Source: Bacteroidota bacterium (GTDB taxonomy: Bacteria > Bacteroidota > Ignavibacteria > Ignavibacteriales > Melioribacteraceae). From it: a stretch of DNA of 64,000 bases. The notes under the pieces were generated by a model. That model was not told the origin of the DNA. It worked only from the letters and a program-made list of their open reading frames with translations, and made no database searches. A program made the translations under genes and the position numbers. Of this stretch, positions 1-64,000 are shown one piece after another (position 1 is the first letter of the stretch; the number at the start of each line of letters is the position of its first letter). Where the stretch lies: positions 1 to 64,000 of the forward strand of contig JAJYXU010000077.1 of NCBI GenBank assembly GCA_021801605.1. Direction: 5' to 3'.

Positions 1-966
1 GAATCATACGTTGGTTATGATTATTATGCTTACCAGTTAACTACCGGTTACTTCTTCCAAAACATGAGAGGTCCCGGTCTTAGACCAACAAGAACCACGC
101 AATATGAATTAGGGTTCTCACAGCAGATAGCTGACTTTATGTCTTTCGATATTACTGCTTATTATAAAGACATTAAAGACCTTGTTCAGATGGTTCCTGC
201 ACCTGTTGATATTGCATCTGGATATTCAAATTATTACCTAAGACAGAATGTTGATTTTGCAACAACAAAAGGTGTTGAAATTGCTGTCAATATGAGAAGA
301 TTCCAAAGACTGGCAATTAATGGAAGTATCTCATTTCAGGATGCTAGAGGAACAGGTTCATATCCAAATTCAAGCCGTGGTATCGTTGGCGCTCCGGTTG
401 TTGCCGGTCAACCATACACTCCTAAGAACATTTCTCCACTTGAATTTGATAGACCATTTATGTCTAAGCTTAATCTTGATTACCGTTTTGGAGATAATGA
501 TGGCGTAGCAATTCTTCATAACTTTGGCATAAATTTACTCTTGATATACCAATCCGGTCGTCCATTTACAAGAGCTATTGGAAATCCGGCATCAGTCGGA
601 ATTTCACAAGTCAACAGTGGGGATTCTAGATTTAGAACTCCGGTTGAGCCATTAGGATCTTCTCAGATGCCTGATTATTTCAATTTAGACCTAAAAGTTG
701 ATAAGTCTTTCTCTCTATTTGATAAATTAAGAGCTACGGTTTATGTAACCGTCTTAAACTTATTGAATACAAAAAATGTTACAGAAGTTTACTTATTGAC
801 CGGTACTAACACAGATGACGGATATCTAAGTAATCCAACAACTTTACAGCAACGTCTTGCTACAGACGGGCAAACATATGTTGATATCTACAATTTGAAT
901 ATTGCCCGTAATGGTTTATGGAGCGGTATGCGTCAGATTAGGTTAGGCATCAGATTAGACTATTAA
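1..966 (+). CDS. TonB-dependent receptor, C-terminal part (partial)
   Basis: The frame is open from the first base, so the 5' end is cut by the window edge and the ATG at 64 is internal. About 321 residues remain. They alternate aromatic and polar residues as in outer-membrane beta-strands, with typical late TonB-receptor phrases such as RPTRTTQYELGF, a strand reading FDITAYYKDIKDL, and a final strand RQIRLGIRLDY ending at the C-terminus. Family members import bulky ligands across the outer membrane using TonB energy. It sits 30 bp upstream of a T9SS cargo protein and a PorV-like barrel, an arrangement typical of FCB surface clusters. The plug domain is outside the window, so the substrate is unknown. 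Confidence 0.85.
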   Translation, partial: ESYVGYDYYAYQLTTGYFFQNMRGPGLRPTRTTQYELGFSQQIADFMSFDITAYYKDIKDLVQMVPAPVDIASGYSNYYLRQNVDFATTKGVEIAVNMRRFQRLAINGSISFQDARGTGSYPNSSRGIVGAPVVAGQPYTPKNISPLEFDRPFMSKLNLDYRFGDNDGVAILHNFGINLLLIYQSGRPFTRAIGNPASVGISQVNSGDSRFRTPVEPLGSSQMPDYFNLDLKVDKSFSLFDKLRATVYVTVLNLLNTKNVTEVYLLTGTNTDDGYLSNPTTLQQRLATDGQTYVDIYNLNIARNGLWSGMRQIRLGIRLDY

Positions 967-996
967 TGGTATATTTTAATTAAAGGAGAAAGCAAA

Positions 997-3900
997 ATGA
1001 AATTAATAAAATTTAGCTTTTATCTTGTCCTCTCTCTGATTCTTTTGAGTTCTAATGTAATTGTTAGGGCTGAAGGAGTTGATGGAAAAAAAGGTAAAGT
1101 GCTTAATAAGACAACTGGCACTCCAGGAGCGACTAAATTCAATATTAATAATATCTCTACATTTTTTGGAAACGATGGTATATCCGACCTTTCAACTACC
1201 GGTGATTCAGGATTTCAATTTCCAATCGGTAGTGGAAAAACCGTGTTTTACGAATCCGGCTTTTTATATGGCGGATATGTAAACGGCGAATGGCGTGTAG
1301 GTGGTTCAACTTACAGTCGTGGTCAAGTACCCGGAAGAATTGTTACTCCCGGTACCGTCGCAACTCCATTAGGTATTGCCGAGGCAGCTGCCTTACCACA
1401 AGTAAGAATTTATAGAGTGCGTAGAGACTATAAAGATCCACAAGCAGATTATAGCAAAGAAATAATGGATGAGAGCAAAACTAAAGATGCTATCTATACT
1501 CAGTACGATAAAGATTGGAAAGAATGGCCTGCCATCTATGGTGCTCCATTCGAAGATAAAAATAATAACAAAACCTATGAACCGGCAATAGATATTCCCG
1601 GTGTACCGGGTGCAGATCAAACCATTTGGTTTGTTGCTAATGATGTTGATCCTACAACAGCTCAGAAACTTTACGGATCAATCGGTCTTGGTATTGAAAT
1701 GCAGGCAACCATCTGGGGTTACAATCAACAAAACGCTCTTGGTGATGCTCTATTCAGAAAATATACAATGATCAATAAAGGATTCTATCCGGTTGACAGT
1801 TGTTATGTTAACATGTGGTCGGATCCTGATCTTGGCGGTGACGCCGGTGATGATTTTGCTGGCTGCGATACTTTATTGAGCTTAGGATTCATCTATAATG
1901 GTGATGATTCCGATCCATCTTATGGTTCGTACATTCCATCAGCAGGATTCGATTTCATGCAAGGTCCAATCATTAAAGGAAGCCCTACAGATAAAGCAAT
2001 CTTTAAAGGCAAGTTTAGAGCAGGTTACAAAAACATGCCTATGACTGCTTTCTATTTATTTACTCAAGGTGTTGCAAACTGGGGCGACCCAACATTAGGC
2101 AGTTACCCAAATGGAGCTTTACGTTTTAGAAATCTGTTTCAGGGGAAAAATGCTACTCTCGGTACTCCCTTTATCGATCCTTTAACAGGAAAAAAATCAA
2201 TGTTTTTTGCCCCTGGTGATCCTGTAACAGGTACAGGTTGGATTGATGGTATTCTCTTCCCAAAACAAGATAGACGTATTGGCGCAGTTTCAGGTCCATT
2301 TACATTAGCCGTAGGCGACACACAAGAAGTAGTAGTTGCTCAGCTTGCTGCTGGCGGTGTTGCACCAATTAGTAGATTAGGTGCTGTTGCATTGCTAAAA
2401 TTCCAAGATTTACAGGCTCAACAAGCATATAATAACTTCTTCAATGTTCCAAATCCTCCTAAAGCACCACTTGTTCCACTTGATCCTGTAACAAAAATTG
2501 GAAAAGCTTCTGAGTTCGATCAAAAATTAATCATTTCTTGGGCTGATGATCTAACTGCATATAACTTAACTGAAAGCCATAATGAATTAGGTTATAAATT
2601 TCAAGGATATGTTGTATATCAATTGCCAAGATTAAATGCTCAGTTGAATGAAGGTGTTGTAGTAGCAACTTATGACCTTATTGACTTAGTAGGCAATATT
2701 GAAAGTTTGGTATTTGATCCTGCTACAAACAATACAACAAAAAAATTCACCAAGTCTGGTACGAATAGTGGTATTCAAAGATATATTTCTATTACTACAG
2801 ATAAAATTAGAGGTGGTATTCCTTTAGCAAATGGTACGGAGTATTATTTTGTTGTATCAGCTTATTCTTTTAATCCAGATCCACAAGCTGTTCCAAACGT
2901 ATTGGAAACTCTATCTGCAAGAATTTCTGCTATTCCTCACGCACCAGATCCTGGCGTTAGTTATCAAGGAAAGAGCGGTGTAGTACTTAGCGTTAATCAC
3001 TCAGCTGGAAGCAGCGATGGTATTGTTACTCCTTTTGTTGTTGATCCTTCCAAAGTTGATGGTTCTGAGTACACTGTTACTTTTGGGGCTCAAGCAGGAA
3101 AAACAATATGGAATCTATTAAAAGGATCACAATCAGTATTATCTAATCAAACACATTTTGGAACAGACAAAACATTTGCTATAGTCAATGGTGTTCAGGT
3201 TGGTGTTCAAGATGCACCTCCTCAAATTAAAGGACCAGGTGAAGGTGACGGTATGGTGGAAGTTGCTTATGCTGGTACACCGCTCCCTTCAAGCAAATGG
3301 GATCCTGCCGGTACACCTTTTAGCGGTAATAAAGTATGGCATAGTCTTAATTCTTCCGGTGGCGATCGCTATGTAGTAAGTTCAAATGCCGGTGGTACCA
3401 TAGATAGATTATACAGATGGGTAACTTATGCCTCACCTCATGATTATGAATTGAGGTTTACTGATAAAGCTGCATATGGTGTTTATGCATTTAAAGATGA
3501 TAAAATTTGTACGGTTCCTTTTGAATTGTGGGATATCGGAATTGGAACACCAAACGACAAAACAGACGACATCAGAATGATGCCTTTAATTCTTGAAAAT
3601 GTTTCTACTTCCGATAAGTTCGGGTGGGGAACAGCAACCGACGGTTATTTTGGTGCATACCCAATGTCTGATGCTATCTATTGGATGGATGCTAAGGATA
3701 AAACAAAAGGAGATAAGGGTTATAAACAATTTGAGAATTCATGTGTGAAATCCGGTGGTGCAGGGGCTACCTATAATTATGCATTCGATACCGATCCTGC
3801 TGCAGGAGATTACAATATGGATTTCCACGGTGGATTTGTTTACCCAATCGGACGTATGACACTATTAGATTTTGATAAAGATGGTAAGTGGCCGCCGGCA

Positions 3901-4326
3901 GGTACTGTTATAAGACTCAATTACACAAAACCAATTACAACTAGTGATGTGTATAAATTCACAGCTCCATCGGTTATTACAAATGATCTTAATTTAGCGA
4001 AAGATGAAGTTGAAAAGATAAATGTATTCCCGAATCCTTATTACGGTGCAAATCCTAGAGAAGTTAATAAGTATCAGCGTTTCGTAACATTTAGTCATTT
4101 ACCGCAAAAAGCTACGCTGCGCATATTCAACTTAGCTGGACAGCTAGTAAGAATTATACAGAAGGATTCTCCCAGCCAGTTTACTACCTGGGATCTTGTA
4201 AATGATAGTTCGTTCCCTGTTGCTAGTGGATTATATATAGTTCACATCGATATGCCTGATTTGGGTAAAACGAAAATCGTTAAACTAGCTGTAATTCAAG
4301 AACAACAGATTCTTGACCACTTCTAA
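997..4326 (+). CDS. Large secreted protein with T9SS type A C-terminal sorting domain
   Basis: This is a 1109-residue protein with an N-terminal signal peptide (MKLIKFSFYLVLSLILL). The last ~100 residues form a type A sorting domain: it begins near residue 1008 with INVFPNPYYG, continues with LRIFNLAGQLVR, and ends in a strand like GLYIVHI. That domain sends cargo through the type IX system for surface attachment or release. The long middle part has aspartate-rich loops and a fibronectin-like stretch near residues 500-640 but no enzyme motif I recognise. A Shine-Dalgarno AAGGAG lies upstream of the ATG. It probably forms an operon with the TonB receptor before it and the PorV-like barrel 17 bp after it. 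Function beyond surface display is unknown. Confidence 0.8.
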   Translation: MKLIKFSFYLVLSLILLSSNVIVRAEGVDGKKGKVLNKTTGTPGATKFNINNISTFFGNDGISDLSTTGDSGFQFPIGSGKTVFYESGFLYGGYVNGEWRVGGSTYSRGQVPGRIVTPGTVATPLGIAEAAALPQVRIYRVRRDYKDPQADYSKEIMDESKTKDAIYTQYDKDWKEWPAIYGAPFEDKNNNKTYEPAIDIPGVPGADQTIWFVANDVDPTTAQKLYGSIGLGIEMQATIWGYNQQNALGDALFRKYTMINKGFYPVDSCYVNMWSDPDLGGDAGDDFAGCDTLLSLGFIYNGDDSDPSYGSYIPSAGFDFMQGPIIKGSPTDKAIFKGKFRAGYKNMPMTAFYLFTQGVANWGDPTLGSYPNGALRFRNLFQGKNATLGTPFIDPLTGKKSMFFAPGDPVTGTGWIDGILFPKQDRRIGAVSGPFTLAVGDTQEVVVAQLAAGGVAPISRLGAVALLKFQDLQAQQAYNNFFNVPNPPKAPLVPLDPVTKIGKASEFDQKLIISWADDLTAYNLTESHNELGYKFQGYVVYQLPRLNAQLNEGVVVATYDLIDLVGNIESLVFDPATNNTTKKFTKSGTNSGIQRYISITTDKIRGGIPLANGTEYYFVVSAYSFNPDPQAVPNVLETLSARISAIPHAPDPGVSYQGKSGVVLSVNHSAGSSDGIVTPFVVDPSKVDGSEYTVTFGAQAGKTIWNLLKGSQSVLSNQTHFGTDKTFAIVNGVQVGVQDAPPQIKGPGEGDGMVEVAYAGTPLPSSKWDPAGTPFSGNKVWHSLNSSGGDRYVVSSNAGGTIDRLYRWVTYASPHDYELRFTDKAAYGVYAFKDDKICTVPFELWDIGIGTPNDKTDDIRMMPLILENVSTSDKFGWGTATDGYFGAYPMSDAIYWMDAKDKTKGDKGYKQFENSCVKSGGAGATYNYAFDTDPAAGDYNMDFHGGFVYPIGRMTLLDFDKDGKWPPAGTVIRLNYTKPITTSDVYKFTAPSVITNDLNLAKDEVEKINVFPNPYYGANPREVNKYQRFVTFSHLPQKATLRIFNLAGQLVRIIQKDSPSQFTTWDLVNDSSFPVASGLYIVHIDMPDLGKTKIVKLAVIQEQQILDHF

Positions 4327-4343
4327 AAGATGGGAGAAAAAAA

Positions 4344-5369
4344 ATGAAAAAAATATATTTAAAATTATTTTTGCTGATTCTAGCTGCCAGCACCGTATTT
4401 GCAGATGGCGGTGTTAGAAATGGTACAGGCGCTGCTTCACAGCTCTTGATACCTGTTGGTGCGCGGGGAATTGCAATGGGTGGTTCTACAGTATCCGGTT
4501 CTTCCGGTTTAGAAGCGCTTTATTGGAATCCTGCTAACCTTGCTATCGGTGGTGGAACTGATGTTATGTTCTCTTACATGTCGCATATTGCTGATATCGG
4601 AGTTACATATTTTGGTGTTTCAACCAGCATGGAAGGTTTCGGTTCACTTGCTTTCACTCTGAAATCATTATCAATTGGCACCATTAATATTACTACAGTT
4701 GATAATCCTGATGGAAACGGGCAGTCATTCAAGCCCACTTTTATGACCTTAGGTGTAACTTACTCAAGATTGTTAAGCGATAGAATCTCAGTTGGCGTAA
4801 CAATGAACTATATCTCGGAAACATTAGATCTTGTTCGTTCAAGCGCTTTTGGATTCAATTTTGGTGTTACATACAGAAACCTAGCGAATATTAATGGATT
4901 CAATCTTGCTATGGCATTAAAGAACTTTGGACCTCAAATGAGATATGACGGATCCGGTTTATATTTGAATGCTACTCCTGGAAGTCTTGAAAGAGGACAA
5001 GCAACTTATAAAATGACCGCAGCAGCATTTGATTTACCATCAACACTCGAAATAGGTCTTAGCTACAATTACAATATTAATTCATCAAACTCACTTCAAA
5101 TTGAAGGTGATTACCAAAACAGTAACTACTACGCAGATGAATATAGAGTTGGTTTGGAATATAACCTGAACAATATGTTCTTCATTCGTGGTGGATATTC
5201 ATATACACCAAGTTTTGCCGACAATACTGATTATAACATCTATGGTATTACTGCCGGTATTGGTGTCAAATATGATATAGGTGGAACCGCAATGAAGTTA
5301 GATTATGCGTTTAGACAGACTAAATTCTTCGATAATAATCATGTAATCTCTCTTCAATTTGGTTTCTAA
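4344..5369 (+). CDS. PorV/PorQ-like outer-membrane beta-barrel protein
   Basis: This 341-residue protein has a signal peptide (MKKIYLKLFLLILAASTVFA) followed by the family opening: GAASQLLIPVGARGIAMGGS, then ALYWNPANLA. It ends in a beta-strand with terminal phenylalanine (SLQFGF). PorV proteins are FadL-like barrels that shuttle T9SS cargo to the attachment complex. The position directly after a gene encoding a T9SS sorting domain supports a dedicated cargo-handling role, although Ignavibacteria carry many paralogues and this one need not be the core PorV. A strong intrinsic terminator follows the stop codon. Confidence 0.8.
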   Translation: MKKIYLKLFLLILAASTVFADGGVRNGTGAASQLLIPVGARGIAMGGSTVSGSSGLEALYWNPANLAIGGGTDVMFSYMSHIADIGVTYFGVSTSMEGFGSLAFTLKSLSIGTINITTVDNPDGNGQSFKPTFMTLGVTYSRLLSDRISVGVTMNYISETLDLVRSSAFGFNFGVTYRNLANINGFNLAMALKNFGPQMRYDGSGLYLNATPGSLERGQATYKMTAAAFDLPSTLEIGLSYNYNINSSNSLQIEGDYQNSNYYADEYRVGLEYNLNNMFFIRGGYSYTPSFADNTDYNIYGITAGIGVKYDIGGTAMKLDYAFRQTKFFDNNHVISLQFGF

Positions 5370-5390
5370 GATTTTTTCTTTGAAATCTTA

Positions 5391-5420
5391 AAGCCCCGGC
5401 GCTTGCCGGGGTTTTTTATT
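5391..5420 (+). terminator. Intrinsic terminator after the PorV-like gene
   Basis: A 7-bp G+C stem, CCCCGGC / GCCGGGG with loop GCTT, is followed directly by TTTTTT. It lies about 20 bp after the stop codon and ends the TonB receptor - T9SS cargo - PorV transcription unit. Confidence 0.9.
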
Positions 5421-5563
5421 TTAAAGATGTTCTTCTTGCCTGCTGTTAAGCATGTTTGTATTTTTAATAAGGTGATAATTTATATGGGTTGCTAATAGAA
5501 TTACTTATCACTAAATAGATTCAGAAAAAATATATATATGATCAACTAAGAGGACTCAAATTT

Positions 5564-6937
5564 ATGAAGAAGATATTTGCCGTCATCTGTTTTGTTTTTT
5601 CTCTAGCTGCTGATATTTCGGCTCAAAATGAATTGAATTTTGAGTTTGATTACGCACGCTTCAACTATGACTCTTCTTCAGTTTACCTTGAATTTTACTA
5701 CGAACTCAATTCGAAAAATATGCAAGTCACTCCAAGTGAAAAAGGAGGACTAATTGAAGCAGTTGTTCATCTTGAATTGAAGAATCTTGCTACGAATGAA
5801 TATTCAATAAACAAGGATTGGAAAATTCAAGGGATTGTAAGCACTACTGAAAAAGAGAACGAAACCATTAATGATGTTATGGGATTTGTTGTACCGGAAG
5901 GAAAATATTCACTTTTGTTCACAGTTCACGACACTAAAAATCCGAACTTGAAAAAAACAATTAATGAAAACGTTGTTATTCAGCCAATTAAAAAAGATAA
6001 ATTTTCAATAAGTGATATTGAACTTGCCCGGCATATTAAAAAAGATGATGCAGATCAGAAATCTCTCTTCTATAAAAATTCTCTGGAGATAATTCCGAAT
6101 CCAACAATGGTTTATTCACATCTTTCTCCGGCAATGTTTTTCTACACAGAATTGTACAACTTACTTTTACCGGATGACAAAGCAAGTTTCTCATTTCAAA
6201 AAATGCTTTATAATAGTTCGGGTCAATCACTTTATAAAAGTACGAAGACAATCAAGCAGCAAAAGGAAGCAGTCGTAGAATATGGCGTAGTCAACTTATC
6301 TAAGTATCCAACGGATTCATATTACTTTGAGTTAAGTTTAGTTGATCCAATAACCAAGCAAGCATTTGTTTCTACAAAGCGATTCTATCTATACAATCCT
6401 AATATTGTGGATACAAACAAAACGGCATATTTAAATACTGGAGTAATAAGCAGTGAATTCGGACTATATAATATTGATGAATGCAACAAAAATTTTTCTC
6501 ATGCAAAGTATATCGCAACTCAAAAAGAGATAGACCAATTCAAGAAACTCGATTCTCTGAATGCGAAGAGGGAATTCCTTTTTAATTTCTGGAAAATTAG
6601 AGATGATAATCCGGCAACTCCACAAAATGAATTTAAGGAAGAATATGAGAAGAGAGTTGCCTATGCAAATAAAAATTTTACAAGGATGAACAAAGAAGGT
6701 TACTTAACCGACCGAGGAAGAATAGTTCTTCTTTATGGTGAACCCGATCAAAAAGACTATTTTCCGAGTGAACCAAATTTGAAACCTTACGAAGTCTGGT
6801 TTTACAATCAAATAGAAGGCGGTGTCAGTTTTTATTTTGGAGACGTAACTGGATTTGGAAATTATGAATTGCTTCATTCCACTAAACGTGATGAATTGCA
6901 TGATGAGAATTGGATGAGAAGAATAAGCACTCAATAA
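5564..6937 (+). CDS. GWxTD domain-containing secreted protein
   Basis: This 457-residue protein has a signal peptide ending near SAQ. The C-terminal third matches the GWxTD domain: a helix with LFNFWKIRDDNPATPQNE near residue 342, then GYLTDRGRIVLLYGEPD near residue 378, then EVWFY. The domain's name-giving tryptophan is a tyrosine here (GYLTD). GWxTD proteins occur mostly in FCB and Acidobacteria-type genomes; their biochemical role is not established. The N-terminal ~330 residues look like beta-rich extracytoplasmic domains. The acyltransferase gene begins 6 bp after the stop, suggesting co-transcription. Confidence 0.75.
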   Translation: MKKIFAVICFVFSLAADISAQNELNFEFDYARFNYDSSSVYLEFYYELNSKNMQVTPSEKGGLIEAVVHLELKNLATNEYSINKDWKIQGIVSTTEKENETINDVMGFVVPEGKYSLLFTVHDTKNPNLKKTINENVVIQPIKKDKFSISDIELARHIKKDDADQKSLFYKNSLEIIPNPTMVYSHLSPAMFFYTELYNLLLPDDKASFSFQKMLYNSSGQSLYKSTKTIKQQKEAVVEYGVVNLSKYPTDSYYFELSLVDPITKQAFVSTKRFYLYNPNIVDTNKTAYLNTGVISSEFGLYNIDECNKNFSHAKYIATQKEIDQFKKLDSLNAKREFLFNFWKIRDDNPATPQNEFKEEYEKRVAYANKNFTRMNKEGYLTDRGRIVLLYGEPDQKDYFPSEPNLKPYEVWFYNQIEGGVSFYFGDVTGFGNYELLHSTKRDELHDENWMRRISTQ

Positions 6938-6943
6938 TTACTG

Positions 6944-7819
6944 ATGCAAACAAAACATAAAATTGAATTTTTCATTTTCAATTCTTTTGCTAATTTATTT
7001 AGAGTAATTGGATTAAACAGAACAAGACGAAGCACAAAATATCTTGCTTATCTTCTTTATTATCTAATACCCGTAAGAAAAAATGTTGTAGTAAGTAATT
7101 TAAAAACCGCACTGCCGCAAAAGTCCAATTCGGAAATTAGAAAGCTGGCACTTCAAACATATCAGAATATTCTGATCACTTTTTTTGAACTGATGTATCT
7201 GCCATCGGCAAAAGAAGAAGAAGTTCAATCATCTATCGTAATAGATAACCTTGAAGCCATTCAAAAAATAATTGGTACAAATAAAGCCGCAATCATTCTA
7301 ACAGGTCATTTTGGCGGCTGGGAATTTTGTATGTCCTCTCTTTCTCTAAAGTTTGGCAGAGAAATAAGTTTATTAGCACAGCCGCAGAGTAACCCCCGTG
7401 TCTCAGATTATGTTATGCGTGCCAGAGCCAAGTTCGGAAATAAAATTATTCTTTCCGGGATCTCTATCAGAAAAATATATGAAACCATAAAGAGCGGTGG
7501 AATAATTGGAATTGCAGGAGATCAGAGAGGTCATTACGAGGGACCGCGTTTCAATTTTTTTGGTAAATCCACCGCTCTTTATACAGGTGCAGCCAGCATT
7601 GCTATTAAAACAAATTGCCCGGTTATTATGACTGCATTTGAGCGTCAAAAAGATTATACATATAAAATGCATCTGGAAGAGTTGAACTGTGATAATCTTC
7701 CTGAAGAAAACGAAGAAAAAATTAGAGTGCTGACTCAGCGGTATATTACTTTTTTAGAAAAACATATTAGAAAAAATCCGGACCAATATTTTTGGATGCA
7801 CAAAATTTGGAAATATTAG
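6944..7819 (+). CDS. LpxL/HtrB-like lipid A (Kdo2-lipid) acyltransferase family protein
   Basis: This 291-residue protein has the acyltransferase H-x4-E signature GHFGGWEF (catalytic His near residue 121), the downstream block IAGDQRGHYEGPRFNFFG, and the ending PDQYFWMHKIWK that corresponds to the family's usual WxHRRWK motif. Such enzymes add a secondary acyl chain to lipid A from acyl-ACP at the inner face of the cytoplasmic membrane. Its stop codon overlaps the GTG start of a heptosyltransferase-like gene, which fits a lipopolysaccharide assembly pair. No clear Shine-Dalgarno is visible, consistent with translational coupling to the gene before it. Confidence 0.85.
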   Translation: MQTKHKIEFFIFNSFANLFRVIGLNRTRRSTKYLAYLLYYLIPVRKNVVVSNLKTALPQKSNSEIRKLALQTYQNILITFFELMYLPSAKEEEVQSSIVIDNLEAIQKIIGTNKAAIILTGHFGGWEFCMSSLSLKFGREISLLAQPQSNPRVSDYVMRARAKFGNKIILSGISIRKIYETIKSGGIIGIAGDQRGHYEGPRFNFFGKSTALYTGAASIAIKTNCPVIMTAFERQKDYTYKMHLEELNCDNLPEENEEKIRVLTQRYITFLEKHIRKNPDQYFWMHKIWKY

Positions 7820-8838
7820 TGCAAGAAAAAATTCTGATCATTCAAACGGCTTTTCTTGGCGACTCAGTATTAATTCTGCCCATGATTCAAAAATTAAAAG
7901 AAAAATTTCCCGCTTCAATACTAAAAGTGCTTTGCATCCCTTCTACAAAAGAGTTGTTCGAAAACTCTCCTTATATTGACGGAGTGATTGTTTATGATAA
8001 ACGGGGTAAACAAAAATCCTTTTGGAATTATCTCAGAATCATAAAACAAATTAATGAACAAAAATTTACTCGTGTGTATTCTCCGCATAGATCGTTTAGA
8101 TCTTCGCTGCTCGTCTTACTTTCAGGTGTTAAAAATAGTGCGGCATTTGACATTGCAAGCTGCAGTTTTTTTTACAAGACAAAAATAAAATACTATTCCG
8201 CTAAGCATGAGGTTGCCCGCAACCTTGATTTGATTGGCTACGATACATCCGGTGAAAATTGGAAAGTTCTACCGGTTGTTAGTATTAATAGTACTGTTGA
8301 AATAAAAATTAACAAATTAATTGAGAATCTCAGAAACAAAGATGTTGTTGCTGTAGCTCCGGGATCTGTCTGGTCAACTAAAATCTATCCACAAGAATAT
8401 TTCATAGAAGCAATTAATTTTTTAGTCAATCAAAATTATTATGTTATTCTTATCGGCGGTGTTGATGATGAAAAACTTTGTTCTAATATGGCTCATAAAT
8501 TTAATACCGGTGTTGAATCATTTGCCGGTAAATTAAGTGTGATAGAATCTATTGCATTGCTGAAAAAATGTTCGTTCCTAATTTCAAACGATAGCGCACC
8601 GACTCATCTCGGTATGATAGCAGACATTCCGACCCTAACAATTTATTGTTCAACTGTCCCGGAATTCGGTTTCTATCCTTATAATCAAAAAAGTAGATCC
8701 ATCTCATTAGATGGATTAGAATGTAAGCCATGCGGAATTCATGGTCATATGGAATGCCCCATAAAAACATTTGACTGCGGAAAGAAACTTCTTCCGGAAG
8801 TTTTGATTGCATCACTCAAAGAATTGTCTCATCGTTAA
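7819..8838 (+). CDS. Glycosyltransferase family 9 (ADP-heptose:LPS heptosyltransferase-like)
   Basis: I start this gene at the GTG at 7819, whose G is the last base of the upstream TAG, rather than at the ORF-track TTG at 7792; the protein then opens with the typical ILIIQTAFLGDSVLILP. It is about 339 residues. Family-9 signatures are APGSVWSTKIYP near residue 176 and ISNDSAPTHLGM near residue 254, which bind the nucleotide sugar. It likely transfers heptose or a related sugar to the LPS core, working with the neighbouring acyltransferase. The exact sugar is not determinable. Its stop codon lies inside the end of a ~105 bp palindromic repeat. Confidence 0.85.
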   Translation: MQEKILIIQTAFLGDSVLILPMIQKLKEKFPASILKVLCIPSTKELFENSPYIDGVIVYDKRGKQKSFWNYLRIIKQINEQKFTRVYSPHRSFRSSLLVLLSGVKNSAAFDIASCSFFYKTKIKYYSAKHEVARNLDLIGYDTSGENWKVLPVVSINSTVEIKINKLIENLRNKDVVAVAPGSVWSTKIYPQEYFIEAINFLVNQNYYVILIGGVDDEKLCSNMAHKFNTGVESFAGKLSVIESIALLKKCSFLISNDSAPTHLGMIADIPTLTIYCSTVPEFGFYPYNQKSRSISLDGLECKPCGIHGHMECPIKTFDCGKKLLPEVLIASLKELSHR

Positions 8839-8940
8839 GGACGGTTCTAAAAATTATCGAATGGAAATATTTAACGCAGAGAGCGCAGAGAAAACACAAA
8901 GACCGCAGAGGATATTGATATTTTTAGAACCGCCATTAAG
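8835..8940. repeat. ~105 bp palindromic element, copy A (TTAAGGnnGGTTCTAAAAA family)
   Basis: The ends are inverted repeats: TTAAGGACGGTTCTAAAAA on the left and TTTTTAGAACCGCCATTAA on the right. The interior holds the repeated motif ACGCAGAGAGCGCAGAG. Two further copies of the same length and layout lie at 34028-34132 and 39149-39253. The left end contains the TAA stop codon of the upstream glycosyltransferase gene. It has no coding capacity, so it resembles a MITE or a processed-RNA hairpin. Confidence 0.8.
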
Positions 8941-8960
8941 AAAAAGAACCCGTAAATTCA

Positions 8961-8968
8961 TATATTTG
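8961..8968 (+). promoter_or_regulatory. Possible Bacteroidetes-type -7 promoter box (TAnnTTTG)
   Basis: TATATTTG lies 20 bp before the M23 peptidase start and matches the TAnnTTTG -7 consensus known for Bacteroidetes sigma factors. No convincing TTTG -33 box at the usual spacing is visible, so this is only suggestive. Confidence 0.25.
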
Positions 8969-8988
8969 TATATCATCGAGGAAAATAA

Positions 8989-9828
8989 ATGAAATGGTTT
9001 AATTTGGAGAATCTTCGGAATTCTTCATTTCACATAACGCCTAATCTTCCAATCATCACAACCAAAAGATACAAATACAGTATTATTCGTCTGGTTGCTT
9101 ATCTTGGAGTATATACAATTTTAGCATGGCTGGTTCTGATATTCATTCTTTCAATAACACCATTAAAAGATTTTTTGTTTGTGATTGATAATAACGAATT
9201 AAAAACACAACGGGAAAAAATTCAGATATTGCAAAACCGTGTTGAATCTCTTACATCCCAGCTTCAGAATATTGCATCTACTAACGAACGAATGAAATAC
9301 GCAATGATGCTGGCAAAGAAAGACTCGGTAAAAAGTAATGATGCATTGTATGACTCGCTTCGTAAACCCATTAATAAAAAGATCAAAATTGGCGGAGATA
9401 TTTTTTCTGCATTTAACGATTTGATGGATAAAATTTTTCAATCTACCGAAAAATCAAAATCATTAATTTTTCTTGAGCCTGCAAATGGTGTTATCACACA
9501 AGAGTTTTTGCCGACTGAGGGACATATGGGAATTGACTATGGAGTGAAATCGGGCTCTCCTGTTTACGCATCTGCAGGTGGACTGATAACATTTTCCAAT
9601 TATAGCATCTCTTCCGGTTATACTATAATAATTCAGCACGATCAAAATTATATCACAATTTATCAGCATTGTTCATCATTACTCAAAAAAGCCCGCGATG
9701 TTGTTTCTCAGGGGGAGTTAATTGCTCTTAGCGGAGATTCAGGCAAAAATACAACCGGACCTCATCTTCATTTTGAAATTTGGGAGAATGGTAAACCGGT
9801 TGATCCTCAAAAAATTTTATTAAAGTAG
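8989..9828 (+). CDS. M23 family metallopeptidase (peptidoglycan endopeptidase)
   Basis: This 279-residue protein has a single membrane anchor near residues 30-60, a coiled coil near residues 70-105 (KTQREKIQILQNRVESL), and a C-terminal LytM/M23 domain. Zinc ligands are visible in HMGIDYG near residue 177 and HLHFEIW near residue 258. Such enzymes cut peptide cross-links in peptidoglycan. The next gene, 11 bp downstream, is a bactofilin. Bactofilin-M23 pairs act together in shaping the cell wall in several bacteria, so a scaffolded endopeptidase role is likely (inference). A GAGGAAAATAA stretch provides the ribosome site. Confidence 0.88.
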   Translation: MKWFNLENLRNSSFHITPNLPIITTKRYKYSIIRLVAYLGVYTILAWLVLIFILSITPLKDFLFVIDNNELKTQREKIQILQNRVESLTSQLQNIASTNERMKYAMMLAKKDSVKSNDALYDSLRKPINKKIKIGGDIFSAFNDLMDKIFQSTEKSKSLIFLEPANGVITQEFLPTEGHMGIDYGVKSGSPVYASAGGLITFSNYSISSGYTIIIQHDQNYITIYQHCSSLLKKARDVVSQGELIALSGDSGKNTTGPHLHFEIWENGKPVDPQKILLK

Positions 9829-9839
9829 GAGTGTATTAA

Positions 9840-10208
9840 ATGTCACATAAAAGAGATTCAATTGCAGAAGACGTTAGCATCATTAGCAGCGGAGTAAAAA
9901 TTGATGGAAATCTTTACAGCGAAGGTAATGTAAGAATTGATGGAAGTATCAGAGGGAATATTTCGGTAAATGGTAATTTAACCATTGGAGATGTTAGCGA
10001 GATAAATGGCGAGGTAAAAGCTAAAAACATTACTATGAGCGGAAAGGTTTTGGGTAAAATCAATTCGGCAGAAAAACTTAAGCTGGAATCTAAAGCTTAT
10101 TTAAAAGGTGATTTGATTACAAAGTATTTAATTATAGAAGAAGGCGCTCACTTTGAAGGGTTCAGTACTATGAACAATGGCGTGCCTTCTGAAACAAAAG
10201 AAGAATGA
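9840..10208 (+). CDS. Bactofilin family cytoskeletal protein
   Basis: This 122-residue protein has the bactofilin core: an opening ISSGVKIDGNLYSEGNVRIDG followed by six-residue-periodic glycine/hydrophobic repeats that form a small right-handed beta-helix. Bactofilins polymerise without nucleotide at the inner membrane and position cell-wall enzymes. It follows an M23 peptidase gene, its probable partner. Its stop overlaps the start of an AtpZ/AtpI-like gene (ATGA), so the bactofilin pair and the ATP synthase operon may be one transcription unit. Confidence 0.9.
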   Translation: MSHKRDSIAEDVSIISSGVKIDGNLYSEGNVRIDGSIRGNISVNGNLTIGDVSEINGEVKAKNITMSGKVLGKINSAEKLKLESKAYLKGDLITKYLIIEEGAHFEGFSTMNNGVPSETKEE

Positions 10209-10462
10209 GCATAGAAAAAAAATCCAATGGGAAGATAAGTCAGTCATTCAGAAATGTTGGACCGTATCTTGGATTAGGCACACAGTTAGCAGCGTCTATA
10301 ATTCTCATGTTTTTTCTCGGTCGGTGGTTGGATGCAAAATTTAATTCAACTCCTCTCATGATTTTGATCTGTTCATTCATTGGTGGTTTTGCCGGTATTT
10401 ATAATTTTATCCATACTGTTCTGCAATTAAATCAGAAGAAAAAAATTGATGAACAAAAGTAG
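10205..10462 (+). CDS. AtpZ/AtpI-like F0F1-ATPase accessory membrane protein
   Basis: This 85-residue protein has two transmembrane helices and the family phrase GPYLGLGTQLAASIILMFFLGRWLD, which matches the small AtpZ/AtpI-type proteins encoded ahead of F-type ATPase genes. Members are thought to assist c-ring assembly or Mg2+ handling. The start codon overlaps the bactofilin stop. It precedes a second small membrane protein and then atpB. Confidence 0.75.
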   Translation: MSIEKKSNGKISQSFRNVGPYLGLGTQLAASIILMFFLGRWLDAKFNSTPLMILICSFIGGFAGIYNFIHTVLQLNQKKKIDEQK

Positions 10463-10820
10463 AATAGCTCTTCTAATTTCATTTGCAGCCGCAATTCTTA
10501 TACTTTTTCTTATTTTTTTAGAAATAATAATACCGCTTTTGGGCTACTCAATTCTTAATGCGATAGTTATTACATCGGTCAATTTCCTTCTGTTTACAAC
10601 TGCATATGCTTATTCTATCAAAAAATCCAATAAAACTTTCCTTTTATTCACAATTGGCGGTATGGGAGTGCGTCTGTTGATAATGCTTGTCCTGATATTT
10701 ATAAGCATAAAATTCTTGAAAGTTGACCTTCTTGGGTTTATATTTGCACTCTTTATTTGGTATACTTTCTTTTTAATTTTTGAAATAGCAATCGTCAGGC
10801 GTGGTTTAGAAAGACGATAA
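10449..10820 (+). CDS. ATP synthase subunit I-like membrane protein
   Basis: I start at the ATG at 10449 instead of the TTG one codon earlier in the ORF track, giving MNKSRIALL and 123 residues. Four hydrophobic helices fill the protein, with RLLIMLVLIF and FEIAIVRRGLERR at the end. The layout resembles subunit-I-type proteins encoded upstream of atpB. It overlaps the previous gene by 14 bp, which suggests coupled translation. Sequence identity in this family is low, so the name rests mainly on topology and position. Confidence 0.6.
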   Translation: MNKSRIALLISFAAAILILFLIFLEIIIPLLGYSILNAIVITSVNFLLFTTAYAYSIKKSNKTFLLFTIGGMGVRLLIMLVLIFISIKFLKVDLLGFIFALFIWYTFFLIFEIAIVRRGLERR

Positions 10821-10841
10821 AACACAAAATTTGCGTGGAAT

Positions 10842-11690
10842 ATGTGGATTTATAATCCTAATACAGTTGCCGATACCATTAAAACAGCATTAGAAGTGAG
10901 GGGGAAACAGGATACCGGCTGGATAATGCATCACGTTCTTGATTCTAGAGAACTTGACTTCACTCCTTTTGGTGTCATCCATCTACCGGAAATTCATCTG
11001 TTCGGTATAGATATCTCGATTACAAAACATGTTGTCTTCATGTGGCTTGCTCTTGTAATTTTAGTGGTTACGTTTCTTTATGTCGCCAGGACGTATAAAA
11101 AATCTCTTGTTCCGCGCGGTGTAACTAACTTAACAGAAGTATTAATTGTTTTTGTCCGTGACGAGATTGTTAAACCAACCATCGGCAAAGGTTACGAAAT
11201 ATTTTTACCTTATTTATTAACTGTATTCTTCTTCATTTTGACTTGTAATTTTCTTGGTTTGATTCCGTACGGTTCAACAGCAACCAGCAACATTGCAGTA
11301 ACGGCAACACTTGCTACAATTTCTTTTATTGTTATTCAGGTTGGCGGAATGATGAAGAATGGAGTGTTTGGATATTTGAAGGGATTAGTTCCGCATGGAA
11401 TTCCTTTGTGGTTGTTACCGATTATGATACCTGTTGAGTTACTTGGTCTATTTACCAAACCATTTGCCTTAGCTGTTCGTCTTTTTGCAAATATGACAGC
11501 CGGACATATTGTTATTTTATCCCTCTTGGGATTAATATTTATTCTTCATACATATTTTGTAGCACCCGTTTCAGTTTCATTTACATTGTTTATCTTTTTT
11601 CTTGAAATTTTAGTTGCACTGATTCAAGCATACATTTTTACAATGCTATCCTCGCTATTTATCGGGATGGCGGTTCATCAAGAACATTAA
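10842..11690 (+). CDS. atpB: ATP synthase F0 subunit a
   Basis: This 282-residue membrane protein of the F0 stator carries the key fifth-helix block FTKPFALAVRLFANMTAGHIV with the essential arginine that faces the c-ring, and an upstream FLGLIPYG motif. It forms the proton half-channels. The N-terminus is long for the family (about 70 residues before the first helix). It is followed by atpE, as in most F-type operons. Confidence 0.95.
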   Translation: MWIYNPNTVADTIKTALEVRGKQDTGWIMHHVLDSRELDFTPFGVIHLPEIHLFGIDISITKHVVFMWLALVILVVTFLYVARTYKKSLVPRGVTNLTEVLIVFVRDEIVKPTIGKGYEIFLPYLLTVFFFILTCNFLGLIPYGSTATSNIAVTATLATISFIVIQVGGMMKNGVFGYLKGLVPHGIPLWLLPIMIPVELLGLFTKPFALAVRLFANMTAGHIVILSLLGLIFILHTYFVAPVSVSFTLFIFFLEILVALIQAYIFTMLSSLFIGMAVHQEH

Positions 11691-11723
11691 TTTTAATTAA
11701 CAGAATATAACAGGAGGAATTAA

Positions 11724-11942
11724 ATGGAATTTGCATATTTAGCAGCCGGGTTCGGCGCAGCATTAACAGTTATCGGCGGTGCTTTTGGTATTGGTAAATT
11801 AGCAAGCTCGGCTATGGAAGCAAGCGGACGTCAACCTGAGGCTGCAGGCGATATCAGAACATCAATGATTATTGCCGCAGCTCTTATTGAAGGTATTTCT
11901 CTTTTCGCGCTCGTTATCTGTATTCTTTTGGCACTTAAGTAA
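11724..11942 (+). CDS. atpE: ATP synthase F0 subunit c
   Basis: This 72-residue hairpin of two helices has the polar loop SGRQPEA and the ion-binding glutamate in AALIEGIS. The glutamine and serine that characterise sodium-binding c-subunits are absent: the aligned first-helix position is isoleucine and the residue after Glu is glycine. Proton coupling is therefore more likely (inference from a by-eye alignment). A good Shine-Dalgarno, AGGAGG, precedes the ATG. Confidence 0.95.
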   Translation: MEFAYLAAGFGAALTVIGGAFGIGKLASSAMEASGRQPEAAGDIRTSMIIAAALIEGISLFALVICILLALK

Positions 11943-11983
11943 TTCTCGAGCAATAAAATTCTTTTTCGAAAAAAGGAATAGAA

Positions 11984-12529
11984 ATGAATACAATTAGTTA
12001 TTTGTTGCTGCTTGTCTTTTCTGAAGGCGGTGAAAAAAGCGGCAGTCCGCTGGATGTTAATCCCGGCGTAATATTATGGACTGTGGTAACATTCGTCTTA
12101 CTTCTGCTAATCTTGAAAAAGATTGCATGGAAGCCAATTCTCAATTCCTTGAGCGAAAGGGAAAACTTTATTAAAGATTCTTTAGAGAAAGCCGATAAAG
12201 CACAGAAAGATGCTGAAAAATTATTGGCAGAGAATAAAGTCAATCTTTCCAAAGCTGAAGAAGATGCGCAAAAAATAATTGAACAGGGAAGAGAGTTTGC
12301 TGAAAAATTGAAAACACAAATTCTTGAAGAGAGCAAAATTCAAGCAAGAAAAATGATTGTAGATGCTACGAGCGAAATCGAAAGAAAAAACAGCGAAGCG
12401 TTCATCAAACTGAAAGATCAGGTTGCGGATATTGCTGTCAATGCTGCCGAAAAAATTCTGAGAGAAACCCTGGACAAGGATAAGCAAGTGAAGTTGGTGA
12501 ATAAATATTTAGATGACATGAAAAACTAA
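11984..12529 (+). CDS. atpF: ATP synthase F0 subunit b
   Basis: This 181-residue protein has one N-terminal membrane helix (ILWTVVTFVLLLLIL) followed by a long charged coiled coil rich in Lys, Glu and Ala. That is the peripheral-stalk subunit that holds F1 static against F0. The ATG follows an AAAGGAATAG ribosome site. The stop is 1 bp before the atpH start. Confidence 0.93.
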   Translation: MNTISYLLLLVFSEGGEKSGSPLDVNPGVILWTVVTFVLLLLILKKIAWKPILNSLSERENFIKDSLEKADKAQKDAEKLLAENKVNLSKAEEDAQKIIEQGREFAEKLKTQILEESKIQARKMIVDATSEIERKNSEAFIKLKDQVADIAVNAAEKILRETLDKDKQVKLVNKYLDDMKN

Positions 12530-12530
12530 G

Positions 12531-13088
12531 ATGAGTGTTTTCCGGATTTCATACCGTTACGCAAATTCTTTAATGCTTCTTGCCGAAGAGAAGAATATTT
12601 TTCAAAAAATTTCTGATGATGCCGACCTTCTTTTTAACACGCTTAATGCATCAAAAGAACTGCGTGCTGTGTTGAAAAGTCCGGTTGTTAAGTCAACTGT
12701 TAAAAAATCATTGTTGGAAAAAATATTCCAAAATAAAATTAATAGTGAAACTCAGAGTTTTATCAATTTTGTTGTTGAAAAGAACCGGGAAGATATTCTC
12801 TTCGATATATTTAAGGAATTTCTTGTTTTAGTTGATAAAAAGAACGGAGTGGTAAAAGCAAAAGTAGTTTCTGCAGTTGATCTGAATGATCAGTTAAAAC
12901 AAAAAATGGTCGGCGGGCTTGAGAAGAAGACGAGCAAAAAAATCTCGGCAAATTATCATGTCGATCCTAATATGATTGGCGGATTCATTGTCCGTATAGA
13001 AGATACTGTTTATGATGCGTCGGTAAAACATCAATTGAGTTTACTGCGCAAAAAATTTTCTGAAGAAATAAATATTTCTAATAACTAA
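12531..13088 (+). CDS. atpH: ATP synthase F1 subunit delta
   Basis: This 185-residue protein has the OSCP/delta layout. It opens with [15 protein letters not shown], and the C-terminal signature is [25 protein letters not shown]. It joins the peripheral stalk to the top of the alpha/beta hexamer. It is nearly contiguous with atpF, which points to translational coupling. Confidence 0.93.
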
Positions 13089-13100
13089 AGATAAATTTAG

Positions 13101-13138
13101 TCCCGAGAAATTGGGATCCTCCGAAGAAGTCCTTCGGA
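13101..13138 (+). promoter_or_regulatory. Tandem hairpins between atpH and atpA
   Basis: Two adjacent perfect stem-loops are visible. TCCCGA-GAAA-TTGGGA has a 6-bp stem (one G-U pair) closed by a GAAA tetraloop. TCCGAAG-AAGTC-CTTCGGA has a 7-bp stem. Neither is followed by a T run, so they are unlikely terminators. They lie 21 bp before the atpA start and could adjust mRNA stability or the stoichiometry of alpha relative to the F0 subunits (inference). Confidence 0.45.
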
Positions 13139-13158
13139 CCTATGGGAGAAAAAATAAA

Positions 13159-14706
13159 ATGGCAGAAGTAAGACCCGATGAAGTTTCTGCGATATTAAGA
13201 AAACAGCTTGCCGGATTTGAAAATGAAACCGACATCTACGAAGTAGGAACCGTTCTTCAAGTTGGCGATGGTATTGCACGCGTTTATGGTTTGTCAAAAG
13301 TTATGGCGAGCGAGCTTGTTGAATTTCCAAACGATGTAATGGGAATGGTGTTAAATCTAGAAGAAGACAGCGTTGGTTGCGTTCTGTTTGGTGAAAGCAC
13401 TCTTATCAAAGAGGGCGATACCGTTAAAAGAACAAATCGAGTAGCTTCTTTTCCCGTTGGCGAAAAACTTCTCGGAAGAGTTGTTGATCCGCTCGGTGTT
13501 CCATTAGATGGAAAAGGCACGGTTCAATTTGAAAAATATATGCCTATTGAACGGAAAGCTTTGGGTGTTATTCAGCGTCAGCCCGTTAAAGAACCATTAC
13601 AAACAGGTATCACTGCAATTGATGCTATGATTCCCATAGGGCGCGGTCAACGTGAATTAATAATTGGCGACCGCCAGACCGGTAAAACTGCAGTTGCTAT
13701 TGATGCAATTATAAATCAAAAATATACACATACCGATGAAGCAAAGAAATATGGAGTGAACCCGGTGTTTTGTGTTTACGTTGCTATCGGACAAAAAAAT
13801 TCCACCGTTGCACAAGTAGTTGCAAAACTTGAAGAAGCCGGCGCAATGGAATACACAACTGTGGTTGCAGCGGCTGCATCTACTCCTGCTCCATTGCAGT
13901 ATATAGCACCTTATTCAGGCGCAACACTTGGCGAGTATTTCAGAGATAATGGAAGACATGCATTGGTTATTTATGATGATCTTTCTAAACAAGCCGTTGC
14001 TTACCGTGAACTTTCTTTGTTATTGAAAAGACCTCCTGGACGCGAAGCTTATCCGGGCGATGTTTTTTATTTACACTCACGATTATTGGAACGTGCATCT
14101 AAATTAAGTGATAATCTTGGCGGCGGAAGTCTGACAGCTTTACCAATTATTGAGACACAACAGGGTGACGTCTCCGCTTATATTCCAACAAACGTTATCT
14201 CGATTACAGACGGACAAATTTATCTCGAACCAAATTTATTTAATGCAGGTGTTCGTCCTGCTATTAACGTAGGAATTTCGGTATCCCGTGTTGGCGGCAA
14301 TGCTCAAATTAAAGGAATGAAAAAAGTTGCCGGTTCTTTGAAATTAGATCTTGCCCAGTACCGCGAACTTGAAGCTTTTGCAAAATTCGGTTCTGATCTT
14401 GATAAATCAACATTAAGAACTCTTGGAAAAGGTGCCCGGCTTGTCGAGTTGTTAAAGCAAGGTCAATACGCTCCTTCTCCTGTTGAAAAACAAGTTCTAA
14501 GCGTGTTCATCGGCACAAATAATTATTTTGAATCAATTGAAATCAAAGATGTAAAAAGATTTGAAAAAGAATTTCAAGAATATGTGGAGTTGAAGTATCC
14601 TCAAATTTTAGAGAACATCCGTCAAACAAAAGAAATGAAGGATGATACAATTCAACTTGTAAAAAAAACAGTTGAAGAATTTATTGAAAAGTTTAAGAAG
14701 AGCTAA
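13159..14706 (+). CDS. atpA: ATP synthase F1 subunit alpha
   Basis: The start is the ATG at 13159 after GGGAGAAAAAATAAA, giving [13 protein letters not shown] and 515 residues; the ORF-track TTG at 13111 lies in a hairpin region. The Walker A motif is [11 protein letters not shown], and the alpha/beta signature region [20 protein letters not shown] is present. It is a non-catalytic nucleotide-binding subunit of the F1 head. The operon continues with gamma only; beta (atpD) and epsilon (atpC) are not in this window. Confidence 0.97.
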
Positions 14707-14713
14707 ATTTTAG

Positions 14714-15598
14714 ATGGCAACACTCCGCGACATAAAAGGAAGAATCAAAGGCGTTAAAAGCACCCAGCAGATCACCAAGGCAATGAAAATGGTTGCAGCT
14801 GCAAGACTACGTCGCGCTCAAGAAAATATTATTAATGCAAAGCCATACTCTAAAAAAATTGGAGAGATGCTTCAGAATCTGTTAAGAATCGAAAAGAATT
14901 TTAACAATCCTCTTTTTGTTGAGAGGGAAATAAAACGAATTGCCCTTATTGTTGTTACTTCCGACCGTGGTTTGTGCGGCGGCTTTAACATGAATGTGAT
15001 TCGTAAAGCAGAAGAATTAGCTAAAGATGAGTTTGCGAATTACAATCATAATGGAAATTTAGTTTTGTATTGTATCGGTAAAAAAGGTAATGATTACTTC
15101 ACAAAAAGACCTTACAATGTAGTTGGTTCCTACCCTGGAATTTTTTCTCATCTAAAGTTTGAATTTGCATCCGGATTGATTAAAGAACTCACCGCTAAAT
15201 ATATCTCCGGTGAGATTGACAAAGTTTTGGTTGTGTATAATGAATTTAAATCTGTCATTCAGCAGAAAACAACTGTTGAGCAATTATTCCCGATAAAACC
15301 ATTTGAAGAGAAGACAGAAGAAACGGTTCAAGATGTTAACTACATTTATGAACCGGACAAAGCAAGAATCATTGGCGCACTTTTACCTAAACATTTGAAT
15401 GCTCAAATGTGGACTACCTTGCTAGATTCTTATGCCGCTGAATTGGGAGCTAGAATGACTGCGATGGATATGGCAACAGAAAATGCAAAAGAGTTGATTC
15501 GTTCATTGAATTTAACTTATAATAAAGTTCGCCAGGCATCCATAACCAAAGAGATTTTAGAAATCGTGTCCGGAGCGAATGCCCTTAAAGAGTCCTAA
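14714..15598 (+). CDS. atpG: ATP synthase F1 subunit gamma
   Basis: This 294-residue central-stalk protein has the conserved N-terminal coiled-coil phrase RIKGVKSTQQITKAMKMVAAARL, the block TSDRGLCGGFN, and the C-terminal RMTAMDMATENA. It rotates within the alpha/beta hexamer. It begins 7 bp after atpA. It is the last gene of the ATP synthase set here; atpD-atpC must lie elsewhere, as in Chlorobi and other FCB genomes. Confidence 0.96.
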   Translation: MATLRDIKGRIKGVKSTQQITKAMKMVAAARLRRAQENIINAKPYSKKIGEMLQNLLRIEKNFNNPLFVEREIKRIALIVVTSDRGLCGGFNMNVIRKAEELAKDEFANYNHNGNLVLYCIGKKGNDYFTKRPYNVVGSYPGIFSHLKFEFASGLIKELTAKYISGEIDKVLVVYNEFKSVIQQKTTVEQLFPIKPFEEKTEETVQDVNYIYEPDKARIIGALLPKHLNAQMWTTLLDSYAAELGARMTAMDMATENAKELIRSLNLTYNKVRQASITKEILEIVSGANALKES

Positions 15599-15659
15599 AA
15601 AATTGTTTACGTTTGAAATGAATATTGTTTTTATTATCTTTCATTAGGGTTGGTATAAG

Positions 15660-16988
15660 ATGCTCGATGATTTGACCGAAAAGCTTGAGCGGGCGTTAAA
15701 AAAAATAACCGGTCAAGGTAAATTAACAGAATCAAATATTTCGGATACTCTTAGAGATATCCGGCGTGTTCTTTTAGATGCTGACGTTAATTACAAAGTC
15801 GCTAAAAAATTTATTGACGATGTTAAAGAAAAAGCGCTTGGTACAGAAGTATTAAATTCCGTTACGCCCGGACAACTCATTACAAAAATAATGTATGATG
15901 AGTTGACCCTGCTTTTAGGCGGCAGCGGCTCTGAACTTAGTTTGAATCCGTCGGGTATTACTGTAATTATGCTTATTGGACTACAAGGATGTGGTAAGAC
16001 TACATTCAGTGCCAAACTTGCAAAGTCATTAAAAAATAAAAAAAGAAATGTTCTTTTAGTTGCTGCAGATGTTTACAGACCTGCTGCTATTAAACAATTG
16101 CAAATTTTGGGAAGTCAAATTGACGTTCCGGTTTTTACAATTGATGGTAGCAAAGAACCTGTAAAGATAGCTTCAGAGTCATTGAACTATGCGAAGGAAA
16201 ATGGACTCAATACTGTCATCATTGATACGGCGGGGCGTTTACATATTGATGATGATATGATGAATGAAGCCGCACAAATTAAAGCGAAGGTTAATCCAAC
16301 CGAAACTTTATTTGTTGTAGATTCGATGACGGGACAGGATGCTGTTAATTCAGCAAAAGCTTTTCACGAGAAAGTTGAATTTGATGGTGTTGTTCTTACA
16401 AAACTTGATGGAGATTCACGCGGAGGTTGTGTTCTTTCAATTCGCGCTGTTGTTGACCGCCCGGTTAAGTTTGTAAGTCTGGGTGAGAAATTAGATTCGA
16501 TAGAATCTTTTTATCCGGAGAGAATGGCTTCTAGGATTCTTGGTAAAGGAGATGTAATTTCTCTTGTTGAAAAAGCTCAAGCTCAATTTGACGAGAAAGA
16601 AGCCGAATATCTTGAGAAGAAATTTAAAGAGAACAAATTCGACTTTGATGATTTCTTGAAACAGATCAAGATGATCAAAAAAATGGGTTCATTGAAAAGT
16701 CTTCTTGGAATGGTACCGGGCATTAGTTCGGCAATAAAGAATGCAGATGTTGATGAAAAACAGCTCGTTGTCGTTGAATCAATTATTCAGTCTATGACAA
16801 AAAAAGAAAGAACTAATCCAAAAATTTTGAACGGAAGCAGAAGAAAAAGAATTGCAAGAGGAAGTGGAAACACTGTTCAAGATGTAAATAGATTGATTAA
16901 GCAGTATGAACAAATGCAGCAGATGATGAAAATGATGAATAAGAACAGTGGGAAATTTTCATTACCAAAAAACATGAGATATAATTAG
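15660..16988 (+). CDS. ffh: Signal recognition particle protein Ffh (SRP54)
   Basis: This 442-residue GTPase has the N domain, then G domain motifs GLQGCGKTTFSAKLA, DTAGRLHIDDDMM and TKLDGDSRGG. The C-terminal methionine-rich M domain includes NGSRRKRIARGSG, which contacts the SRP RNA, and a run of Met residues (QMQQMMKMMNK) that binds signal sequences. It delivers nascent membrane proteins to FtsY. It opens the classical ffh-rpsP-khpA-rimM-trmD-rplS order. Confidence 0.97.
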   Translation: MLDDLTEKLERALKKITGQGKLTESNISDTLRDIRRVLLDADVNYKVAKKFIDDVKEKALGTEVLNSVTPGQLITKIMYDELTLLLGGSGSELSLNPSGITVIMLIGLQGCGKTTFSAKLAKSLKNKKRNVLLVAADVYRPAAIKQLQILGSQIDVPVFTIDGSKEPVKIASESLNYAKENGLNTVIIDTAGRLHIDDDMMNEAAQIKAKVNPTETLFVVDSMTGQDAVNSAKAFHEKVEFDGVVLTKLDGDSRGGCVLSIRAVVDRPVKFVSLGEKLDSIESFYPERMASRILGKGDVISLVEKAQAQFDEKEAEYLEKKFKENKFDFDDFLKQIKMIKKMGSLKSLLGMVPGISSAIKNADVDEKQLVVVESIIQSMTKKERTNPKILNGSRRKRIARGSGNTVQDVNRLIKQYEQMQQMMKMMNKNSGKFSLPKNMRYN

Positions 16989-17015
16989 TTTATAAAATCA
17001 ATAAGGAGTAACAAA

Positions 17016-17438
17016 TTGGCAGTTAAGTTAAGACTGAGAAGAATGGGAAAGAAAAAACAGCCGGTCTATAAAGTAGTTGCGGCTGATGCACGTTCACCAA
17101 GAGATGGTAAATTTATAGAAGCTATTGGTCTGTATAATCCCAAGACTGATCCGGCAACTGTAGATATTAAAGAAGCCCGGGCAATCTATTGGTTAGGTGT
17201 TGGCGCTCAACCTACAGACACCGTAAAAAATCTTTTATCTCATCAAGGTATAATTCTAAAACGGGAATTGATGAAGCAAGGTTTAAGCGAAGAACAGATT
17301 ACATTAAAAATGGATGAATGGAAAAAGCTAAACGAAGCGAATTTAGCGGCAGCATCAAAAAAGAAATCAGAAAAAGCTAAAGCAAAGAAAGCATCAGCTG
17401 AAAAGCAAGATAAAACTGATAGCGAAGCGGAAGTATAG
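17016..17438 (+). CDS. rpsP: 30S ribosomal protein S16 (TTG start)
   Basis: The start codon is TTG, preceded by AAGGAG at good spacing, giving [19 protein letters not shown], the standard S16 opening. The 140 residues are longer than the usual 80-90: a C-terminal tail is rich in Lys, Ala and Glu ([15 protein letters not shown]), as often seen in Bacteroidetes/Chlorobi. It is a small-subunit assembly protein within the ffh-rplS operon. Confidence 0.96.
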
Positions 17439-17526
17439 AGTACTGCTTCCGAGATAGACTAATTCCTTACGGAATGGCTTGCACTAATTACGTACTCTGA
17501 CGATCACTTAATGTAAAGGTAGTCTC

Positions 17527-17760
17527 ATGAAGGAATTTATTGAATTTATTGCGAAACACCTTGTTGACTCTCCAGATAGTGTTGTTCTGGAAGAAACCAC
17601 ACCCGACGAAAAAACTGTTGAACTTTCGCTCAAAGTCGGCGCAGATGATGTAGGTAAAGTTATCGGCAAACAAGGTAAAACCGCTCAAGCAATGAGAACC
17701 TTGCTTACGGCAATTGCTGCAAAAGATGGTAAGCGCGCTATCTTAAAAATATTGGATTAA
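17527..17760 (+). CDS. khpA: KH domain RNA-binding protein KhpA
   Basis: This 77-residue single KH domain has the GxxG loop in GKVIGKQGKTAQAMRTLL. KhpA proteins bind RNA widely and, with KhpB/EloR, affect cell division and sRNA function in other bacteria. The place between rpsP and rimM is the conserved one for this gene. RBS AAAGGTAGTCTC precedes the ATG. Confidence 0.93.
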   Translation: MKEFIEFIAKHLVDSPDSVVLEETTPDEKTVELSLKVGADDVGKVIGKQGKTAQAMRTLLTAIAAKDGKRAILKILD

Positions 17761-17771
17761 TCAATTTAACT

Positions 17772-18290
17772 GTGGATGAATTATTTCTTATTGCGGAAAT
17801 TAAAGCAGTTCATGGTTCAAACGGTTTTGTTTTGATTGATTCATTCTCTGATTTCTCAGAAAGATTTTTTAAGCTGAATTCTGTTTTTTTAGAACTGTTC
17901 GGCTCGAAGAAAGAGTTCTTTGTTGAAAATGTTATGGAAGTTGGCGGCAGAATTGCACTCAAGTTCAAAAATTTTAATTCCGGCGAGGATGTTAATTTCC
18001 TTCTCGGGAAGAAAATTTTTGTTACTGGAGAAAATTCTGTTAAGCTTTCAAAAGACACTTACTTCGTACACGATTTAATTGGTAGTGAAGTCTATCGAGA
18101 TTCAATATTTCTCGGTTTTTTAGTAGATGTCCTAGCTTATCCCGCTAACGATGTTTATGTAATCAAAAAGATTGATAATAAAAAAATTTTAATACCGGCA
18201 ATTAAAGATTATATACTTTTCTTTGACCCGGCTAAGAAGAGATTAGAATTAGTGCCTGATTGTGATTTGCTCTACGATGATGAGAATTGA
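17772..18290 (+). CDS. rimM: Ribosome maturation factor RimM
   Basis: A 172-residue protein with a GTG start 11 bp after khpA. The N-terminal RimM domain opens with AEIKAVHGSNGFVLIDSF, and the C-terminal PRC barrel includes LIPAIKDYILFFDPAKKRL. RimM helps 30S head assembly by binding S19. It overlaps the trmD start, in the conserved rimM-trmD order. Confidence 0.9.
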   Translation: MDELFLIAEIKAVHGSNGFVLIDSFSDFSERFFKLNSVFLELFGSKKEFFVENVMEVGGRIALKFKNFNSGEDVNFLLGKKIFVTGENSVKLSKDTYFVHDLIGSEVYRDSIFLGFLVDVLAYPANDVYVIKKIDNKKILIPAIKDYILFFDPAKKRLELVPDCDLLYDDEN

Positions 18291-18960
18291 TATTATCTCT
18301 GCTGTTCCAGACTCTCTTACAAGTCCGCTTAATACAAGCATACTGAAGAGAGCCCAAGAACGAAATAAAGTTGAAATTGTTGTGCATAATTTACGTGATT
18401 ATGCTTACGATAAACATAAACAGATTGATGATAAGCCGTTTGGCGGCGGACCCGGAATGCTTCTTAAACCGGAACCGTTCTTTGAATGTATTGAAAAACT
18501 TCTTATCGAACGAAAATACGACCATATAATTTTTCCTACTCCGGGAGGAAAAATTTACGATCAAAAGATGGCAAACAATTTTTCACTCGTTGAGAATTTG
18601 ATGATTATAGCCGGGCATTACAAAGGCGTTGATGACAGAGTCCGTCAAAAATTTGCAACAGACGAAATCTCGATTGGGCATTATGTTTTAACCGGCGGAG
18701 AAATTGTTGCCCTCGCAATAATTGATTCAGTGGTGCGGCTAATACCGGGAGTGTTGAATGATAGTGAGTCGGCTTTGAATGATTCTCTGATGGATGGTGA
18801 TTTTATTGAGGCGCCTTATTACACACGTCCAGCTGAATATAAAGAAATGACCGTGCCGGAAGTTTTATTATCCGGTCATGAAAAAAAAATAAAAGAGTGG
18901 AAAAAAGCTCAATCAAAAGTTTTAACTGAAAAATGGAAAAAAATAAATAGCATGGAGTAA
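18280..18960 (+). CDS. trmD: tRNA (guanine-N1)-methyltransferase TrmD
   Basis: I choose the second of two adjacent ATGs (18280), giving MRIDIISAVPDSL, the usual TrmD opening; the ORF-track GTG at 18262 adds six residues. About 226 residues long. The SAM-binding trefoil knot shows GGGPGMLLKPEP, IAGHYKGVDDRV and ISIGHYVLTGGE. It methylates G37 of tRNAs reading CCN/CUN/CGG codons and prevents frameshifting. The start lies inside the end of rimM (11 bp overlap). Confidence 0.95.
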   Translation: MRIDIISAVPDSLTSPLNTSILKRAQERNKVEIVVHNLRDYAYDKHKQIDDKPFGGGPGMLLKPEPFFECIEKLLIERKYDHIIFPTPGGKIYDQKMANNFSLVENLMIIAGHYKGVDDRVRQKFATDEISIGHYVLTGGEIVALAIIDSVVRLIPGVLNDSESALNDSLMDGDFIEAPYYTRPAEYKEMTVPEVLLSGHEKKIKEWKKAQSKVLTEKWKKINSME

Positions 18961-18966
18961 TTAGTA

Positions 18967-19314
18967 ATGGACAAATTAAATGAACTAACAAAAGAGCAAC
19001 TGCGTACGGATTTCCCGGCGTTTAAAACCGGAGATCATATTCGTGTGCATGTTAGAGTTATTGAGGGTGATAAAGAAAGAATCCAGCCGTTTGAAGGCGA
19101 TGTTATAAGTATCAGAGGCGCCGGATTGAATAAAACTTTCACTGTCCGCAAAATTGCAAGCGGTGTTGGTGTTGAGAGAATATTTTCTTACAACTCACCT
19201 AAACTTGCTAAAGTAGAGATGGTTCGCGAAGGTAAAGTTAGAAGAGCAAAACTTTTCTACTTGAGGGAACTCTCCGGTAAAGCTGCTCGTATCAAAGATA
19301 AAAACCAGAAGTAA
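18967..19314 (+). CDS. rplS: 50S ribosomal protein L19
   Basis: This 115-residue protein has the L19 phrases [26 protein letters not shown] and [21 protein letters not shown]. It sits at the 30S-50S interface. It is the last gene of the ffh operon. The terminator after it appears to be interrupted by an inserted palindromic element (see 19333-19495). Confidence 0.97.
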
Positions 19315-19332
19315 ATTTTATTCATATTTCTG

Positions 19333-19495
19333 AACCCCAGATGAAGCCCAATGCTGTCAAGTTAACCTTTGATAGAACGCTGATGACGCAGATTGTGCTG
19401 ATCTTCGCGGATTAAATCTGCGTGCCATTTTTTTTGCTATACTTTTTCAACTTTCCTTAACCTGACAGCATTGCCGATAAAGCCGGGGGTTTTTT
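19333..19495 (+). terminator. rplS terminator split by an inserted element
   Basis: AACCCC at 19333-19338 can pair with GGGGGTTTTTT at 19485-19495. The intervening ~145 bp is a palindromic element bounded by CAATGCTGTCAAG and CCTGACAGCATTG. Removing it would leave a compact AACCCC-agat(g/a)aagcc-GGGGGTTTTTT hairpin with a T run, a normal intrinsic terminator. Flanking GATGAAGCC and GATAAAGCC look like an imperfect target duplication. Confidence 0.6.
19349..19475. repeat. Modular palindromic element, copy 1 (AATGCTGTCA ends, GATGACnCnGATT core)
   Basis: The outer inverted ends are CAATGCTGTCAAGTTAAC and TTAACCTGACAGCATTG. The core starts GATAGAACGCTGATGACGCAGATT and has a worn right half, AAATCTGCGTGCC. 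The same outer ends recur at 27100-27314, and the same core at 20337-20486, 27121-27270 and 57435-57521. No ORF is present. Confidence 0.75.
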
Positions 19496-19518
19496 ATTTT
19501 AAATGATTGAGAGACTTA

Positions 19519-20277
19519 ATGAAACTGATTTTGCCGAAAAATATTTTTACTTCTATTCTTTCTACGGAGTTGTTGAAAAATGACAAATTAAAATTATCAC
19601 ATAAAGAATCATCACTCATAACGAAAGATTTGGAATATAATACTTCCGCAATTGCTTTAATTCCAACTCTCGATCTGATAAATCACCGCAATTTATTTGT
19701 GTCGAACAAACTTGCTCTTGCATTCGACGGCGCATTATCAAACTCGTATTTCCATTTTGTTGAAGGGGAGAAGAAGATTGAAAAGATTTACCTCAGAGGA
19801 GACGTTTCATTAAATGAAATTCTTCTAACTAAAATTCTCTTTTCGGAAAGATATTCTGCCAATCTTGAAATTGCTCTCGATCCCGGCAAGAGCGCTGAGA
19901 AAGGGAAAGATTTTCTTGTAGTTGGCGATGAAAATTTTACCTCATGGGATTTTCAAAATGCATTAAGTCTGGCAGATGAAGCTTCAGAACTAATTGAATT
20001 CCCATATGTGAACTATGTTTTTGCATCTCCCGATAGAGAAGCGCTTCAAAAATTCAATGAATCAGTTAATGCTGTTGATTCAATAATTGAAGATCAGATT
20101 GAAAAAATTATTGACAATCTTGATTTAGGAGAGGAAGCAAAATCTTTCATCACTCAGAATATTGGTTCGCTTTATTTTGATATGACGGACAATGAAGTGA
20201 ACGCTGTGAACGAGTTGATTAAGCTTGTATTCTTCCATGGAATTATTGACGACATGTTTGATGTGAAGTTTATATAA
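19519..20277 (+). CDS. MqnA/MqnD-like periplasmic-binding-fold protein, possible menaquinone pathway relative
   Basis: The start is the ATG at 19519; the ORF-track TTG at 19507 is less likely. About 252 residues. Features that recall chorismate dehydratase MqnA are ALIPTLDLINH early, AFDGALSNSYFHF, a central linker, and LIEFPYVNYVFASPDREAL, which parallels the usual LPFVFAVW segment. Several of these blocks are weaker than in true MqnA, so this may be a diverged paralogue of the futalosine pathway or an unrelated substrate-binding-like protein. It stands alone after rplS, with no other menaquinone gene nearby. Confidence 0.45.
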   Translation: MKLILPKNIFTSILSTELLKNDKLKLSHKESSLITKDLEYNTSAIALIPTLDLINHRNLFVSNKLALAFDGALSNSYFHFVEGEKKIEKIYLRGDVSLNEILLTKILFSERYSANLEIALDPGKSAEKGKDFLVVGDENFTSWDFQNALSLADEASELIEFPYVNYVFASPDREALQKFNESVNAVDSIIEDQIEKIIDNLDLGEEAKSFITQNIGSLYFDMTDNEVNAVNELIKLVFFHGIIDDMFDVKFI

Positions 20278-20336
20278 ACATTCACTTTCATACCAATGTT
20301 CTCATATTAGTGGTGAGTTAAAATATTTTGGAAGGA

Positions 20337-20486
20337 AATAGCACACGGATAACACTGATTAGACTGATTTACACAGATTAAATCCGCGAAAATCCGTTTA
20401 CCCCGTGGAATAGCATTTGTGTTTTTGAAAACGATTTGATTCTTAATTTATTCCACGGGGTGAATCCGCGTCATCCGCGTTCTATT
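20337..20486. repeat. Modular palindromic element, copy 2 (core plus inner 62-bp palindrome)
   Basis: The ends are AATAGCACACGGATAACACTGATT and AATCCGCGTCATCCGCGTTCTATT, imperfect inverted repeats. Nested at 20400-20461 is a 62-bp module bounded by ACCCCGTGGAATA and TATTCCACGGGGT. The outer AATGCTGTCA ends seen in copies 1 and 3 are absent. It lies in the 258-bp gap between two convergent genes, which holds nothing else I recognise. Confidence 0.75.
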
Positions 20487-20535
20487 AAATCTTATCCAAG
20501 TTGCGCTGAGAAATAGATATAGTCAATAGTGGGAT

Positions 20536-21480
20536 TCATTTCTTATTTACACAGTGCAAAACTTTTCCTCTGTTTTTATATTCCAAAATAATCTTGATAG
20601 TTTCTTCCGCGACAGCATCTTGTGCTTGTTCTGTTGAAGCGCCGATATGATGAGTAACATAAATTCCGTCAATGTTTTGAAGCTTTGAAGTAACAGCTCC
20701 GTCTTTACCTTCCGGTTCACCTTTGAATACATCCACTCCGGCGAAGATTCCTTTTTCATTTACAGCTTTGATAAGTGCGTCTTCGTCAATCACATCAGCA
20801 CGTGAAGTATTGATCAGTATTGCGCCTTTCTTCATCAATCCGAATAATTTTTCGTTGAACATTCCTTTAGTTTGCGGATTTGCCGGAACGTGCAGAGTTA
20901 TTACATCCGCCATTGAAATTAATTTTTCAACATCGTCAATGTATTCAATTCCAAGTCCTTCAGATTTTACAACATCATAGCCGATTACTTTCATTCCAAA
21001 AGCTTGAGCACGTTTGGCAATTTCTTTACCGATATTTCCAACACCAATTATTCCAAGAGTTTTTCCGAAAAGACCCTCGGCTTTGGAATATTTAGCTTTA
21101 TTCCAAACGCTGTTATTAAAGTCCTTAACGTTGTCGGGAATTTTTCTATCGAGCGCAATAATAAATCCCATCGCAAGTTCTGCTACTGCTATGGAATTCT
21201 TACCCGGTGTATTTGCAACCGATACACCTTTTGCGGAAGCGGCTGCGACATCAATATTGTTGTAACCGGAGCCGGCTCTAATAATTATTTTTAAATTTGT
21301 GCCGGCATTGATGGCGGCGGAATTAACGTTGGTGGACCGGACGACTATAAAATCAGCATCTTTAACTGCGTTAGGAATATCATTCTCTCCTAACTTTGGC
21401 TCATAGATTACTTCGAATCCGTTATCAGTTAATGTCTGCATATGATTCTCAGGAAAACTGTCTGCTACTAATACTTTCAT
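20536..21480 (-). CDS. D-3-phosphoglycerate dehydrogenase-type 2-hydroxyacid dehydrogenase
   Basis: The start is the ATG at 21480 behind AAGGAGTTCTAAA, giving MKVLVADSFPENH and 314 residues. The NAD-binding Rossmann motif GVGNIGKEIAKRAQ is present, with catalytic Arg/Glu/His regions in HVPANPQTKGM, INTSRADVIDEDAL and HHIGASTEQAQ. The short length means no C-terminal ACT regulatory domain, as in type III SerA enzymes. It probably oxidises 3-phosphoglycerate in serine synthesis, but related 2-hydroxyacid substrates are possible. It is transcribed alone on the minus strand. Confidence 0.85.
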   Translation of the reverse strand: MKVLVADSFPENHMQTLTDNGFEVIYEPKLGENDIPNAVKDADFIVVRSTNVNSAAINAGTNLKIIIRAGSGYNNIDVAAASAKGVSVANTPGKNSIAVAELAMGFIIALDRKIPDNVKDFNNSVWNKAKYSKAEGLFGKTLGIIGVGNIGKEIAKRAQAFGMKVIGYDVVKSEGLGIEYIDDVEKLISMADVITLHVPANPQTKGMFNEKLFGLMKKGAILINTSRADVIDEDALIKAVNEKGIFAGVDVFKGEPEGKDGAVTSKLQNIDGIYVTHHIGASTEQAQDAVAEETIKIILEYKNRGKVLHCVNKK

Positions 21481-21530
21481 TTTAGAACTCCTTGATTTTA
21501 TATACACCAAAATAATGCTACTTTATAAAT

Positions 21531-22081
21531 TAACCCCACGATTTATCGTGGGGTTACAGCACAGATGGATTAGGGCTTTAGCCATGATGATCAAACCCGA
21601 ACTTTGTTATAAATTCTTCATACTCACTTTTGAATGTAATTTTTTTGTGATGTTCTTCTTGATTTTTAATGTAATCTCGTACTTTATTGAGCATCGATTC
21701 ACTTACAGAAACCGCATAGTATTCATCCGCCCATTCTAACTTTGGTTTTAGTAGCGAGTTTTTATTTGTCCAATACGCTGCTTCTCCTTTTATTAGTTGT
21801 ATTGCCTTTGCAATTGTCATATCTGCATTTAAAGCCAACAGGCAGTGGACGTGATCTAAGCCTCCATTAATAGAATCGATATAAATCTGCTTCTCTTTTG
21901 CGTTCTTTTGTATATGCGAAAAAAGTTGTTGTCTTACTTCTTTTGTTAAAATGCGTTCATGGTTCTTTGTACCCCAAACCGCATGAATCCATATTTTAAC
22001 ATGTGACATAATACTTTTTAATGCTGGGCTAAAGCCCGTATGTTTTTTGTATTTATCACCCCACGCTAAAGCGTGGGGTTT
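21531..22081 (-). mobile_element. IS200/RAYT-like element with terminal hairpins
   Basis: A 143-residue Y1 transposase is framed by hairpins. The left end has AACCCCACGAT-tt-ATCGTGGGGTT, a perfect palindrome. The right end has CACCCCACGCT-aa-AGCGTGGGGTT. Further in, both sides carry a related second palindrome (AGGGCTTTAGCC and GGGCTAAAGCCC). IS200/IS605 transposases and REP-associated ones recognise such subterminal hairpins in single-stranded DNA. The element appears complete, about 550 bp, without accessory tnpB. Both limits are estimated from the hairpins. Confidence 0.7.
21578..22009 (-). CDS. Y1 (HUH) transposase, IS200/REP-associated type
   Basis: This 143-residue protein has the HUH metal motif in LDHVHCLLAL (His53, His55) and the catalytic tyrosine in DYIKNQEEHH (Tyr113, with Gln117 four residues on). 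Such proteins cut and rejoin single-stranded DNA at hairpins through a 5'-phosphotyrosine. Length and motifs match TnpA of IS200/IS605 and the REP-associated transposases. The reading frame is intact, so it may be active. It lies between serA-like and hutU genes, both also on the minus strand. Confidence 0.88.
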   Translation of the reverse strand: MSHVKIWIHAVWGTKNHERILTKEVRQQLFSHIQKNAKEKQIYIDSINGGLDHVHCLLALNADMTIAKAIQLIKGEAAYWTNKNSLLKPKLEWADEYYAVSVSESMLNKVRDYIKNQEEHHKKITFKSEYEEFITKFGFDHHG

Positions 22082-22144
22082 ATATATAAAGATGTTTGTT
22101 ACATTTCAATTACTGTAGAATATATATTTGGATCTCTTTTGGAG

Positions 22145-23803
22145 TTATTTTATCATTGGAATTTTTACAGAGAATTTTTTTGCATTATCAATTGCCCGTT
22201 CGTAACCCGCATCTGCGTGTCTGGCAATTCCCATTCCTGGATCGTATGTTAATACTCTTTCTAGCCGCGTTTCAGCTTCTTTAGTTCCGTCAGCAACCAC
22301 AACCATTCCGGCGTGAATTGATTTGCCGATACCGACACCGCCGCCGTGATGAACAGAAACCCAGCTTGCACCGCCGATGACATTCAACAAAGCATTAAGT
22401 ATCGGCCAATCTGCAATTGCATCGCTGCCGTCTTTCATTACTTCCGTTTCGCGGTTCGGTGATGCGACTGATCCACAATCAAGATGATCTCTGCCAATCA
22501 CAATCGGTGCGCTAACTTTTCCTTCCGCAACCAGGCGATTAAAAATCTTTCCCATCTTTGCACGCTCGCCGTAACCGAGCCAGCAGATTCGAGCGGGCAA
22601 TCCTTGAAAGTGTACTTTCTTCTGTGCGAGTTCAATCCATCTTATAAGTGCTTTATTCTCAGGGAATGTTTCCATCACAGCTTTATCGGTTTCAAAAATA
22701 TCTTTTGGATCGCCGCTTAAAGCCGCCCATCTAAAAGGACCTTTGCCGTCACAGAAGAGAGGGCGTATATATTCGGGAACAAAACCGGGAATATCAAATG
22801 CGTTTTGTAAACCGTTCTCTTTTGCCTCGCCGCGTATATTATTTCCGTAGTCGAAAGCAATTGAACCGCGCGCTTGAAATTCCAACATTGCTTTCACATG
22901 TTCTACAATAGTTTTCTTTGATAGCGAGATATATTTTTTAGGTTCACTTTTGCGAAGATCTAATGCTTCTTCAAAACTCATTCCCATTGGAACGTAACCG
23001 TTAAGTGTATCGTGTGCTGAGGTTTGATCTGTAATAATATCCGGAGTGATTTTTCTTTCTAAAATTTTTGGAAGAATTTCACCCGCATTGCCGATCAATC
23101 CAACAGAGAGGGCTTTTTTATTTTTTTGTGCATCAAGAACGAGTTTAAGTGCTTCATCTAAATCTTCGGTCATAACATCAAGATAACCAGTATCAATTCT
23201 TTTTTGAATACGTGTGCGGTCAACGTCAATTCCAAGAAAAGCTGCGCCATTCATAGTTGCAGCCAGTGGTTGAGCTCCGCCCATTCCGCCGAGACCTGCT
23301 GTAAGTAAAAATCTTCCGTTGAGAGTTCCGTTGAAATGCTGACGCGCGCATTCTGCAAATGTCTCGTACGTGCCTTGCAAGATTCCCTGTGTGCCGATAT
23401 ATATCCAGCTTCCGGCTGTCATTTGTCCATACATTGTTAAACCCAATGCATCAAGACGGCGGAATTCATCCCATGTTGCCCAATCCGGAACAAGCATTGC
23501 ATTGGAAATAATTACGCGAGGTGCGTTTTCGTGTGTTCTAAAAATTGCAACCGGTTTGCCCGATTGCACTACAAGAGTTTCATCATTCTCTAAATTTTTG
23601 AGAGAAGAAATAATTGCATTATACGATTCCCAATTTCTTGCGGCTTTGCCCGATCCGCCGTAGACAATTAAGTCTTCCGGTCTCTCGGCAACATCAGGAT
23701 CAAGATTGTTCATCAGCATTCTCATTGCCGCTTCTTGAATCCAACCTTTACAACTTATTTTTGTGCCGGTCGGAGCTTTGATAATTTTTTCCATTGTTTC
23801 CAT
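22145..23803 (-). CDS. hutU: Urocanate hydratase
   Basis: The start is the ATG at 23803, one base after the preceding gene's TAA; the protein is 552 residues, the usual length. Signatures are [11 protein letters not shown] near the N-terminus, [14 protein letters not shown] for NAD binding, [16 protein letters not shown] with the conserved cysteine, and [17 protein letters not shown]. It adds water to urocanate to give imidazolonepropionate in histidine breakdown. No hutH, hutI or hutG is nearby; it is instead the third gene of an operon led by an adenosine deaminase. Confidence 0.96.
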
Positions 23804-23804
23804 T

Positions 23805-24143
23805 TTAATCAATGAAATGTTTTTGTAAAAGATTGTCGTACTGAGAATAAGCGGATTTATAAAACCAGCGTTTAAGAAAGAATCCTTTTGCGGCTTGCTT
23901 TTTCATATGGTCAACATTTTCTTTCAACCGGAAGACTAATTTTGTTTTTTCGTCTTTAGTGAATTTTATTTCGTCATTGCCTTCGTTGAGTTTATCAATT
24001 ACAGAATTGAACGATTTTATATCTGCAAAGAACCGTTCATCAGCCGCCATTTGTTTAAGCATTGTCTTACAGAAAGTTGTAAGAATTTTTCTCTCATTCT
24101 TATCAAGAGTGTATGCATAATTTTTGAAGAGTGGTTTTGCCAT
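23805..24143 (-). CDS. Hypothetical all-helical protein between add and hutU
   Basis: This 112-residue protein is rich in Lys and Phe, with no signal peptide or membrane helix. The sequence predicts several helices ([39 protein letters not shown]). I do not recognise a family. It lies 26 bp downstream of the adenosine deaminase gene and is separated from hutU by one base, so it is translated from the same mRNA. The tight spacing suggests a role linked to these catabolic enzymes, but no function can be stated. Confidence 0.7.
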
Positions 24144-24169
24144 ATTGGAATTAACCTTCTGGAAATAGA

Positions 24170-25258
24170 TTATACTTTTAGTGAAAGAAGTTTTTCCCGC
24201 ATCTTTTGATAACCGGGTTTGATTACGTTATAAATGTATGGTAATCTTTCTTTGTACGGAATGAAGGAAGATTTCATTGCATTTATATTAAGTTTCTCAA
24301 CATCATCCAAAGTCAATCCAAACATTTCGCTTGCAATAGAATATTCTTTAGTAAGCGTTGTATCGCTCATCAAACGGTCATCTGTATTAAGGAATACTCT
24401 GAATTTTTCTTTATACAATTTTATAAAAGGATGATTTTCTAATTTATCAATTGCACCAGTGTGAACATTGCTCAATAAGTTGATTTCAAGAGGGAGGCGA
24501 GTGTCTAATATGTATTGAGCAAGTTGGCCGAGAGCAATTATCTCTCCTTGCGGATCGAAAACCATATCTTCTATCAAACGAGTTGCGTGACCAATACGAT
24601 GAGCGCCGCAAATCTGAATTGCTTGCCATATTGATTCTTTACCAAAAGCTTCTCCGGCATGAATTGTAATATTGAAATTTTCCCGTTTGATAAACTGGAA
24701 TGCATCAAGGTGTTTCTTGGGAGGATAACCGCCTTCTTCACCGGCAAGATCAAAACCAACAACACCGTTCCTTCTAAAATTAACCGCCAACTCAGCCATC
24801 TCTAATGTGTTCTTCATGTTGCGCATACCGCAAAGAATTAAGCCGTAGCCAACTCCAAAATCATTTTTCCCTTTTTCTAGTCCTTCCAGTACAGCGGTGA
24901 TGATATCCTCATACCATAGACCTTTTTCTGTATGAAAGACCGGGGCAAAACGTGTTTCAACATAACAAACGCCGTCTTTATACATGTCTTCCATCATCTC
25001 ATATGCTATGCGTGTTAGTCCCTCTTTTGTCTGCATAACTGCGCAAGTATGTTCAAAACCTTGAAGGTATTCAACTAAATTACCTTTGTTAGCGCCGCGA
25101 TAAAACCATGCGCCAAGTTCACCTGCATCAGATGTTGGCAGCTTTGTATACTTTAAATCTTTGGCAAGATCAATTATGGTTTGAGTTCTTAATCCTCCAT
25201 CAAGATGGTCATGAAGGAGTACTTTTGGTACTCCGCGGATTATTTCTTCTGTCTTCAT
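24170..25258 (-). CDS. add: Adenosine deaminase
   Basis: This 362-residue TIM-barrel deaminase has zinc ligands in LLHDHLDGGLR (His16, His18). Further motifs are DLAGEEGGYP, the catalytic HAGEAFG, RIGHATRL and LNTDDRLMSD, which contains the metal-binding aspartate. It converts adenosine to inosine with release of ammonia. It leads a three-gene minus-strand operon ending in hutU. GAAATGAAATGAAG at the start contains two overlapping ATGs, of which I use the track's choice. Confidence 0.93.
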   Translation of the reverse strand: MKTEEIIRGVPKVLLHDHLDGGLRTQTIIDLAKDLKYTKLPTSDAGELGAWFYRGANKGNLVEYLQGFEHTCAVMQTKEGLTRIAYEMMEDMYKDGVCYVETRFAPVFHTEKGLWYEDIITAVLEGLEKGKNDFGVGYGLILCGMRNMKNTLEMAELAVNFRRNGVVGFDLAGEEGGYPPKKHLDAFQFIKRENFNITIHAGEAFGKESIWQAIQICGAHRIGHATRLIEDMVFDPQGEIIALGQLAQYILDTRLPLEINLLSNVHTGAIDKLENHPFIKLYKEKFRVFLNTDDRLMSDTTLTKEYSIASEMFGLTLDDVEKLNINAMKSSFIPYKERLPYIYNVIKPGYQKMREKLLSLKV

Positions 25259-25467
25259 TTCATTTCCTTTTTATCAAAATTATCCTTTTGCATTCCGAAA
25301 ATCAATAAATCTATCTGTTGTTTATTATTATTCATCCAGAATTAATATTCTTGTAATTGACGCTGTGAATAAATGAACCCCAATATTCGGCTTGACTTCG
25401 CCTTCTTAAAATGGTTATTTTTCGCACAGAAAAAATGCAATTTTTATTTAAATACACAGGAGAATAA

Positions 25468-26628
25468 ATGAAAAAAGTACTTATTGGTTTGAGTATTTTA
25501 AGTATGGTTCTAGGATTTACAGCATTCGAGTGCGCTTCTGCCGAATTAACCGGCGCAAAGATGTATCTCCAACAAAGACAATATGCAAAAGCTAAAGAAA
25601 CCTTGTTGAAAGAAGTTGAAAAGAACCCTAAAAGTGATGAAGGATGGTTCTTATTAGGCGGCGTTTACAGTGAAGAGGGAAACATTACAGAAATGTTGAA
25701 AGCATTCGACAAATCTCTTGCCATCAGCAAAAAGTTCGAACCGCAAATTATTGACTACAAGAAATATACCTGGCAGACCAGCTTTAACAAAGGTGTTGGA
25801 TTCTTCAATAATGCTGTTAAGACTACCAAACCGGACAGCATGAAAATGTTTTTTGCAAATGCGATCGAACAATTCAATAACTCGATTGCGTGCGAACCGG
25901 ATTCTTCAATTGGTTATGAAAATGTTGCCGCTTCCTACTTGAATATGGGAAAGACTGATGAGTCAATTCCTATACTGGAAAAACTAGTTTCGATGGGCAA
26001 ACCTGCATTTGCGTTCTCAAGATTGGGACAGATTTATTTGCTGAAGGGTGCGAACTTAATGGATTCATACTACACATCAAAAAATGCTGCTGATAGTGTG
26101 AAGGCATTTGAATGGTACAACAAAGCGGTTTCTGTATTGGAAAAAGGAAGAGAAAAATTTCCTTCAGATGCCGAGATACTTCTCCAGCTCGGAAATGCTT
26201 ATTACTCATCCGACAAGTTGGATGTTGCCATGGAATCATTTAAAACTTTATCAGAAAAAAGTCCAACTAATATAGAGATAAAATACGCTTATGGTGTTGT
26301 TCTTCTGAAATCTAAAAAATATGAAGAAGCAACAAAAGTCCTTGAAGAAGTTGTTAAAATGGATCCTGAAAATTTAGACGCCAATTATAATTTAGCCGCT
26401 ACATACATCAGTTGGGGTAATGATCTCAGAGAAGCAGCACTTAAAAAAGAAAATAACGATAAATCGTACCTGGAAAAATTTAAAGCAACTATTCCTTATC
26501 TCCAAAAATATTTGGAAATTAAACCAAGCGAAGGAAGAGTATGGACGAGTTTAGCACAAGTTTATGCTAATCTTGGAATGAAAAAAGAAGCGGAAGAAGC
26601 ATTTAAGAAAGCCGAACAATTCAAATAA
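25468..26628 (+). CDS. Exported tetratricopeptide-repeat protein
   Basis: This 386-residue protein begins with a signal peptide (MKKVLIGLSILSMVLGFTA); a cysteine at FECASAE could be lipidated, though the lipobox is not standard. At least five TPR units follow, for example QYAKAKETLLKEVEKNPKSDEGW, NAYYSSDKLDVAMESFKTLSEKSP and VYANLGMKKEAEEAFKKAEQF. TPRs mediate protein contacts in envelope complexes. RBS AGGAG precedes the ATG and a hairpin terminator follows. The partner is unknown. Confidence 0.82.
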   Translation: MKKVLIGLSILSMVLGFTAFECASAELTGAKMYLQQRQYAKAKETLLKEVEKNPKSDEGWFLLGGVYSEEGNITEMLKAFDKSLAISKKFEPQIIDYKKYTWQTSFNKGVGFFNNAVKTTKPDSMKMFFANAIEQFNNSIACEPDSSIGYENVAASYLNMGKTDESIPILEKLVSMGKPAFAFSRLGQIYLLKGANLMDSYYTSKNAADSVKAFEWYNKAVSVLEKGREKFPSDAEILLQLGNAYYSSDKLDVAMESFKTLSEKSPTNIEIKYAYGVVLLKSKKYEEATKVLEEVVKMDPENLDANYNLAATYISWGNDLREAALKKENNDKSYLEKFKATIPYLQKYLEIKPSEGRVWTSLAQVYANLGMKKEAEEAFKKAEQFK

Positions 26629-26649
26629 TATTAATTCTATTTGAACGTG

Positions 26650-26688
26650 AGCCCACAGTCACGCTAATGCAGGATTGTGGGTTTTTTA
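26650..26688 (+). terminator. Intrinsic terminator after the TPR gene
   Basis: The stem CCCACA / TGTGGG, extended weakly by GTC/GAT, encloses an ACGCTAATGCAG loop and is followed by TTTTTT. It lies about 25 bp after the TPR stop codon and 20 bp before the next gene. Confidence 0.8.
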
Positions 26689-26708
26689 TGAACATCAAAG
26701 GTGATAAA

Positions 26709-27035
26709 ATGAACCAGAATAATGATCAAAATGCGCAGCAAATAAATATTGAGCTTGGCGAAAAAGAAGCTGAGGGTATTTACTCTAATCTTGCTATCAT
26801 AACACACTCGCCTGCTGAGTTTGTAATTGATTTCACACGTGTAGTTCCCGGTGTACCTAAAGCACGGGTTTTATCCCGTATCATCACAACTCCGCAGCAT
26901 GCAAAAATGTTAATGCGAGCATTGAAAGATAACATTGATAAATTCGAATCCCGCTTTGGTGAAATTAAAATTGATAATCAGCCATCTCCTCAATTTGGCT
27001 TTATAAGTGGTGATAAGAACGAAAAAGTAAATTGA
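26709..27035 (+). CDS. DUF3467 family protein
   Basis: The start is the ATG at 26709 after AAAGGTGATAAA; the longer ORF-track start at 26667 would run into the upstream terminator. It has 108 residues. The family core is visible: IELGEKEAEGIYSNLAIITHSPAEFVIDF, then PGVPKARVLSRIITTPQHAKMLMRAL and FGEI. DUF3467 proteins are small, widespread in bacteria and of unknown role. A complex palindromic element begins 8 bp after the stop. Confidence 0.85.
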   Translation: MNQNNDQNAQQINIELGEKEAEGIYSNLAIITHSPAEFVIDFTRVVPGVPKARVLSRIITTPQHAKMLMRALKDNIDKFESRFGEIKIDNQPSPQFGFISGDKNEKVN

Positions 27036-27042
27036 AAAAAAA

Positions 27043-27410
27043 GAGAGGTCGTCTCAAAAGGATCTAAAGTCATTTCGAGCTTACCCGGCTTTGACGGGCA
27101 ATGCTGTCAACTTAACGCGCAATGGAACGCGGATGACACGGATTCACCCCGTGGAATAAATTGATAATTAAATTTATTACAAAAGGTAAAATGTTATTCC
27201 ATGGGGTAAACGGATTTGCACGGATAGAATCCGCGATTATCAGTGTCATCTGTGTAATCCGTGTTCTATTTTTTTTATCCTCTTTTTTCTTTCTCTCTCT
27301 AAGTTGACAACATTGCTTTGACGGGCGGGTCGAGAAATGGACTTACATGCTCTAATCATACTTCGACTCCGCTCAGTGTGACTTGAAAAATACTTTTGAG
27401 ATGACCTCTC
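27043..27410. repeat. Multi-layer nested palindromic element (copy 3 of the modular family)
   Basis: From outside in, there are five layers. First, GAGAGGTCGTCTCAAAAG / CTTTTGAGATGACCTCTC (17 of 18 pair). Second, a hairpin arm pair, CATTTCGAG / CGAGAAATG, with direct repeats GCTTTGACGGGC at 27088-27099 and 27315-27326. Third, AATGCTGTCAACTTAA / TAAGTTGACAACATT ends at 27100-27314. Fourth, core ends AATGGAACGCGGATGACACGGATT / ...GTGTTCTATT at 27121-27270. Fifth, a 62-bp palindrome at 27146-27207 (ACCCCGTGGAATAA / TTATTCCATGGGGT). The right arm also contains CTTCGACTCCGCTCAGTGTGAC. It fills most of the 505-bp intergenic gap. Confidence 0.85.
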
Positions 27411-27540
27411 ATTTTAAGCTATATCACAATTCATTTCTTGCTTAAAATCATTTCTTGAGTTAGTTAAAAGAAATAACTACTTTATTTACGGGGTAAAGAA
27501 CTTTTGTTTTACAATAAGTTGATTTTATGGGAGTAAATAT

Positions 27541-28605
27541 ATGAGAAGGAAAAACATTTTTTTCACAATTCTATTTCTTTTAAACACTTCCTTATTATTA
27601 AGAGCACAGACGCCGCAAATCAAATTAAATGTTTTCCAGGATCTGAGCACAGTTGATTTAGGCGCATTTTTAATCTCCAATGATCTTAGCGGTCAGCCAA
27701 GAATTTTTCAGGTAACTATTATCCCTGAAGGTAAAAATGTTGTTGTTCAGGGAAAGGTAGAATGGAAAATGGACTTGAGCAGTAGTTTCCGCGAAATATT
27801 TAATTTCAAGACCAAAGTATTCAGAGCACGGAGCTTTACAAATGCCGATGTTGGTAACACTGATATTCAATTAGAATCAATAAATGGCGATAAAACTCTT
27901 GCCGAAGAATTAGCAAAAAGAGGAAAACCCACCGGTGTTATAGGAATAACATTGCAGTTATTCGATGACCGCGGAAATTTTTTGAGTGATAATTATGAAA
28001 AATTCGATTTTCTAAATCCTGCTCAAACAATTTCTATCATTGCACCTCAAGATGGAAGTTCATGCGATATTGGTAATGTTCAAGCGCAATGGACTCCTGT
28101 TGCGGGTGCAACAAGTTATATTGTTCGCGCTAACATAGTGCCCCAAGGTTCTTCCAGTTTAGAAAATGCTTTGAACGGCGGCGACCCGTTGATCAAGGAT
28201 AAAAATGTTGGAGTTGCCAATGTTGTTAATCTCAGTACTATTCTAGATCGTCAATGGGTAGGCGGTCAACGTGTAGTTCTTTCTGTAAGCGCATATATAT
28301 CCGGACCCGGCGGCGGCACTTTGTTAAAAAGTTCTCCTGTCACTTTCCTATTAAATAAATCCGGTAATAATCAATCTGAAGCTGCAAACATTAATCCCGA
28401 TTTAATTCGTCTGGCAAATTTAATTTCAAGTCAGGTCAATCAAGAATTTGTAGCCAGGTTATCGAGCGGAAATATTTCTATTGATCAAATTCAAATCACT
28501 GATGAAAATAATCACACAATCACTCTAGCTGATTTTTTACAGATACTTACATTTTTAGAATCGCATAAAGAATCTGTTATATCCATAAACTTTACTGCTA
28601 AATAA
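27541..28605 (+). CDS. Secreted protein of unknown function, head of FecR/CHASE2 cluster
   Basis: This 354-residue protein has a signal peptide (MRRKNIFFTILFLLNTSLLLRA). The middle is beta-rich, with a fibronectin-like stretch VQAQWTPVAGATSYIVRANI near residue 185. The C-terminal ~80 residues include LIRLANLISSQVNQEFVARLSSG and end without a sorting domain. I do not recognise a family. It is 15 bp upstream of a FecR-domain gene and is probably the first gene of a four-gene envelope operon ending with a cyclase. The ATG is preceded by ATGGGAGTAAAT. Confidence 0.75.
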   Translation: MRRKNIFFTILFLLNTSLLLRAQTPQIKLNVFQDLSTVDLGAFLISNDLSGQPRIFQVTIIPEGKNVVVQGKVEWKMDLSSSFREIFNFKTKVFRARSFTNADVGNTDIQLESINGDKTLAEELAKRGKPTGVIGITLQLFDDRGNFLSDNYEKFDFLNPAQTISIIAPQDGSSCDIGNVQAQWTPVAGATSYIVRANIVPQGSSSLENALNGGDPLIKDKNVGVANVVNLSTILDRQWVGGQRVVLSVSAYISGPGGGTLLKSSPVTFLLNKSGNNQSEAANINPDLIRLANLISSQVNQEFVARLSSGNISIDQIQITDENNHTITLADFLQILTFLESHKESVISINFTAK

Positions 28606-28620
28606 AAGGTTGGTAAAACT

Positions 28621-29328
28621 ATGAAAGCGAAAAGTTTACTCATCATTTTTATTATTCCATTACTGCTGGGTTTTAACTCCGGCAAGAAATCAACACCTCA
28701 AGCTGATACTCAAATTGCTCTGGTGAAGAAAATTGTGAAAGATGTTACTTATAAAAAAGCTGGGCAAAGCGATTGGGATAATGCTAAAACCGGACTGCCG
28801 TTAAATGACGGCGAGCAAGTTAAGACGGGTGCAAAATCACTAGCACTTATTCTATTTATAGATGGATCCGGACTCTTACGCGTTAGAGAAAATGCAATAC
28901 TCAATGTTTACGGAAAGTCCGGTAATAAAAAACTTGATGATAAAAATACTGTCCTTACCAAAGGTACTATTGGTTTTGAAGTGAACAAACAAGAAGATGA
29001 AGAATTCAAATTCACAACTCCAACTGCAGTTGCTTCAATACGCGGCACTGAAGGTTCTCTTGAAGTTGATGATAATAATTCTACAGTTATAAGATTAGAT
29101 AGAGGTAAACTTGATTTTCAATCTTTGAAAGGTGATAAAAAAAGCGGATCACTTACAGAAGGAAACACTGCAAGAATCGATAATTCGGGAAATATTAGCA
29201 TTACACCGCAATCTCAGGAAGATAAAAACAAGAATAACTCAATCAAAAACACAAACACGAAAAAAGTAAAGATTAAGACCAAACTCGGTGATATTGAAAT
29301 AGAATACTACTCGTCAGAAAATAAATAA
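28621..29328 (+). CDS. FecR domain-containing exported protein
   Basis: This 235-residue protein has an N-terminal signal segment (LLIIFIIPLLLGF). The FecR domain runs about residues 45-180: LPLNDGEQVKTGAKSLALILFIDGSGLLRV, then TPTAVASIRGTEGSLEVDDNNSTVI and a final LTEGNTARID. FecR domains are periplasmic or surface sensor modules. Here there is no anti-sigma N-terminus and no sigma factor gene nearby. Instead, the domain co-occurs with a barrel protein and a CHASE2 cyclase, an association I believe is recurrent in several phyla. The C-terminal tail is Lys/Asn rich. Confidence 0.85.
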   Translation: MKAKSLLIIFIIPLLLGFNSGKKSTPQADTQIALVKKIVKDVTYKKAGQSDWDNAKTGLPLNDGEQVKTGAKSLALILFIDGSGLLRVRENAILNVYGKSGNKKLDDKNTVLTKGTIGFEVNKQEDEEFKFTTPTAVASIRGTEGSLEVDDNNSTVIRLDRGKLDFQSLKGDKKSGSLTEGNTARIDNSGNISITPQSQEDKNKNNSIKNTNTKKVKIKTKLGDIEIEYYSSENK

Positions 29329-29367
29329 ATATTTTTATAGCGTTCCTTAAACTGTTTGAGGAATAAA

Positions 29368-31779
29368 ATGAATAGAAAAAAAATAATTATTAAAGAAGTT
29401 TTTATTTTCGGTCTGTTTTTAATTTTTCTTCTAAATGGAAAAACATCCGGACAGATCAGCAACATAGTATCATCAGTAAAGTTTGGCGACGCAAAAGAGA
29501 AGACTCCGCTTTCAATTTCGGCAGAACTTTTTACTTCAGAAAATATTTCCGATATCAGCATTGCATACAAATCATTCGGTCAAAACGAATATAAAAAATC
29601 AGAGATGCTTATTGCCGGTAATACAGCATCGGTAACCTTACCTGCGGATGTAATACAACCGCCATATATCGAATATTATTTGGTAATAAGAACCAAAGAC
29701 GGTTCATCTCAGACATATCCTTTAGATATAGAAAAAGGAGTTAATCCATTACAAATACCTGTTTCCGCATTTTCCCAGAAGGATAAAGAAATTATAATTC
29801 TAAGTCCCGATGATGGTGAAATGATGTCTGAAAAAGAATTATTGATATCAATTTCATTCATTAAGGCACCGGACATTGTTGATATTAAAAAAACTAAAAT
29901 TTTCTTAAACAATGTAGATGTTTCATCGAGCGAATTAATTGCCGGGGATTTAATTATTCTTAGCGGTGAAAATCTTGGTAGTAAAGTTAGTCCGGGTTCC
30001 AAATTGCTGAAGGTAGAGGTTTTTGATAAAGAAGGAAATTTATATCACTCTATCTCCAGAAGTTTTGAAACAGTTACTGCAGAAGTTGCTATGGCTGTAA
30101 GTTCGCGATGGAAATACAATGGTTATGCTATGGGTGAATCGCGGAGTGAAAATTTTGGGTCTGAATCAGTTTGGCGTAATAATATCTCTGCAGAGTTTAA
30201 CGGTTCTATAGATCAATGGAAGATTAATGGTTATGCTTATCTAACTTCAGAAGAAAAAAGTTATTTGCAGCCCTACAACAGATATTCGGCATCAATTCAA
30301 GGCGGAGATTGGCTCGATTTGAAAGTAGGAGATGCATTCCCGCGCTTTCCAAATTTAATAATGGACGGTAAACGTGTACGCGGTTTTACCGGCGCAGTGA
30401 ATTTGGGGTTTATAAATTTACAAGTAGCTTCGGGAGAAACAGCGCGTGAGGTTGAAGGAACTTTGATAGAGAAATTTACTGCCAGCAATGCCCCTTTAGG
30501 AAATGATATCATTCCAATCAATAGTAGTAAATACAATGGTTTTTCTTTTGGCAAGGTAACTCTTGGTACTTATAACAGAAAAATTTTAGCGGTACGTCCT
30601 TCATTTGGCAGCGGAGAAAATTTCCAATTTGGTCTAACCTACCTACATTCTAAGGACGATAAAAATTCAATAGAATTTGGCGCTCGTCCTCAAGAAAATA
30701 TTGTGATTGGCACCGACTTGATGTTCGCGTTTGATAACCAGAATATTTTATTTACATCTCAAGCAGCAGTAGATGTTTATAACAAAGATATTTCAAGCGG
30801 AAATTTAACGGACGCACAAATTGATTCCGTATTTGGACCAAACGGCAATTTTAATATTGATCCAGGCAAGGTAAAACAAGCTCGCGATATCATTGGTAAA
30901 TTTATTACTGTCAATCAGTATATAGGTCCGTGGAATCCTCAGGAGCTTTCTTCTCTGGCGGCAGAAGCAGCTTTAGCACTCAACTATTTTAATAATTCAC
31001 TTCGTGCTTCGTATATCTATCGCGGCAACGAATATCAATCATTCGGTCAATCATTTTTAAGAACCGATGTAAAAGGATTAAACCTGGTTGACAGATTCAG
31101 AATGTTCGATAATAAATTATTCGTATCATTCGGCTACGAAAGTTTACAAGACAATCTTCAAAAGACTAAAATTGCTACAACTACATATCAAACTCTCAGC
31201 GCATCAGTTTCTATCTTCCCGCGAACGAATTTTCCTAACATAACAATCGGCTATAATCAATATGTGAACAATAACAGTTTGAAAACCTCAGATCCTACTA
31301 ACGGGCAGTACGCGGTTGATGACGTAACAAATAGAATCCTTTTACAATTATCTTATGATTTCTTCATGGTAGTAAAACATAACAGCTCACTTTCATTTAC
31401 AACTTCTACCAGAGATGATAAGAGTTTGGCGATGACAAATGCAAAATTTAATTCCACTTCTTTGAATCTAAATAGTTACTGGACTCCAAGTTTGATGTCA
31501 TTATTTGGTTTTGTGTATAGTGCAAGTGATATCAAAGGAATTCCATTCAATTATTTTACATTAACTGTTGGCGGAAGATATAGATTGCTGCAAAATAAAT
31601 TACAGCTTTCGGCAACTCTAAGTCCGAGTTTTGGAGATTTTAAGAGACAAGCACTTGAGTTTACTGCGGATTATAATGTCTTGCTAAATTTAAATCTAAT
31701 GTTTCAGTCTAGAATTTATAGAATTCCGGGTGCTTCGACTAATTCAATCATCGGGTTAACAGCACGAGTATCAATATAA
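29368..31779 (+). CDS. Predicted outer-membrane beta-barrel protein in the FecR/CHASE2 cluster
   Basis: The start is the ATG at 29368 after TGAGGAATAAA; the track's TTG at 29356 is four codons longer. It has 803 residues. A signal peptide (VFIFGLFLIFLLNGKTSG) is followed by one or two beta-sandwich-like domains to about residue 220. The remaining ~580 residues alternate hydrophobic and polar residues, with aromatic girdles (DWLDLKVGDAFPRFP, NFPNITIGYNQYV) and the ending SIIGLTARVSI typical of a barrel. Family unknown. It sits between FecR and cyclase genes, so it may be the outer-membrane part of a signalling set (inference). Confidence 0.65.
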   Translation: MNRKKIIIKEVFIFGLFLIFLLNGKTSGQISNIVSSVKFGDAKEKTPLSISAELFTSENISDISIAYKSFGQNEYKKSEMLIAGNTASVTLPADVIQPPYIEYYLVIRTKDGSSQTYPLDIEKGVNPLQIPVSAFSQKDKEIIILSPDDGEMMSEKELLISISFIKAPDIVDIKKTKIFLNNVDVSSSELIAGDLIILSGENLGSKVSPGSKLLKVEVFDKEGNLYHSISRSFETVTAEVAMAVSSRWKYNGYAMGESRSENFGSESVWRNNISAEFNGSIDQWKINGYAYLTSEEKSYLQPYNRYSASIQGGDWLDLKVGDAFPRFPNLIMDGKRVRGFTGAVNLGFINLQVASGETAREVEGTLIEKFTASNAPLGNDIIPINSSKYNGFSFGKVTLGTYNRKILAVRPSFGSGENFQFGLTYLHSKDDKNSIEFGARPQENIVIGTDLMFAFDNQNILFTSQAAVDVYNKDISSGNLTDAQIDSVFGPNGNFNIDPGKVKQARDIIGKFITVNQYIGPWNPQELSSLAAEAALALNYFNNSLRASYIYRGNEYQSFGQSFLRTDVKGLNLVDRFRMFDNKLFVSFGYESLQDNLQKTKIATTTYQTLSASVSIFPRTNFPNITIGYNQYVNNNSLKTSDPTNGQYAVDDVTNRILLQLSYDFFMVVKHNSSLSFTTSTRDDKSLAMTNAKFNSTSLNLNSYWTPSLMSLFGFVYSASDIKGIPFNYFTLTVGGRYRLLQNKLQLSATLSPSFGDFKRQALEFTADYNVLLNLNLMFQSRIYRIPGASTNSIIGLTARVSI

Positions 31780-31794
31780 GATGACGACTAAATT

Positions 31795-34011
31795 ATGAGC
31801 GGCGGTACTAAAGGAAAAAGTTTGATCCAAAAATTTGCAGTTGTACTTTCCGCCGCTCTTTTCACCGTGCTTCTTACACAAGATTATCTTTTCACTTTTT
31901 CACCGCTCAAAGAACTCGAATTAAAACTAATTGATCAAAGATTTCTCAAAAGGGGAAAGATTGATATTACAGATTCCTCTAAAGTAATTATTGTTGAAAT
32001 GACACAGGATCTGTTCGATCAGATTCCGCCGCCATATAATAAATCTCCCTTTCCAAGATTTATTTATGCAAAAGCAATTGAGAATTTGACTAAAGCCGGA
32101 GTGAGAGCTATCGGGATTGATGTTGAGATGCCCGGTACTGATCCATTTTCTCCGGCAAATGATACATTAATGATGCGTGCTATCAAAGAGTCCGGCAAAG
32201 TTGTATTGGCTGGAAAAATTGATGAGACGACTGAAGGATTGATTGATCAAGGGAAAACTAACGTTACAAAAATTTATGAAGATTATGGAAATATATTTTA
32301 TGGTGTTGACAGTTCCATAGGAATAGTGCAGCCCCCGCCGGATTTTGATAAAGTTTTCCGCAGATATTTGCCATTTAGATATACTGATATAACACAAAAA
32401 AGAATTCCAAGCTTTGGTTTTGCTTTAGTCAATAAATATTATGGATTTAATAACAATCGAACTGCGGAAAGAAAAAATGGTTTCTTCTTACTCGGCAAAA
32501 AAAAAATTCCGCAGTATGATGCAACAACTGTCTTAATAAATTTCTATGGCTCAAGCGGAACATTCCCGCACGTAAAACTAATGGATGTTATTGATGATGA
32601 AAGTTTTAAGACGATTGATGAAATTGATTCCGGCGTTGATATAAATACTTGGGATGATCCTGGATACGGGCTTCTTCAGAGTGGTAGATTCAAAGACAAA
32701 ATTGTTATCATCGGATCAACTATGCCGGAAGACAGAGATATGCTTGCTTGTTCATTTGCTGAAGGAAAGCATAAAGGTGACAATCTGATTTACGGTGTGG
32801 AATTCCATGCGAACATTATTCAAAATATTCTTAGCAATGATTTCCTTTTCAACCAATCGAAAGAAAGTGAACTCCTTGCAATTTTTCTTTTAACTGCTAT
32901 CTCATTTTATATCTCTTCATTCATTAGAAAGATTAAGTTTAAGATTGGTTCTTTAGTTGAGGTGCTTAACATTGTTTTTATTATTCTTCTTGTGTTTGGA
33001 ATTTATGAGATGAGCATTTTTCTTTTTATTCATAACAAACTTGTAATTGCAATTGTAAGTCCATCGCTTGCGGTTATAATCGGTTACTTCAGCAGTACGG
33101 CATACCATTTCTTGCGGGAACGTCAGCAGAATGTTTTGATTAAGGGAATGTTTAGTCAGTATGTAAGCAAGCACGTTGTTAACGAGCTTATATCAAATCC
33201 TGATAAACTCCGTCTTGGCGGAGAGCGGAAAAATATAACGGTTCTATTTAGTGATATAGCAGGTTTCACATCATTTGCAGAAAACAAACAGCCCGAAGAG
33301 CTGGTCAGTTTTATTAATGAGTACTTAAACGAGATGACGGAAATTGTTCTTGCTAATGAAGGAACTCTTGATAAATATCTAGGAGATGCTGTTATGGCTT
33401 TTTGGGGCGCGCCTATTGAAGTTGAAAACCACGCGTACAAAGCGTGTCTCACTGCTTTACAAATGCAGAATAAGTTGGCTGAGATGAGAGAAAAGTGGTC
33501 GAAGAGCGGAGAGACTCCGATTCGAATTAGAATAGGAATTAATACGGGCGATGTAATTGTTGGCAACATCGGAGGCGTAAAACGTTTTGATTATACCGTC
33601 TTGGGCGATGATGTAAATTTGGCTTCCAGACTTGAAGGCGCCAACAAAGAATATGGGACAAATATCATGATTGGCGATTCCACGCTTGAAAAGTGCAAAG
33701 ATAAAATTTTATCACGGGAGTTAGATGTAATTCGCGTAAAAGGGAAAAGCAAACCGACTAAAGTTTATGAGTTGATAAGCGTTGTGGGTGATAAAAAAGC
33801 TGAAGCAGCAATAAAGGAGATGGATTTATATTTCCAGGCAATAGATTTATACCGCCACCGAAGTTTTGATTCTGCACAAGATTATTTCAAAAGATCATTT
33901 GAAAAACTTGGAGATTATCCTTCCAAAGTTTATATGCAGCGCTGCGAATTCTATTTGAAAAATCCTCCGATAGAAAATTGGGATGGTGTTTTCGAGATGA
34001 AGTCAAAGTAG
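31795..34011 (+). CDS. CHASE2 domain adenylate/guanylate cyclase
   Basis: This 738-residue protein has an N-terminal membrane helix, an extracytoplasmic CHASE2 sensor (about residues 35-330, with GIDVEMPGTDPFSPAND and DKIVIIGSTMPEDRD), two or three closely spaced helices (about 355-440), and a class III cyclase domain. The catalytic metal-binding aspartates are in VLFSDIAGFTSF near residue 486 and LDKYLGDAVMAFWGAP near 527. IGINTGDVIVGNIG and DYTVLGDDVNLASRLEG complete the site. It makes cAMP or cGMP in response to an envelope signal. It closes a four-gene cluster with a FecR protein. A ~105 bp repeat follows. Confidence 0.92.
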   Translation: MSGGTKGKSLIQKFAVVLSAALFTVLLTQDYLFTFSPLKELELKLIDQRFLKRGKIDITDSSKVIIVEMTQDLFDQIPPPYNKSPFPRFIYAKAIENLTKAGVRAIGIDVEMPGTDPFSPANDTLMMRAIKESGKVVLAGKIDETTEGLIDQGKTNVTKIYEDYGNIFYGVDSSIGIVQPPPDFDKVFRRYLPFRYTDITQKRIPSFGFALVNKYYGFNNNRTAERKNGFFLLGKKKIPQYDATTVLINFYGSSGTFPHVKLMDVIDDESFKTIDEIDSGVDINTWDDPGYGLLQSGRFKDKIVIIGSTMPEDRDMLACSFAEGKHKGDNLIYGVEFHANIIQNILSNDFLFNQSKESELLAIFLLTAISFYISSFIRKIKFKIGSLVEVLNIVFIILLVFGIYEMSIFLFIHNKLVIAIVSPSLAVIIGYFSSTAYHFLRERQQNVLIKGMFSQYVSKHVVNELISNPDKLRLGGERKNITVLFSDIAGFTSFAENKQPEELVSFINEYLNEMTEIVLANEGTLDKYLGDAVMAFWGAPIEVENHAYKACLTALQMQNKLAEMREKWSKSGETPIRIRIGINTGDVIVGNIGGVKRFDYTVLGDDVNLASRLEGANKEYGTNIMIGDSTLEKCKDKILSRELDVIRVKGKSKPTKVYELISVVGDKKAEAAIKEMDLYFQAIDLYRHRSFDSAQDYFKRSFEKLGDYPSKVYMQRCEFYLKNPPIENWDGVFEMKSK

Positions 34012-34027
34012 GGGACTGTAACTGACT

Positions 34028-34132
34028 TTAGGGTGGTTCCAAAAACCATCTTATTGAAACCCTAAACGCAAAGAGCGCAGAGATTTTGCAAAGTACGCGA
34101 AGAATTTTGAAGTTTTTAGAACTACCCTTTAA
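34028..34132. repeat. ~105 bp palindromic element, copy B
   Basis: The ends are TTAGGGTGGTTCCAAAAA and TTTTTAGAACTACCCTTTA, with interior AAACGCAAAGAGCGCAGAG and GTACGCGAAGAA. Same length and arrangement as 8835-8940 and 39149-39253. It lies between two convergent genes, 16 bp after the cyclase stop and 12 bp before the end of the minus-strand permease gene. Confidence 0.8.
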
Positions 34133-34144
34133 TGTTCTATGCTT

Positions 34145-35227
34145 TTATTTTTGTGCCCGCTTTATGTTATAAATTGCCGCAAGCAGAAAAATAAAATTTG
34201 CCAGCCAGGCAGTTGTTAATGGATTCAATTGCCCGCTCTTTCCAAACGCTTGACTCACTTTCATAAAGACAAGATAAATGAAAGTGATAAGCAAATTAAT
34301 TCCAAACTGAATCGCTAAACCGCCCCGTCTCCGGCTGGCAGAGATTGGCAAGCCGAACAAAACTACAATCACACTTGCAAATGCAAAAGCTATTCGTGAG
34401 TGATATTCAATCTGTGTTGAAGTAGGATCATTACCGGTACGTAATTGTTCTTGTGCATAATTATTCAGGTCTGCTAAAGTCATCTCTTCAGGTTTGCGCT
34501 GTTTCTGAATAACATCGTCCGGTTTGAAATTCAGATCCTTAAATTCCTTTACAGCAAATTTTTTAATTGTTTCGGTTGAATCTGTAAATGTGCGCGTAAT
34601 ACCATCGTAAACAAACCACGATTTTTTTGTAGAATCATATTTCATACGGAATGAATCTGTACGTGAAATAAGCTTTGTCTTATCCTTTGGATCAAATTCC
34701 TGTATGCTGATTTGATTTGCCTGCTCTTGGGAAACATCATAATAATTAATTGTTACTATTCTTGTGCTGCTGTCCTGAAAGAAAATGTTGTTCCCAAAAT
34801 AAACTATTCCTTTCTTCATCGAATTTTGCTCTATGAATATCTTCTGTTTATTGGCTAATGGTACAAGATAACCTCCGAAGTAGATAGAAAAAATGCTAAT
34901 CAATGTTGAGGTAATAATAAACGGAGCCATGAATCTATATAAACTAACACCGCTAATTTTAATAGCCGTTAATTCATTTGTGTTTGCCATTTTACCGGCA
35001 GTAAATAAGCTTGCCAGAAGAACTGCTACCGGCGTCATTAAACGAATCATTTCGGGAATAAACACAATATAATATTGTATGATCAGATGAGTTGGTACAT
35101 TCTGATCCAAAAAGTCACCGAGGTTTTCCATTAAATCAATTACCACGAAGAGTAAAGTGAAAGCAAGCAATCCGAAAAGAATTGTTTGAAGAAATTGTTT
35201 TATAAGATAGCGGTCAAGAATTTTCAT
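34145..35227 (-). CDS. LptF/LptG family (YjgP/YjgQ) permease, second of pair
   Basis: I start at the ATG at 35227, giving MKILDRYLIKQFLQTILFG and 360 residues; the track's start is 18 residues longer and lies within the preceding gene. The fold is the family's: helices near the N-terminus, a periplasmic jellyroll (about residues 115-250), then three C-terminal helices including FAFASVIVVLFGLPISASRRRGG. LptF/G pull lipopolysaccharide out of the inner membrane with the LptB ATPase. It overlaps its partner gene by about 14 bp. Confidence 0.88.
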   Translation of the reverse strand: MKILDRYLIKQFLQTILFGLLAFTLLFVVIDLMENLGDFLDQNVPTHLIIQYYIVFIPEMIRLMTPVAVLLASLFTAGKMANTNELTAIKISGVSLYRFMAPFIITSTLISIFSIYFGGYLVPLANKQKIFIEQNSMKKGIVYFGNNIFFQDSSTRIVTINYYDVSQEQANQISIQEFDPKDKTKLISRTDSFRMKYDSTKKSWFVYDGITRTFTDSTETIKKFAVKEFKDLNFKPDDVIQKQRKPEEMTLADLNNYAQEQLRTGNDPTSTQIEYHSRIAFAFASVIVVLFGLPISASRRRGGLAIQFGINLLITFIYLVFMKVSQAFGKSGQLNPLTTAWLANFIFLLAAIYNIKRAQK

Positions 35228-36578
35228 CATTCTCCGTTTGTGATCTCCATGACTTGGGAATAAATTTGTTAAAGAAATCAAAATTGATAGTAATTTTTTC
35301 TCTTGCGCTTTTTATCATTAATAGAATTCCGAGTAAGCCGAGAAAAATATTTGCACTCCAAATTCCCATCAACGGTGAAAGCAATCCACGGTCTGCTAAC
35401 TTTTCCCCGCCGATTAAAAATGCCCAATAGACTAAAAAGAAAATTAAACTCATTCCTGCTGCCATTCCAAACCCGCCTTTACGCATCATTGTGCCCAAAG
35501 GTGCACCAATTAAAACAAAAATTATACAAGCGAACGGTAATGAATATTTTTTGTGTATCTCAACCCAGTATCTATCGTACTCCTTATCATTGAAGTCTAA
35601 TCGGAATAATATATCATTCATGGTATTTTCATCAGCCCGAATTTTCTGCTGTGCTCTTATGTAAACAAATTTTCCCGGAGAATTATTTTCACTAAGGGGA
35701 GAAAGGTTTTTATTGCTAATTAAAGATTTTATCCTTTTGTCGTAGTCAGAAATATAAGTTGATTGTATTTTTGCAATGCTGTCCGCAAGTGCCTTGAGTT
35801 GCGGAGCGCCAAGCTCACGGTCTCCACGCTGTCCACCCGGTCCCGACTGCTCAAACGTAAATTGATCTGCGGGCATAGCAATTTTATGGCGCTTAAACTG
35901 AAGTTTCTCGTAAGAATTTTTTTGCGTATTATCTGTTTCATGAATCTCGCCATTGTTCAGATCCAAAATTAATTTTTTCTGATTCTGCGAGAAATAAATT
36001 TTACCTGTTGATGCTGTTACTATATCTACCTTTGGCTGCCGGGAATAATCATAAATTGTTATATCCTTCAACTGATTGGTATTCTGGTCAATATCTCTTA
36101 CAAGTATTGAATAATTGGGAATTTCTTGAGAAAAAACTCCCGGAACAAGAGAAAGTGTTGGTTTCTTTCTCGAAATATCTTCCAATAAAATTCGCAACGC
36201 ATGATTTGCGTCCGGATAAATGTTGTTGTTAAAGTGAACAAGAAAAAGTGCAATGAATACGCTAGCAACTAACGGGGGAATCATCATTCTATATAAACTG
36301 ACGCCTGTTGCTTTAAGTATGGAGATTTCATTGTTCTGAGACATAGAGCCGAAAGCCATTAGCGTAGCAATTAGAACCGACATTGGCACTACCAGAACAA
36401 CCATCCAGGCAAGACTATATGTAACCAACTGAATTATTACCCATGCGCTTAATCCTTTTCCAACTAAGCGGTCTGCCATCTTTACCATATATTGAAGAAT
36501 AAAAACAGAAAGCAAAATGAAAATCGAAAATAAAAACGGGAGGAGATGGTTTTTCAGTATGTATTTTATAATTATCAT
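35214..36578 (-). CDS. LptF/LptG family permease, first of pair
   Basis: This 454-residue protein starts MIIIKYILKNHLLPFLFSIFIL. Motifs include MSQNNEISILKATGVSLYRMM in the coupling-helix region and FACIIFVLIGAPLGTMMRKGG in the fourth helix. Its periplasmic part is longer than in its partner. Together they would form the LptFG transporter of the LPS export machine. The pair is divergent from the dipeptidase gene across a 301-bp spacer. Confidence 0.9.
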   Translation of the reverse strand: MIIIKYILKNHLLPFLFSIFILLSVFILQYMVKMADRLVGKGLSAWVIIQLVTYSLAWMVVLVVPMSVLIATLMAFGSMSQNNEISILKATGVSLYRMMIPPLVASVFIALFLVHFNNNIYPDANHALRILLEDISRKKPTLSLVPGVFSQEIPNYSILVRDIDQNTNQLKDITIYDYSRQPKVDIVTASTGKIYFSQNQKKLILDLNNGEIHETDNTQKNSYEKLQFKRHKIAMPADQFTFEQSGPGGQRGDRELGAPQLKALADSIAKIQSTYISDYDKRIKSLISNKNLSPLSENNSPGKFVYIRAQQKIRADENTMNDILFRLDFNDKEYDRYWVEIHKKYSLPFACIIFVLIGAPLGTMMRKGGFGMAAGMSLIFFLVYWAFLIGGEKLADRGLLSPLMGIWSANIFLGLLGILLMIKSAREKITINFDFFNKFIPKSWRSQTENDENS

Positions 36579-36879
36579 AAGTAATTTTTATATGGCTTTG
36601 TAATCGAAATTTACCATAAATAGAAAAGAATCCAAAACCTTAACTTAAACGCTTAGAAATGATTATTTTAGTTTCAGGTTGCGATTTCACTTTAGAGATA
36701 GTGCTCAAGAGTAATTGTCCCTTCCCAATTTTTTGTTTTGCTAATGCGGATTACCATCAATGATTTCAACTAAATAATTGGTTATTCACTTGAATACAGA
36801 AATTGATAGATGTAAATTTGAAACGGCAAGTTGCATTGCATTCGTTGTTATTCCTTAATTAAGAAGAGTGGAGAATTTT
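36579..36879. other. Divergent intergenic region, no recognised element
   Basis: This ~300-bp AT-rich spacer separates the minus-strand lptF/G pair from the plus-strand dipeptidase gene, so promoters for both directions should lie here. I see no strong hairpin, repeat, tRNA or small ORF, and no promoter box convincing enough to mark. Confidence 0.4.
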
Positions 36880-38247
36880 GTGGAAGTTGTCATAAGTCAT
36901 TTGAAAAATAATTTTAACAGTTACCTGGAAGAATTAAAAGATTATTTAAGAATTCCAAGTATTAGCACTCTTGAATCGCATAAGGATGAAATGATCAGAT
37001 GTGCTGGCTTTGCTGTTCAAAAATTGAAAGACGCGGGAATGACTCGTGTTGAAATATTTCCAACTGCAGGCAATCCGCTTGTTTACGCAGAATGGCTCGG
37101 TAAAGTTGGTAAACCAACGGTTCTGATATATGGTCATTATGATGTTCAACCTACTGATCCGTTAGACTTATGGACAGACCCACCTTTTGAACCGGTAATT
37201 CGAGATGGTAAAATTTGGGCACGCGGCGCAAATGATAACAAGGGACAGCATTTTGTGCATATTAAAAGTGTTGAAGCATTTTTTAAAACACTTGGAGAGC
37301 TTCCTCTAAATGTAAAATTTATTCTTGAAGGAGAAGAAGAGATTGGCAGTAATAACCTTGTTTTATTTTTAAAAGAAAATCAAGATTTGCTAAAGTGTGA
37401 TGCTGTCTTAATTTCAGATACAAGTATGTATGCTAAAGGCATTCCTACCATTACATACGGTTTACGCGGATTGCTCTATATGGAAGTTGAAGTAACCGGA
37501 CCAGACCGCGATTTACATTCCGGAAGTTTCGGCGGTGCAGTTGCTAATCCGATTAATGAATTGGCAAAAATAATTTCAAAATTGCATGATAAGAATGGGA
37601 AAGTAACTATTCCTAATTTTTATAAAGACGTTCTGAAGGTGGCGAAAAATGAAAAAGATAATTTCAAACTGCTAAAGTTTTCCGATAAACAATATGCAAA
37701 AGAACTCGGCGTAAAAGAGTTACAAGGTGAAAAAGGTTTTACAACTTTGGAAAGATTGTGGATTCGTCCAACTTTAGATTGTAATGGAATCATTGGCGGA
37801 TTTACAGAGAAAGGTGCCAAGACGGTTCTTCCTTCTAAAGCATTGGCTAAAATCAGTATGCGTCTCGTTCCAAATCAAGATCCCGTTAAACTTGCAAAAG
37901 AATTCACAAAACATATCTATTCGCTTTCTCCGAAGAGCATCAAAACTGAAGTGCGAACCATGCATTATGGTTATGGTGTTGTAGTTCCTTTGGAAAGCAA
38001 AGCTATTAATGCGGCGTCAAAGGCAACTGCAAAAGCTTTCGGTAAAAAAACTATTTTTACTCGCGAAGGCGGTTCTATTCCTGTAGTCGTAGATTTTGTT
38101 AAAGAATTAAAAGCTCCCGCTGTGTTAATGGGATTAGGACTGGATTCAGATGATATTCATTCTCCAAATGAACATTTTCTTCTAGAAAATTTCGAAAAGG
38201 GACTCTACGCCTCTGCTTATTTTCTAGATGAATTTTCAAAGATGTAA
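36880..38247 (+). CDS. M20 family dipeptidase / carboxypeptidase
   Basis: I prefer the GTG at 36880, which has GGAG six bases upstream, over the GTG at 36868; the protein is then 455 residues. Zinc ligand motifs are YGHYDVQP near residue 86 and ARGANDNKGQ. The catalytic glutamates are in LEGEEEIGS, an aspartate ligand in ISDTSM, and a last histidine in DDIHSPNEHF. The layout matches cytosolic dipeptidases of the M20 CPDG2/CNDP type with a lid dimerisation domain. It hydrolyses small peptides; specificity is unknown. Confidence 0.88.
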   Translation: MEVVISHLKNNFNSYLEELKDYLRIPSISTLESHKDEMIRCAGFAVQKLKDAGMTRVEIFPTAGNPLVYAEWLGKVGKPTVLIYGHYDVQPTDPLDLWTDPPFEPVIRDGKIWARGANDNKGQHFVHIKSVEAFFKTLGELPLNVKFILEGEEEIGSNNLVLFLKENQDLLKCDAVLISDTSMYAKGIPTITYGLRGLLYMEVEVTGPDRDLHSGSFGGAVANPINELAKIISKLHDKNGKVTIPNFYKDVLKVAKNEKDNFKLLKFSDKQYAKELGVKELQGEKGFTTLERLWIRPTLDCNGIIGGFTEKGAKTVLPSKALAKISMRLVPNQDPVKLAKEFTKHIYSLSPKSIKTEVRTMHYGYGVVVPLESKAINAASKATAKAFGKKTIFTREGGSIPVVVDFVKELKAPAVLMGLGLDSDDIHSPNEHFLLENFEKGLYASAYFLDEFSKM

Positions 38248-38290
38248 TTTTAGTTGTCAATATTTCTTTTTAACAAAACAGGATAGCACA

Positions 38291-39148
38291 ATGAAACTCT
38301 ATAAATTATTTATAGTGGTTTCTCTTTTAGGATTGATCGCTCTTGCATCATGCACATCCAAAAAGGGGGAAGCGGAAGGCGATGCTGCTACTTCAAGTGC
38401 TAAAGATGAAGAGCTTAGAACGTACAATATAGACATTCAGAAAGAACAGACTAAGAACCGGTTTGAGTGTGATACTATCTCTTTAAAAGAATTTATTCTT
38501 AACAATTATGATAAAGGAACTTATCTTGTTCAGTTTGATAGAACTTACACTTTAAATGTACCAAAGGAAGCTGTGGTTTACTTTAGAGATGGCGGAAACT
38601 TCGTCCTTTCAGTAATTGCAAAGTCAAAACCCAGTGAACGCAACATCGAGACAAAAAATGTAATTGGATTTGAATCAAGCTATATCAATTTAGACAGTAC
38701 AAAACTCGGCACCGCATTTTTCTGGTTAACTTTATTCGAATGCAAAGATGGACAGTTCGAAAAACTTTGGGAATCGGAAGTTCCGATTCATGGTGGCTTC
38801 AATCGAATTACGATCAAGAATTGGAAAGCAAAAAATATAAAGTACGTAGAACTGAATTATGAAGATGGAATTATCTCCGGTCATAGAAATTATAACTTCT
38901 TTATGATTGATGGCTGGCGAAAACCACCACATCTTTTGGAAACTTATACCGGAATTGCATTAAAGAGAACTCTCGCAAATATTAACAACGATAAATTTCC
39001 GGATTATTACGAGTTTCTTTTTACGAAAAGTTCACGGCAAGACTCACTTTATTCTATCCGTGTTCTCGATTCAATTCCGTTTTATTGGAGTGTAAAGAGG
39101 CAACTTTACATATCAGATAAAAACGCGAGATGGTTTAGAAAATATTAA
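38291..39148 (+). CDS. Lipoprotein of unknown function
   Basis: The start is the ATG at 38291; upstream track sequence overlaps the dipeptidase end. The protein has 285 residues with a clear lipobox (GLIALASC) placing the lipidated cysteine near residue 21. The mature part is beta-rich and contains KTNRFECDTISLKEF-like and YNFFMIDGWRKPPH-like segments, but no family I recognise. The stop codon is immediately followed, without a gap, by a palindromic repeat. Confidence 0.75.
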   Translation: MKLYKLFIVVSLLGLIALASCTSKKGEAEGDAATSSAKDEELRTYNIDIQKEQTKNRFECDTISLKEFILNNYDKGTYLVQFDRTYTLNVPKEAVVYFRDGGNFVLSVIAKSKPSERNIETKNVIGFESSYINLDSTKLGTAFFWLTLFECKDGQFEKLWESEVPIHGGFNRITIKNWKAKNIKYVELNYEDGIISGHRNYNFFMIDGWRKPPHLLETYTGIALKRTLANINNDKFPDYYEFLFTKSSRQDSLYSIRVLDSIPFYWSVKRQLYISDKNARWFRKY

Positions 39149-39253
39149 TTAAGGGTGGTTCTAAAAATTATCTTTTTTAAAAATTTAACACAGAGAACGC
39201 AAAGAATACGCAGAGTTCGCAGAGAATATTGAAGTTTTTAGAACCACCCTTAA
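39149..39253. repeat. ~105 bp palindromic element, copy C
   Basis: This is the best-preserved copy: TTAAGGGTGGTTCTAAAAA on the left and TTTTTAGAACCACCCTTAA on the right form a perfect 19-bp inverted repeat. The interior has ACACAGAGAACGCAAAGAATACGC and TTCGCAGAGAA. It begins at the base after the lipoprotein's TAA stop and ends 25 bp before the next start codon. The pair of arms could form one long hairpin in the transcript. Confidence 0.88.
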
Positions 39254-39278
39254 GCTACATAAAAGAGAAAAGGATAGA

Positions 39279-40373
39279 ATGTTTCAGGAGAATCAACTAG
39301 TGTCGTCCATAACCGATTATTTGGATAAAAAATTCCCGGATAACGTAAAAATTAATTCTACGTTTAGAAGTTTTACTTCTGCAAGAGAAGAATTTGATTC
39401 GCTGCGCAATGGAATTGGTTTACGGATCAACTCCGAATTGATGCTGATTCAATTGACCGGCAAAGATGTATTGGATTTTTTACATCGAGTTTCATCAAAT
39501 ACCGTAAAAGATTTAAAAATATTGGAAAAGAGAAACACACTCTTCTTAAATGAAAAAGGAAGATTTATAGATCGTACTACTCTTATCAGCTTTGAAAATG
39601 ATTTTCTTCTGATTGGTAATTCGAAAAATAGCAGACAACTTTACAGTTGGATTGATAAATTCATCATTACGGAAGATATTAAAATTAAAGATGTCTCCGG
39701 TAATTTTGTGGTTGTTGATTTTATCGGGCGTCAGTCGGAATCATTTTTAACACTTCTGATCGGGAAAGAAATCAACACACTTGATTTTACTAACGTGAGA
39801 AGATTTGATGTTGACGGTTTTACATTATACTTTTTTGTTGATCAAGAGGTAAATGGAATCAAGATTTACAAAGCATTGATAGATACAGAAAAGAGTGTTG
39901 ATTTTATTGAACACCTTTTTAGTATAAAAAGTGTTTTCGATTTGTATGTGGTTGGCGATGATGCATTTGACGCATTCAGAATTGAAAATAAAATCCCGAT
40001 TTATCCCAACGAAATTAATGATGAAACCAATCCGCACGAAGTAAATCTTATCCATGAAGTTTGTTTTACTAAGGGTTGTTATATCGGGCAAGAAGTTATT
40101 GCAAGACTTGATACATATGACAAAGTTCAGAAAAGATTATTGCAAATAGGATTGAACGATGAAGTCAATCCAGCTGATTCTTTTGTAATTCTTGATTCAC
40201 TTAATAATGAAGTGGGCAAGATTACAACCTTATCCAAAGCGGAACTATTACCGGAACAGAAAGGTTTAGCAATAATCAGAAAAAAAGTTTTGGAAAACGA
40301 AACACTTTATTCGATAGAGTCTAATAAAAAAAAGGTAGTCTTACAATTTTATGAGCTGCCGGAATCAAAATGA
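39279..40373 (+). CDS. ygfZ: Folate-binding YgfZ/GcvT-like protein
   Basis: This 364-residue protein carries the YgfZ signature KGCYIGQEVIARLDTYDKVQKRL, which includes the conserved cysteine. The N-terminal GcvT-like fold is seen in LIQLTGKDVLDFLHRVSSNTVKDL. YgfZ (IBA57 in eukaryotes) uses tetrahydrofolate and supports repair or maturation of some iron-sulfur enzymes. Its stop overlaps the pduO-like start by 4 bp (ATGA). Confidence 0.9.
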   Translation: MFQENQLVSSITDYLDKKFPDNVKINSTFRSFTSAREEFDSLRNGIGLRINSELMLIQLTGKDVLDFLHRVSSNTVKDLKILEKRNTLFLNEKGRFIDRTTLISFENDFLLIGNSKNSRQLYSWIDKFIITEDIKIKDVSGNFVVVDFIGRQSESFLTLLIGKEINTLDFTNVRRFDVDGFTLYFFVDQEVNGIKIYKALIDTEKSVDFIEHLFSIKSVFDLYVVGDDAFDAFRIENKIPIYPNEINDETNPHEVNLIHEVCFTKGCYIGQEVIARLDTYDKVQKRLLQIGLNDEVNPADSFVILDSLNNEVGKITTLSKAELLPEQKGLAIIRKKVLENETLYSIESNKKKVVLQFYELPESK

Positions 40374-40918
40374 AAATTTATACTAAGACCGGTGATAAAG
40401 GAGAGACTTCACTCTTTGGCGGTAAAAGAGTTTGGAAAGATGATCTGAGAATTCAAGCATATGGTACTACAGACGAACTGAATGCGGTTCTTGGTATTGC
40501 AGTAGCTGAATTATCTGATACGGAACTTAAAGATGTAATTTCAGGTATACAGAATGATTTATTTACGGTAGGTTCCGATTTGGCTTCACCGCTTGAAAAA
40601 GAGAATAAAAATTTTGTTATACCTCGAGTTGATCTAAACTTTGTAACACGGCTTGAATTACTGATTGATAAATTCGATTCACAACTTCCTGTATTGAAAA
40701 ATTTTATTTTACCGGGAGGTTCAAAAGTTTCTGCAATTTTACATCATGCAAGAACTGTTTGCCGTAGAGCCGAACGTGAAGTTGTTGCATTATCTAGAAT
40801 AGAAGGGATTAATGATCAAATTGAAGTATATTTGAACCGTCTTTCTGATCTATTATTTGTATTAGCAAGATTTGAAAATTTTTCGTCAAAGCACCCTGAT
40901 ATTGAATGGAAGAAATAA
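40370..40918 (+). CDS. PduO-type cob(I)alamin adenosyltransferase
   Basis: This 182-residue protein has the N-terminal ATP-binding motif YTKTGDKGETSLFGGKRVWKDD and the helix motif YGTTDELNAVLG. The C-terminal block is HHARTVCRRAEREVV, followed by NRLSDLLFVLAR. It transfers the adenosyl group from ATP to cob(I)alamin to make coenzyme B12. No B12 biosynthesis gene or riboswitch is near. It is translationally coupled to the YgfZ gene and is directly upstream of tmRNA. Confidence 0.93.
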   Translation: MKIYTKTGDKGETSLFGGKRVWKDDLRIQAYGTTDELNAVLGIAVAELSDTELKDVISGIQNDLFTVGSDLASPLEKENKNFVIPRVDLNFVTRLELLIDKFDSQLPVLKNFILPGGSKVSAILHHARTVCRRAEREVVALSRIEGINDQIEVYLNRLSDLLFVLARFENFSSKHPDIEWKK

Positions 40919-40948
40919 TTCTAAATTCTCCATTCTCAATTATTTTTC

Positions 40949-41297
40949 GGGGGTGACATTGGCTTCGACGGGGTTATCAGTTCTTTGAATTGCACACCGT
41001 GTTCTCCGTAGACACGTTAAACGACGGTAAAAAAGATAAAAGGCGAATATAACTACGCTTTAGCTGCGTAATTTACGCAGCCGTTCTTCAGTTCCGCTCA
41101 CGCCGGGGATTGAAAGAACGCCGCTTGGCGTGATAGCTGAATCGAACTTCCGGATAGAAGAGGCGAACTAAATTTCGGAATTGTCCCGCTAAAATCTGTC
41201 TCTTGATGTTAACGGGATGAAATCAAAAAAGAGACTATGTGTGTAGAAGTTCATTGGATTATAATTTCGGACCCGGGTTCGACTCCCGGCACCTCCA
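40949..41297 (+). ncRNA. ssrA: Transfer-messenger RNA (tmRNA)
   Basis: The 5' end GGGGGTGACATTGGCTTCGACGGGG and the 3' end with T-loop GGGTTCGACTCCC and acceptor CACCTCC plus discriminator A are diagnostic. The acceptor stem pairs over 7 bp with one G-U. CCA is not encoded (next bases CTC). The tag reading frame follows an A-rich stretch and reads GGC GAA TAT AAC TAC GCT TTA GCT GCG TAA at 41042-41071, giving GEYNYALAA, a Bacteroidetes-like tag. It rescues stalled ribosomes together with SmpB. Confidence 0.96.
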
Positions 41298-41298
41298 C

Positions 41299-41334
41299 TC
41301 GGCTTCGTTTTGAGCTTGCGAAAAAAGAAGCCGA
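41299..41334 (+). terminator. Hairpin directly after tmRNA
   Basis: TCGGCTTC and GAAGCCGA form an 8-bp stem immediately after the tmRNA 3' end. A run of six A precedes the right arm rather than a T run following it, so termination on the plus strand is uncertain. A second hairpin, GTCCC-gtatttt-GGGAC, lies at 41345-41361 and GTTTTGAGCT / AGCTCAAAAC frames both. The whole 41298-41410 stretch is highly self-complementary. Confidence 0.4.
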
Positions 41335-41411
41335 ACACGGCGTAGTCCCGTATTTTGGGACGAAGCCGGTAAGTTCGGCTATAGAATATAGGAGCTCAAA
41401 ACTACGCCGTA

Positions 41412-41776
41412 GTACTACTCGGCTATGTTTTATTACGTCTATATATTAGAGAGTATCAAGTATCCCGAAAATTATTATGTCGGTTGTACCATCAATCTTA
41501 AAAGACGGTTAGACAAACATAATCAAGGGGGATCACCTCATACATCAAAATACAAACCCTGGCGACTCACTACAGCAATTTCATTCTCCGAAAAACACAA
41601 AGCGTACTCCTTCGAAAAATACTTGAAGAGTCATTCCGGCAGAGCATTCTCAAAAAAGCATTTTTAATATCTATTGGAAAATATTCTTCATCAACTGCTT
41701 CCATTACCCATAGACCATATAGTTCTTCACATTCAGTACTCCAATCAATTTCTTTGCGAGTCACCCCGAGTAGTAC
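41412..41776. repeat. 11-bp inverted repeat framing the GIY-YIG ORF
   Basis: GTACTACTCGG at 41412-41422 and its exact complement CCGAGTAGTAC at 41766-41776 enclose the GIY-YIG gene. They may mark the limits of a small mobile unit of ~365 bp. The match is short, so chance or gene-conversion explanations remain possible. Confidence 0.45.
41425..41667 (+). CDS. GIY-YIG nuclease superfamily protein downstream of tmRNA
   Basis: This 80-residue protein is a single GIY-YIG domain: FYYVYILES then NYYVGCTINLKRRLDKHN with the catalytic arginine, and the metal-binding glutamate in SFEKYLKSHSGRAF. Stand-alone proteins of this kind resemble the catalytic part of homing endonucleases and UvrC. It is flanked by an 11-bp inverted repeat, GTACTACTCGG at 41412 and CCGAGTAGTAC at 41766. 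ACTCGGCT occurs both at the tmRNA end and just before the ORF, suggesting an inserted unit. Confidence 0.8.
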   Translation: MFYYVYILESIKYPENYYVGCTINLKRRLDKHNQGGSPHTSKYKPWRLTTAISFSEKHKAYSFEKYLKSHSGRAFSKKHF

Positions 41777-41872
41777 AAATGCAATGCTACTACTATTAAC
41801 AACAGAGTAAAAATTATCTTGACTTAATGCAGATAAAATTCACACTATCTTATCTGAGGATAAAAACCATAC

Positions 41873-41968
41873 ATGGCGCTTAGCTGGAATGAAATTAAAG
41901 ACCGCGCAGTAAAGTTTTCAAAAGAATGGGCGGGTACATTTAACGAAGATGCCGACGCAATCTGTTGA
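41873..41968 (+). pseudogene. Remnant: N-terminus of a type IIL/MmeI-like DNA methyltransferase
   Basis: A 31-codon frame reads MALSWNEIKDRAVKFSKEW and then ends at TGA. This opening closely resembles the N-terminus I know from large class I DNA methylase/restriction proteins of the MmeI or Eco57I type, which are ~900 residues or more. The rest is gone, so this is a deletion scar of a restriction-modification gene. The surrounding ~500 bp (41668-42185) otherwise holds no complete gene, only a TTGC-ttcgctc-GCAA hairpin near 41990. Confidence 0.55.
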
Positions 41969-42185
41969 TTTTGAGCTAAATACTAAAAATTGCTTCGCTC
42001 GCAATGACGAATACAAAAAATACCTTTTTAGAATGGACTCTATTATAATCACCAAATACTTTTGAAAAATTTTATTCCAATTAATACAAGCATTATAATC
42101 AGGTACAATCTTAAAAATATCATGGCAAACTTTACCATGGGAGTTGTTTTTACTTGCGGCATCTTCAACCTCTGATTTAATTTTT

Positions 42186-43469
42186 TTAAACGGCTCCAGC
42201 CAAAATATCTTTATCTTTAATTACACCTAACAGTTTATCATGCCTGTCAACAATAGGTATCATTCTGTAATGATACTTCGCAAATAATTCTTCAAGATCA
42301 TCTCTAAGATCTTCCTCTTCGGCTGTTACTACCGGCGAGACCATAATATCTACCAGCATAGTTTCATCCGGTGCAATTACAAGTTCTCTTAAATCAACAA
42401 CACCAAGAAGTGTATTATCTTCGGGAGTGATTACATAAATGTAAGATATATTACTCCGATCAACATCCGAGTTTTTTAATGACTTTAAAATTTCACTGGC
42501 TGTTTTTTCTTTTGGCGCAGCAAAATAGTTAGATGTCATCATCACACGGGCTGTTTCTTCTTTCTCTGATAAGATCTTGCTAATTTTTTCTGCATCGGCT
42601 TCCGGCACCAATTGGATTAATTCAATAACATCATCGTTTGGAAGAACAGAAAACAAATTAGCGAGCTGGGGGATTGACATCTCGGATAAAATATTTTGTG
42701 CTCTTTCCTTGCGAAGATTTGACATTAATTGTCTTTTAGCCCGTGGTTCAGCTTCAATTAATGTTTCAGCGGCAGTTTCCGAGTCAAGGGCAGAAAAAAC
42801 AGCCTGCTGTTCTTTGCCTGAAAGTTCTTCCAGCGCATCAGCAAGATCTTCTGCAGGCAATTCTTTAATTTGATTTCTAGTAATCGAAAGTGAAACTTTA
42901 TCTTTGCTTCCGGCATCTTCAAGAGATAACGGCTGAACATATTTCCATGGTATAAGCTGATCTTTCATTACTCTTATTCTTCTGAAACCCCACTTTCGTA
43001 AAAATCCATTGAATGAAATATCAACATGAACGATTATCATTTTTTCTTTTGTTTCAAGAAGATGAACATCATTTACAACTTCAATTCTTCTTCCATCCAT
43101 ATCAAGAATTGTTCTGCCGATCAAATGTTCGTTTACTAAAATCCATCCCGGTTGATCAACAAAGGGTGGATAGGTTTTTCCTTCTTCAAGTTTCTGAACA
43201 AAAATTGCATCATCTTCAATCTTTATCACTTTATCCCATTGAACAAATTCTGTAGGTTTTCCCCAACCATGTTCAATATAAATTCCAATTGCTTCGGGAA
43301 ATGGTTCGCTAAGTTTGAAAACAATATCTGTAACCTTTCCGATTTTGTCTTTAATTTTTCCGGCACAAACAGGCAGCTTAATAAGCTCAAGAAAATTTAA
43401 AAATCTAAATTCTTTTGTGCCTGAAGGCAGTTCGTGCATCTTAATCGTGTGATTATTTAATTGTGCCAT
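42186..43469 (-). CDS. PRC-barrel / MgtE-N / CBS domain protein without a pore
   Basis: This 427-residue soluble protein has two N-terminal PRC-barrel-like segments (to about residue 185), then an MgtE intracellular N domain (LPAEDLADALEELSGKEQQAVF, ANLFSVLPNDDVIELIQLVP), then a CBS pair ending ELFAKYHYRMIPIVDRHDKLLGVI. The membrane channel of true MgtE is absent. In MgtE these domains sense Mg2+. It starts 11 bp after an Nramp-related transporter gene, so it is likely the regulatory partner of that transporter. The same pairing is, to my knowledge, seen in other bacteria. Confidence 0.85.
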   Translation of the reverse strand: MAQLNNHTIKMHELPSGTKEFRFLNFLELIKLPVCAGKIKDKIGKVTDIVFKLSEPFPEAIGIYIEHGWGKPTEFVQWDKVIKIEDDAIFVQKLEEGKTYPPFVDQPGWILVNEHLIGRTILDMDGRRIEVVNDVHLLETKEKMIIVHVDISFNGFLRKWGFRRIRVMKDQLIPWKYVQPLSLEDAGSKDKVSLSITRNQIKELPAEDLADALEELSGKEQQAVFSALDSETAAETLIEAEPRAKRQLMSNLRKERAQNILSEMSIPQLANLFSVLPNDDVIELIQLVPEADAEKISKILSEKEETARVMMTSNYFAAPKEKTASEILKSLKNSDVDRSNISYIYVITPEDNTLLGVVDLRELVIAPDETMLVDIMVSPVVTAEEEDLRDDLEELFAKYHYRMIPIVDRHDKLLGVIKDKDILAGAV

Positions 43470-43479
43470 AATTTTTCTC

Positions 43480-44796
43480 CTACCCTAACTTTATAAACTC
43501 AGGGAATAGAATAGTTAAGCCGAACAATGTTGAGATAAGAACCGTAAAAATTGTGATGCCCCAGTTAATAATATTTTGTGTCCGGGTGTTTTTGTATTCA
43601 CCCATTAAATTCTCATCATTCAAAAGTAGAATTAAAAACATTAACGCTGCGGGTAATAACGTAACCGCCACAACCTGGACAAACATTGTTATTGTGATAA
43701 GCGGTGCACTGGGAATTAGCACAATAGCGCCTGCTGTTGCAAGAGTTCCGAGATAGATAACGTAAAACCATGGCGCATCCTTAACGCTTTTATTAAGTGA
43801 ATGTGCCCATCCAAATACTTCTCCGACCGCCCATGATGTTGAGAGCGAGATGCACAAAGCACCAAGAAATCCCGCATCGAAAAGACCGATAGCAAATAAT
43901 CTCCGTGCCCAATCTCCCTGCCCATGGGGAAGTAAAGGAACTAAAGCATCTGCCGATTGTTTTGCGTCTTGAATGATTATTTGTGGAGAGTGATAATAAA
44001 ATGCAGCACCGGTAACGATGATAATAAAAACGGCAACAATGCCGGTTAATGTTGAACCAGCCAGCGTATCTATCTTGCCATACTTAATATCTCTTACATC
44101 CATACCTTTATCAACAACGGCACTCTGTTGAAAAAATATTTGCCAGGGTGTAATTGTAGTTCCAATATTTGCCATCACAATAAAAATTAAATCTTGTGTT
44201 AAGCCACCGGGAAATTTTGGATTCACAAAACCATTTGCAACTGCACCCCAACCCGGTGCTGTAGGCGTGTCCATTGCCCATAATGCTGCAGGTATGTAGA
44301 CAAGATTGAAAACGCAAAACAACAGTGTAATTTTTTCGAACGTCCAATATTTGCCTGAGAGAACGATCATCATCAAGATAGCTGTTACAAATAGAAATGT
44401 AATCCATGGAGGAACGCCAAACATCAGCATTGCTTCTGTCATGCCGATATATTCTGTAACCAGAGTAAGCCAATTAACTACTGCGAGATCAAAAATTGAA
44501 AACCATCCCCAAAATTTTCCAAAACCGTCGAAGATAGCTTCTGCATGACCGCGTTTTGTTACGGCACCAAGGCGAACGGTCATCTCCTGAATAAAATATG
44601 CCATTGGTATTAGAATAAAAAATACCCAAAGCAAATTGAATCCATACTTTGAACCTGTTACGGCATAAGTTGAGATACCTCCCGCATCGTTATCGGCAAC
44701 CATGGTAATTATACCGGGACCTACAACAGCAAACAGTAATATTGTACGGCGTTTGAATCTGCTTAGATAATGTATGGTTTTGCTTATCCAGAACAT
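43480..44796 (-). CDS. Nramp-related divalent metal (probably Mg2+) transporter
   Basis: This 438-residue membrane protein has about 11 helices. The helix-1 motif, DPGN in classical Nramp, is ADNDAGGISTYAVTG here. The helix-6 region, where Mn/Fe transporters have a metal-binding methionine (A-x-x-MPH), reads MANIGTTITPWQIFFQQ. Loss of that methionine signature is a mark of Nramp-related magnesium transporters (NRMT). With an MgtE-N/CBS gene directly downstream, Mg2+ is the most likely substrate (inference). Confidence 0.8.
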   Translation of the reverse strand: MFWISKTIHYLSRFKRRTILLFAVVGPGIITMVADNDAGGISTYAVTGSKYGFNLLWVFFILIPMAYFIQEMTVRLGAVTKRGHAEAIFDGFGKFWGWFSIFDLAVVNWLTLVTEYIGMTEAMLMFGVPPWITFLFVTAILMMIVLSGKYWTFEKITLLFCVFNLVYIPAALWAMDTPTAPGWGAVANGFVNPKFPGGLTQDLIFIVMANIGTTITPWQIFFQQSAVVDKGMDVRDIKYGKIDTLAGSTLTGIVAVFIIIVTGAAFYYHSPQIIIQDAKQSADALVPLLPHGQGDWARRLFAIGLFDAGFLGALCISLSTSWAVGEVFGWAHSLNKSVKDAPWFYVIYLGTLATAGAIVLIPSAPLITITMFVQVVAVTLLPAALMFLILLLNDENLMGEYKNTRTQNIINWGITIFTVLISTLFGLTILFPEFIKLG

Positions 44797-44908
44797 TAAT
44801 ATGCTTCCCCAAACAAAATTATTGAAATTTCTTTAATAGGTATTTTCAAATTGCAATTTAGTTAATGATTACTAGTAGGCAAAATAAATTGTTCAAGTCT
44901 ATGGGCAG

Positions 44909-45373
44909 TTATACTTTCTTATTCTGAAAAAGTTTTAGGAACTCTTCATTATTTTTTTCTAATTGACTGATCTTTTCCACTTCATCGTTTTTTACAGTAG
45001 ATTTTTCAGTTTCTCTATAAAAATCGTCGGACGATATTACCTTGCAGCCGCAAACCTTCCCGAAGTTCATCAAACTGTGATCTGAAGTTACAAGAATAAT
45101 CAATCTTGGATTGAGAGAGTTCTCTATTTCTTGTCTGATAAAGTTATCGGACTGTTGATTGAAAGAATATGTTATTTTTCCTTTTGAGATAGATAAAGGA
45201 AGATTTGGGTGACCATCAAAGTGAAGTGAAAGTTTTACCTTCTTGCCTGCAAAATGTCTATTGAGAAAGTAAATTAAATTCTCGCGGCTAGCCTGTTTAT
45301 CTTTTTTTTGAAGTTGTTGTAATGATTTGATTCTGCCGATCAAATTGTTACCGTCAATTATATAGTAGTTCAT
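44909..45373 (-). CDS. YacP-like NYN domain ribonuclease
   Basis: This 154-residue protein opens with MNYYIIDGNNLIGRIKSL, the PIN/NYN aspartate-containing motif, continues with VKLSLHFDGHPN, and then ILVTSDHSLMNFGKVCGCKVISSDDF with further acidic metal ligands. YacP-type (Rae1-like) nucleases cleave RNA, in some bacteria ribosome-bound mRNA. The C-terminus is a charged helix. It is divergent from dapF across ~208 bp that shows nothing notable. Confidence 0.75.
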   Translation of the reverse strand: MNYYIIDGNNLIGRIKSLQQLQKKDKQASRENLIYFLNRHFAGKKVKLSLHFDGHPNLPLSISKGKITYSFNQQSDNFIRQEIENSLNPRLIILVTSDHSLMNFGKVCGCKVISSDDFYRETEKSTVKNDEVEKISQLEKNNEEFLKLFQNKKV

Positions 45374-45581
45374 TTAATATTATTTTCCCTTGTTTCATCC
45401 TTAAATGACTGTAGATCTTACACAGCTAAATATACGCAACAGAAAGTATTGATAATTGAGTCAATTTGTAAATCTGCTTGTATTTTAACGTGGCTGCGAT
45501 CAAATTCCGTAAACATAAAAACCGTGCCAGTGCCAATTTTCGTTGCTTTAGGGACATTATTGCCGTAAATTTGAAACCAGA

Positions 45582-46436
45582 ATGAAGCATCTTTACTTCA
45601 CAAAACTGAGTGGCGCCGGTAACGATTTTATTTTGTTCGATAAAAAAATCAATCCGGAAATTGAATTAACGCCGCAAATCATTGATAAACTATGTAAAAG
45701 ACGTACTGGTATTGGCGCCGATGGTGTGTTATTCATCTCAGATTTAGATGGATACGCATTTGAGATGAGATACTTTAATTCGGATGGATCTACCGGAAGT
45801 TTATGCGCAAATGGTGCCCGTTGTGCTATTCGATATGGAAATGTGAGTGGTAGATTAGCTCTGAATAAAATAAATTTTATTGCGAACGATATTGAATATT
45901 CCGGACAAGTACTAGAAAACGGACAGATTAAATTTTTTCTTAATCATCCGAAGAAGATGAAACAGAATTTCAAAATCAAAGCCGCGAATCAGCTAATTTC
46001 AGCGTCTTATGTACATACAGGTTCGCCGCATGTTGTAATAAAAATAAATGATGTTCTTAAAAATCCGGCAGATGTAAATTCTTTTTATAATGATATAAAT
46101 GACTTTCCGGTTTTTGAACTTGGGAGGGAAATTCGCTTTCACAAAGATTTTGCACCTGAAGGAACGAATGTAAATTTTGTTCAGTTTGATAATAATGAGA
46201 TTAAGATCAGAAGTTATGAACGCGGCGTTGAAGAAGAAACTCTTTCATGCGGAACTGGTTCTGTTGCTGCGGCTTTAATTTCTTTTGTGCAGGATAATTT
46301 TAATCCGCCGATTAAGATACATCCCCTAAGCGGTGATGAGTTAACGGTAGATTTTAAAATTGAGAATCAAAAAGTGCAGGAGCTTTCGTTAACCGGTCCT
46401 GCCGAAATAATTTTTAAGGGAGAATTATTAATATAA
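45582..46436 (+). CDS. dapF: Diaminopimelate epimerase
   Basis: This 284-residue enzyme has KLSGAGNDFILFD at the start. The two catalytic cysteines are in SLCANGARC (Cys75) and EETLSCGTGSVAA (about Cys223). It interconverts LL- and meso-diaminopimelate for lysine and peptidoglycan. It stands at the head of a plus-strand run; the following small gene begins 17 bp later. Confidence 0.95.
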   Translation: MKHLYFTKLSGAGNDFILFDKKINPEIELTPQIIDKLCKRRTGIGADGVLFISDLDGYAFEMRYFNSDGSTGSLCANGARCAIRYGNVSGRLALNKINFIANDIEYSGQVLENGQIKFFLNHPKKMKQNFKIKAANQLISASYVHTGSPHVVIKINDVLKNPADVNSFYNDINDFPVFELGREIRFHKDFAPEGTNVNFVQFDNNEIKIRSYERGVEEETLSCGTGSVAAALISFVQDNFNPPIKIHPLSGDELTVDFKIENQKVQELSLTGPAEIIFKGELLI

Positions 46437-46453
46437 TATAATCGAGGAGTTCA

Positions 46454-46759
46454 ATGAGTAAAGTAATTTTTTCCATTCGTTATAATGTTTTTCCGGAAAA
46501 ACGGGAAGAATACTTAGATGTAGTTCGTGAATTAAAGAATTTAGTGAAAGCAGATGGTTTAGAAAATTATTCGGTGTTCGAACAAAAAAATAAACCTAAT
46601 AGCTTTGAAGAGATCTATATTTTCAAGAGTAAAGAATCGTATGAAAATTTTGAAGATAATACTGACGAACGCATTGATATTCTAATGACAAAGCTTTCCG
46701 ATATGATCAAAGAGCAGTCAACACAGTACACAACATTGTTCGAAGTGAACAACGCTTAA
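46454..46759 (+). CDS. Small antibiotic-biosynthesis-monooxygenase-like (ABM fold) protein
   Basis: This 101-residue protein has an alpha/beta ferredoxin-like pattern: VIFSIRYNVFPEKREEYLDVVREL, then ENYSVFEQKNKPNSFEEIYIFKSKESYENFEDN. This arrangement is typical of ABM-fold dimers, which include mono-oxygenases and heme-degrading or stress proteins. Clear catalytic residues are not visible, so the activity is unknown. RBS GAGGAG precedes the ATG. It follows dapF closely. Confidence 0.6.
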   Translation: MSKVIFSIRYNVFPEKREEYLDVVRELKNLVKADGLENYSVFEQKNKPNSFEEIYIFKSKESYENFEDNTDERIDILMTKLSDMIKEQSTQYTTLFEVNNA

Positions 46760-46790
46760 TTGTTCATATCTTTCATTTATTTGGATTAAT

Positions 46791-46815
46791 TCCCGCCAGA
46801 TTAATTCGGGATTTT
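46791..46815 (+). terminator. Weak terminator-like hairpin before the PHP gene
   Basis: TCCCG and CGGGA pair around an 11-base CCAGATTAATT loop and are followed by TTTT. The stem is short and ends 3 bp before the PHP gene start, so it may equally be a translational control hairpin. Confidence 0.35.
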
Positions 46816-46817
46816 AA

Positions 46818-47867
46818 ATGTTTGAATACGTTGGTGCCTTACATATCCATTCGGTTTATTCTGATGGCTCGGGCGAAGTAAAAGATATTGCACAATACGC
46901 AAACGAGACCGGGCTTGATTTTATTCTACTTACCGATCATAACACTTTGCGCGCTCTCCATGAAGGATTTGAGGGCTGGTATGGCAAGACGCTTTTACTT
47001 GTCGGCTGTGAAATAAATGATAAAGAAAACAAAAATCATTATCTCGCATTCGGTATTAACGAACCATATTCTACTCGCATTCCAGCCAAAGAATATGTAA
47101 GCAAAGTAAAAGAAGCCGGGGGAATCGGTTTTATTGCGCATCCGAACGAAAAAAGATCTTCTATGAAAGAACATCCAGCTTATCCGTGGACGGAATGGAA
47201 CACTGAAGATTTCACCGGGATTGAAATTTGGAATCATATGTCTGAATGGATGGAAGGGTTAACAGAGCAGAATAAATATAATTATTTTTTACATCCTCTT
47301 AAATCAATCTCGGCACCGCCAAGTGATACTTTAGAAATATGGGACAAGCTGAATCTAAAACGGAAGGTTGTTGGCATTGGCGGAGTAGATGCTCATGCTC
47401 ATAAAGTAAATGTTTTCGGCTTTGTGGAAATGGAAGTCTTTCCTTACAAAGTTTTATTCAAATCAATTAGAACACACATACTTCTAAATGATGAACTCAA
47501 AATATCAACTGAACCGCACCTGATCAATTCAGCTAAGAAACAAATTTATAAATCGCTGGAAGAAGGTAGATGTTTTGTTTCAAACTCTTATCATGGTGAT
47601 GCAAAAGGATTTAGATTTTTTGCAGAAGAAGGAAAGAATATTTATCAAATGGGAGATTCAATTCCGCTGGTGAATGATCTCAAATTACAAATTGAAGCCC
47701 CTAAAGAAAATGTAAATATCAGAATAATAAAAAACGGTGAAGAAATTTTATCAACAGATAGTTCTTTTCTTGAGTTTTTGGTTAAAGAAAAGGGCGTTTA
47801 TCGTGTAGAAGTCTACTTAAACCAAAATGCTTGGATTTTTTCAAATCATATTAGAATTGGTCTATAA
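46818..47867 (+). CDS. PHP domain metal-dependent phosphoesterase-like protein
   Basis: This 349-residue protein has PHP metal motifs HIHSVYSDGSGE, LTDHNTLRALHEG, a later FIAHPNEKR, and GVDAHAH. PHP domains of this kind hydrolyse phosphate esters, as in 3',5'-nucleotide or AMP phosphatases; the C-terminal ~100 residues look like a beta-rich extra domain. A hydrolytic role is likely, but the substrate is unknown. No ideal Shine-Dalgarno is visible. Confidence 0.82.
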   Translation: MFEYVGALHIHSVYSDGSGEVKDIAQYANETGLDFILLTDHNTLRALHEGFEGWYGKTLLLVGCEINDKENKNHYLAFGINEPYSTRIPAKEYVSKVKEAGGIGFIAHPNEKRSSMKEHPAYPWTEWNTEDFTGIEIWNHMSEWMEGLTEQNKYNYFLHPLKSISAPPSDTLEIWDKLNLKRKVVGIGGVDAHAHKVNVFGFVEMEVFPYKVLFKSIRTHILLNDELKISTEPHLINSAKKQIYKSLEEGRCFVSNSYHGDAKGFRFFAEEGKNIYQMGDSIPLVNDLKLQIEAPKENVNIRIIKNGEEILSTDSSFLEFLVKEKGVYRVEVYLNQNAWIFSNHIRIGL

Positions 47868-47921
47868 TTTTTCTTAGATTTCGCCCCGAATTTTTAGATT
47901 TATCAACAAACGAGGTTAAAA

Positions 47922-48611
47922 GTGTTAGAGAGAAGAAAAAAGATTACAAAAAAACAAATGAAAGAAGACAAACTTGTTACAAGTTATTACAATACTAAAA
48001 ACTTTTTTCTTGAAAACCAGGCAAGGATATTAATCGGTGTTGCAGCAATTGCATTGATAGCAGTGGCAGTTACTCTTTTTATGAATAAAAGAGCCGGCGA
48101 TAACAAAGTTGCAGCCGGTCTTCTCTCAAAAGTTATTCCGCTTTACGATTCTGGAGCATTCAAAGATGCAATTGATGGTCAGCCCTCTTCAAACACAATT
48201 GGTTTGAAGAAAATTGTTGATCAGTATGGCAGTACCGAAAATGGTGAAACTGCAAAAATTTATCTCGCAAACGCATATTCGATGCTCGGAAATAATGACG
48301 AAGCTTACAAAATGTTTGACGATTATTCAGGTTCTAATCCATTATTCAAAGCTACTTCTCTTGCCGGCAGAGGCGGTGTGCTTGAATCGAGAAAAGAATT
48401 TGATAAAGCGGCAGATTTATATAAAGATGCGGCAAAGATTTCTAAGAGTAATCCTGCAAATGCAGATTATCTTTTGAGAGCAGGGGTTATCTTACTCAAT
48501 TCCGGAAAGAAAGAAGAAGCTAAGACAGTTTTTGACATGATTAAAAAAGATTACAAAACCAGCGCTGCTTTTTCTGAGATTGACCGGTATCTCATTCAAA
48601 TTGAGAGCTAA
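47922..48611 (+). CDS. YfgM-like membrane-anchored TPR protein
   Basis: This 229-residue protein has a GTG start with GAGG seven bases upstream. A Lys-rich N-terminus precedes one membrane helix (ILIGVAAIALIAVAVTLFM, about residues 36-55). TPR-like helices follow (AKIYLANAYSMLGNNDEAYKMFDDY, YLLRAGVILLNSGKKEEAKTVFDMI). The topology resembles YfgM/Tetratricopeptide_21 proteins, which assist periplasmic protein folding near the translocon. It is upstream of efp. Confidence 0.75.
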   Translation: MLERRKKITKKQMKEDKLVTSYYNTKNFFLENQARILIGVAAIALIAVAVTLFMNKRAGDNKVAAGLLSKVIPLYDSGAFKDAIDGQPSSNTIGLKKIVDQYGSTENGETAKIYLANAYSMLGNNDEAYKMFDDYSGSNPLFKATSLAGRGGVLESRKEFDKAADLYKDAAKISKSNPANADYLLRAGVILLNSGKKEEAKTVFDMIKKDYKTSAAFSEIDRYLIQIES

Positions 48612-48703
48612 TTCAATTTTCATTTGCAATTCATTTAACCCCATCCTTGATTTTAGATCGGGTGGTGGCTATATTTTCATCAGTTAGAAGGATTAAAATT
48701 TTT

Positions 48704-49270
48704 ATGGCAGACACTTCCGATTTCAGAAATGGTCTTATTATTAAATATAAAAACGAACCGTACGTAATTGTTGAGTTCCAGCATGTTAAACCTGGAAAAG
48801 GCGGCGCATTTGTCAGAACATCATTAAAAAATTTAAAAACCGGCAGAGTATTAGATAATACATTCCGTTCGGGTGAAGGTGTTGAAGTTATTCGTGTTGA
48901 AAGAAGAAAATATCAATATCTGTTTAGAGAACAGGGTGGGTTGGTTCTAATGGATAATGGAACTTACGAACAGATGACCGTTGCCGAGAGCATAATTGGC
49001 GAAGGACAAGTTTATTTAAAAGAAGGTGTAGAAATAGAACTTCTTCTTGACGATAAAGATCAAATTATCACTGCAGAAATTCCAATTTTTGTTGCGCTTA
49101 AAGTTGTTGAAACTGAGCCCGGTTTCAAAGGGGATACCGCAAATAGCGCACTCAAACCTGCAAAACTTGAAACAGGAGCAAAAATTAACGTCCCACTGTT
49201 TATCAACGAAGGTGATCTTCTTAAAGTTGATACAAGAACAGGTGGATATGTCGAACGAGTTAAAAATTAA
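48704..49270 (+). CDS. efp: Elongation factor P
   Basis: I start at the ATG at 48704 ([11 protein letters not shown]), behind GAAGGATTAAAATTTTT; the track's earlier start would add 19 unlikely residues. The protein has 188 residues in three beta-barrel domains. The tip loop reads [10 protein letters not shown], with a lysine near residue 32 that is beta-lysylated in E. coli-type EF-P. EF-P relieves ribosome stalling at polyproline. Its modification enzymes are not in this window. Confidence 0.95.
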
Positions 49271-49280
49271 GAGCAACGGC

Positions 49281-49748
49281 ATGGACATAAACCTTCTTAA
49301 AAAGCTCATCAAATTAGTTGAACAAAGTGAGATTACCGATTTTGAAGTTGCTGAAGGTGATCTCAAAGTAAAAATCTCGAAGAATCTCAATCAAGTTCAT
49401 ATTCAGTCGGCTGGTGATTACTCCAGGCAGGCAGTTCTAACGCAAGCGCCAGTTTTTAATGAGGTTAATTCAAAAATTGCCGCAGCACCTGCTGAAACAT
49501 TGTCTAAACTTCACGAGGTAAAATCTCCTATCGTTGGAACATTCTACCGCGCACCAGCACCCGATGCCGATCCGTATATTCAAGTTGGCGATGTTGTTAC
49601 AGCCGGCTCTGTTCTTTGCATTGTTGAAGCAATGAAACTGATGAATGAAATTGAATGTGACGTTAGTGGAAAAATTGTTAAAATCCTCGTCGAAAACGCC
49701 ACTCCGGTTGAATACAACCAACCTCTATTTTTGATTGAGACTGTCTAG
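49281..49748 (+). CDS. accB: Biotin carboxyl carrier protein of acetyl-CoA carboxylase
   Basis: I choose the ATG at 49281 because [21 protein letters not shown] aligns with the usual AccB start; an ATG at 49248 overlapping efp is the alternative. It has 155 residues. A variable linker leads to the biotinyl domain with [11 protein letters not shown], where Lys119 should carry biotin (Leu replaces the commoner Met after it). It pairs with accC 26 bp downstream. The carboxyltransferase subunits are not here. Confidence 0.94.
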
Positions 49749-49774
49749 TGTTATCAAACTTTTAAGAGGAGATT

Positions 49775-51115
49775 TTGTTTAAGAAAATTTTAATCGCTAA
49801 TCGCGGTGAGATAGCACTAAGAATAATTAGAACATGCAAAGAGTTGGGAATTCCCACAGTTGCAGTTTACAGTGAAGTTGACCGCGACTCTCTTCATGTA
49901 GTTTTTGCAGACGAAGCTGTTTGCATCGGTCCCGCGCAAAGTAATCTAAGTTACTTAAAAGTTAGCAGCATACTTTCTGCTGCGCAAATAACGGGCGCAG
50001 ATGCTATACATCCTGGCTATGGATTCCTTGCAGAGAATGCGGATTTTAGTGAAATATGTGCCGAATCGAATATTAAATTCATTGGTCCATCTCCGGATTC
50101 AATTCGAAAGATGGGTGATAAAGCATTTGCAAAAGAGACGATGAAAAAAGTTGGTGTTCCGGTCGTTCCCGGAAGTGCCGGTGTAGTTCATGATATTGAT
50201 GAAGCAAAGAAAATTGCTGCTGAAATTGGTTATCCTGTAATGATGAAAGCATCGGCAGGTGGCGGCGGTAAAGGAATGAGAATTGTCTGGGAAGAAAGTG
50301 AAATTGAAAAAGCATTTCAAACCGCAGGCAATGAAGCTGGGGCAGCATTCAACAATGCCGATCTTTATTTAGAGAAGTATATTGAAAATCCACACCATAT
50401 CGAGATACAAGTTTTATGTGATACTCACGGTAATTTTTATCAGTATGGTGAAAGAGATTGTTCAATTCAACGCAGGCATCAAAAGCTGATTGAAGAATCA
50501 CCATCGCCATTCATTACTGATGAAGTTAGAAAAAAAATGGGCGAAGCCGCACTGCTGGGTGTTCGTTCTGTTAATTATGAAGGTGCCGGCACAATTGAAT
50601 TCCTTGTTGATAAACATCAAAATTTTTATTTCATAGAAATGAACACAAGAATTCAAGTTGAACATCCCGTTACAGAAATGGTTCGTAATTTTGATCTTGT
50701 GAAGAATCAAATCTTAATTGCTGCCGGTCAACCTATTGAAGACAAACCTCTAGATCCTCGCGGGCATGCAATAGAGTTCAGAATTAATGCTGAAGACCCT
50801 GAACACAATTTCAGACCATCACCAGGACGCATTGAATATCTGCATTTTCCCGGCGGCTTTGGTATTAGAATTGATTCTCATGTTTACAACGATTATGTAA
50901 TTCCTCCAAACTATGATTCACTAATTGCAAAGATGATTGTTTGGGGAACAGACCGGAAACATGCTATTAATCGAGCCAGACGTGCTTTAGAAGAATTCAA
51001 AATTGAAGGTGTTAAAACCACAATCCCATTTCATATGAAAGTCTTAGAGAATGAAAAATTTATTGAAGGTGATTTTGATACTTCATTCATAGATAAACAC
51101 ATTAATATTAACTAA
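49775..51115 (+). CDS. accC: Biotin carboxylase subunit of acetyl-CoA carboxylase (TTG start)
   Basis: The start is TTG with AAGAGGAG upstream, giving [18 protein letters not shown]. The 446 residues show the ATP-grasp motifs [14 protein letters not shown] and [21 protein letters not shown], and catalytic ENMNTRIQ-type block [16 protein letters not shown]. It carboxylates the biotin on AccB using bicarbonate and ATP, the first step of fatty acid synthesis. It is co-transcribed with accB and followed 10 bp later by gcvH. Confidence 0.96.
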
Positions 51116-51125
51116 AGAGGTAATT

Positions 51126-51506
51126 ATGAATATTCCGGAAAATCTTAAGTATACCAAGGACCATGAATGGGTAAAGGTTGAAGGCAATATTGGAACAATC
51201 GGCATTACAGATTTTGCTCAAGGTGAATTAGGCGATATAGTTTATATTGATATTGCACCTGATATAGCAGGGATAACTATTGGCGAATCTTTTGGTACTA
51301 TTGAAGCGGTTAAAACAGTCAGCGATATGTACGCGCCTGTAACTGGAAAAGTTTTAGAGCTGAATACAAAGCTAAATGATGAACCGCAGCTCGTTAATAC
51401 AGATCCTTATTCATCCGGCTGGATTATTAAAGTTGAGATTGCAGACCTTTCACAACTAGACAATTTACTCAATGCAGCTGCTTACAAAGCTCAACTCGGT
51501 CAATAA
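51126..51506 (+). CDS. gcvH: Glycine cleavage system H protein
   Basis: This 126-residue protein has the H-protein opening [21 protein letters not shown] and the lipoylation motif [15 protein letters not shown] with Lys63. It shuttles the aminomethyl group between P, T and L proteins. No gcvT or gcvP is present here. RBS AAGAGGTAATT precedes the ATG. It follows accC closely and is followed by a hairpin. Confidence 0.95.
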
Positions 51507-51523
51507 TTTTTAGTTTTATATTT

Positions 51524-51552
51524 GTCCGCGATTAACATCGCGGACTATTGTT
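51524..51552 (+). terminator. Hairpin terminator candidate between gcvH and guaA
   Basis: A perfect 8-bp stem, GTCCGCGA / TCGCGGAC, with loop TTAACA is followed by TATTGTTT. The stem is strong but the T run is interrupted, so it may be a partial terminator at the end of accBC-gcvH. Confidence 0.55.
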
Positions 51553-51586
51553 TCCCACAATACTCTTAACACTTCCGAAAAAAAAT

Positions 51587-53128
51587 ATGACTCATCAACA
51601 AAAAATTTTAATTCTCGATTTCGGTTCCCAGTACACTCAACTCATTGCCCGGCGAATTCGTGAAAGTAACGTTTATTCGGAAATCCATCCGCATACTTTC
51701 CCGCTTGAACGAATTAAAAAAGAAAAACCGGCTGGAATAATTTTGAGCGGCGGACCGATGAGCGTTAATGAAGAAGGTTCTCCGGTGGTATCAAAAGAGA
51801 TTTTTGAACTCGGCATTCCGGTGCTGGGCATTTGCTATGGTTTACAACTGATGTCTAAAGAACTTGGAGGTAAAGTTGAACCGGCAGATGACCGCGAATA
51901 CGGTAAAGCCCATCTCGAAATTCTTGAAGATGATTTCCTATTTATGGGTGTAGATGATGGGTCGGTAATCTGGATGAGCCATGGCGATTATGTGACTGAA
52001 TTACCAAAAGGATTTTCTGTAACCGGAAAGACTGAAAACTCGCCGTTATGTGCAATCTCGAACCCTGGTAAAAAATTGTATGGTATTCAATTTCACCCGG
52101 AAGTATCTCATACAAAGTTTGGTAAAAGAATTTTAGAAAATTTTGTTTTTAATATATGCGGTTGTAAAGCAGATTGGACTTCACAAAATTTTATCAACTC
52201 AACTATAGAAGAAGTTAAACGAAAAGTTGGCGGTAAAAAAGTTATATGTGCATTAAGCGGTGGAGTTGATTCATCAGTCGCTGCGGTTCTAATTCACCAG
52301 GCAATCGACGATCAGTTAGTTTGCATCCACGTTGATCACGGTATGATGCGTAAAGATGAAAGCGCGTTTATCAAAAAAATGTTCAGTGATAACTATAAAA
52401 TGCGTGTTGATCACGTTGATGCTTCTGAACTATTTCTTACTCGACTTGCCGGAGTTACAGACCCCGAGATAAAAAGAAAAATCATTGGAAACACTTTTAT
52501 AGAAGTTTTTGAAAACGAAGCAAAGAAATTTTCTGATGCAGAGTTCCTCGTTCAAGGCACACTATATCCGGATGTAATTGAATCAGTTTCTGTTAAAGGT
52601 GCTTCTGTTACAATTAAAACACATCACAACGTTGGCGGACTCCCGGAACGGATGAATCTTAAATTGATAGAACCGTTCAGAGAGCTTTTCAAAGATGAAG
52701 TTCGCGCTATTGGTCGCCAACTCAATTTGCCTGAAATATTCATTCGCCGTCATCCATTCCCGGGTCCAGGACTTGCAGTTCGTGTCCTTGGTGAAATTAC
52801 AAAAGAACGATTAGATATTTTACGTGAAGCCGATGATATTTTTACTGATGAACTCGACAATGCGAAAATTTATGATAAAATTTGGCAGGCATTTGCAGTG
52901 TTACTTCCTATTCAAACTGTTGGAGTGATGGGCGATATGCGAACTTACGAAAACGTAATTGCTCTCCGGGCTGTTACATCAACCGATGGAATGACTGCAG
53001 ATTGGTATCGTTTCGATCACGATTTTCTGGAATTAGTATCAAATAAAATTATCCGTTCGGTGCGCGGTGTTAACCGTGTAGTTTATGATATAAGTTCCAA
53101 ACCACCGGCGACCATTGAATGGGAATAA
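51587..53128 (+). CDS. guaA: GMP synthase (glutamine-hydrolysing)
   Basis: The start is the ATG at 51587 ([20 protein letters not shown]), giving 513 residues. The amidotransferase domain has the nucleophile in GICYGLQLM and HPEVSHT; the ATP-pyrophosphatase domain has [12 protein letters not shown]; the C-terminal dimerisation part has [12 protein letters not shown]. It converts XMP to GMP. The gene is flanked by a hairpin upstream and radC 31 bp downstream. Confidence 0.97.
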
Positions 53129-53159
53129 ATAATTACGATCATTAGCTTAGAGAATAGCA

Positions 53160-53837
53160 GTGAAGGTAAAAGAGTTACCAATTGATGACCGCCCGCGTGA
53201 AAAATTAACCCTACGCGGTGTACAAAGTTTAACTGATACAGAATTGATTGCTATTCTTCTTAGGACAGGGACAAAAGGGAAAAGTGTAATTCAGGTTGCA
53301 CAGGATTTAATCCAGAAATCGGGCGGACTAAATAATCTCACTTCACAAACATCAGAAGCAATTCAAAAACAACTTGGTATAGGAAAAGATAAAGCCGCAA
53401 CGCTCATTGCCGCATTTGAAATAAGTCGCAGAGTAGATGCCCAAAAGAAATTATTTTCAATAAAGAAAATTACCTCGCCAGGTGATATTGCGGAGATATT
53501 CATTCCTTTACTTCGTGATAAAGTGAAAGAAGAATTTTATGTGGTGTGTTTAAATTCGGCTAACAAGATCACTAAAATGGAATTGATTTCCGTTGGCAAT
53601 CTAAATGCAAGCGTTGTTCATCCCCGCGAAGTTTTCAAAGTGGCTGTAGAAAATAATTCAGCCAATATAATCCTTCTTCATAATCATCCAAGCGGAAATA
53701 GTGAGCCGAGCAATGAAGACATCTCTTTAACGCGTAAAATGGTTGAAGCCGGAAAGATTATGGATATTCAAGTTTTTGACCATATTATAATTGCCGGGAA
53801 CAAATTCACCAGTTTGGTTGAAAAACGTATTATGTAA
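53160..53837 (+). CDS. radC: RadC/JAB-domain protein
   Basis: This 225-residue protein has a GTG start. The N-terminal helix-hairpin-helix region contains QLGIGKDKAATLIAAFE; the C-terminal JAB metalloprotease-like motif is LLHNHPSGNSEPSNED. RadC proteins are common in genomes, and their biochemical role is not settled despite the old DNA-repair label. The start lies 31 bp after guaA. Confidence 0.92.
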   Translation: MKVKELPIDDRPREKLTLRGVQSLTDTELIAILLRTGTKGKSVIQVAQDLIQKSGGLNNLTSQTSEAIQKQLGIGKDKAATLIAAFEISRRVDAQKKLFSIKKITSPGDIAEIFIPLLRDKVKEEFYVVCLNSANKITKMELISVGNLNASVVHPREVFKVAVENNSANIILLHNHPSGNSEPSNEDISLTRKMVEAGKIMDIQVFDHIIIAGNKFTSLVEKRIM

Positions 53838-53936
53838 AAAAAATCAAAATATTTATAAGTGACTTCATTTGAAAGAGAAAATTCTTATATTTCTTGTAGA
53901 AAATTTAACTCATCAAACTAAAGGAGAACTCAAATA

Positions 53937-54203
53937 ATGAAAAGAATCATCAATTCTGCGCTTGTCGTAGTCTTAGTTGCTGGAATTATTGGATTTACCG
54001 GATGCAGCGGGGTATCGGAAGAGCAGATGGCTGAACTAGAGGCGCTTCGCTCGGAAGTTAAAGCGCTGGAAAAAGAAGTAGGATCGTTACAAGCGGAAAA
54101 ATCGGCAATTGAAAGAGAGATTGCAGAAAAGAACGCAAAGCTTAATCAATGCGCAAAAGAAAAAACTGAAACTAAAAAGAATCTCGATAAGATCGGGATG
54201 TAA
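53937..54203 (+). CDS. Small coiled-coil lipoprotein
   Basis: This 88-residue protein has a lipobox GFTGC (Cys near residue 23) followed by an almost continuous heptad coiled coil (MAELEALRSEVKALEKEVGSL). It resembles the layout of Braun-type lipoproteins, without clear homology. A second cysteine lies near residue 72. RBS AAAGGAG precedes the ATG. It is 30 bp upstream of a LysM protein, so the two may work together at the cell wall (inference). Confidence 0.8.
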   Translation: MKRIINSALVVVLVAGIIGFTGCSGVSEEQMAELEALRSEVKALEKEVGSLQAEKSAIEREIAEKNAKLNQCAKEKTETKKNLDKIGM

Positions 54204-54233
54204 TTAAAAAGTTTATAAATGACGGAGGTTTAA

Positions 54234-54938
54234 ATGAAAGTCTACAAATTATTCTTAGCCGGCATTTTCGTTATGCTTCTCTCTGTCAATCTCTTTGCGC
54301 AAGAAAAAGAAATGACAAAAGAGGAATGGCAGAATGAAATTAACCGACTAACGGAAAGAAGAATTGCTCTTACAACAGAATTAAACTCATTAAAAACAGA
54401 AGTTGCAAATCTCAAAAAAATGAATGCAGATTTGAAAACTTATGATGCCTGCATTGATGAACTCTATGCAATGCTCGGTGCTAAAAAAGCCGATGTTGAT
54501 AATTTCAGAAAACAATTAACCGATCTTACATCAAAGATTGACGGTCAAGTTGCACCAAAAGCAGATCGTCAGGCAGAATTGGATGCAATGAAGAAAAATA
54601 AAATCAGTGCGCTGCCGGAATTTTTTGACAAAGTCCAAAACCAGCTTCAAAGAAAACTTGATGCTTGGGTTGAAGCGCCTAAAGAAATAAATTATACAGT
54701 AGTAAAAAATGATAATCTCTGGAACATTGCTAAGAAAAAAGAACATTATGCAAATCCATTTGCATGGCCGGTAATTTATAAGTCAAACAGAGACCAAATA
54801 AAGAATCCGGATTTAATTTTCCCAAAACAGATTTTCAAAATTCCATTCTTAACGGAAGAAGAAAAATCGAAGTATGATAAGATTAGAAGGAATTATAAAC
54901 CGGCTCCACCAACCCAAACACAGGCTCCGGTTAAATAG
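54234..54938 (+). CDS. Exported coiled-coil protein with C-terminal LysM domain
   Basis: This 234-residue protein has a signal peptide ending at LFAQ, a coiled coil around residues 25-100 (LTERRIALTTELNSLKTEV), and a LysM-like domain around residues 150-205: NYTVVKNDNLWNIAKKKEHYANPFAWPVIYKSNRDQIKNPDLIFPKQIFKIP. LysM binds peptidoglycan N-acetylglucosamine chains. It ends in a Pro-rich tail. RBS GACGGAGG precedes the ATG. A terminator follows. Confidence 0.85.
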   Translation: MKVYKLFLAGIFVMLLSVNLFAQEKEMTKEEWQNEINRLTERRIALTTELNSLKTEVANLKKMNADLKTYDACIDELYAMLGAKKADVDNFRKQLTDLTSKIDGQVAPKADRQAELDAMKKNKISALPEFFDKVQNQLQRKLDAWVEAPKEINYTVVKNDNLWNIAKKKEHYANPFAWPVIYKSNRDQIKNPDLIFPKQIFKIPFLTEEEKSKYDKIRRNYKPAPPTQTQAPVK

Positions 54939-54979
54939 GGATTTTCAACCATTCGGAAGTGAATCGTAATTATTTAAAT

Positions 54980-55013
54980 AAAGCCCTTTTCATTTTTTGA
55001 AGAGGGCTTTTGT
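54980..55013 (+). terminator. Intrinsic terminator after the LysM gene
   Basis: AAAGCCCT and AGGGCTTT pair around a T-rich loop and are followed by TTGT. It is positioned ~40 bp after the stop codon, before the phoH-like gene. Confidence 0.8.
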
Positions 55014-55049
55014 ATTATAACTGAGGCGCATACGCAAGTAGAAAAAATT

Positions 55050-55997
55050 TTGAAGCTGGAAAATGTTGATCTTCTTTCGTTCATGGGAATCAATGATAAC
55101 AATATTAAACCGATCGAAGAGAGATTTACTTCCAATGTTACTGTTCGCGGAGATAATATTTTCGTTCAGGGCGTAGCTGAAGAAGTTTCAGCTATTGAAA
55201 AAGTTGTAAAAGAAATGATTTTTGTTCTTAACACTACCGGCAAATTGCAAACAAATGATGTCTATACAATTATTGATCTCACTCTTCAAGGCAAAGAAAT
55301 TATCAGTGATAACGAACTGGACAGCATCATTCTTTATTCCAAGAAAGATGTAATCAAAGCTAAAACGCCAAACCAAATCACTTATATTAAAAGTGTAAAA
55401 GAGAATGATATTTGTTTTGCGATCGGTCCCGCCGGAACTGGAAAAACTTATCTTGCAGTTGCGTTTGCCGTTGCTGCCCTTAAAAAGGGAATAGTAAAAA
55501 AAATTATTCTCGCCCGTCCCGCTGTGGAAGCCGGCGAAAGTCTTGGATTTCTTCCTGGCGATTTCAGAGAAAAGATTGATCCTTATCTCCGTCCTCTTTA
55601 CGATGCGCTGGAAGAGATGATTCCCGGAGAACAACTTAAAAATTATCTTGAAAAAGGAGTAGTAGAAATTGTTCCGCTGGCTTATATGCGCGGCAGAACT
55701 TTGAATAACGCTTACGTTATTTTGGATGAAGCTCAAAACGCGACCGGTATGCAGATGAAAATGTTTCTAACACGCCTCGGTCCTAATTCAAAATCAATTG
55801 TTACGGGAGATATTACACAGATTGATCTGCCGAGTTATTCACAAAGCGGATTAGTTCAAGTAAAAGATATTCTGAAGGGAATTGATGGAGTGGGATTTGT
55901 TTACTTTGATAAAGGCGATGTGGTTAGACATAAATTAGTGAAAGATATCATTAACGCATACGAAAAACATTATAACAATAACGGTAAAGGAGCTTAA
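55050..55997 (+). CDS. PhoH family protein (TTG start)
   Basis: This 315-residue P-loop protein has Walker A GPAGTGKTYLAVAFAV and Walker B YVILDEAQNATGMQM, typical of PhoH/YbeZ. The N-terminal part (LLSFMGINDNNIKP onwards) matches the family's KH-like region. YbeZ works with YbeY in RNA maturation; the PhoH role is otherwise poorly known. The start is TTG; upstream in-frame codons remain open for a short way, so a slightly longer N-terminus is possible. Confidence 0.9.
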   Translation: MKLENVDLLSFMGINDNNIKPIEERFTSNVTVRGDNIFVQGVAEEVSAIEKVVKEMIFVLNTTGKLQTNDVYTIIDLTLQGKEIISDNELDSIILYSKKDVIKAKTPNQITYIKSVKENDICFAIGPAGTGKTYLAVAFAVAALKKGIVKKIILARPAVEAGESLGFLPGDFREKIDPYLRPLYDALEEMIPGEQLKNYLEKGVVEIVPLAYMRGRTLNNAYVILDEAQNATGMQMKMFLTRLGPNSKSIVTGDITQIDLPSYSQSGLVQVKDILKGIDGVGFVYFDKGDVVRHKLVKDIINAYEKHYNNNGKGA

Positions 55998-56067
55998 AAA
56001 AATACCATTCGTAAGTTTGGCGATTACTATTAATAGAACCATCCGGAATAAAATCGTAATTCACAAT

Positions 56068-56835
56068 TCATAACTTTAGTATGGTTTTACTTTCTTCCCA
56101 GTACTTATCCATCTCTTCAAGATTAGATTCGGTTAATGATTTGCCGCTCTCTTTAATTTTCTGTTCAATATAATTAAACCGTGTTATGAATTTTTCATTT
56201 GTAAGCCGAAGTGCATTTTCGGGATGAATACCGAGGAATCTGGCATAGTTAGTAAGTGCAAAGAAAACATCGCCCATCTCTTTCTCCAGTTCCGCTTTAT
56301 CACCCGATCTTTCCATTTCATGCATCTCTTCAATTTCTTCAATCACTTTTTTCCATACGTCTTCTTTTTTCTCCCAATCGAATCCTACTTTAGAAGCTTT
56401 CTCTTGCAAACGAAAGGCACAAGCGAGAGCAGGAAGATTTTTGGGAACTCCTTCAAGAAGAGAGTCTCGACCTTCAGTAAGTTTTATCTCTTCCCAGTTT
56501 CTCAAAATATCTTTCGTTCCATTGACTTTAGTATCGCTAAAAACGTGAGGATGTCGGCGGATAAGTTTTTCATTTATAGAATCAATTACATCATCAATTG
56601 AAAAAGTTTTGTTCTCTTCTCCAATGGCGGAATGAAAAACAATGTGCAGAAGTAAATCGCCGAGTTCCGATTTCAACTCATCATAATTTTTCAGATCAAT
56701 CGCTTCGATGGTTTCGTATGTCTCTTCAAGCAAAGCCGCTTTGATTGAATCATGAGTCTGTTCTTTATCCCATGGGCATTCTTCTCTTAAACGCTTCATA
56801 ATTTGCCACAGTTTCTCGAACTTTTCTCCGGTCAT
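56068..56835 (-). CDS. mazG: Nucleoside triphosphate pyrophosphohydrolase MazG
   Basis: I start at the ATG at 56835 (MTGEKFEKLWQIMKRLR) after CGGAGAAAGAA; the track begins 8 codons earlier. It has 255 residues in two MazG domains: LLEETYETIEAI with SELGDLLLHIVFHS, and later IEEIEEMHEMER with EKEMGDVFFALTNYARF. The acidic residues bind Mg2+. It hydrolyses dNTPs/NTPs and lowers ppGpp effects in E. coli. It is convergent with phoH and divergent from the RidA gene. Confidence 0.93.
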   Translation of the reverse strand: MTGEKFEKLWQIMKRLREECPWDKEQTHDSIKAALLEETYETIEAIDLKNYDELKSELGDLLLHIVFHSAIGEENKTFSIDDVIDSINEKLIRRHPHVFSDTKVNGTKDILRNWEEIKLTEGRDSLLEGVPKNLPALACAFRLQEKASKVGFDWEKKEDVWKKVIEEIEEMHEMERSGDKAELEKEMGDVFFALTNYARFLGIHPENALRLTNEKFITRFNYIEQKIKESGKSLTESNLEEMDKYWEESKTILKL

Positions 56836-56953
56836 TTCTTTCTCCGATTTTGTGTGCAAAGATAAATAGCAGTAATTGAATCAAGAAATATTTCTGTAAG
56901 ATTTTATCATTATTTTTTTTGATATATTTATATAGAAAATTAGAGAGGGAAAA

Positions 56954-57415
56954 ATGATTGAGAAGAAAATCAAAGAGCTGACCGGTTTCGAAATAACAAC
57001 ACCGCCCAAACCGCTTGCAAGTTATATCCCGGCACAAAAAAGCGGCAACTTAATTTTTACATCGGGACAACTTCCATTTGTGAATGGGAAATTATTAGCT
57101 GAGGGAAAGATCGGATATGAAGTCTCGGAGGAAAAAGGAATTGAATGTGCAAGAATGTCCGCCATCAATTGTTTAAGTGCTGTAAAAGCATTGATTGGCG
57201 ATCTGGATAAAATTGAGCAGATTGTTAAAGTAACCGTATTCGTCAGCTCTGCACTTAGTTTTACTGCCCAGCCCAAGATTGCAAACGGCGCTTCCGATTT
57301 TTTGGTACAAGTTTTTGGAGATGCAGGAAAGCATTCAAGAAGCGCGGTAGGTGTTAACGAATTACCTTTGAACTCACCTGTTGAGATCGAAATGGTTGTA
57401 AGGGTTAATTTATAG
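56954..57415 (+). CDS. RidA family protein (2-iminobutanoate/enamine deaminase-like)
   Basis: This 153-residue protein has the YjgF/YER057c/UK114 fold. Seen are NLIFTSGQLPFVNGKLLAEG, a central KIEQIVKVTVFVSS, and KHSRSAVGVNELPLNSPVEIEMVV; the arginine in the last block is the substrate-carboxylate binding position. Its length and N-terminus fit the longer RidA-like subgroup (YabJ/YoaB-like). RBS GAGAGGG precedes the ATG. The G of its TAG stop is the first base of a palindromic element. Confidence 0.9.
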   Translation: MIEKKIKELTGFEITTPPKPLASYIPAQKSGNLIFTSGQLPFVNGKLLAEGKIGYEVSEEKGIECARMSAINCLSAVKALIGDLDKIEQIVKVTVFVSSALSFTAQPKIANGASDFLVQVFGDAGKHSRSAVGVNELPLNSPVEIEMVVRVNL

Positions 57416-57564
57416 AGACCTCTGAAAAATTAAGAATAGAACGCAGATGACACAGATTAAACGGATTAACGCAGATTTAATCCGCGAAAATCTGCCAAAT
57501 CCGCGTCATCTGTGTGCTATTAAAAATGTTGCAGTCCTGTACAATTCTATTTTTCAGAGGTCTC
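57415..57564. repeat. Modular palindromic element, copy 4 (GAGACCTCTG ends, same core)
   Basis: The perfect 16-bp inverted ends are GAGACCTCTGAAAAAT and ATTTTTCAGAGGTCTC. The core at 57435-57521 begins AATAGAACGCAGATGACACAGATT and ends AATCCGCGTCATCTGTGTGCTATT. The outer ends differ from the AATGCTGTCA ends of copies 1 and 3, although the core is shared. The first base overlaps the ridA stop codon. The 195-base ORF here in the track is a by-product of the repeat. Confidence 0.85.
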
Positions 57565-57725
57565 CTTTACTTGTTAAAGTGATTTCTCATAAGAATAACG
57601 AAACGAATAATAGACTTGATTATGATGTCTGGATACGATAAAATTGAGCCGTAAGATTCATAAGAATTATAGAAACAAATTGAACTTTGCCACTGTTCAA
57701 GGTGAGATATCGAAAGGGAAATGAA

Positions 57726-58226
57726 ATGAAAAGACTACTGCTTATACTTTTTGTTTTTGCCGTATCGGCTTCAAACGCGCAATTCCGCGATGAAGCAAAC
57801 CAAAAGCCGGATATCAGAAGCGGGATCGTAAAAAACAATTCGTTTGGTTCATTACTTGGATTTATCAATCCTGATAATTTCAGCATGCACCATTCTTTTG
57901 GTCTTTCATTCTCATCATTCGGCGGTAACGGTAATATGGCTCTTGGTGTTTATACCAACAGCATGGCTTACAAATTCAGCGATAGACTAAATTTAGAAAC
58001 CGATATCAGTCTCGTTAATACTCCATACAATTCATACGGACCGGAATTTTCAAAACAGATCAATGGCGTATATATCAGCCGCGCACAATTAACTTTCAAG
58101 CCGACCGATAACATGAATATAATTATTCAATATAGAAATGTACCTGGCGGATATTATTCTCAGTACGGCTATGGCGGTTATTCACCTTTTTACAGAGATA
58201 GTTACCTAAACAATTGGGGCTTCTGA
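57726..58226 (+). CDS. Small secreted beta-rich protein
   Basis: The start is the ATG at 57726 following GAAAGGGAAATGA, giving MKRLLLILFVFAVSASNAQ, a signal peptide, and 166 residues. The mature part alternates Gly, Ser, aromatic and polar residues (HHSFGLSFSSFGGNGNMALGV, NMNIIIQYRNVPGGYYS). It ends with a Tyr/Gly-rich tail. It may be a short outer-membrane barrel or surface protein. No family recognised. The next gene starts ~64 bp later. Confidence 0.7.
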   Translation: MKRLLLILFVFAVSASNAQFRDEANQKPDIRSGIVKNNSFGSLLGFINPDNFSMHHSFGLSFSSFGGNGNMALGVYTNSMAYKFSDRLNLETDISLVNTPYNSYGPEFSKQINGVYISRAQLTFKPTDNMNIIIQYRNVPGGYYSQYGYGGYSPFYRDSYLNNWGF

Positions 58227-58289
58227 GAAAGAGATATACTTTTTTATTAAATTGCGCACGTCTTAAAAAATATTAGAGCGCAACTATCA

Positions 58290-58778
58290 TTGGAACATAA
58301 CAACTCAAGAAAAAAATCTTCTAAACCGGCTGGTCTAAAATCATCCACACTTAATTTGATTCTTAACGTTTCAATTTTTCTTTTAGCTGCAATTATTCTT
58401 TATATGGGTTATTCGATTTATATTAAACTTGCAAACAACCGGCACGCAAAAGATGATCAATTAACAGAACAAGTTGCCTCTGATATTATTCAAGTGGAAG
58501 TTCTTAATGGAAGCGGAGTGAACGGAGTTGCCGACCGGTTCACAGATTTTCTTCGCAATAATAATCTCGATGTGGTTAAATCCGGTAATTATATATCAAA
58601 TGACGTTAACGAAAGCCTTGTAATTGATCGATCCGGTAATATGGCAAACGCATTCAAAGCTGCAAAAACTCTCGGTATAAAAAACGAAAATGTTATACAG
58701 CAGCTTAACAAAGATTATTTTTTAGATGTCTCAATAATAATTGGCAAAGATTATTTTAATTTAGCTCCGTTCAAATAA
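58290..58778 (+). CDS. LytR C-terminal domain protein, membrane-anchored (TTG start)
   Basis: This 162-residue protein has a TTG start, one membrane helix (LILNVSIFLLAAIILYMGYSI), and a LytR_C domain: VEVLNGSGVNGVADRFTDFLRNNNLDVVKSGNY, ending DVSIIIGKDY. LytR_C modules are extracytoplasmic and cell-wall related; here there is no LCP catalytic domain. The next genes are rsfS and argS. Confidence 0.8.
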   Translation: MEHNNSRKKSSKPAGLKSSTLNLILNVSIFLLAAIILYMGYSIYIKLANNRHAKDDQLTEQVASDIIQVEVLNGSGVNGVADRFTDFLRNNNLDVVKSGNYISNDVNESLVIDRSGNMANAFKAAKTLGIKNENVIQQLNKDYFLDVSIIIGKDYFNLAPFK

Positions 58779-58882
58779 TCTTTCACTCAACTTTTGAATA
58801 TGTCTGTTGATGTGGTTACTATTTTATTTTAGATTCAAAAACAAGTTCAATCAAATCAATTAGTAAAGGAAAAGAGGCGTAA

Positions 58883-59233
58883 TTGGATCCATTAAAATTT
58901 TCAAAGATGATTGCTGAAATCATCAAAACAAAAAAGGGTTCCGACATAAACATTCTCGACCTTCGAAAACTTTCCGGCATTGCAGACTGCTTTATTGTTT
59001 GTTCGGCGGATGCAGACAGACAGGTGAAGGCAATTGCAGATGAGGTTGATGAACAGCTTCACAATAAAGGAATCAGATGTTTTCACAAGGAAGGTTTTGA
59101 GACTTTGAATTGGGTTATTCTGGATTACTTTGATGTCATAGTTCATGTTTTCAAAGCAGATGCAAGAAGCTATTACAATTTGGAAAAACTTTGGGGTGAT
59201 GCGCCTGTTATTAAAATCAAGAATGAAGAGTAG
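58883..59233 (+). CDS. rsfS: Ribosome silencing factor RsfS (TTG start)
   Basis: This 116-residue protein starts with TTG behind AAAGGAAAAGAGG. The family core is IVCSADADRQVKAIADEVDEQL followed by NWVILDYFDVIVHVF and YYNLEKLWGDAP. RsfS (Iojap) binds L14 and keeps ribosomal subunits apart under starvation. A LytR_C-type gene directly upstream of rsfS is a common arrangement in bacteria. Confidence 0.94.
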   Translation: MDPLKFSKMIAEIIKTKKGSDINILDLRKLSGIADCFIVCSADADRQVKAIADEVDEQLHNKGIRCFHKEGFETLNWVILDYFDVIVHVFKADARSYYNLEKLWGDAPVIKIKNEE

Positions 59234-59256
59234 TCTTTACTAATTCCGGAGAATAA

Positions 59257-60885
59257 TTGAAAAATTACTTAATAGAGCTTTTCAAAAAAACAGAAACGAA
59301 GCTTTCTTACTTGAAAGAAGTTGATATAGTCTTTACAGTTCCAAGTCAAAAAGACCACGGCGATTATTCCACTAATGCCGCTATGATTCTTGCAAAGAAA
59401 TTGAAACAGAAACCACAAGAGATTGCAAAAGAAATTATCAACTGCCTTGATTTTGATAAAAGCGTAATTGAAAAAGTTGAAATAGCCGGACCAGGCTTTA
59501 TTAATTTTTATTTTACTAAGTCATTTAACACTCTGATTGTTAAAGAAATTTTCCAGCATAAAGAAAATTTTGGAAGATCAAAAAAATATTCCGGTAAAAA
59601 AGCTATGGTTGAGTTTGTCTCGGCAAATCCAACCGGTCCGTTAACTGTAGGACACGGTCGTAACGCAGTTGTTGGCGACACTATAGCAAATATGCTTGAA
59701 TGGATCGGTTATTCCGTTGACCGTGAATATTATTTCAATAATGCCGGAAGACAGATGCGTGTTCTTGGTGATTCCGTACGCTTACGATATCTGGAATTAC
59801 TCGGTCAGAAAATTGAATTTCCGGATGATTACTACCAGGGCGAATATATAAAAGAGATTGCTGCAAAACTGAAAAATGAGAACGGCGAAAAATATCTTAA
59901 TGAAAACGCTGAAGGAATTTTTAAACAAGCAGCAGAGAAAGAAATATTCGGCGATATTATTAAAACGCTGGAGCGGATTCAGATCCGTATGAAGAATTTT
60001 TACAACGAACATGTTTTATACGAAGAAGGAAAGATCAATTCACTTTTAGCAGAGTTCAAAAAGAAAGATCTTTCTTATGAAAATGAGGGTGCCGTTTGGT
60101 TAAAGTTATCCGAACTCGGCAACGAGAATGATAAAGTGATTGTGAAATCCACCGGCGAACCGACTTATCGACTGCCGGATATTGCCTACCACATTACAAA
60201 ATATGAACGCGGATATGATTTGATGATTGATCTCTTCGGTTCAGATCATAACGCAACTTATCCGGATGTTCTTGCCGGTTTGCGTGCTCTTGGCTATGAC
60301 GCGGATAAAGTGAAAGTTCTAATCCACCAGTTTGTTACGATTATGGAAAAAGGTGAAGTTGTTAAGATGTCTACGCGTAAAGCTAATTACATTACACTTG
60401 ACGAACTGATTGATGAAGTGGGGAGCGACGTTGTACGTTACTTCTTTAATATGAGAAGTATCACCAGCCATTTGAATTTTGATCTCGATCTAGCGAAGAA
60501 ACAATCCGATGAGAATCCGGTTTTCTATCTGCAATATGCGCATGCAAGAATTTCTTCAATATTAAGGATGACGGTAGATGAAGGATTAAATCCTTCTCTG
60601 GATAATTTGAATTTGCTCTCAACTAAAGAAGAACAGAATCTTCTCAAAAAACTTTTTGAATTTCCGGAAGATGTTCTTTACAGCGCGGAGAATTATGAAA
60701 CTCACCGGATTACAATTTACCTTGAAGAACTTGCGGCACTGTTCCACAGATTTTATACCGAGTGCAGAATAATAGGAAGCGAAAAGAATTTAGCCGAAGC
60801 GCGCATTGCACTTTGCATTGCTGTTCAAACTGTAATTAAAAATGGATTATCAATTCTTGGCGTTAGCGCTCCCGAGAAAATGTAA
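59257..60885 (+). CDS. argS: Arginyl-tRNA synthetase (TTG start)
   Basis: This 542-residue class I synthetase has a TTG start with CCGGAG upstream. Seen are the N-terminal Add-1 domain, ANPTGPLTVGHGRNAVVGD as the HIGH region, and VVKMSTRKANYITLDEL as the KMSKS region. The C-terminal DALR-type anticodon domain is present (LEELAALFHRFYTECRI). It charges tRNA-Arg. It appears intact, at the usual length. Confidence 0.96.
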   Translation: MKNYLIELFKKTETKLSYLKEVDIVFTVPSQKDHGDYSTNAAMILAKKLKQKPQEIAKEIINCLDFDKSVIEKVEIAGPGFINFYFTKSFNTLIVKEIFQHKENFGRSKKYSGKKAMVEFVSANPTGPLTVGHGRNAVVGDTIANMLEWIGYSVDREYYFNNAGRQMRVLGDSVRLRYLELLGQKIEFPDDYYQGEYIKEIAAKLKNENGEKYLNENAEGIFKQAAEKEIFGDIIKTLERIQIRMKNFYNEHVLYEEGKINSLLAEFKKKDLSYENEGAVWLKLSELGNENDKVIVKSTGEPTYRLPDIAYHITKYERGYDLMIDLFGSDHNATYPDVLAGLRALGYDADKVKVLIHQFVTIMEKGEVVKMSTRKANYITLDELIDEVGSDVVRYFFNMRSITSHLNFDLDLAKKQSDENPVFYLQYAHARISSILRMTVDEGLNPSLDNLNLLSTKEEQNLLKKLFEFPEDVLYSAENYETHRITIYLEELAALFHRFYTECRIIGSEKNLAEARIALCIAVQTVIKNGLSILGVSAPEKM

Positions 60886-60966
60886 CTGTAACATTTTAAT
60901 TAAATAAATCGACAAGTTTTAAAAAACTCTTCCCTTTGGCATTGCCACTATGTGGGAAGGGTAGGG

Positions 60967-61776
60967 ATGGGCAGTATGGATATTTACAGCAAGATAATTG
61001 AATTAAAAAAAGAGAATAGAAATTTTGTAACTGTTGCTGTTGTAAAATCAACGGGTTCTACTCCGGGTAAAGCCGGATTTAAGATGGTTGTTGATCACGA
61101 GGGAAAAACTTACAGCACTGTTGGCGGCGGCGCTATTGAGATGGAAGCAATTCAAGAATCAAAAAGATTGATGGCTTCCGGCAATGAAAATTTATTGAAA
61201 GAATATTTACTTATTAATGATGAGACTATCGCCGATCCGAATGTCACAACTGTTCCCATGAGCTGCAATGGTAAGATTTGGCTCTACTACGAATTCGAAA
61301 GAAACTTACCTGTAATCTACATTTTCGGCGGAGGACATGTAGGACAAGCATTGATAGAGATTCTGGGCAAACTTAAATATCATGTTATATTGATTGATAA
61401 CAGGCAAGAATTATTTGAAAAAAATAAAGCCAAAGGAATTAATTGCATTTATATGGAATACAAAGAATTTGTTGAACAATTTATTCCAGCTGATGATTCT
61501 TATTTTGTTGTTGTTACTTACGGACATCTATTTGATTATGAAATCTTAAAAACATTGTACAGCAGAGATTTAGTTAAGAAGTATATTGGAATAATTGCTT
61601 CGCGTGCTAAAGCAGCTGCAATGATTAACAATCTGAAAAGTGAAATTGATTCCGGCATTGATCTCTCTAAACTTCACATGCCGATCGGATTGAAGATTGG
61701 CGGGGACACAGCTTACGAAATTGCTCTTTCCATTGCCGCTGAAATACAATCTGTTAGATATGAAAAGAAGATTTGA
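60967..61776 (+). CDS. XdhC/CoxI family protein
   Basis: I use the ATG at 60967 (MGSMDIYSKII), with 60976 an alternative; ~269 residues. The N-terminal XdhC motif is VVKSTGSTPGKAGFKMVV with a later TVGGGAIEMEA; the C-terminal Rossmann domain starts IFGGGHVGQALIEIL and ends near GLKIGGDTAYEIALSI. XdhC proteins insert the sulfurated molybdenum cofactor into xanthine dehydrogenases or CO dehydrogenases. No such molybdoenzyme is in this window, so this gene is an orphan here. Confidence 0.88.
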   Translation: MGSMDIYSKIIELKKENRNFVTVAVVKSTGSTPGKAGFKMVVDHEGKTYSTVGGGAIEMEAIQESKRLMASGNENLLKEYLLINDETIADPNVTTVPMSCNGKIWLYYEFERNLPVIYIFGGGHVGQALIEILGKLKYHVILIDNRQELFEKNKAKGINCIYMEYKEFVEQFIPADDSYFVVVTYGHLFDYEILKTLYSRDLVKKYIGIIASRAKAAAMINNLKSEIDSGIDLSKLHMPIGLKIGGDTAYEIALSIAAEIQSVRYEKKI

Positions 61777-61995
61777 GAATTAAAACTTCCTCTCCTTTGC
61801 ATAAGGGACTGTATATTAGCTAAACCAAGAAAGTGTGGCTAAAAGCCGCCTTTGATTGCACCCAAAAATTCCCTTTTCTTTTTATCTTGTTGGATTTACT
61901 CTATCTATCCTTTAATTTATAATTACTCCTTGGACAGTTAGAGAGAAAAAAAAGATTCATCAAAAAAATTAAAAACAACCGAAAGAAAAAGTAAA

Positions 61996-62736
61996 ATGTC
62001 ACCGGTGATAAATAAGAAAATAAAAATCGGTAAGAAGACCAACCTTGGCAATATCGGATTTAAGAAATTACAGTCGGAGTTTATCTCTTCTACATCACAT
62101 CAATTCCGCACACCGCTTTCAACAATCCAGAGTTCTGTTGAATTATTAGAGTTTTATATCAAAAAGGAAAATACAACCAGGCAGCTGGAAATAATCGGTA
62201 AGATAAAGCGATCAATAATTTCTTTGACTGATACTTTAGAAAAAATTACAGCTTTATATAAATACAATTCGCTAAAAGAGAAGCCAAATCTTAAGAAGTT
62301 CGATTTAAGAAAATTGATGAACGAACTACTTGAGGAAGTCGTTGTGAATATCAGCGAGTCCCATCTCATCGGCGTAACCATTGAACCGGAATTAAAGGCA
62401 ATTAGATGCGACGGGTTTATAGTTAAACAAATTCTCTTAAACCTGATAAATAACGCGGTTAAATTTTCTCCGCAAGGCGGGCAAATTAAAATTGATGTAA
62501 ACAGAAATAAAAGATGGATTGAATTTTCAGTGCGTGATGAAGGGATTGGTATTGCTAAAAACGATCTGAAAAAACTTTTCCAACCCTTTTTCCGTGGAGG
62601 AAACAGCGGGACCATTCCAGGTGTAGGTCTCGGACTGGCAATAGTAAAAAATTTAACACAAATGCATAAAGGGCAAATTGAATGTGTCAGCAAATTAAAT
62701 GAAGGCACGGAATTTAAATTCAGAATTAGGGGTTAG
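61996..62736 (+). CDS. Soluble sensor histidine kinase without input domain
   Basis: This 246-residue protein has the HisKA motif TSHQFRTPLSTIQSS (phospho-His35), the N box NLINNAVKFSPQGG, the G1 box DEGIGIA and the G2 box GVGLGLAIVKNL. There is no membrane helix or sensor domain before the H box; the ~28-residue N-terminus is basic. It presumably receives its signal from a partner, perhaps the downstream PAS protein (inference). It is 8 bp upstream of a response-regulator gene. Confidence 0.9.
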   Translation: MSPVINKKIKIGKKTNLGNIGFKKLQSEFISSTSHQFRTPLSTIQSSVELLEFYIKKENTTRQLEIIGKIKRSIISLTDTLEKITALYKYNSLKEKPNLKKFDLRKLMNELLEEVVVNISESHLIGVTIEPELKAIRCDGFIVKQILLNLINNAVKFSPQGGQIKIDVNRNKRWIEFSVRDEGIGIAKNDLKKLFQPFFRGGNSGTIPGVGLGLAIVKNLTQMHKGQIECVSKLNEGTEFKFRIRG

Positions 62737-62744
62737 TTGCGAAT

Positions 62745-63551
62745 ATGTATAAAGTCCTGATCATAGAGGATAATGTTGATTTGGCAGAGAATCTTTATCT
62801 TTTTCTAAAAGAACTCGGTTATGATACCATCTGTGCTCACAACGGTGACAACGGATTAAAGATGATCATTGAAAAAAATCCCGATATAATTCTTTGTGAT
62901 ATTATGCTTCCGGATATTAGCGGTTACAAACTTCTATCTGAATTAAAAAAATTAGAAGAAAGGATAATGCCCATCTTCATTTTTCTTACCGCAAAAACAC
63001 AACGAGATGATTTACGAAAAGGGATGACAATTGGCGCAGATGATTACATAACCAAACCATTCACTAACGATGAATTGCTAAAATCCATTAATACACAGTT
63101 AAGAAAAAGATCAAAAATATTGATGAGGTTAAATAACTCCCCGGATAATAATCGGAAAAATATATTTAACTCCGGACAGAGTAATCAAGGGAACGATCCT
63201 GTCAAAACAGAACTGAAATATAATGACCATATTTTCATTAATGATAGAAAAAATCCCGGTTTTTATCTTGTAAAAGATATTCTCTTCATCAGAAGTCTTA
63301 AAGATTATACGCGCATCTATTTAACCGATGATAAAAAATTTTTAATGAGGAAACCGATGATCTATTGGGTGAAAACTTTACCCAATGAGCAATTTCTGCG
63401 GATTCACAGACAGACCTTAATAAATCTTAATTTTATTGAAAAAATCGAACCTTTGAGCAGCAATAGATTTTCCATCTTGATGAAAAACATCTCTAAAAAG
63501 CTTGAGGTAAGCCAACGGCACAGTAATAAGATTAAAAAAATATTTAAATAA
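62745..63551 (+). CDS. LytTR-family response regulator
   Basis: This 268-residue protein has an N-terminal receiver: IIEDNVDLAENL with acidic residues, phosphoacceptor Asp52 in IILCDIMLPD, the FLTAKTQ switch region and TKPF. A ~40-residue linker rich in Asn/Ser leads to a LytTR DNA-binding domain (about residues 170-268: VKDILFIRSLKDYTRIYL, QFLRIHRQTLINLNFIEKI). It likely regulates transcription after phosphorylation by the upstream kinase. A 14-bp inverted repeat ~95 bp downstream could be a target or terminator. Confidence 0.92.
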   Translation: MYKVLIIEDNVDLAENLYLFLKELGYDTICAHNGDNGLKMIIEKNPDIILCDIMLPDISGYKLLSELKKLEERIMPIFIFLTAKTQRDDLRKGMTIGADDYITKPFTNDELLKSINTQLRKRSKILMRLNNSPDNNRKNIFNSGQSNQGNDPVKTELKYNDHIFINDRKNPGFYLVKDILFIRSLKDYTRIYLTDDKKFLMRKPMIYWVKTLPNEQFLRIHRQTLINLNFIEKIEPLSSNRFSILMKNISKKLEVSQRHSNKIKKIFK

Positions 63552-63646
63552 ACCGTTCAGATATCGTTAGTCGTATTATTTAATCGCTCGTCTCATATCC
63601 CTTATCATAATGAACCCCGAAAATTACTTTTGTGCACACCCTCTTA

Positions 63647-63702
63647 GTGGAATTGAAAATATCCTTATGGCTGTAGGGAATTTTAAAAATTTTCAATTCC
63701 AC
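63647..63702. promoter_or_regulatory. 14-bp perfect inverted repeat upstream of a PAS sensor gene
   Basis: GTGGAATTGAAAAT at 63647-63660 and ATTTTCAATTCCAC at 63689-63702 are exact complements around a 28-base spacer containing TATGGCTGTAGGG. It lies between the LytTR regulator and the PAS gene. It may be a bidirectional terminator (T-rich right flank) or a binding site. Confidence 0.5.
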
Positions 63703-63759
63703 TTCTTTTTCGATCTCAAATAATAAAATGATTTTTTGATAGGGCTAGGAGAATCATTT

Positions 63760-64000
63760 ATGCAAGAGGAAAGCACACAGCACATATTTGAAGATTATAC
63801 ACACAATTTTCGTCACTCAATAAATTATGGTAATTCAATTAACGAAGTTGATCATAATTTGAATTGTTCATCATGCAGAGAACAATTTTTTAAATTGATT
63901 GCCGAATTCTCTGAGGATTGGATCTGTTGGATAAACCCGGAATCAAAAATTAGTTTTATGTCTCCTGCATGTAAACTCATCAGCGGTTATGATGCCGAAG
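63760..64000 (+). CDS. PAS domain sensor protein, N-terminal part (partial)
   Basis: The gene runs off the window after 80 codons. The ATG at 63760 follows GCTAGGAGAATCATTT. Residues after ~45 begin a PAS fold: LIAEFSEDWICWINPESKISFMS, then PACKLISGYDAE, matching the usual SPSxxxxxGY motif. A short CSSC motif precedes it (NCSSCREQF). It is probably a PAS-containing histidine kinase or guanylate cyclase; the effector domain is outside the window. Confidence 0.8.
   Translation, partial: MQEESTQHIFEDYTHNFRHSINYGNSINEVDHNLNCSSCREQFFKLIAEFSEDWICWINPESKISFMSPACKLISGYDAE

Follow-up and report, generated by a model that had tools for sequence, protein, structure and literature searches.

How a short intergenic gap comes to hold palindromes within palindromes, five layers deep, is the question raised by a 368-bp nest at positions 27043-27410 of the window, the 64,000-nucleotide stretch of DNA analysed here. 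The nest lies between a gene for a protein with the Pfam domain DUF3467 (26667-27035, plus strand), whose stop codon is 8 bp before the start of the outer arm of the outermost layer, and a gene of 354 amino acids (27541-28605, plus strand), which served as the anchor for finding the orthologous site in relatives. With a probability of roughly 0.86, the locus is a hairpin at the 3' end of the DUF3467 gene that has grown as small, mutually unrelated palindromic mobile elements inserted one after another. The close relatives that bear names are an Ignavibacteriae MAG (HGW-Ignavibacteriae-3) and the MAG WY4.bin45, labelled 'Bacteroidetes bacterium', and the window is accordingly placed, with probability, in the Ignavibacteria. 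In the following, G000 denotes the genome of the window, other G numbers denote congeners or family relatives, and L numbers denote examined loci. The census covers 463 kb (the window and 20 stretches taken from the largest contigs known) together with targeted loci.

Five layers and their fold

All five layers are present at the locus, each given here on the plus strand. The outer stem, A, pairs a left arm, GAGAGGTCGTCTCAAAAG (27043-27060), with a right arm, CTTTTGAGATGACCTCTC (27393-27410); extended to 26 nt, the arms are 88% complementary, and the ends of A are repeated in G000 and its congeners. Within A stand two REP-like hairpins, the first with arms TCATTTCGAG (27070-27079) and CGAGAAATG (27331-27339) and the second, TCATACTTCGACTCCGCTCAGTGTGA (27356-27381), with similar counterparts in other A copies. 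A sequence-only reading had counted the first hairpin as a separate second layer; it is instead part of the interior of A, which holds the second hairpin as well. Layer C, the third, is a 217-bp element (27099-27315) with ends CAATGCTGTCAACTTAA..TAAGTTGACAACATTG that carries both D and E. It is flanked by two copies of a 10-bp target duplication, CTTTGACGGG (27089-27098 and 27316-27325), and its arms, GCAATGCTGTCAACTTA (27098-27114) and TAAGTTGACAACATTGC (27300-27316), are 94% complementary. The core, D (27121-27270; AATGGAACGCGGATGACACGGAT..GTGTTCTATT), is an imperfect palindrome with a 10-bp period, split by E, a 60-bp palindrome (27147-27206; CCCCGTGGAAT..ATTCCATGGGG) flanked by CA at 27145-27146 and by TA at 27207-27208. 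E had been placed in the loop of D; its actual position is a fixed one within an arm of D.

With every arm pair located, the nested palindrome proves real, and each of 100 dinucleotide-shuffled versions folds less well than the 368-bp unit itself (z -7.45 as DNA, -8.32 as RNA). The separable pieces also fold on their own, with z-scores from -4.4 to -8.5: A without C at -6.1, C with D and E at -7.4, C with D lacking E at -8.5, and E at -4.4. A fold this stable might point to a structured functional RNA or a cis-regulatory element conserved for host function. That reading is very improbable, as an Rfam scan of the window gave no family at the locus and a tmRNA elsewhere as its sole match, the congeners lack the structure at the corresponding site, and it is assembled from dispersed repeats. 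A scan for the strict rho-independent terminator pattern, which covers loops of 3-8 nt only, found none at the locus.

The contiguity of all the layers here might equally suggest a single composite element that moves as a unit. This is scarcely credible and is contradicted by the searches. A 385-bp query gave 58 matches in its own genome, of which the window copy alone covered the full span, the others being partial. Searched for separately, as the sequence-only reading had proposed, the layers turned up apart, as partial units elsewhere in the genome, and the whole unit was never again intact. The whole is a stack of unrelated MITEs rather than one 368-bp element.

Two of the shells: element A and layer C

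Element A is about 120 bp long, with ends GAGGTTGTCTCAAAAG and the two REP-like hairpins inside. Its 16-bp end occurs at 63 positions in G000. A is a MITE by its terminal inverted repeats, its many dispersed, near-identical 108-bp copies and its lack of coding sequence; other A elements carry a half-D core within such 108-bp copies. Copies without the inner layers stand in the same genome at L022, L026, L023, L038 and L039. The loop of hairpin 1 is a short GAGCGAAGTCGAG in other A copies and is long in L028, where the enlarged loop, GCTTGCCCGGCTTTGCCAGGCGGGT, has no C inside; this paralogue shows how the loop would have looked before the insertion of C. A is not a typical MITE with a constant target duplication, since no one duplication length recurs in the flanks of some 15 near-identical copies. 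As a source of A or C, the genome's two DDE_Tnp_1 genes were considered and rejected, their ends being no match. In a separate case, a 108-bp A element at L173 (G000:C125:11560-12190) is split by a palindrome with GGTAGTTCCAAAAACT ends and an ATAAG duplication.

REP repeats of the GTAG and CGTC types and REP dimers are regularly found within longer palindromes (PMC3733652). The present locus is like them in having palindromic repeats inside longer palindromes and unlike them in that layer C is of DDE-transposase origin and has a target duplication.

For layer C, the sequence-only reading had reported a 12-bp direct repeat. The 12-mer, GCTTTGACGGGC, is indeed exact at 27088-27099 and 27315-27326, but the target sequence that was duplicated is 10 bp long, CTTTGACGGG, with both copies exact; to it the 12-mer adds the first C and the last G of the element. 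About 30 other copies of C have flanking duplications of 9-11 bp with 0-2 mismatches. Allowing at most one mismatch, the C end motif, CAATGYTGTCARSTTAR, has 46 matches in G000, 59 in G002, 16 in G006 and 0-3 in other congeners; the reversed pattern, used as the control, gives 0-3 per genome.

The origin of C is indicated by full-length elements of 1411-1441 bp with C-type ends, which occur in G006, G025 and G035. The G006 element (L101) is 1411 bp long with an exact 11-bp duplication, CCCTTAATCCC. Its protein of 358 amino acids belongs to the IS4 family by NCBIfam NF033592 (137.9 bits; cutoff 115), matches Pfam DDE_Tnp_1 as well, and contains, by eye, a YREK motif spaced Y-2-R-3-E-6-K, YHLRWGEETYINFQK. 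The other two full-length relatives, L272 and L273, come from other genera of the family. Elements of subgroup IS4 within the IS4 family make duplications of 10-13 bp and have ends of the form -AATR--------WTW---- (PMC2266710), and the CAATGCTGTCAGGTTAA-type ends of C match these when compared with Table 1 of that study. Layer C is thus like subgroup IS4 (PMC2266710) in its ends, its 1411-1441-bp relatives, its 10-11-bp duplications, the YREK motif of L101 and the NCBIfam match, and it is an IS4-family MITE of that subgroup by ends, duplication, autonomous DDE relative and YREK together. It differs from full IS4 elements in being non-autonomous and 217 bp long, with a repeat cassette (D and E) as its interior and a host genome without the parent. 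No IS4-family parent of C was found in G000; C would therefore have moved at some earlier time or by a transposase acting in trans.

The filling of C varies. C with D lacking E occurs at L015, and C without D in G002 and G005. Its interiors are wholly different in G002, G005 and G000, and one G002 copy is just 51 bp long. As a separate observation, some C elements of G002 are filled by hairpins like those around a Y1 (IS200/IS605-like) transposase gene in the window. On either side of that gene (region 21480-22130) stand hairpins of the CCCCACG..CGTGGGG and GGGCTTTAGCCC types, and the gene is apparently present in G011 and absent from G008; for the gene itself (21578-22009), the IS200/IS605 model beats the REP-associated model.

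A core shared among shells

D is an imperfect palindrome with a periodicity of about 10 bp, built of ATCYGYGTnn units, as can be read directly from its letters; it is the GGATGACACGGAT core of the nest. In the 463-kb sample, 13 of 20 D clusters (65%) are enclosed by inverted repeats with a score of 14 or more, compared with 0.3% of random positions. The enclosing ends come from families A, F and C and from an H type, and D is a cassette within at least four MITE shells in G000. A family F MITE with GAGACCTCTGAAAAAT ends (57415-57564, plus strand) carries D without E, and a copy of D with E at 20336-20486 (minus strand) has no recognised outer shell. One core in at least four end families goes beyond the standard one-parent models of MITEs.

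TA-flanked MITEs of bacteria include those of the IS630/Tc1-mariner type and Correia-like ones. E, whose arms ACCCCGTGGAATAA and TTATTCCATGGGGT form its palindrome, is like these in being a short palindrome with TA-like flanks in tens of copies and unlike them in always occupying one position in D. E has at least 41 matches in its own genome, and seven other copies match the window copy without a difference across 68 bp. On its left E is bordered by TA, CA or CC-A variants and on its right by TA, which fits an empty site GGATT-TA-AACGG; the position in D is common to all copies examined, so the insertions are not independent. Within one recent 108-bp A-D subfamily, E is present in L175 and absent from L167 in copies that are otherwise similar. 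E may have inserted once and then spread with D as a cassette, or that one TA may have been targeted; the fixed position favours spread.

Other cores with a 10-bp period, CTTTGTGTCTTTGTGG, CTTTGCGTTCTTTGCG and CTTCGTGTACCTTCGTG, were noted in the place of D in MITE shells at L145 and L160 (G005), at window positions 39149-39253 and at L058, as if periodic cores were a general kind. At L178, L058 and L202, a palindrome with CCTGCCGGTAGAGTCTGTTGCACAACT-type ends that holds REP-like or CTTCGTG-periodic hairpins lies inside TCATTTCGAG hairpins or D cores.

The enclosure of D by longer inverted repeats could be taken to mean that the elements seek out hairpin loops, perhaps recognising cruciforms when these are extruded or the single-stranded DNA of forks, with nesting as the consequence. 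Besides the 65% of D clusters, this idea draws on C in terminator-like loops at L018, L074, L010, L130 and the present locus, and on a palindrome at L120, GAGGCTGTGTGAAAA, in the loop of CTCCGTCA-TTTA-TGACGGAG. However, D fills the inside of MITEs that are themselves palindromic, so that its enclosure alone shows no targeting, and C is the sole layer for which the idea could be put to a test. At 28 reconstructed C sites, the spanning pairs number 7.07 compared with 6.09 in controls (P=0.10), and two scoring methods place the sites at mean percentiles of 0.54-0.56 (P about 0.10). The excess is not significant, and loop targeting is not established as a general property of C, which has entered loops in some cases and the flank of a hairpin in many others. 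The 11-bp targets of C (n=8 with at most one mismatch) are G/C at the three outermost positions of either side and A/T in the middle, a motif that resembles many G/C-armed, A/T-looped terminators, and some insertions into loops may therefore follow from the motif alone. Loop-seeking is an unlikely cause of the nest, and the suggestion that each insertion had entered the loop of the previous hairpin is not supported as a general rule. Nor is there one stepwise element system, as had been supposed; at least three mechanistic kinds are present (an IS4-family MITE, a TA-flanked palindrome and an A-type MITE with REP-like hairpins), none of them new in kind.

Gene ends and orthologous sites

The preferred reading, serial insertion of unrelated elements into a gene-end hairpin, bears on where such elements are found and on what relatives carry at the same place. 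With genes called by a simple ORF rule, 82% of MITEs (n=22 distinct elements) are no more than 45 bp away from the 3' end of a gene, compared with 48% expected from random points in the same gaps, a value reached in 0 of 2000 simulations. Between divergent genes, 0 of 23 element matches were found in the 463-kb sample. The clustering at gene 3' ends fits tolerance at terminators.

Two relatives, G008 and G011, are syntenic with the window in this region. At the locus, G011 has only a 22-bp hairpin, GAGGTTCTCTTTTGAGAACCTC / AAAGAGGTTCTCTTTTGAGAACCTCATTT, and G008 has a similar outer stem, GAGAGGGTGTCTC..GAGACACCCTCTC, that encloses half of D; the remaining congeners mostly have a short unrelated hairpin, with none obvious in some. 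The empty site that the sequence-only reading looked for in related genomes thus exists, alongside a differently filled one. Between the G000 and G008 stems, there are changes on both arms with pairing kept and one G-T pair in G000. Across congeners, one hairpin can be laid out as an ordered series: a simple hairpin, a stem with a D cassette, and a stem with REP hairpins, an IS4-family MITE, D and E. Such a series makes it testable how bacterial MITEs gain and exchange their interiors and whether the loops of intrinsic terminators are a cost-free safe harbour.

Comparable differences occur elsewhere in the window. A second C MITE (19349-19473, plus strand) lies in the loop of a terminator, AACCCC..GGGGGTTTTTT, where G011 has a plain terminator, AACCCCGCGGTGCGGGGTTTTTT, and G008 an A-type element instead of C. 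A TTAA-flanked family I MITE (8835-8939, plus strand) has a clean TTAA empty site in G008. Beyond these, G008 and G011 lack any such element at two sites of family F and one of family H in L226.

A similar outer stem with differing interiors in G000 and G008 raises the possibility of recombination or template switching among shells (A, C, F, H) and cores (D, hairpins of the REP and CCCCTTCTC kinds), with the filling replaced in place and no insertion needed. The presence of D in four shells of G000 and the entirely different C interiors among G002, G005 and G000 also speak for such exchange. Against it, the exact duplication around C requires a transposition step, and the same hairpin could have taken independent insertions of different A elements. 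Exchange of cassettes is thus a possible, if less probable, account of the locus, and it is compatible with the preferred reading for the A layer and for D. A broader proposal holds that gene-end hairpins are interchangeable sockets, that the transposase-less, 10-bp-periodic D passes between unrelated MITE shells, that fillings are swapped in place at orthologous terminators, and that terminator loops thereby offer mobile DNA a nested niche with exchangeable contents; this is rather doubtful.

Returning to serial insertion, the claim that insertions followed one another with target duplication was borne out by the exact 10 bp around C, the A copies without inner layers, C with D lacking E, and the empty or refilled orthologous sites. 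The starting point may have been a short terminator-like hairpin. An A-type element would have come next, its ends forming the outer stem and its interior the two REP-like hairpins, one with an enlarged G/C-rich loop. The IS4-family MITE C, with D and probably E inside, would then have entered this loop through a transposase acting in trans and duplicated 10 bp; before the arrival of C, E would have inserted into D at a TA. A with its hairpins and C with D probably arrived as composites, so that five layers need not mean five events. The placing of A before C draws on the nesting order and the congeners, with no intermediate from this very locus. Because each insert is self-complementary and lies within a loop, the outer stem can presumably still pair and nesting at gene ends be tolerated; the stem may also still terminate transcription, and the insertions may be neutral. 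Counting against this course of events are the lack of a constant A duplication, of an identified transposase for A or D, of an IS4-family parent of C in G000, and of a strict terminator pattern for the outer structure. The mechanism does not explain the presence of D in several end families or the movement of A without a constant duplication.

Nested repeats have precedents. The BOX, RUP and SPRITE repeats of Streptococcus pneumoniae are small and non-coding, cluster and insert into one another, and SPRITE is terminator-like (PMC3049150, PMC10969869). The present locus differs from these in its ends and lineage, in having five layers in one hairpin, and in its empty or differently filled orthologous sites. 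The literature search found precedents of this kind and nothing on such elements in Ignavibacteria. Nested MITEs and repeats are already known from BOX, RUP, SPRITE and REP; what is new is the depth, a core common to several shells, and swapped fillings at orthologous gene ends.

Two minor observations concern gene ends and orthologous sites. The family I MITEs of the window, with TTAAGGGTGGTTCTAAAAA ends (8835-8939, 34027-34131 and 39149-39253), often lie at a TTAA that touches or overlaps a stop codon, and the TTAA duplication can therefore preserve the stop. At the site in G008 that corresponds to the D and E copy at 20336-20486 (L250, G008:C73:6800-9900), two small genes resembling a nucleotidyltransferase/HEPN-type pair occupy approximately G008:C73:7914-8833, flanked by a duplicated terminator, AAAAAACCTTGAAGATCTTACAGCGA.
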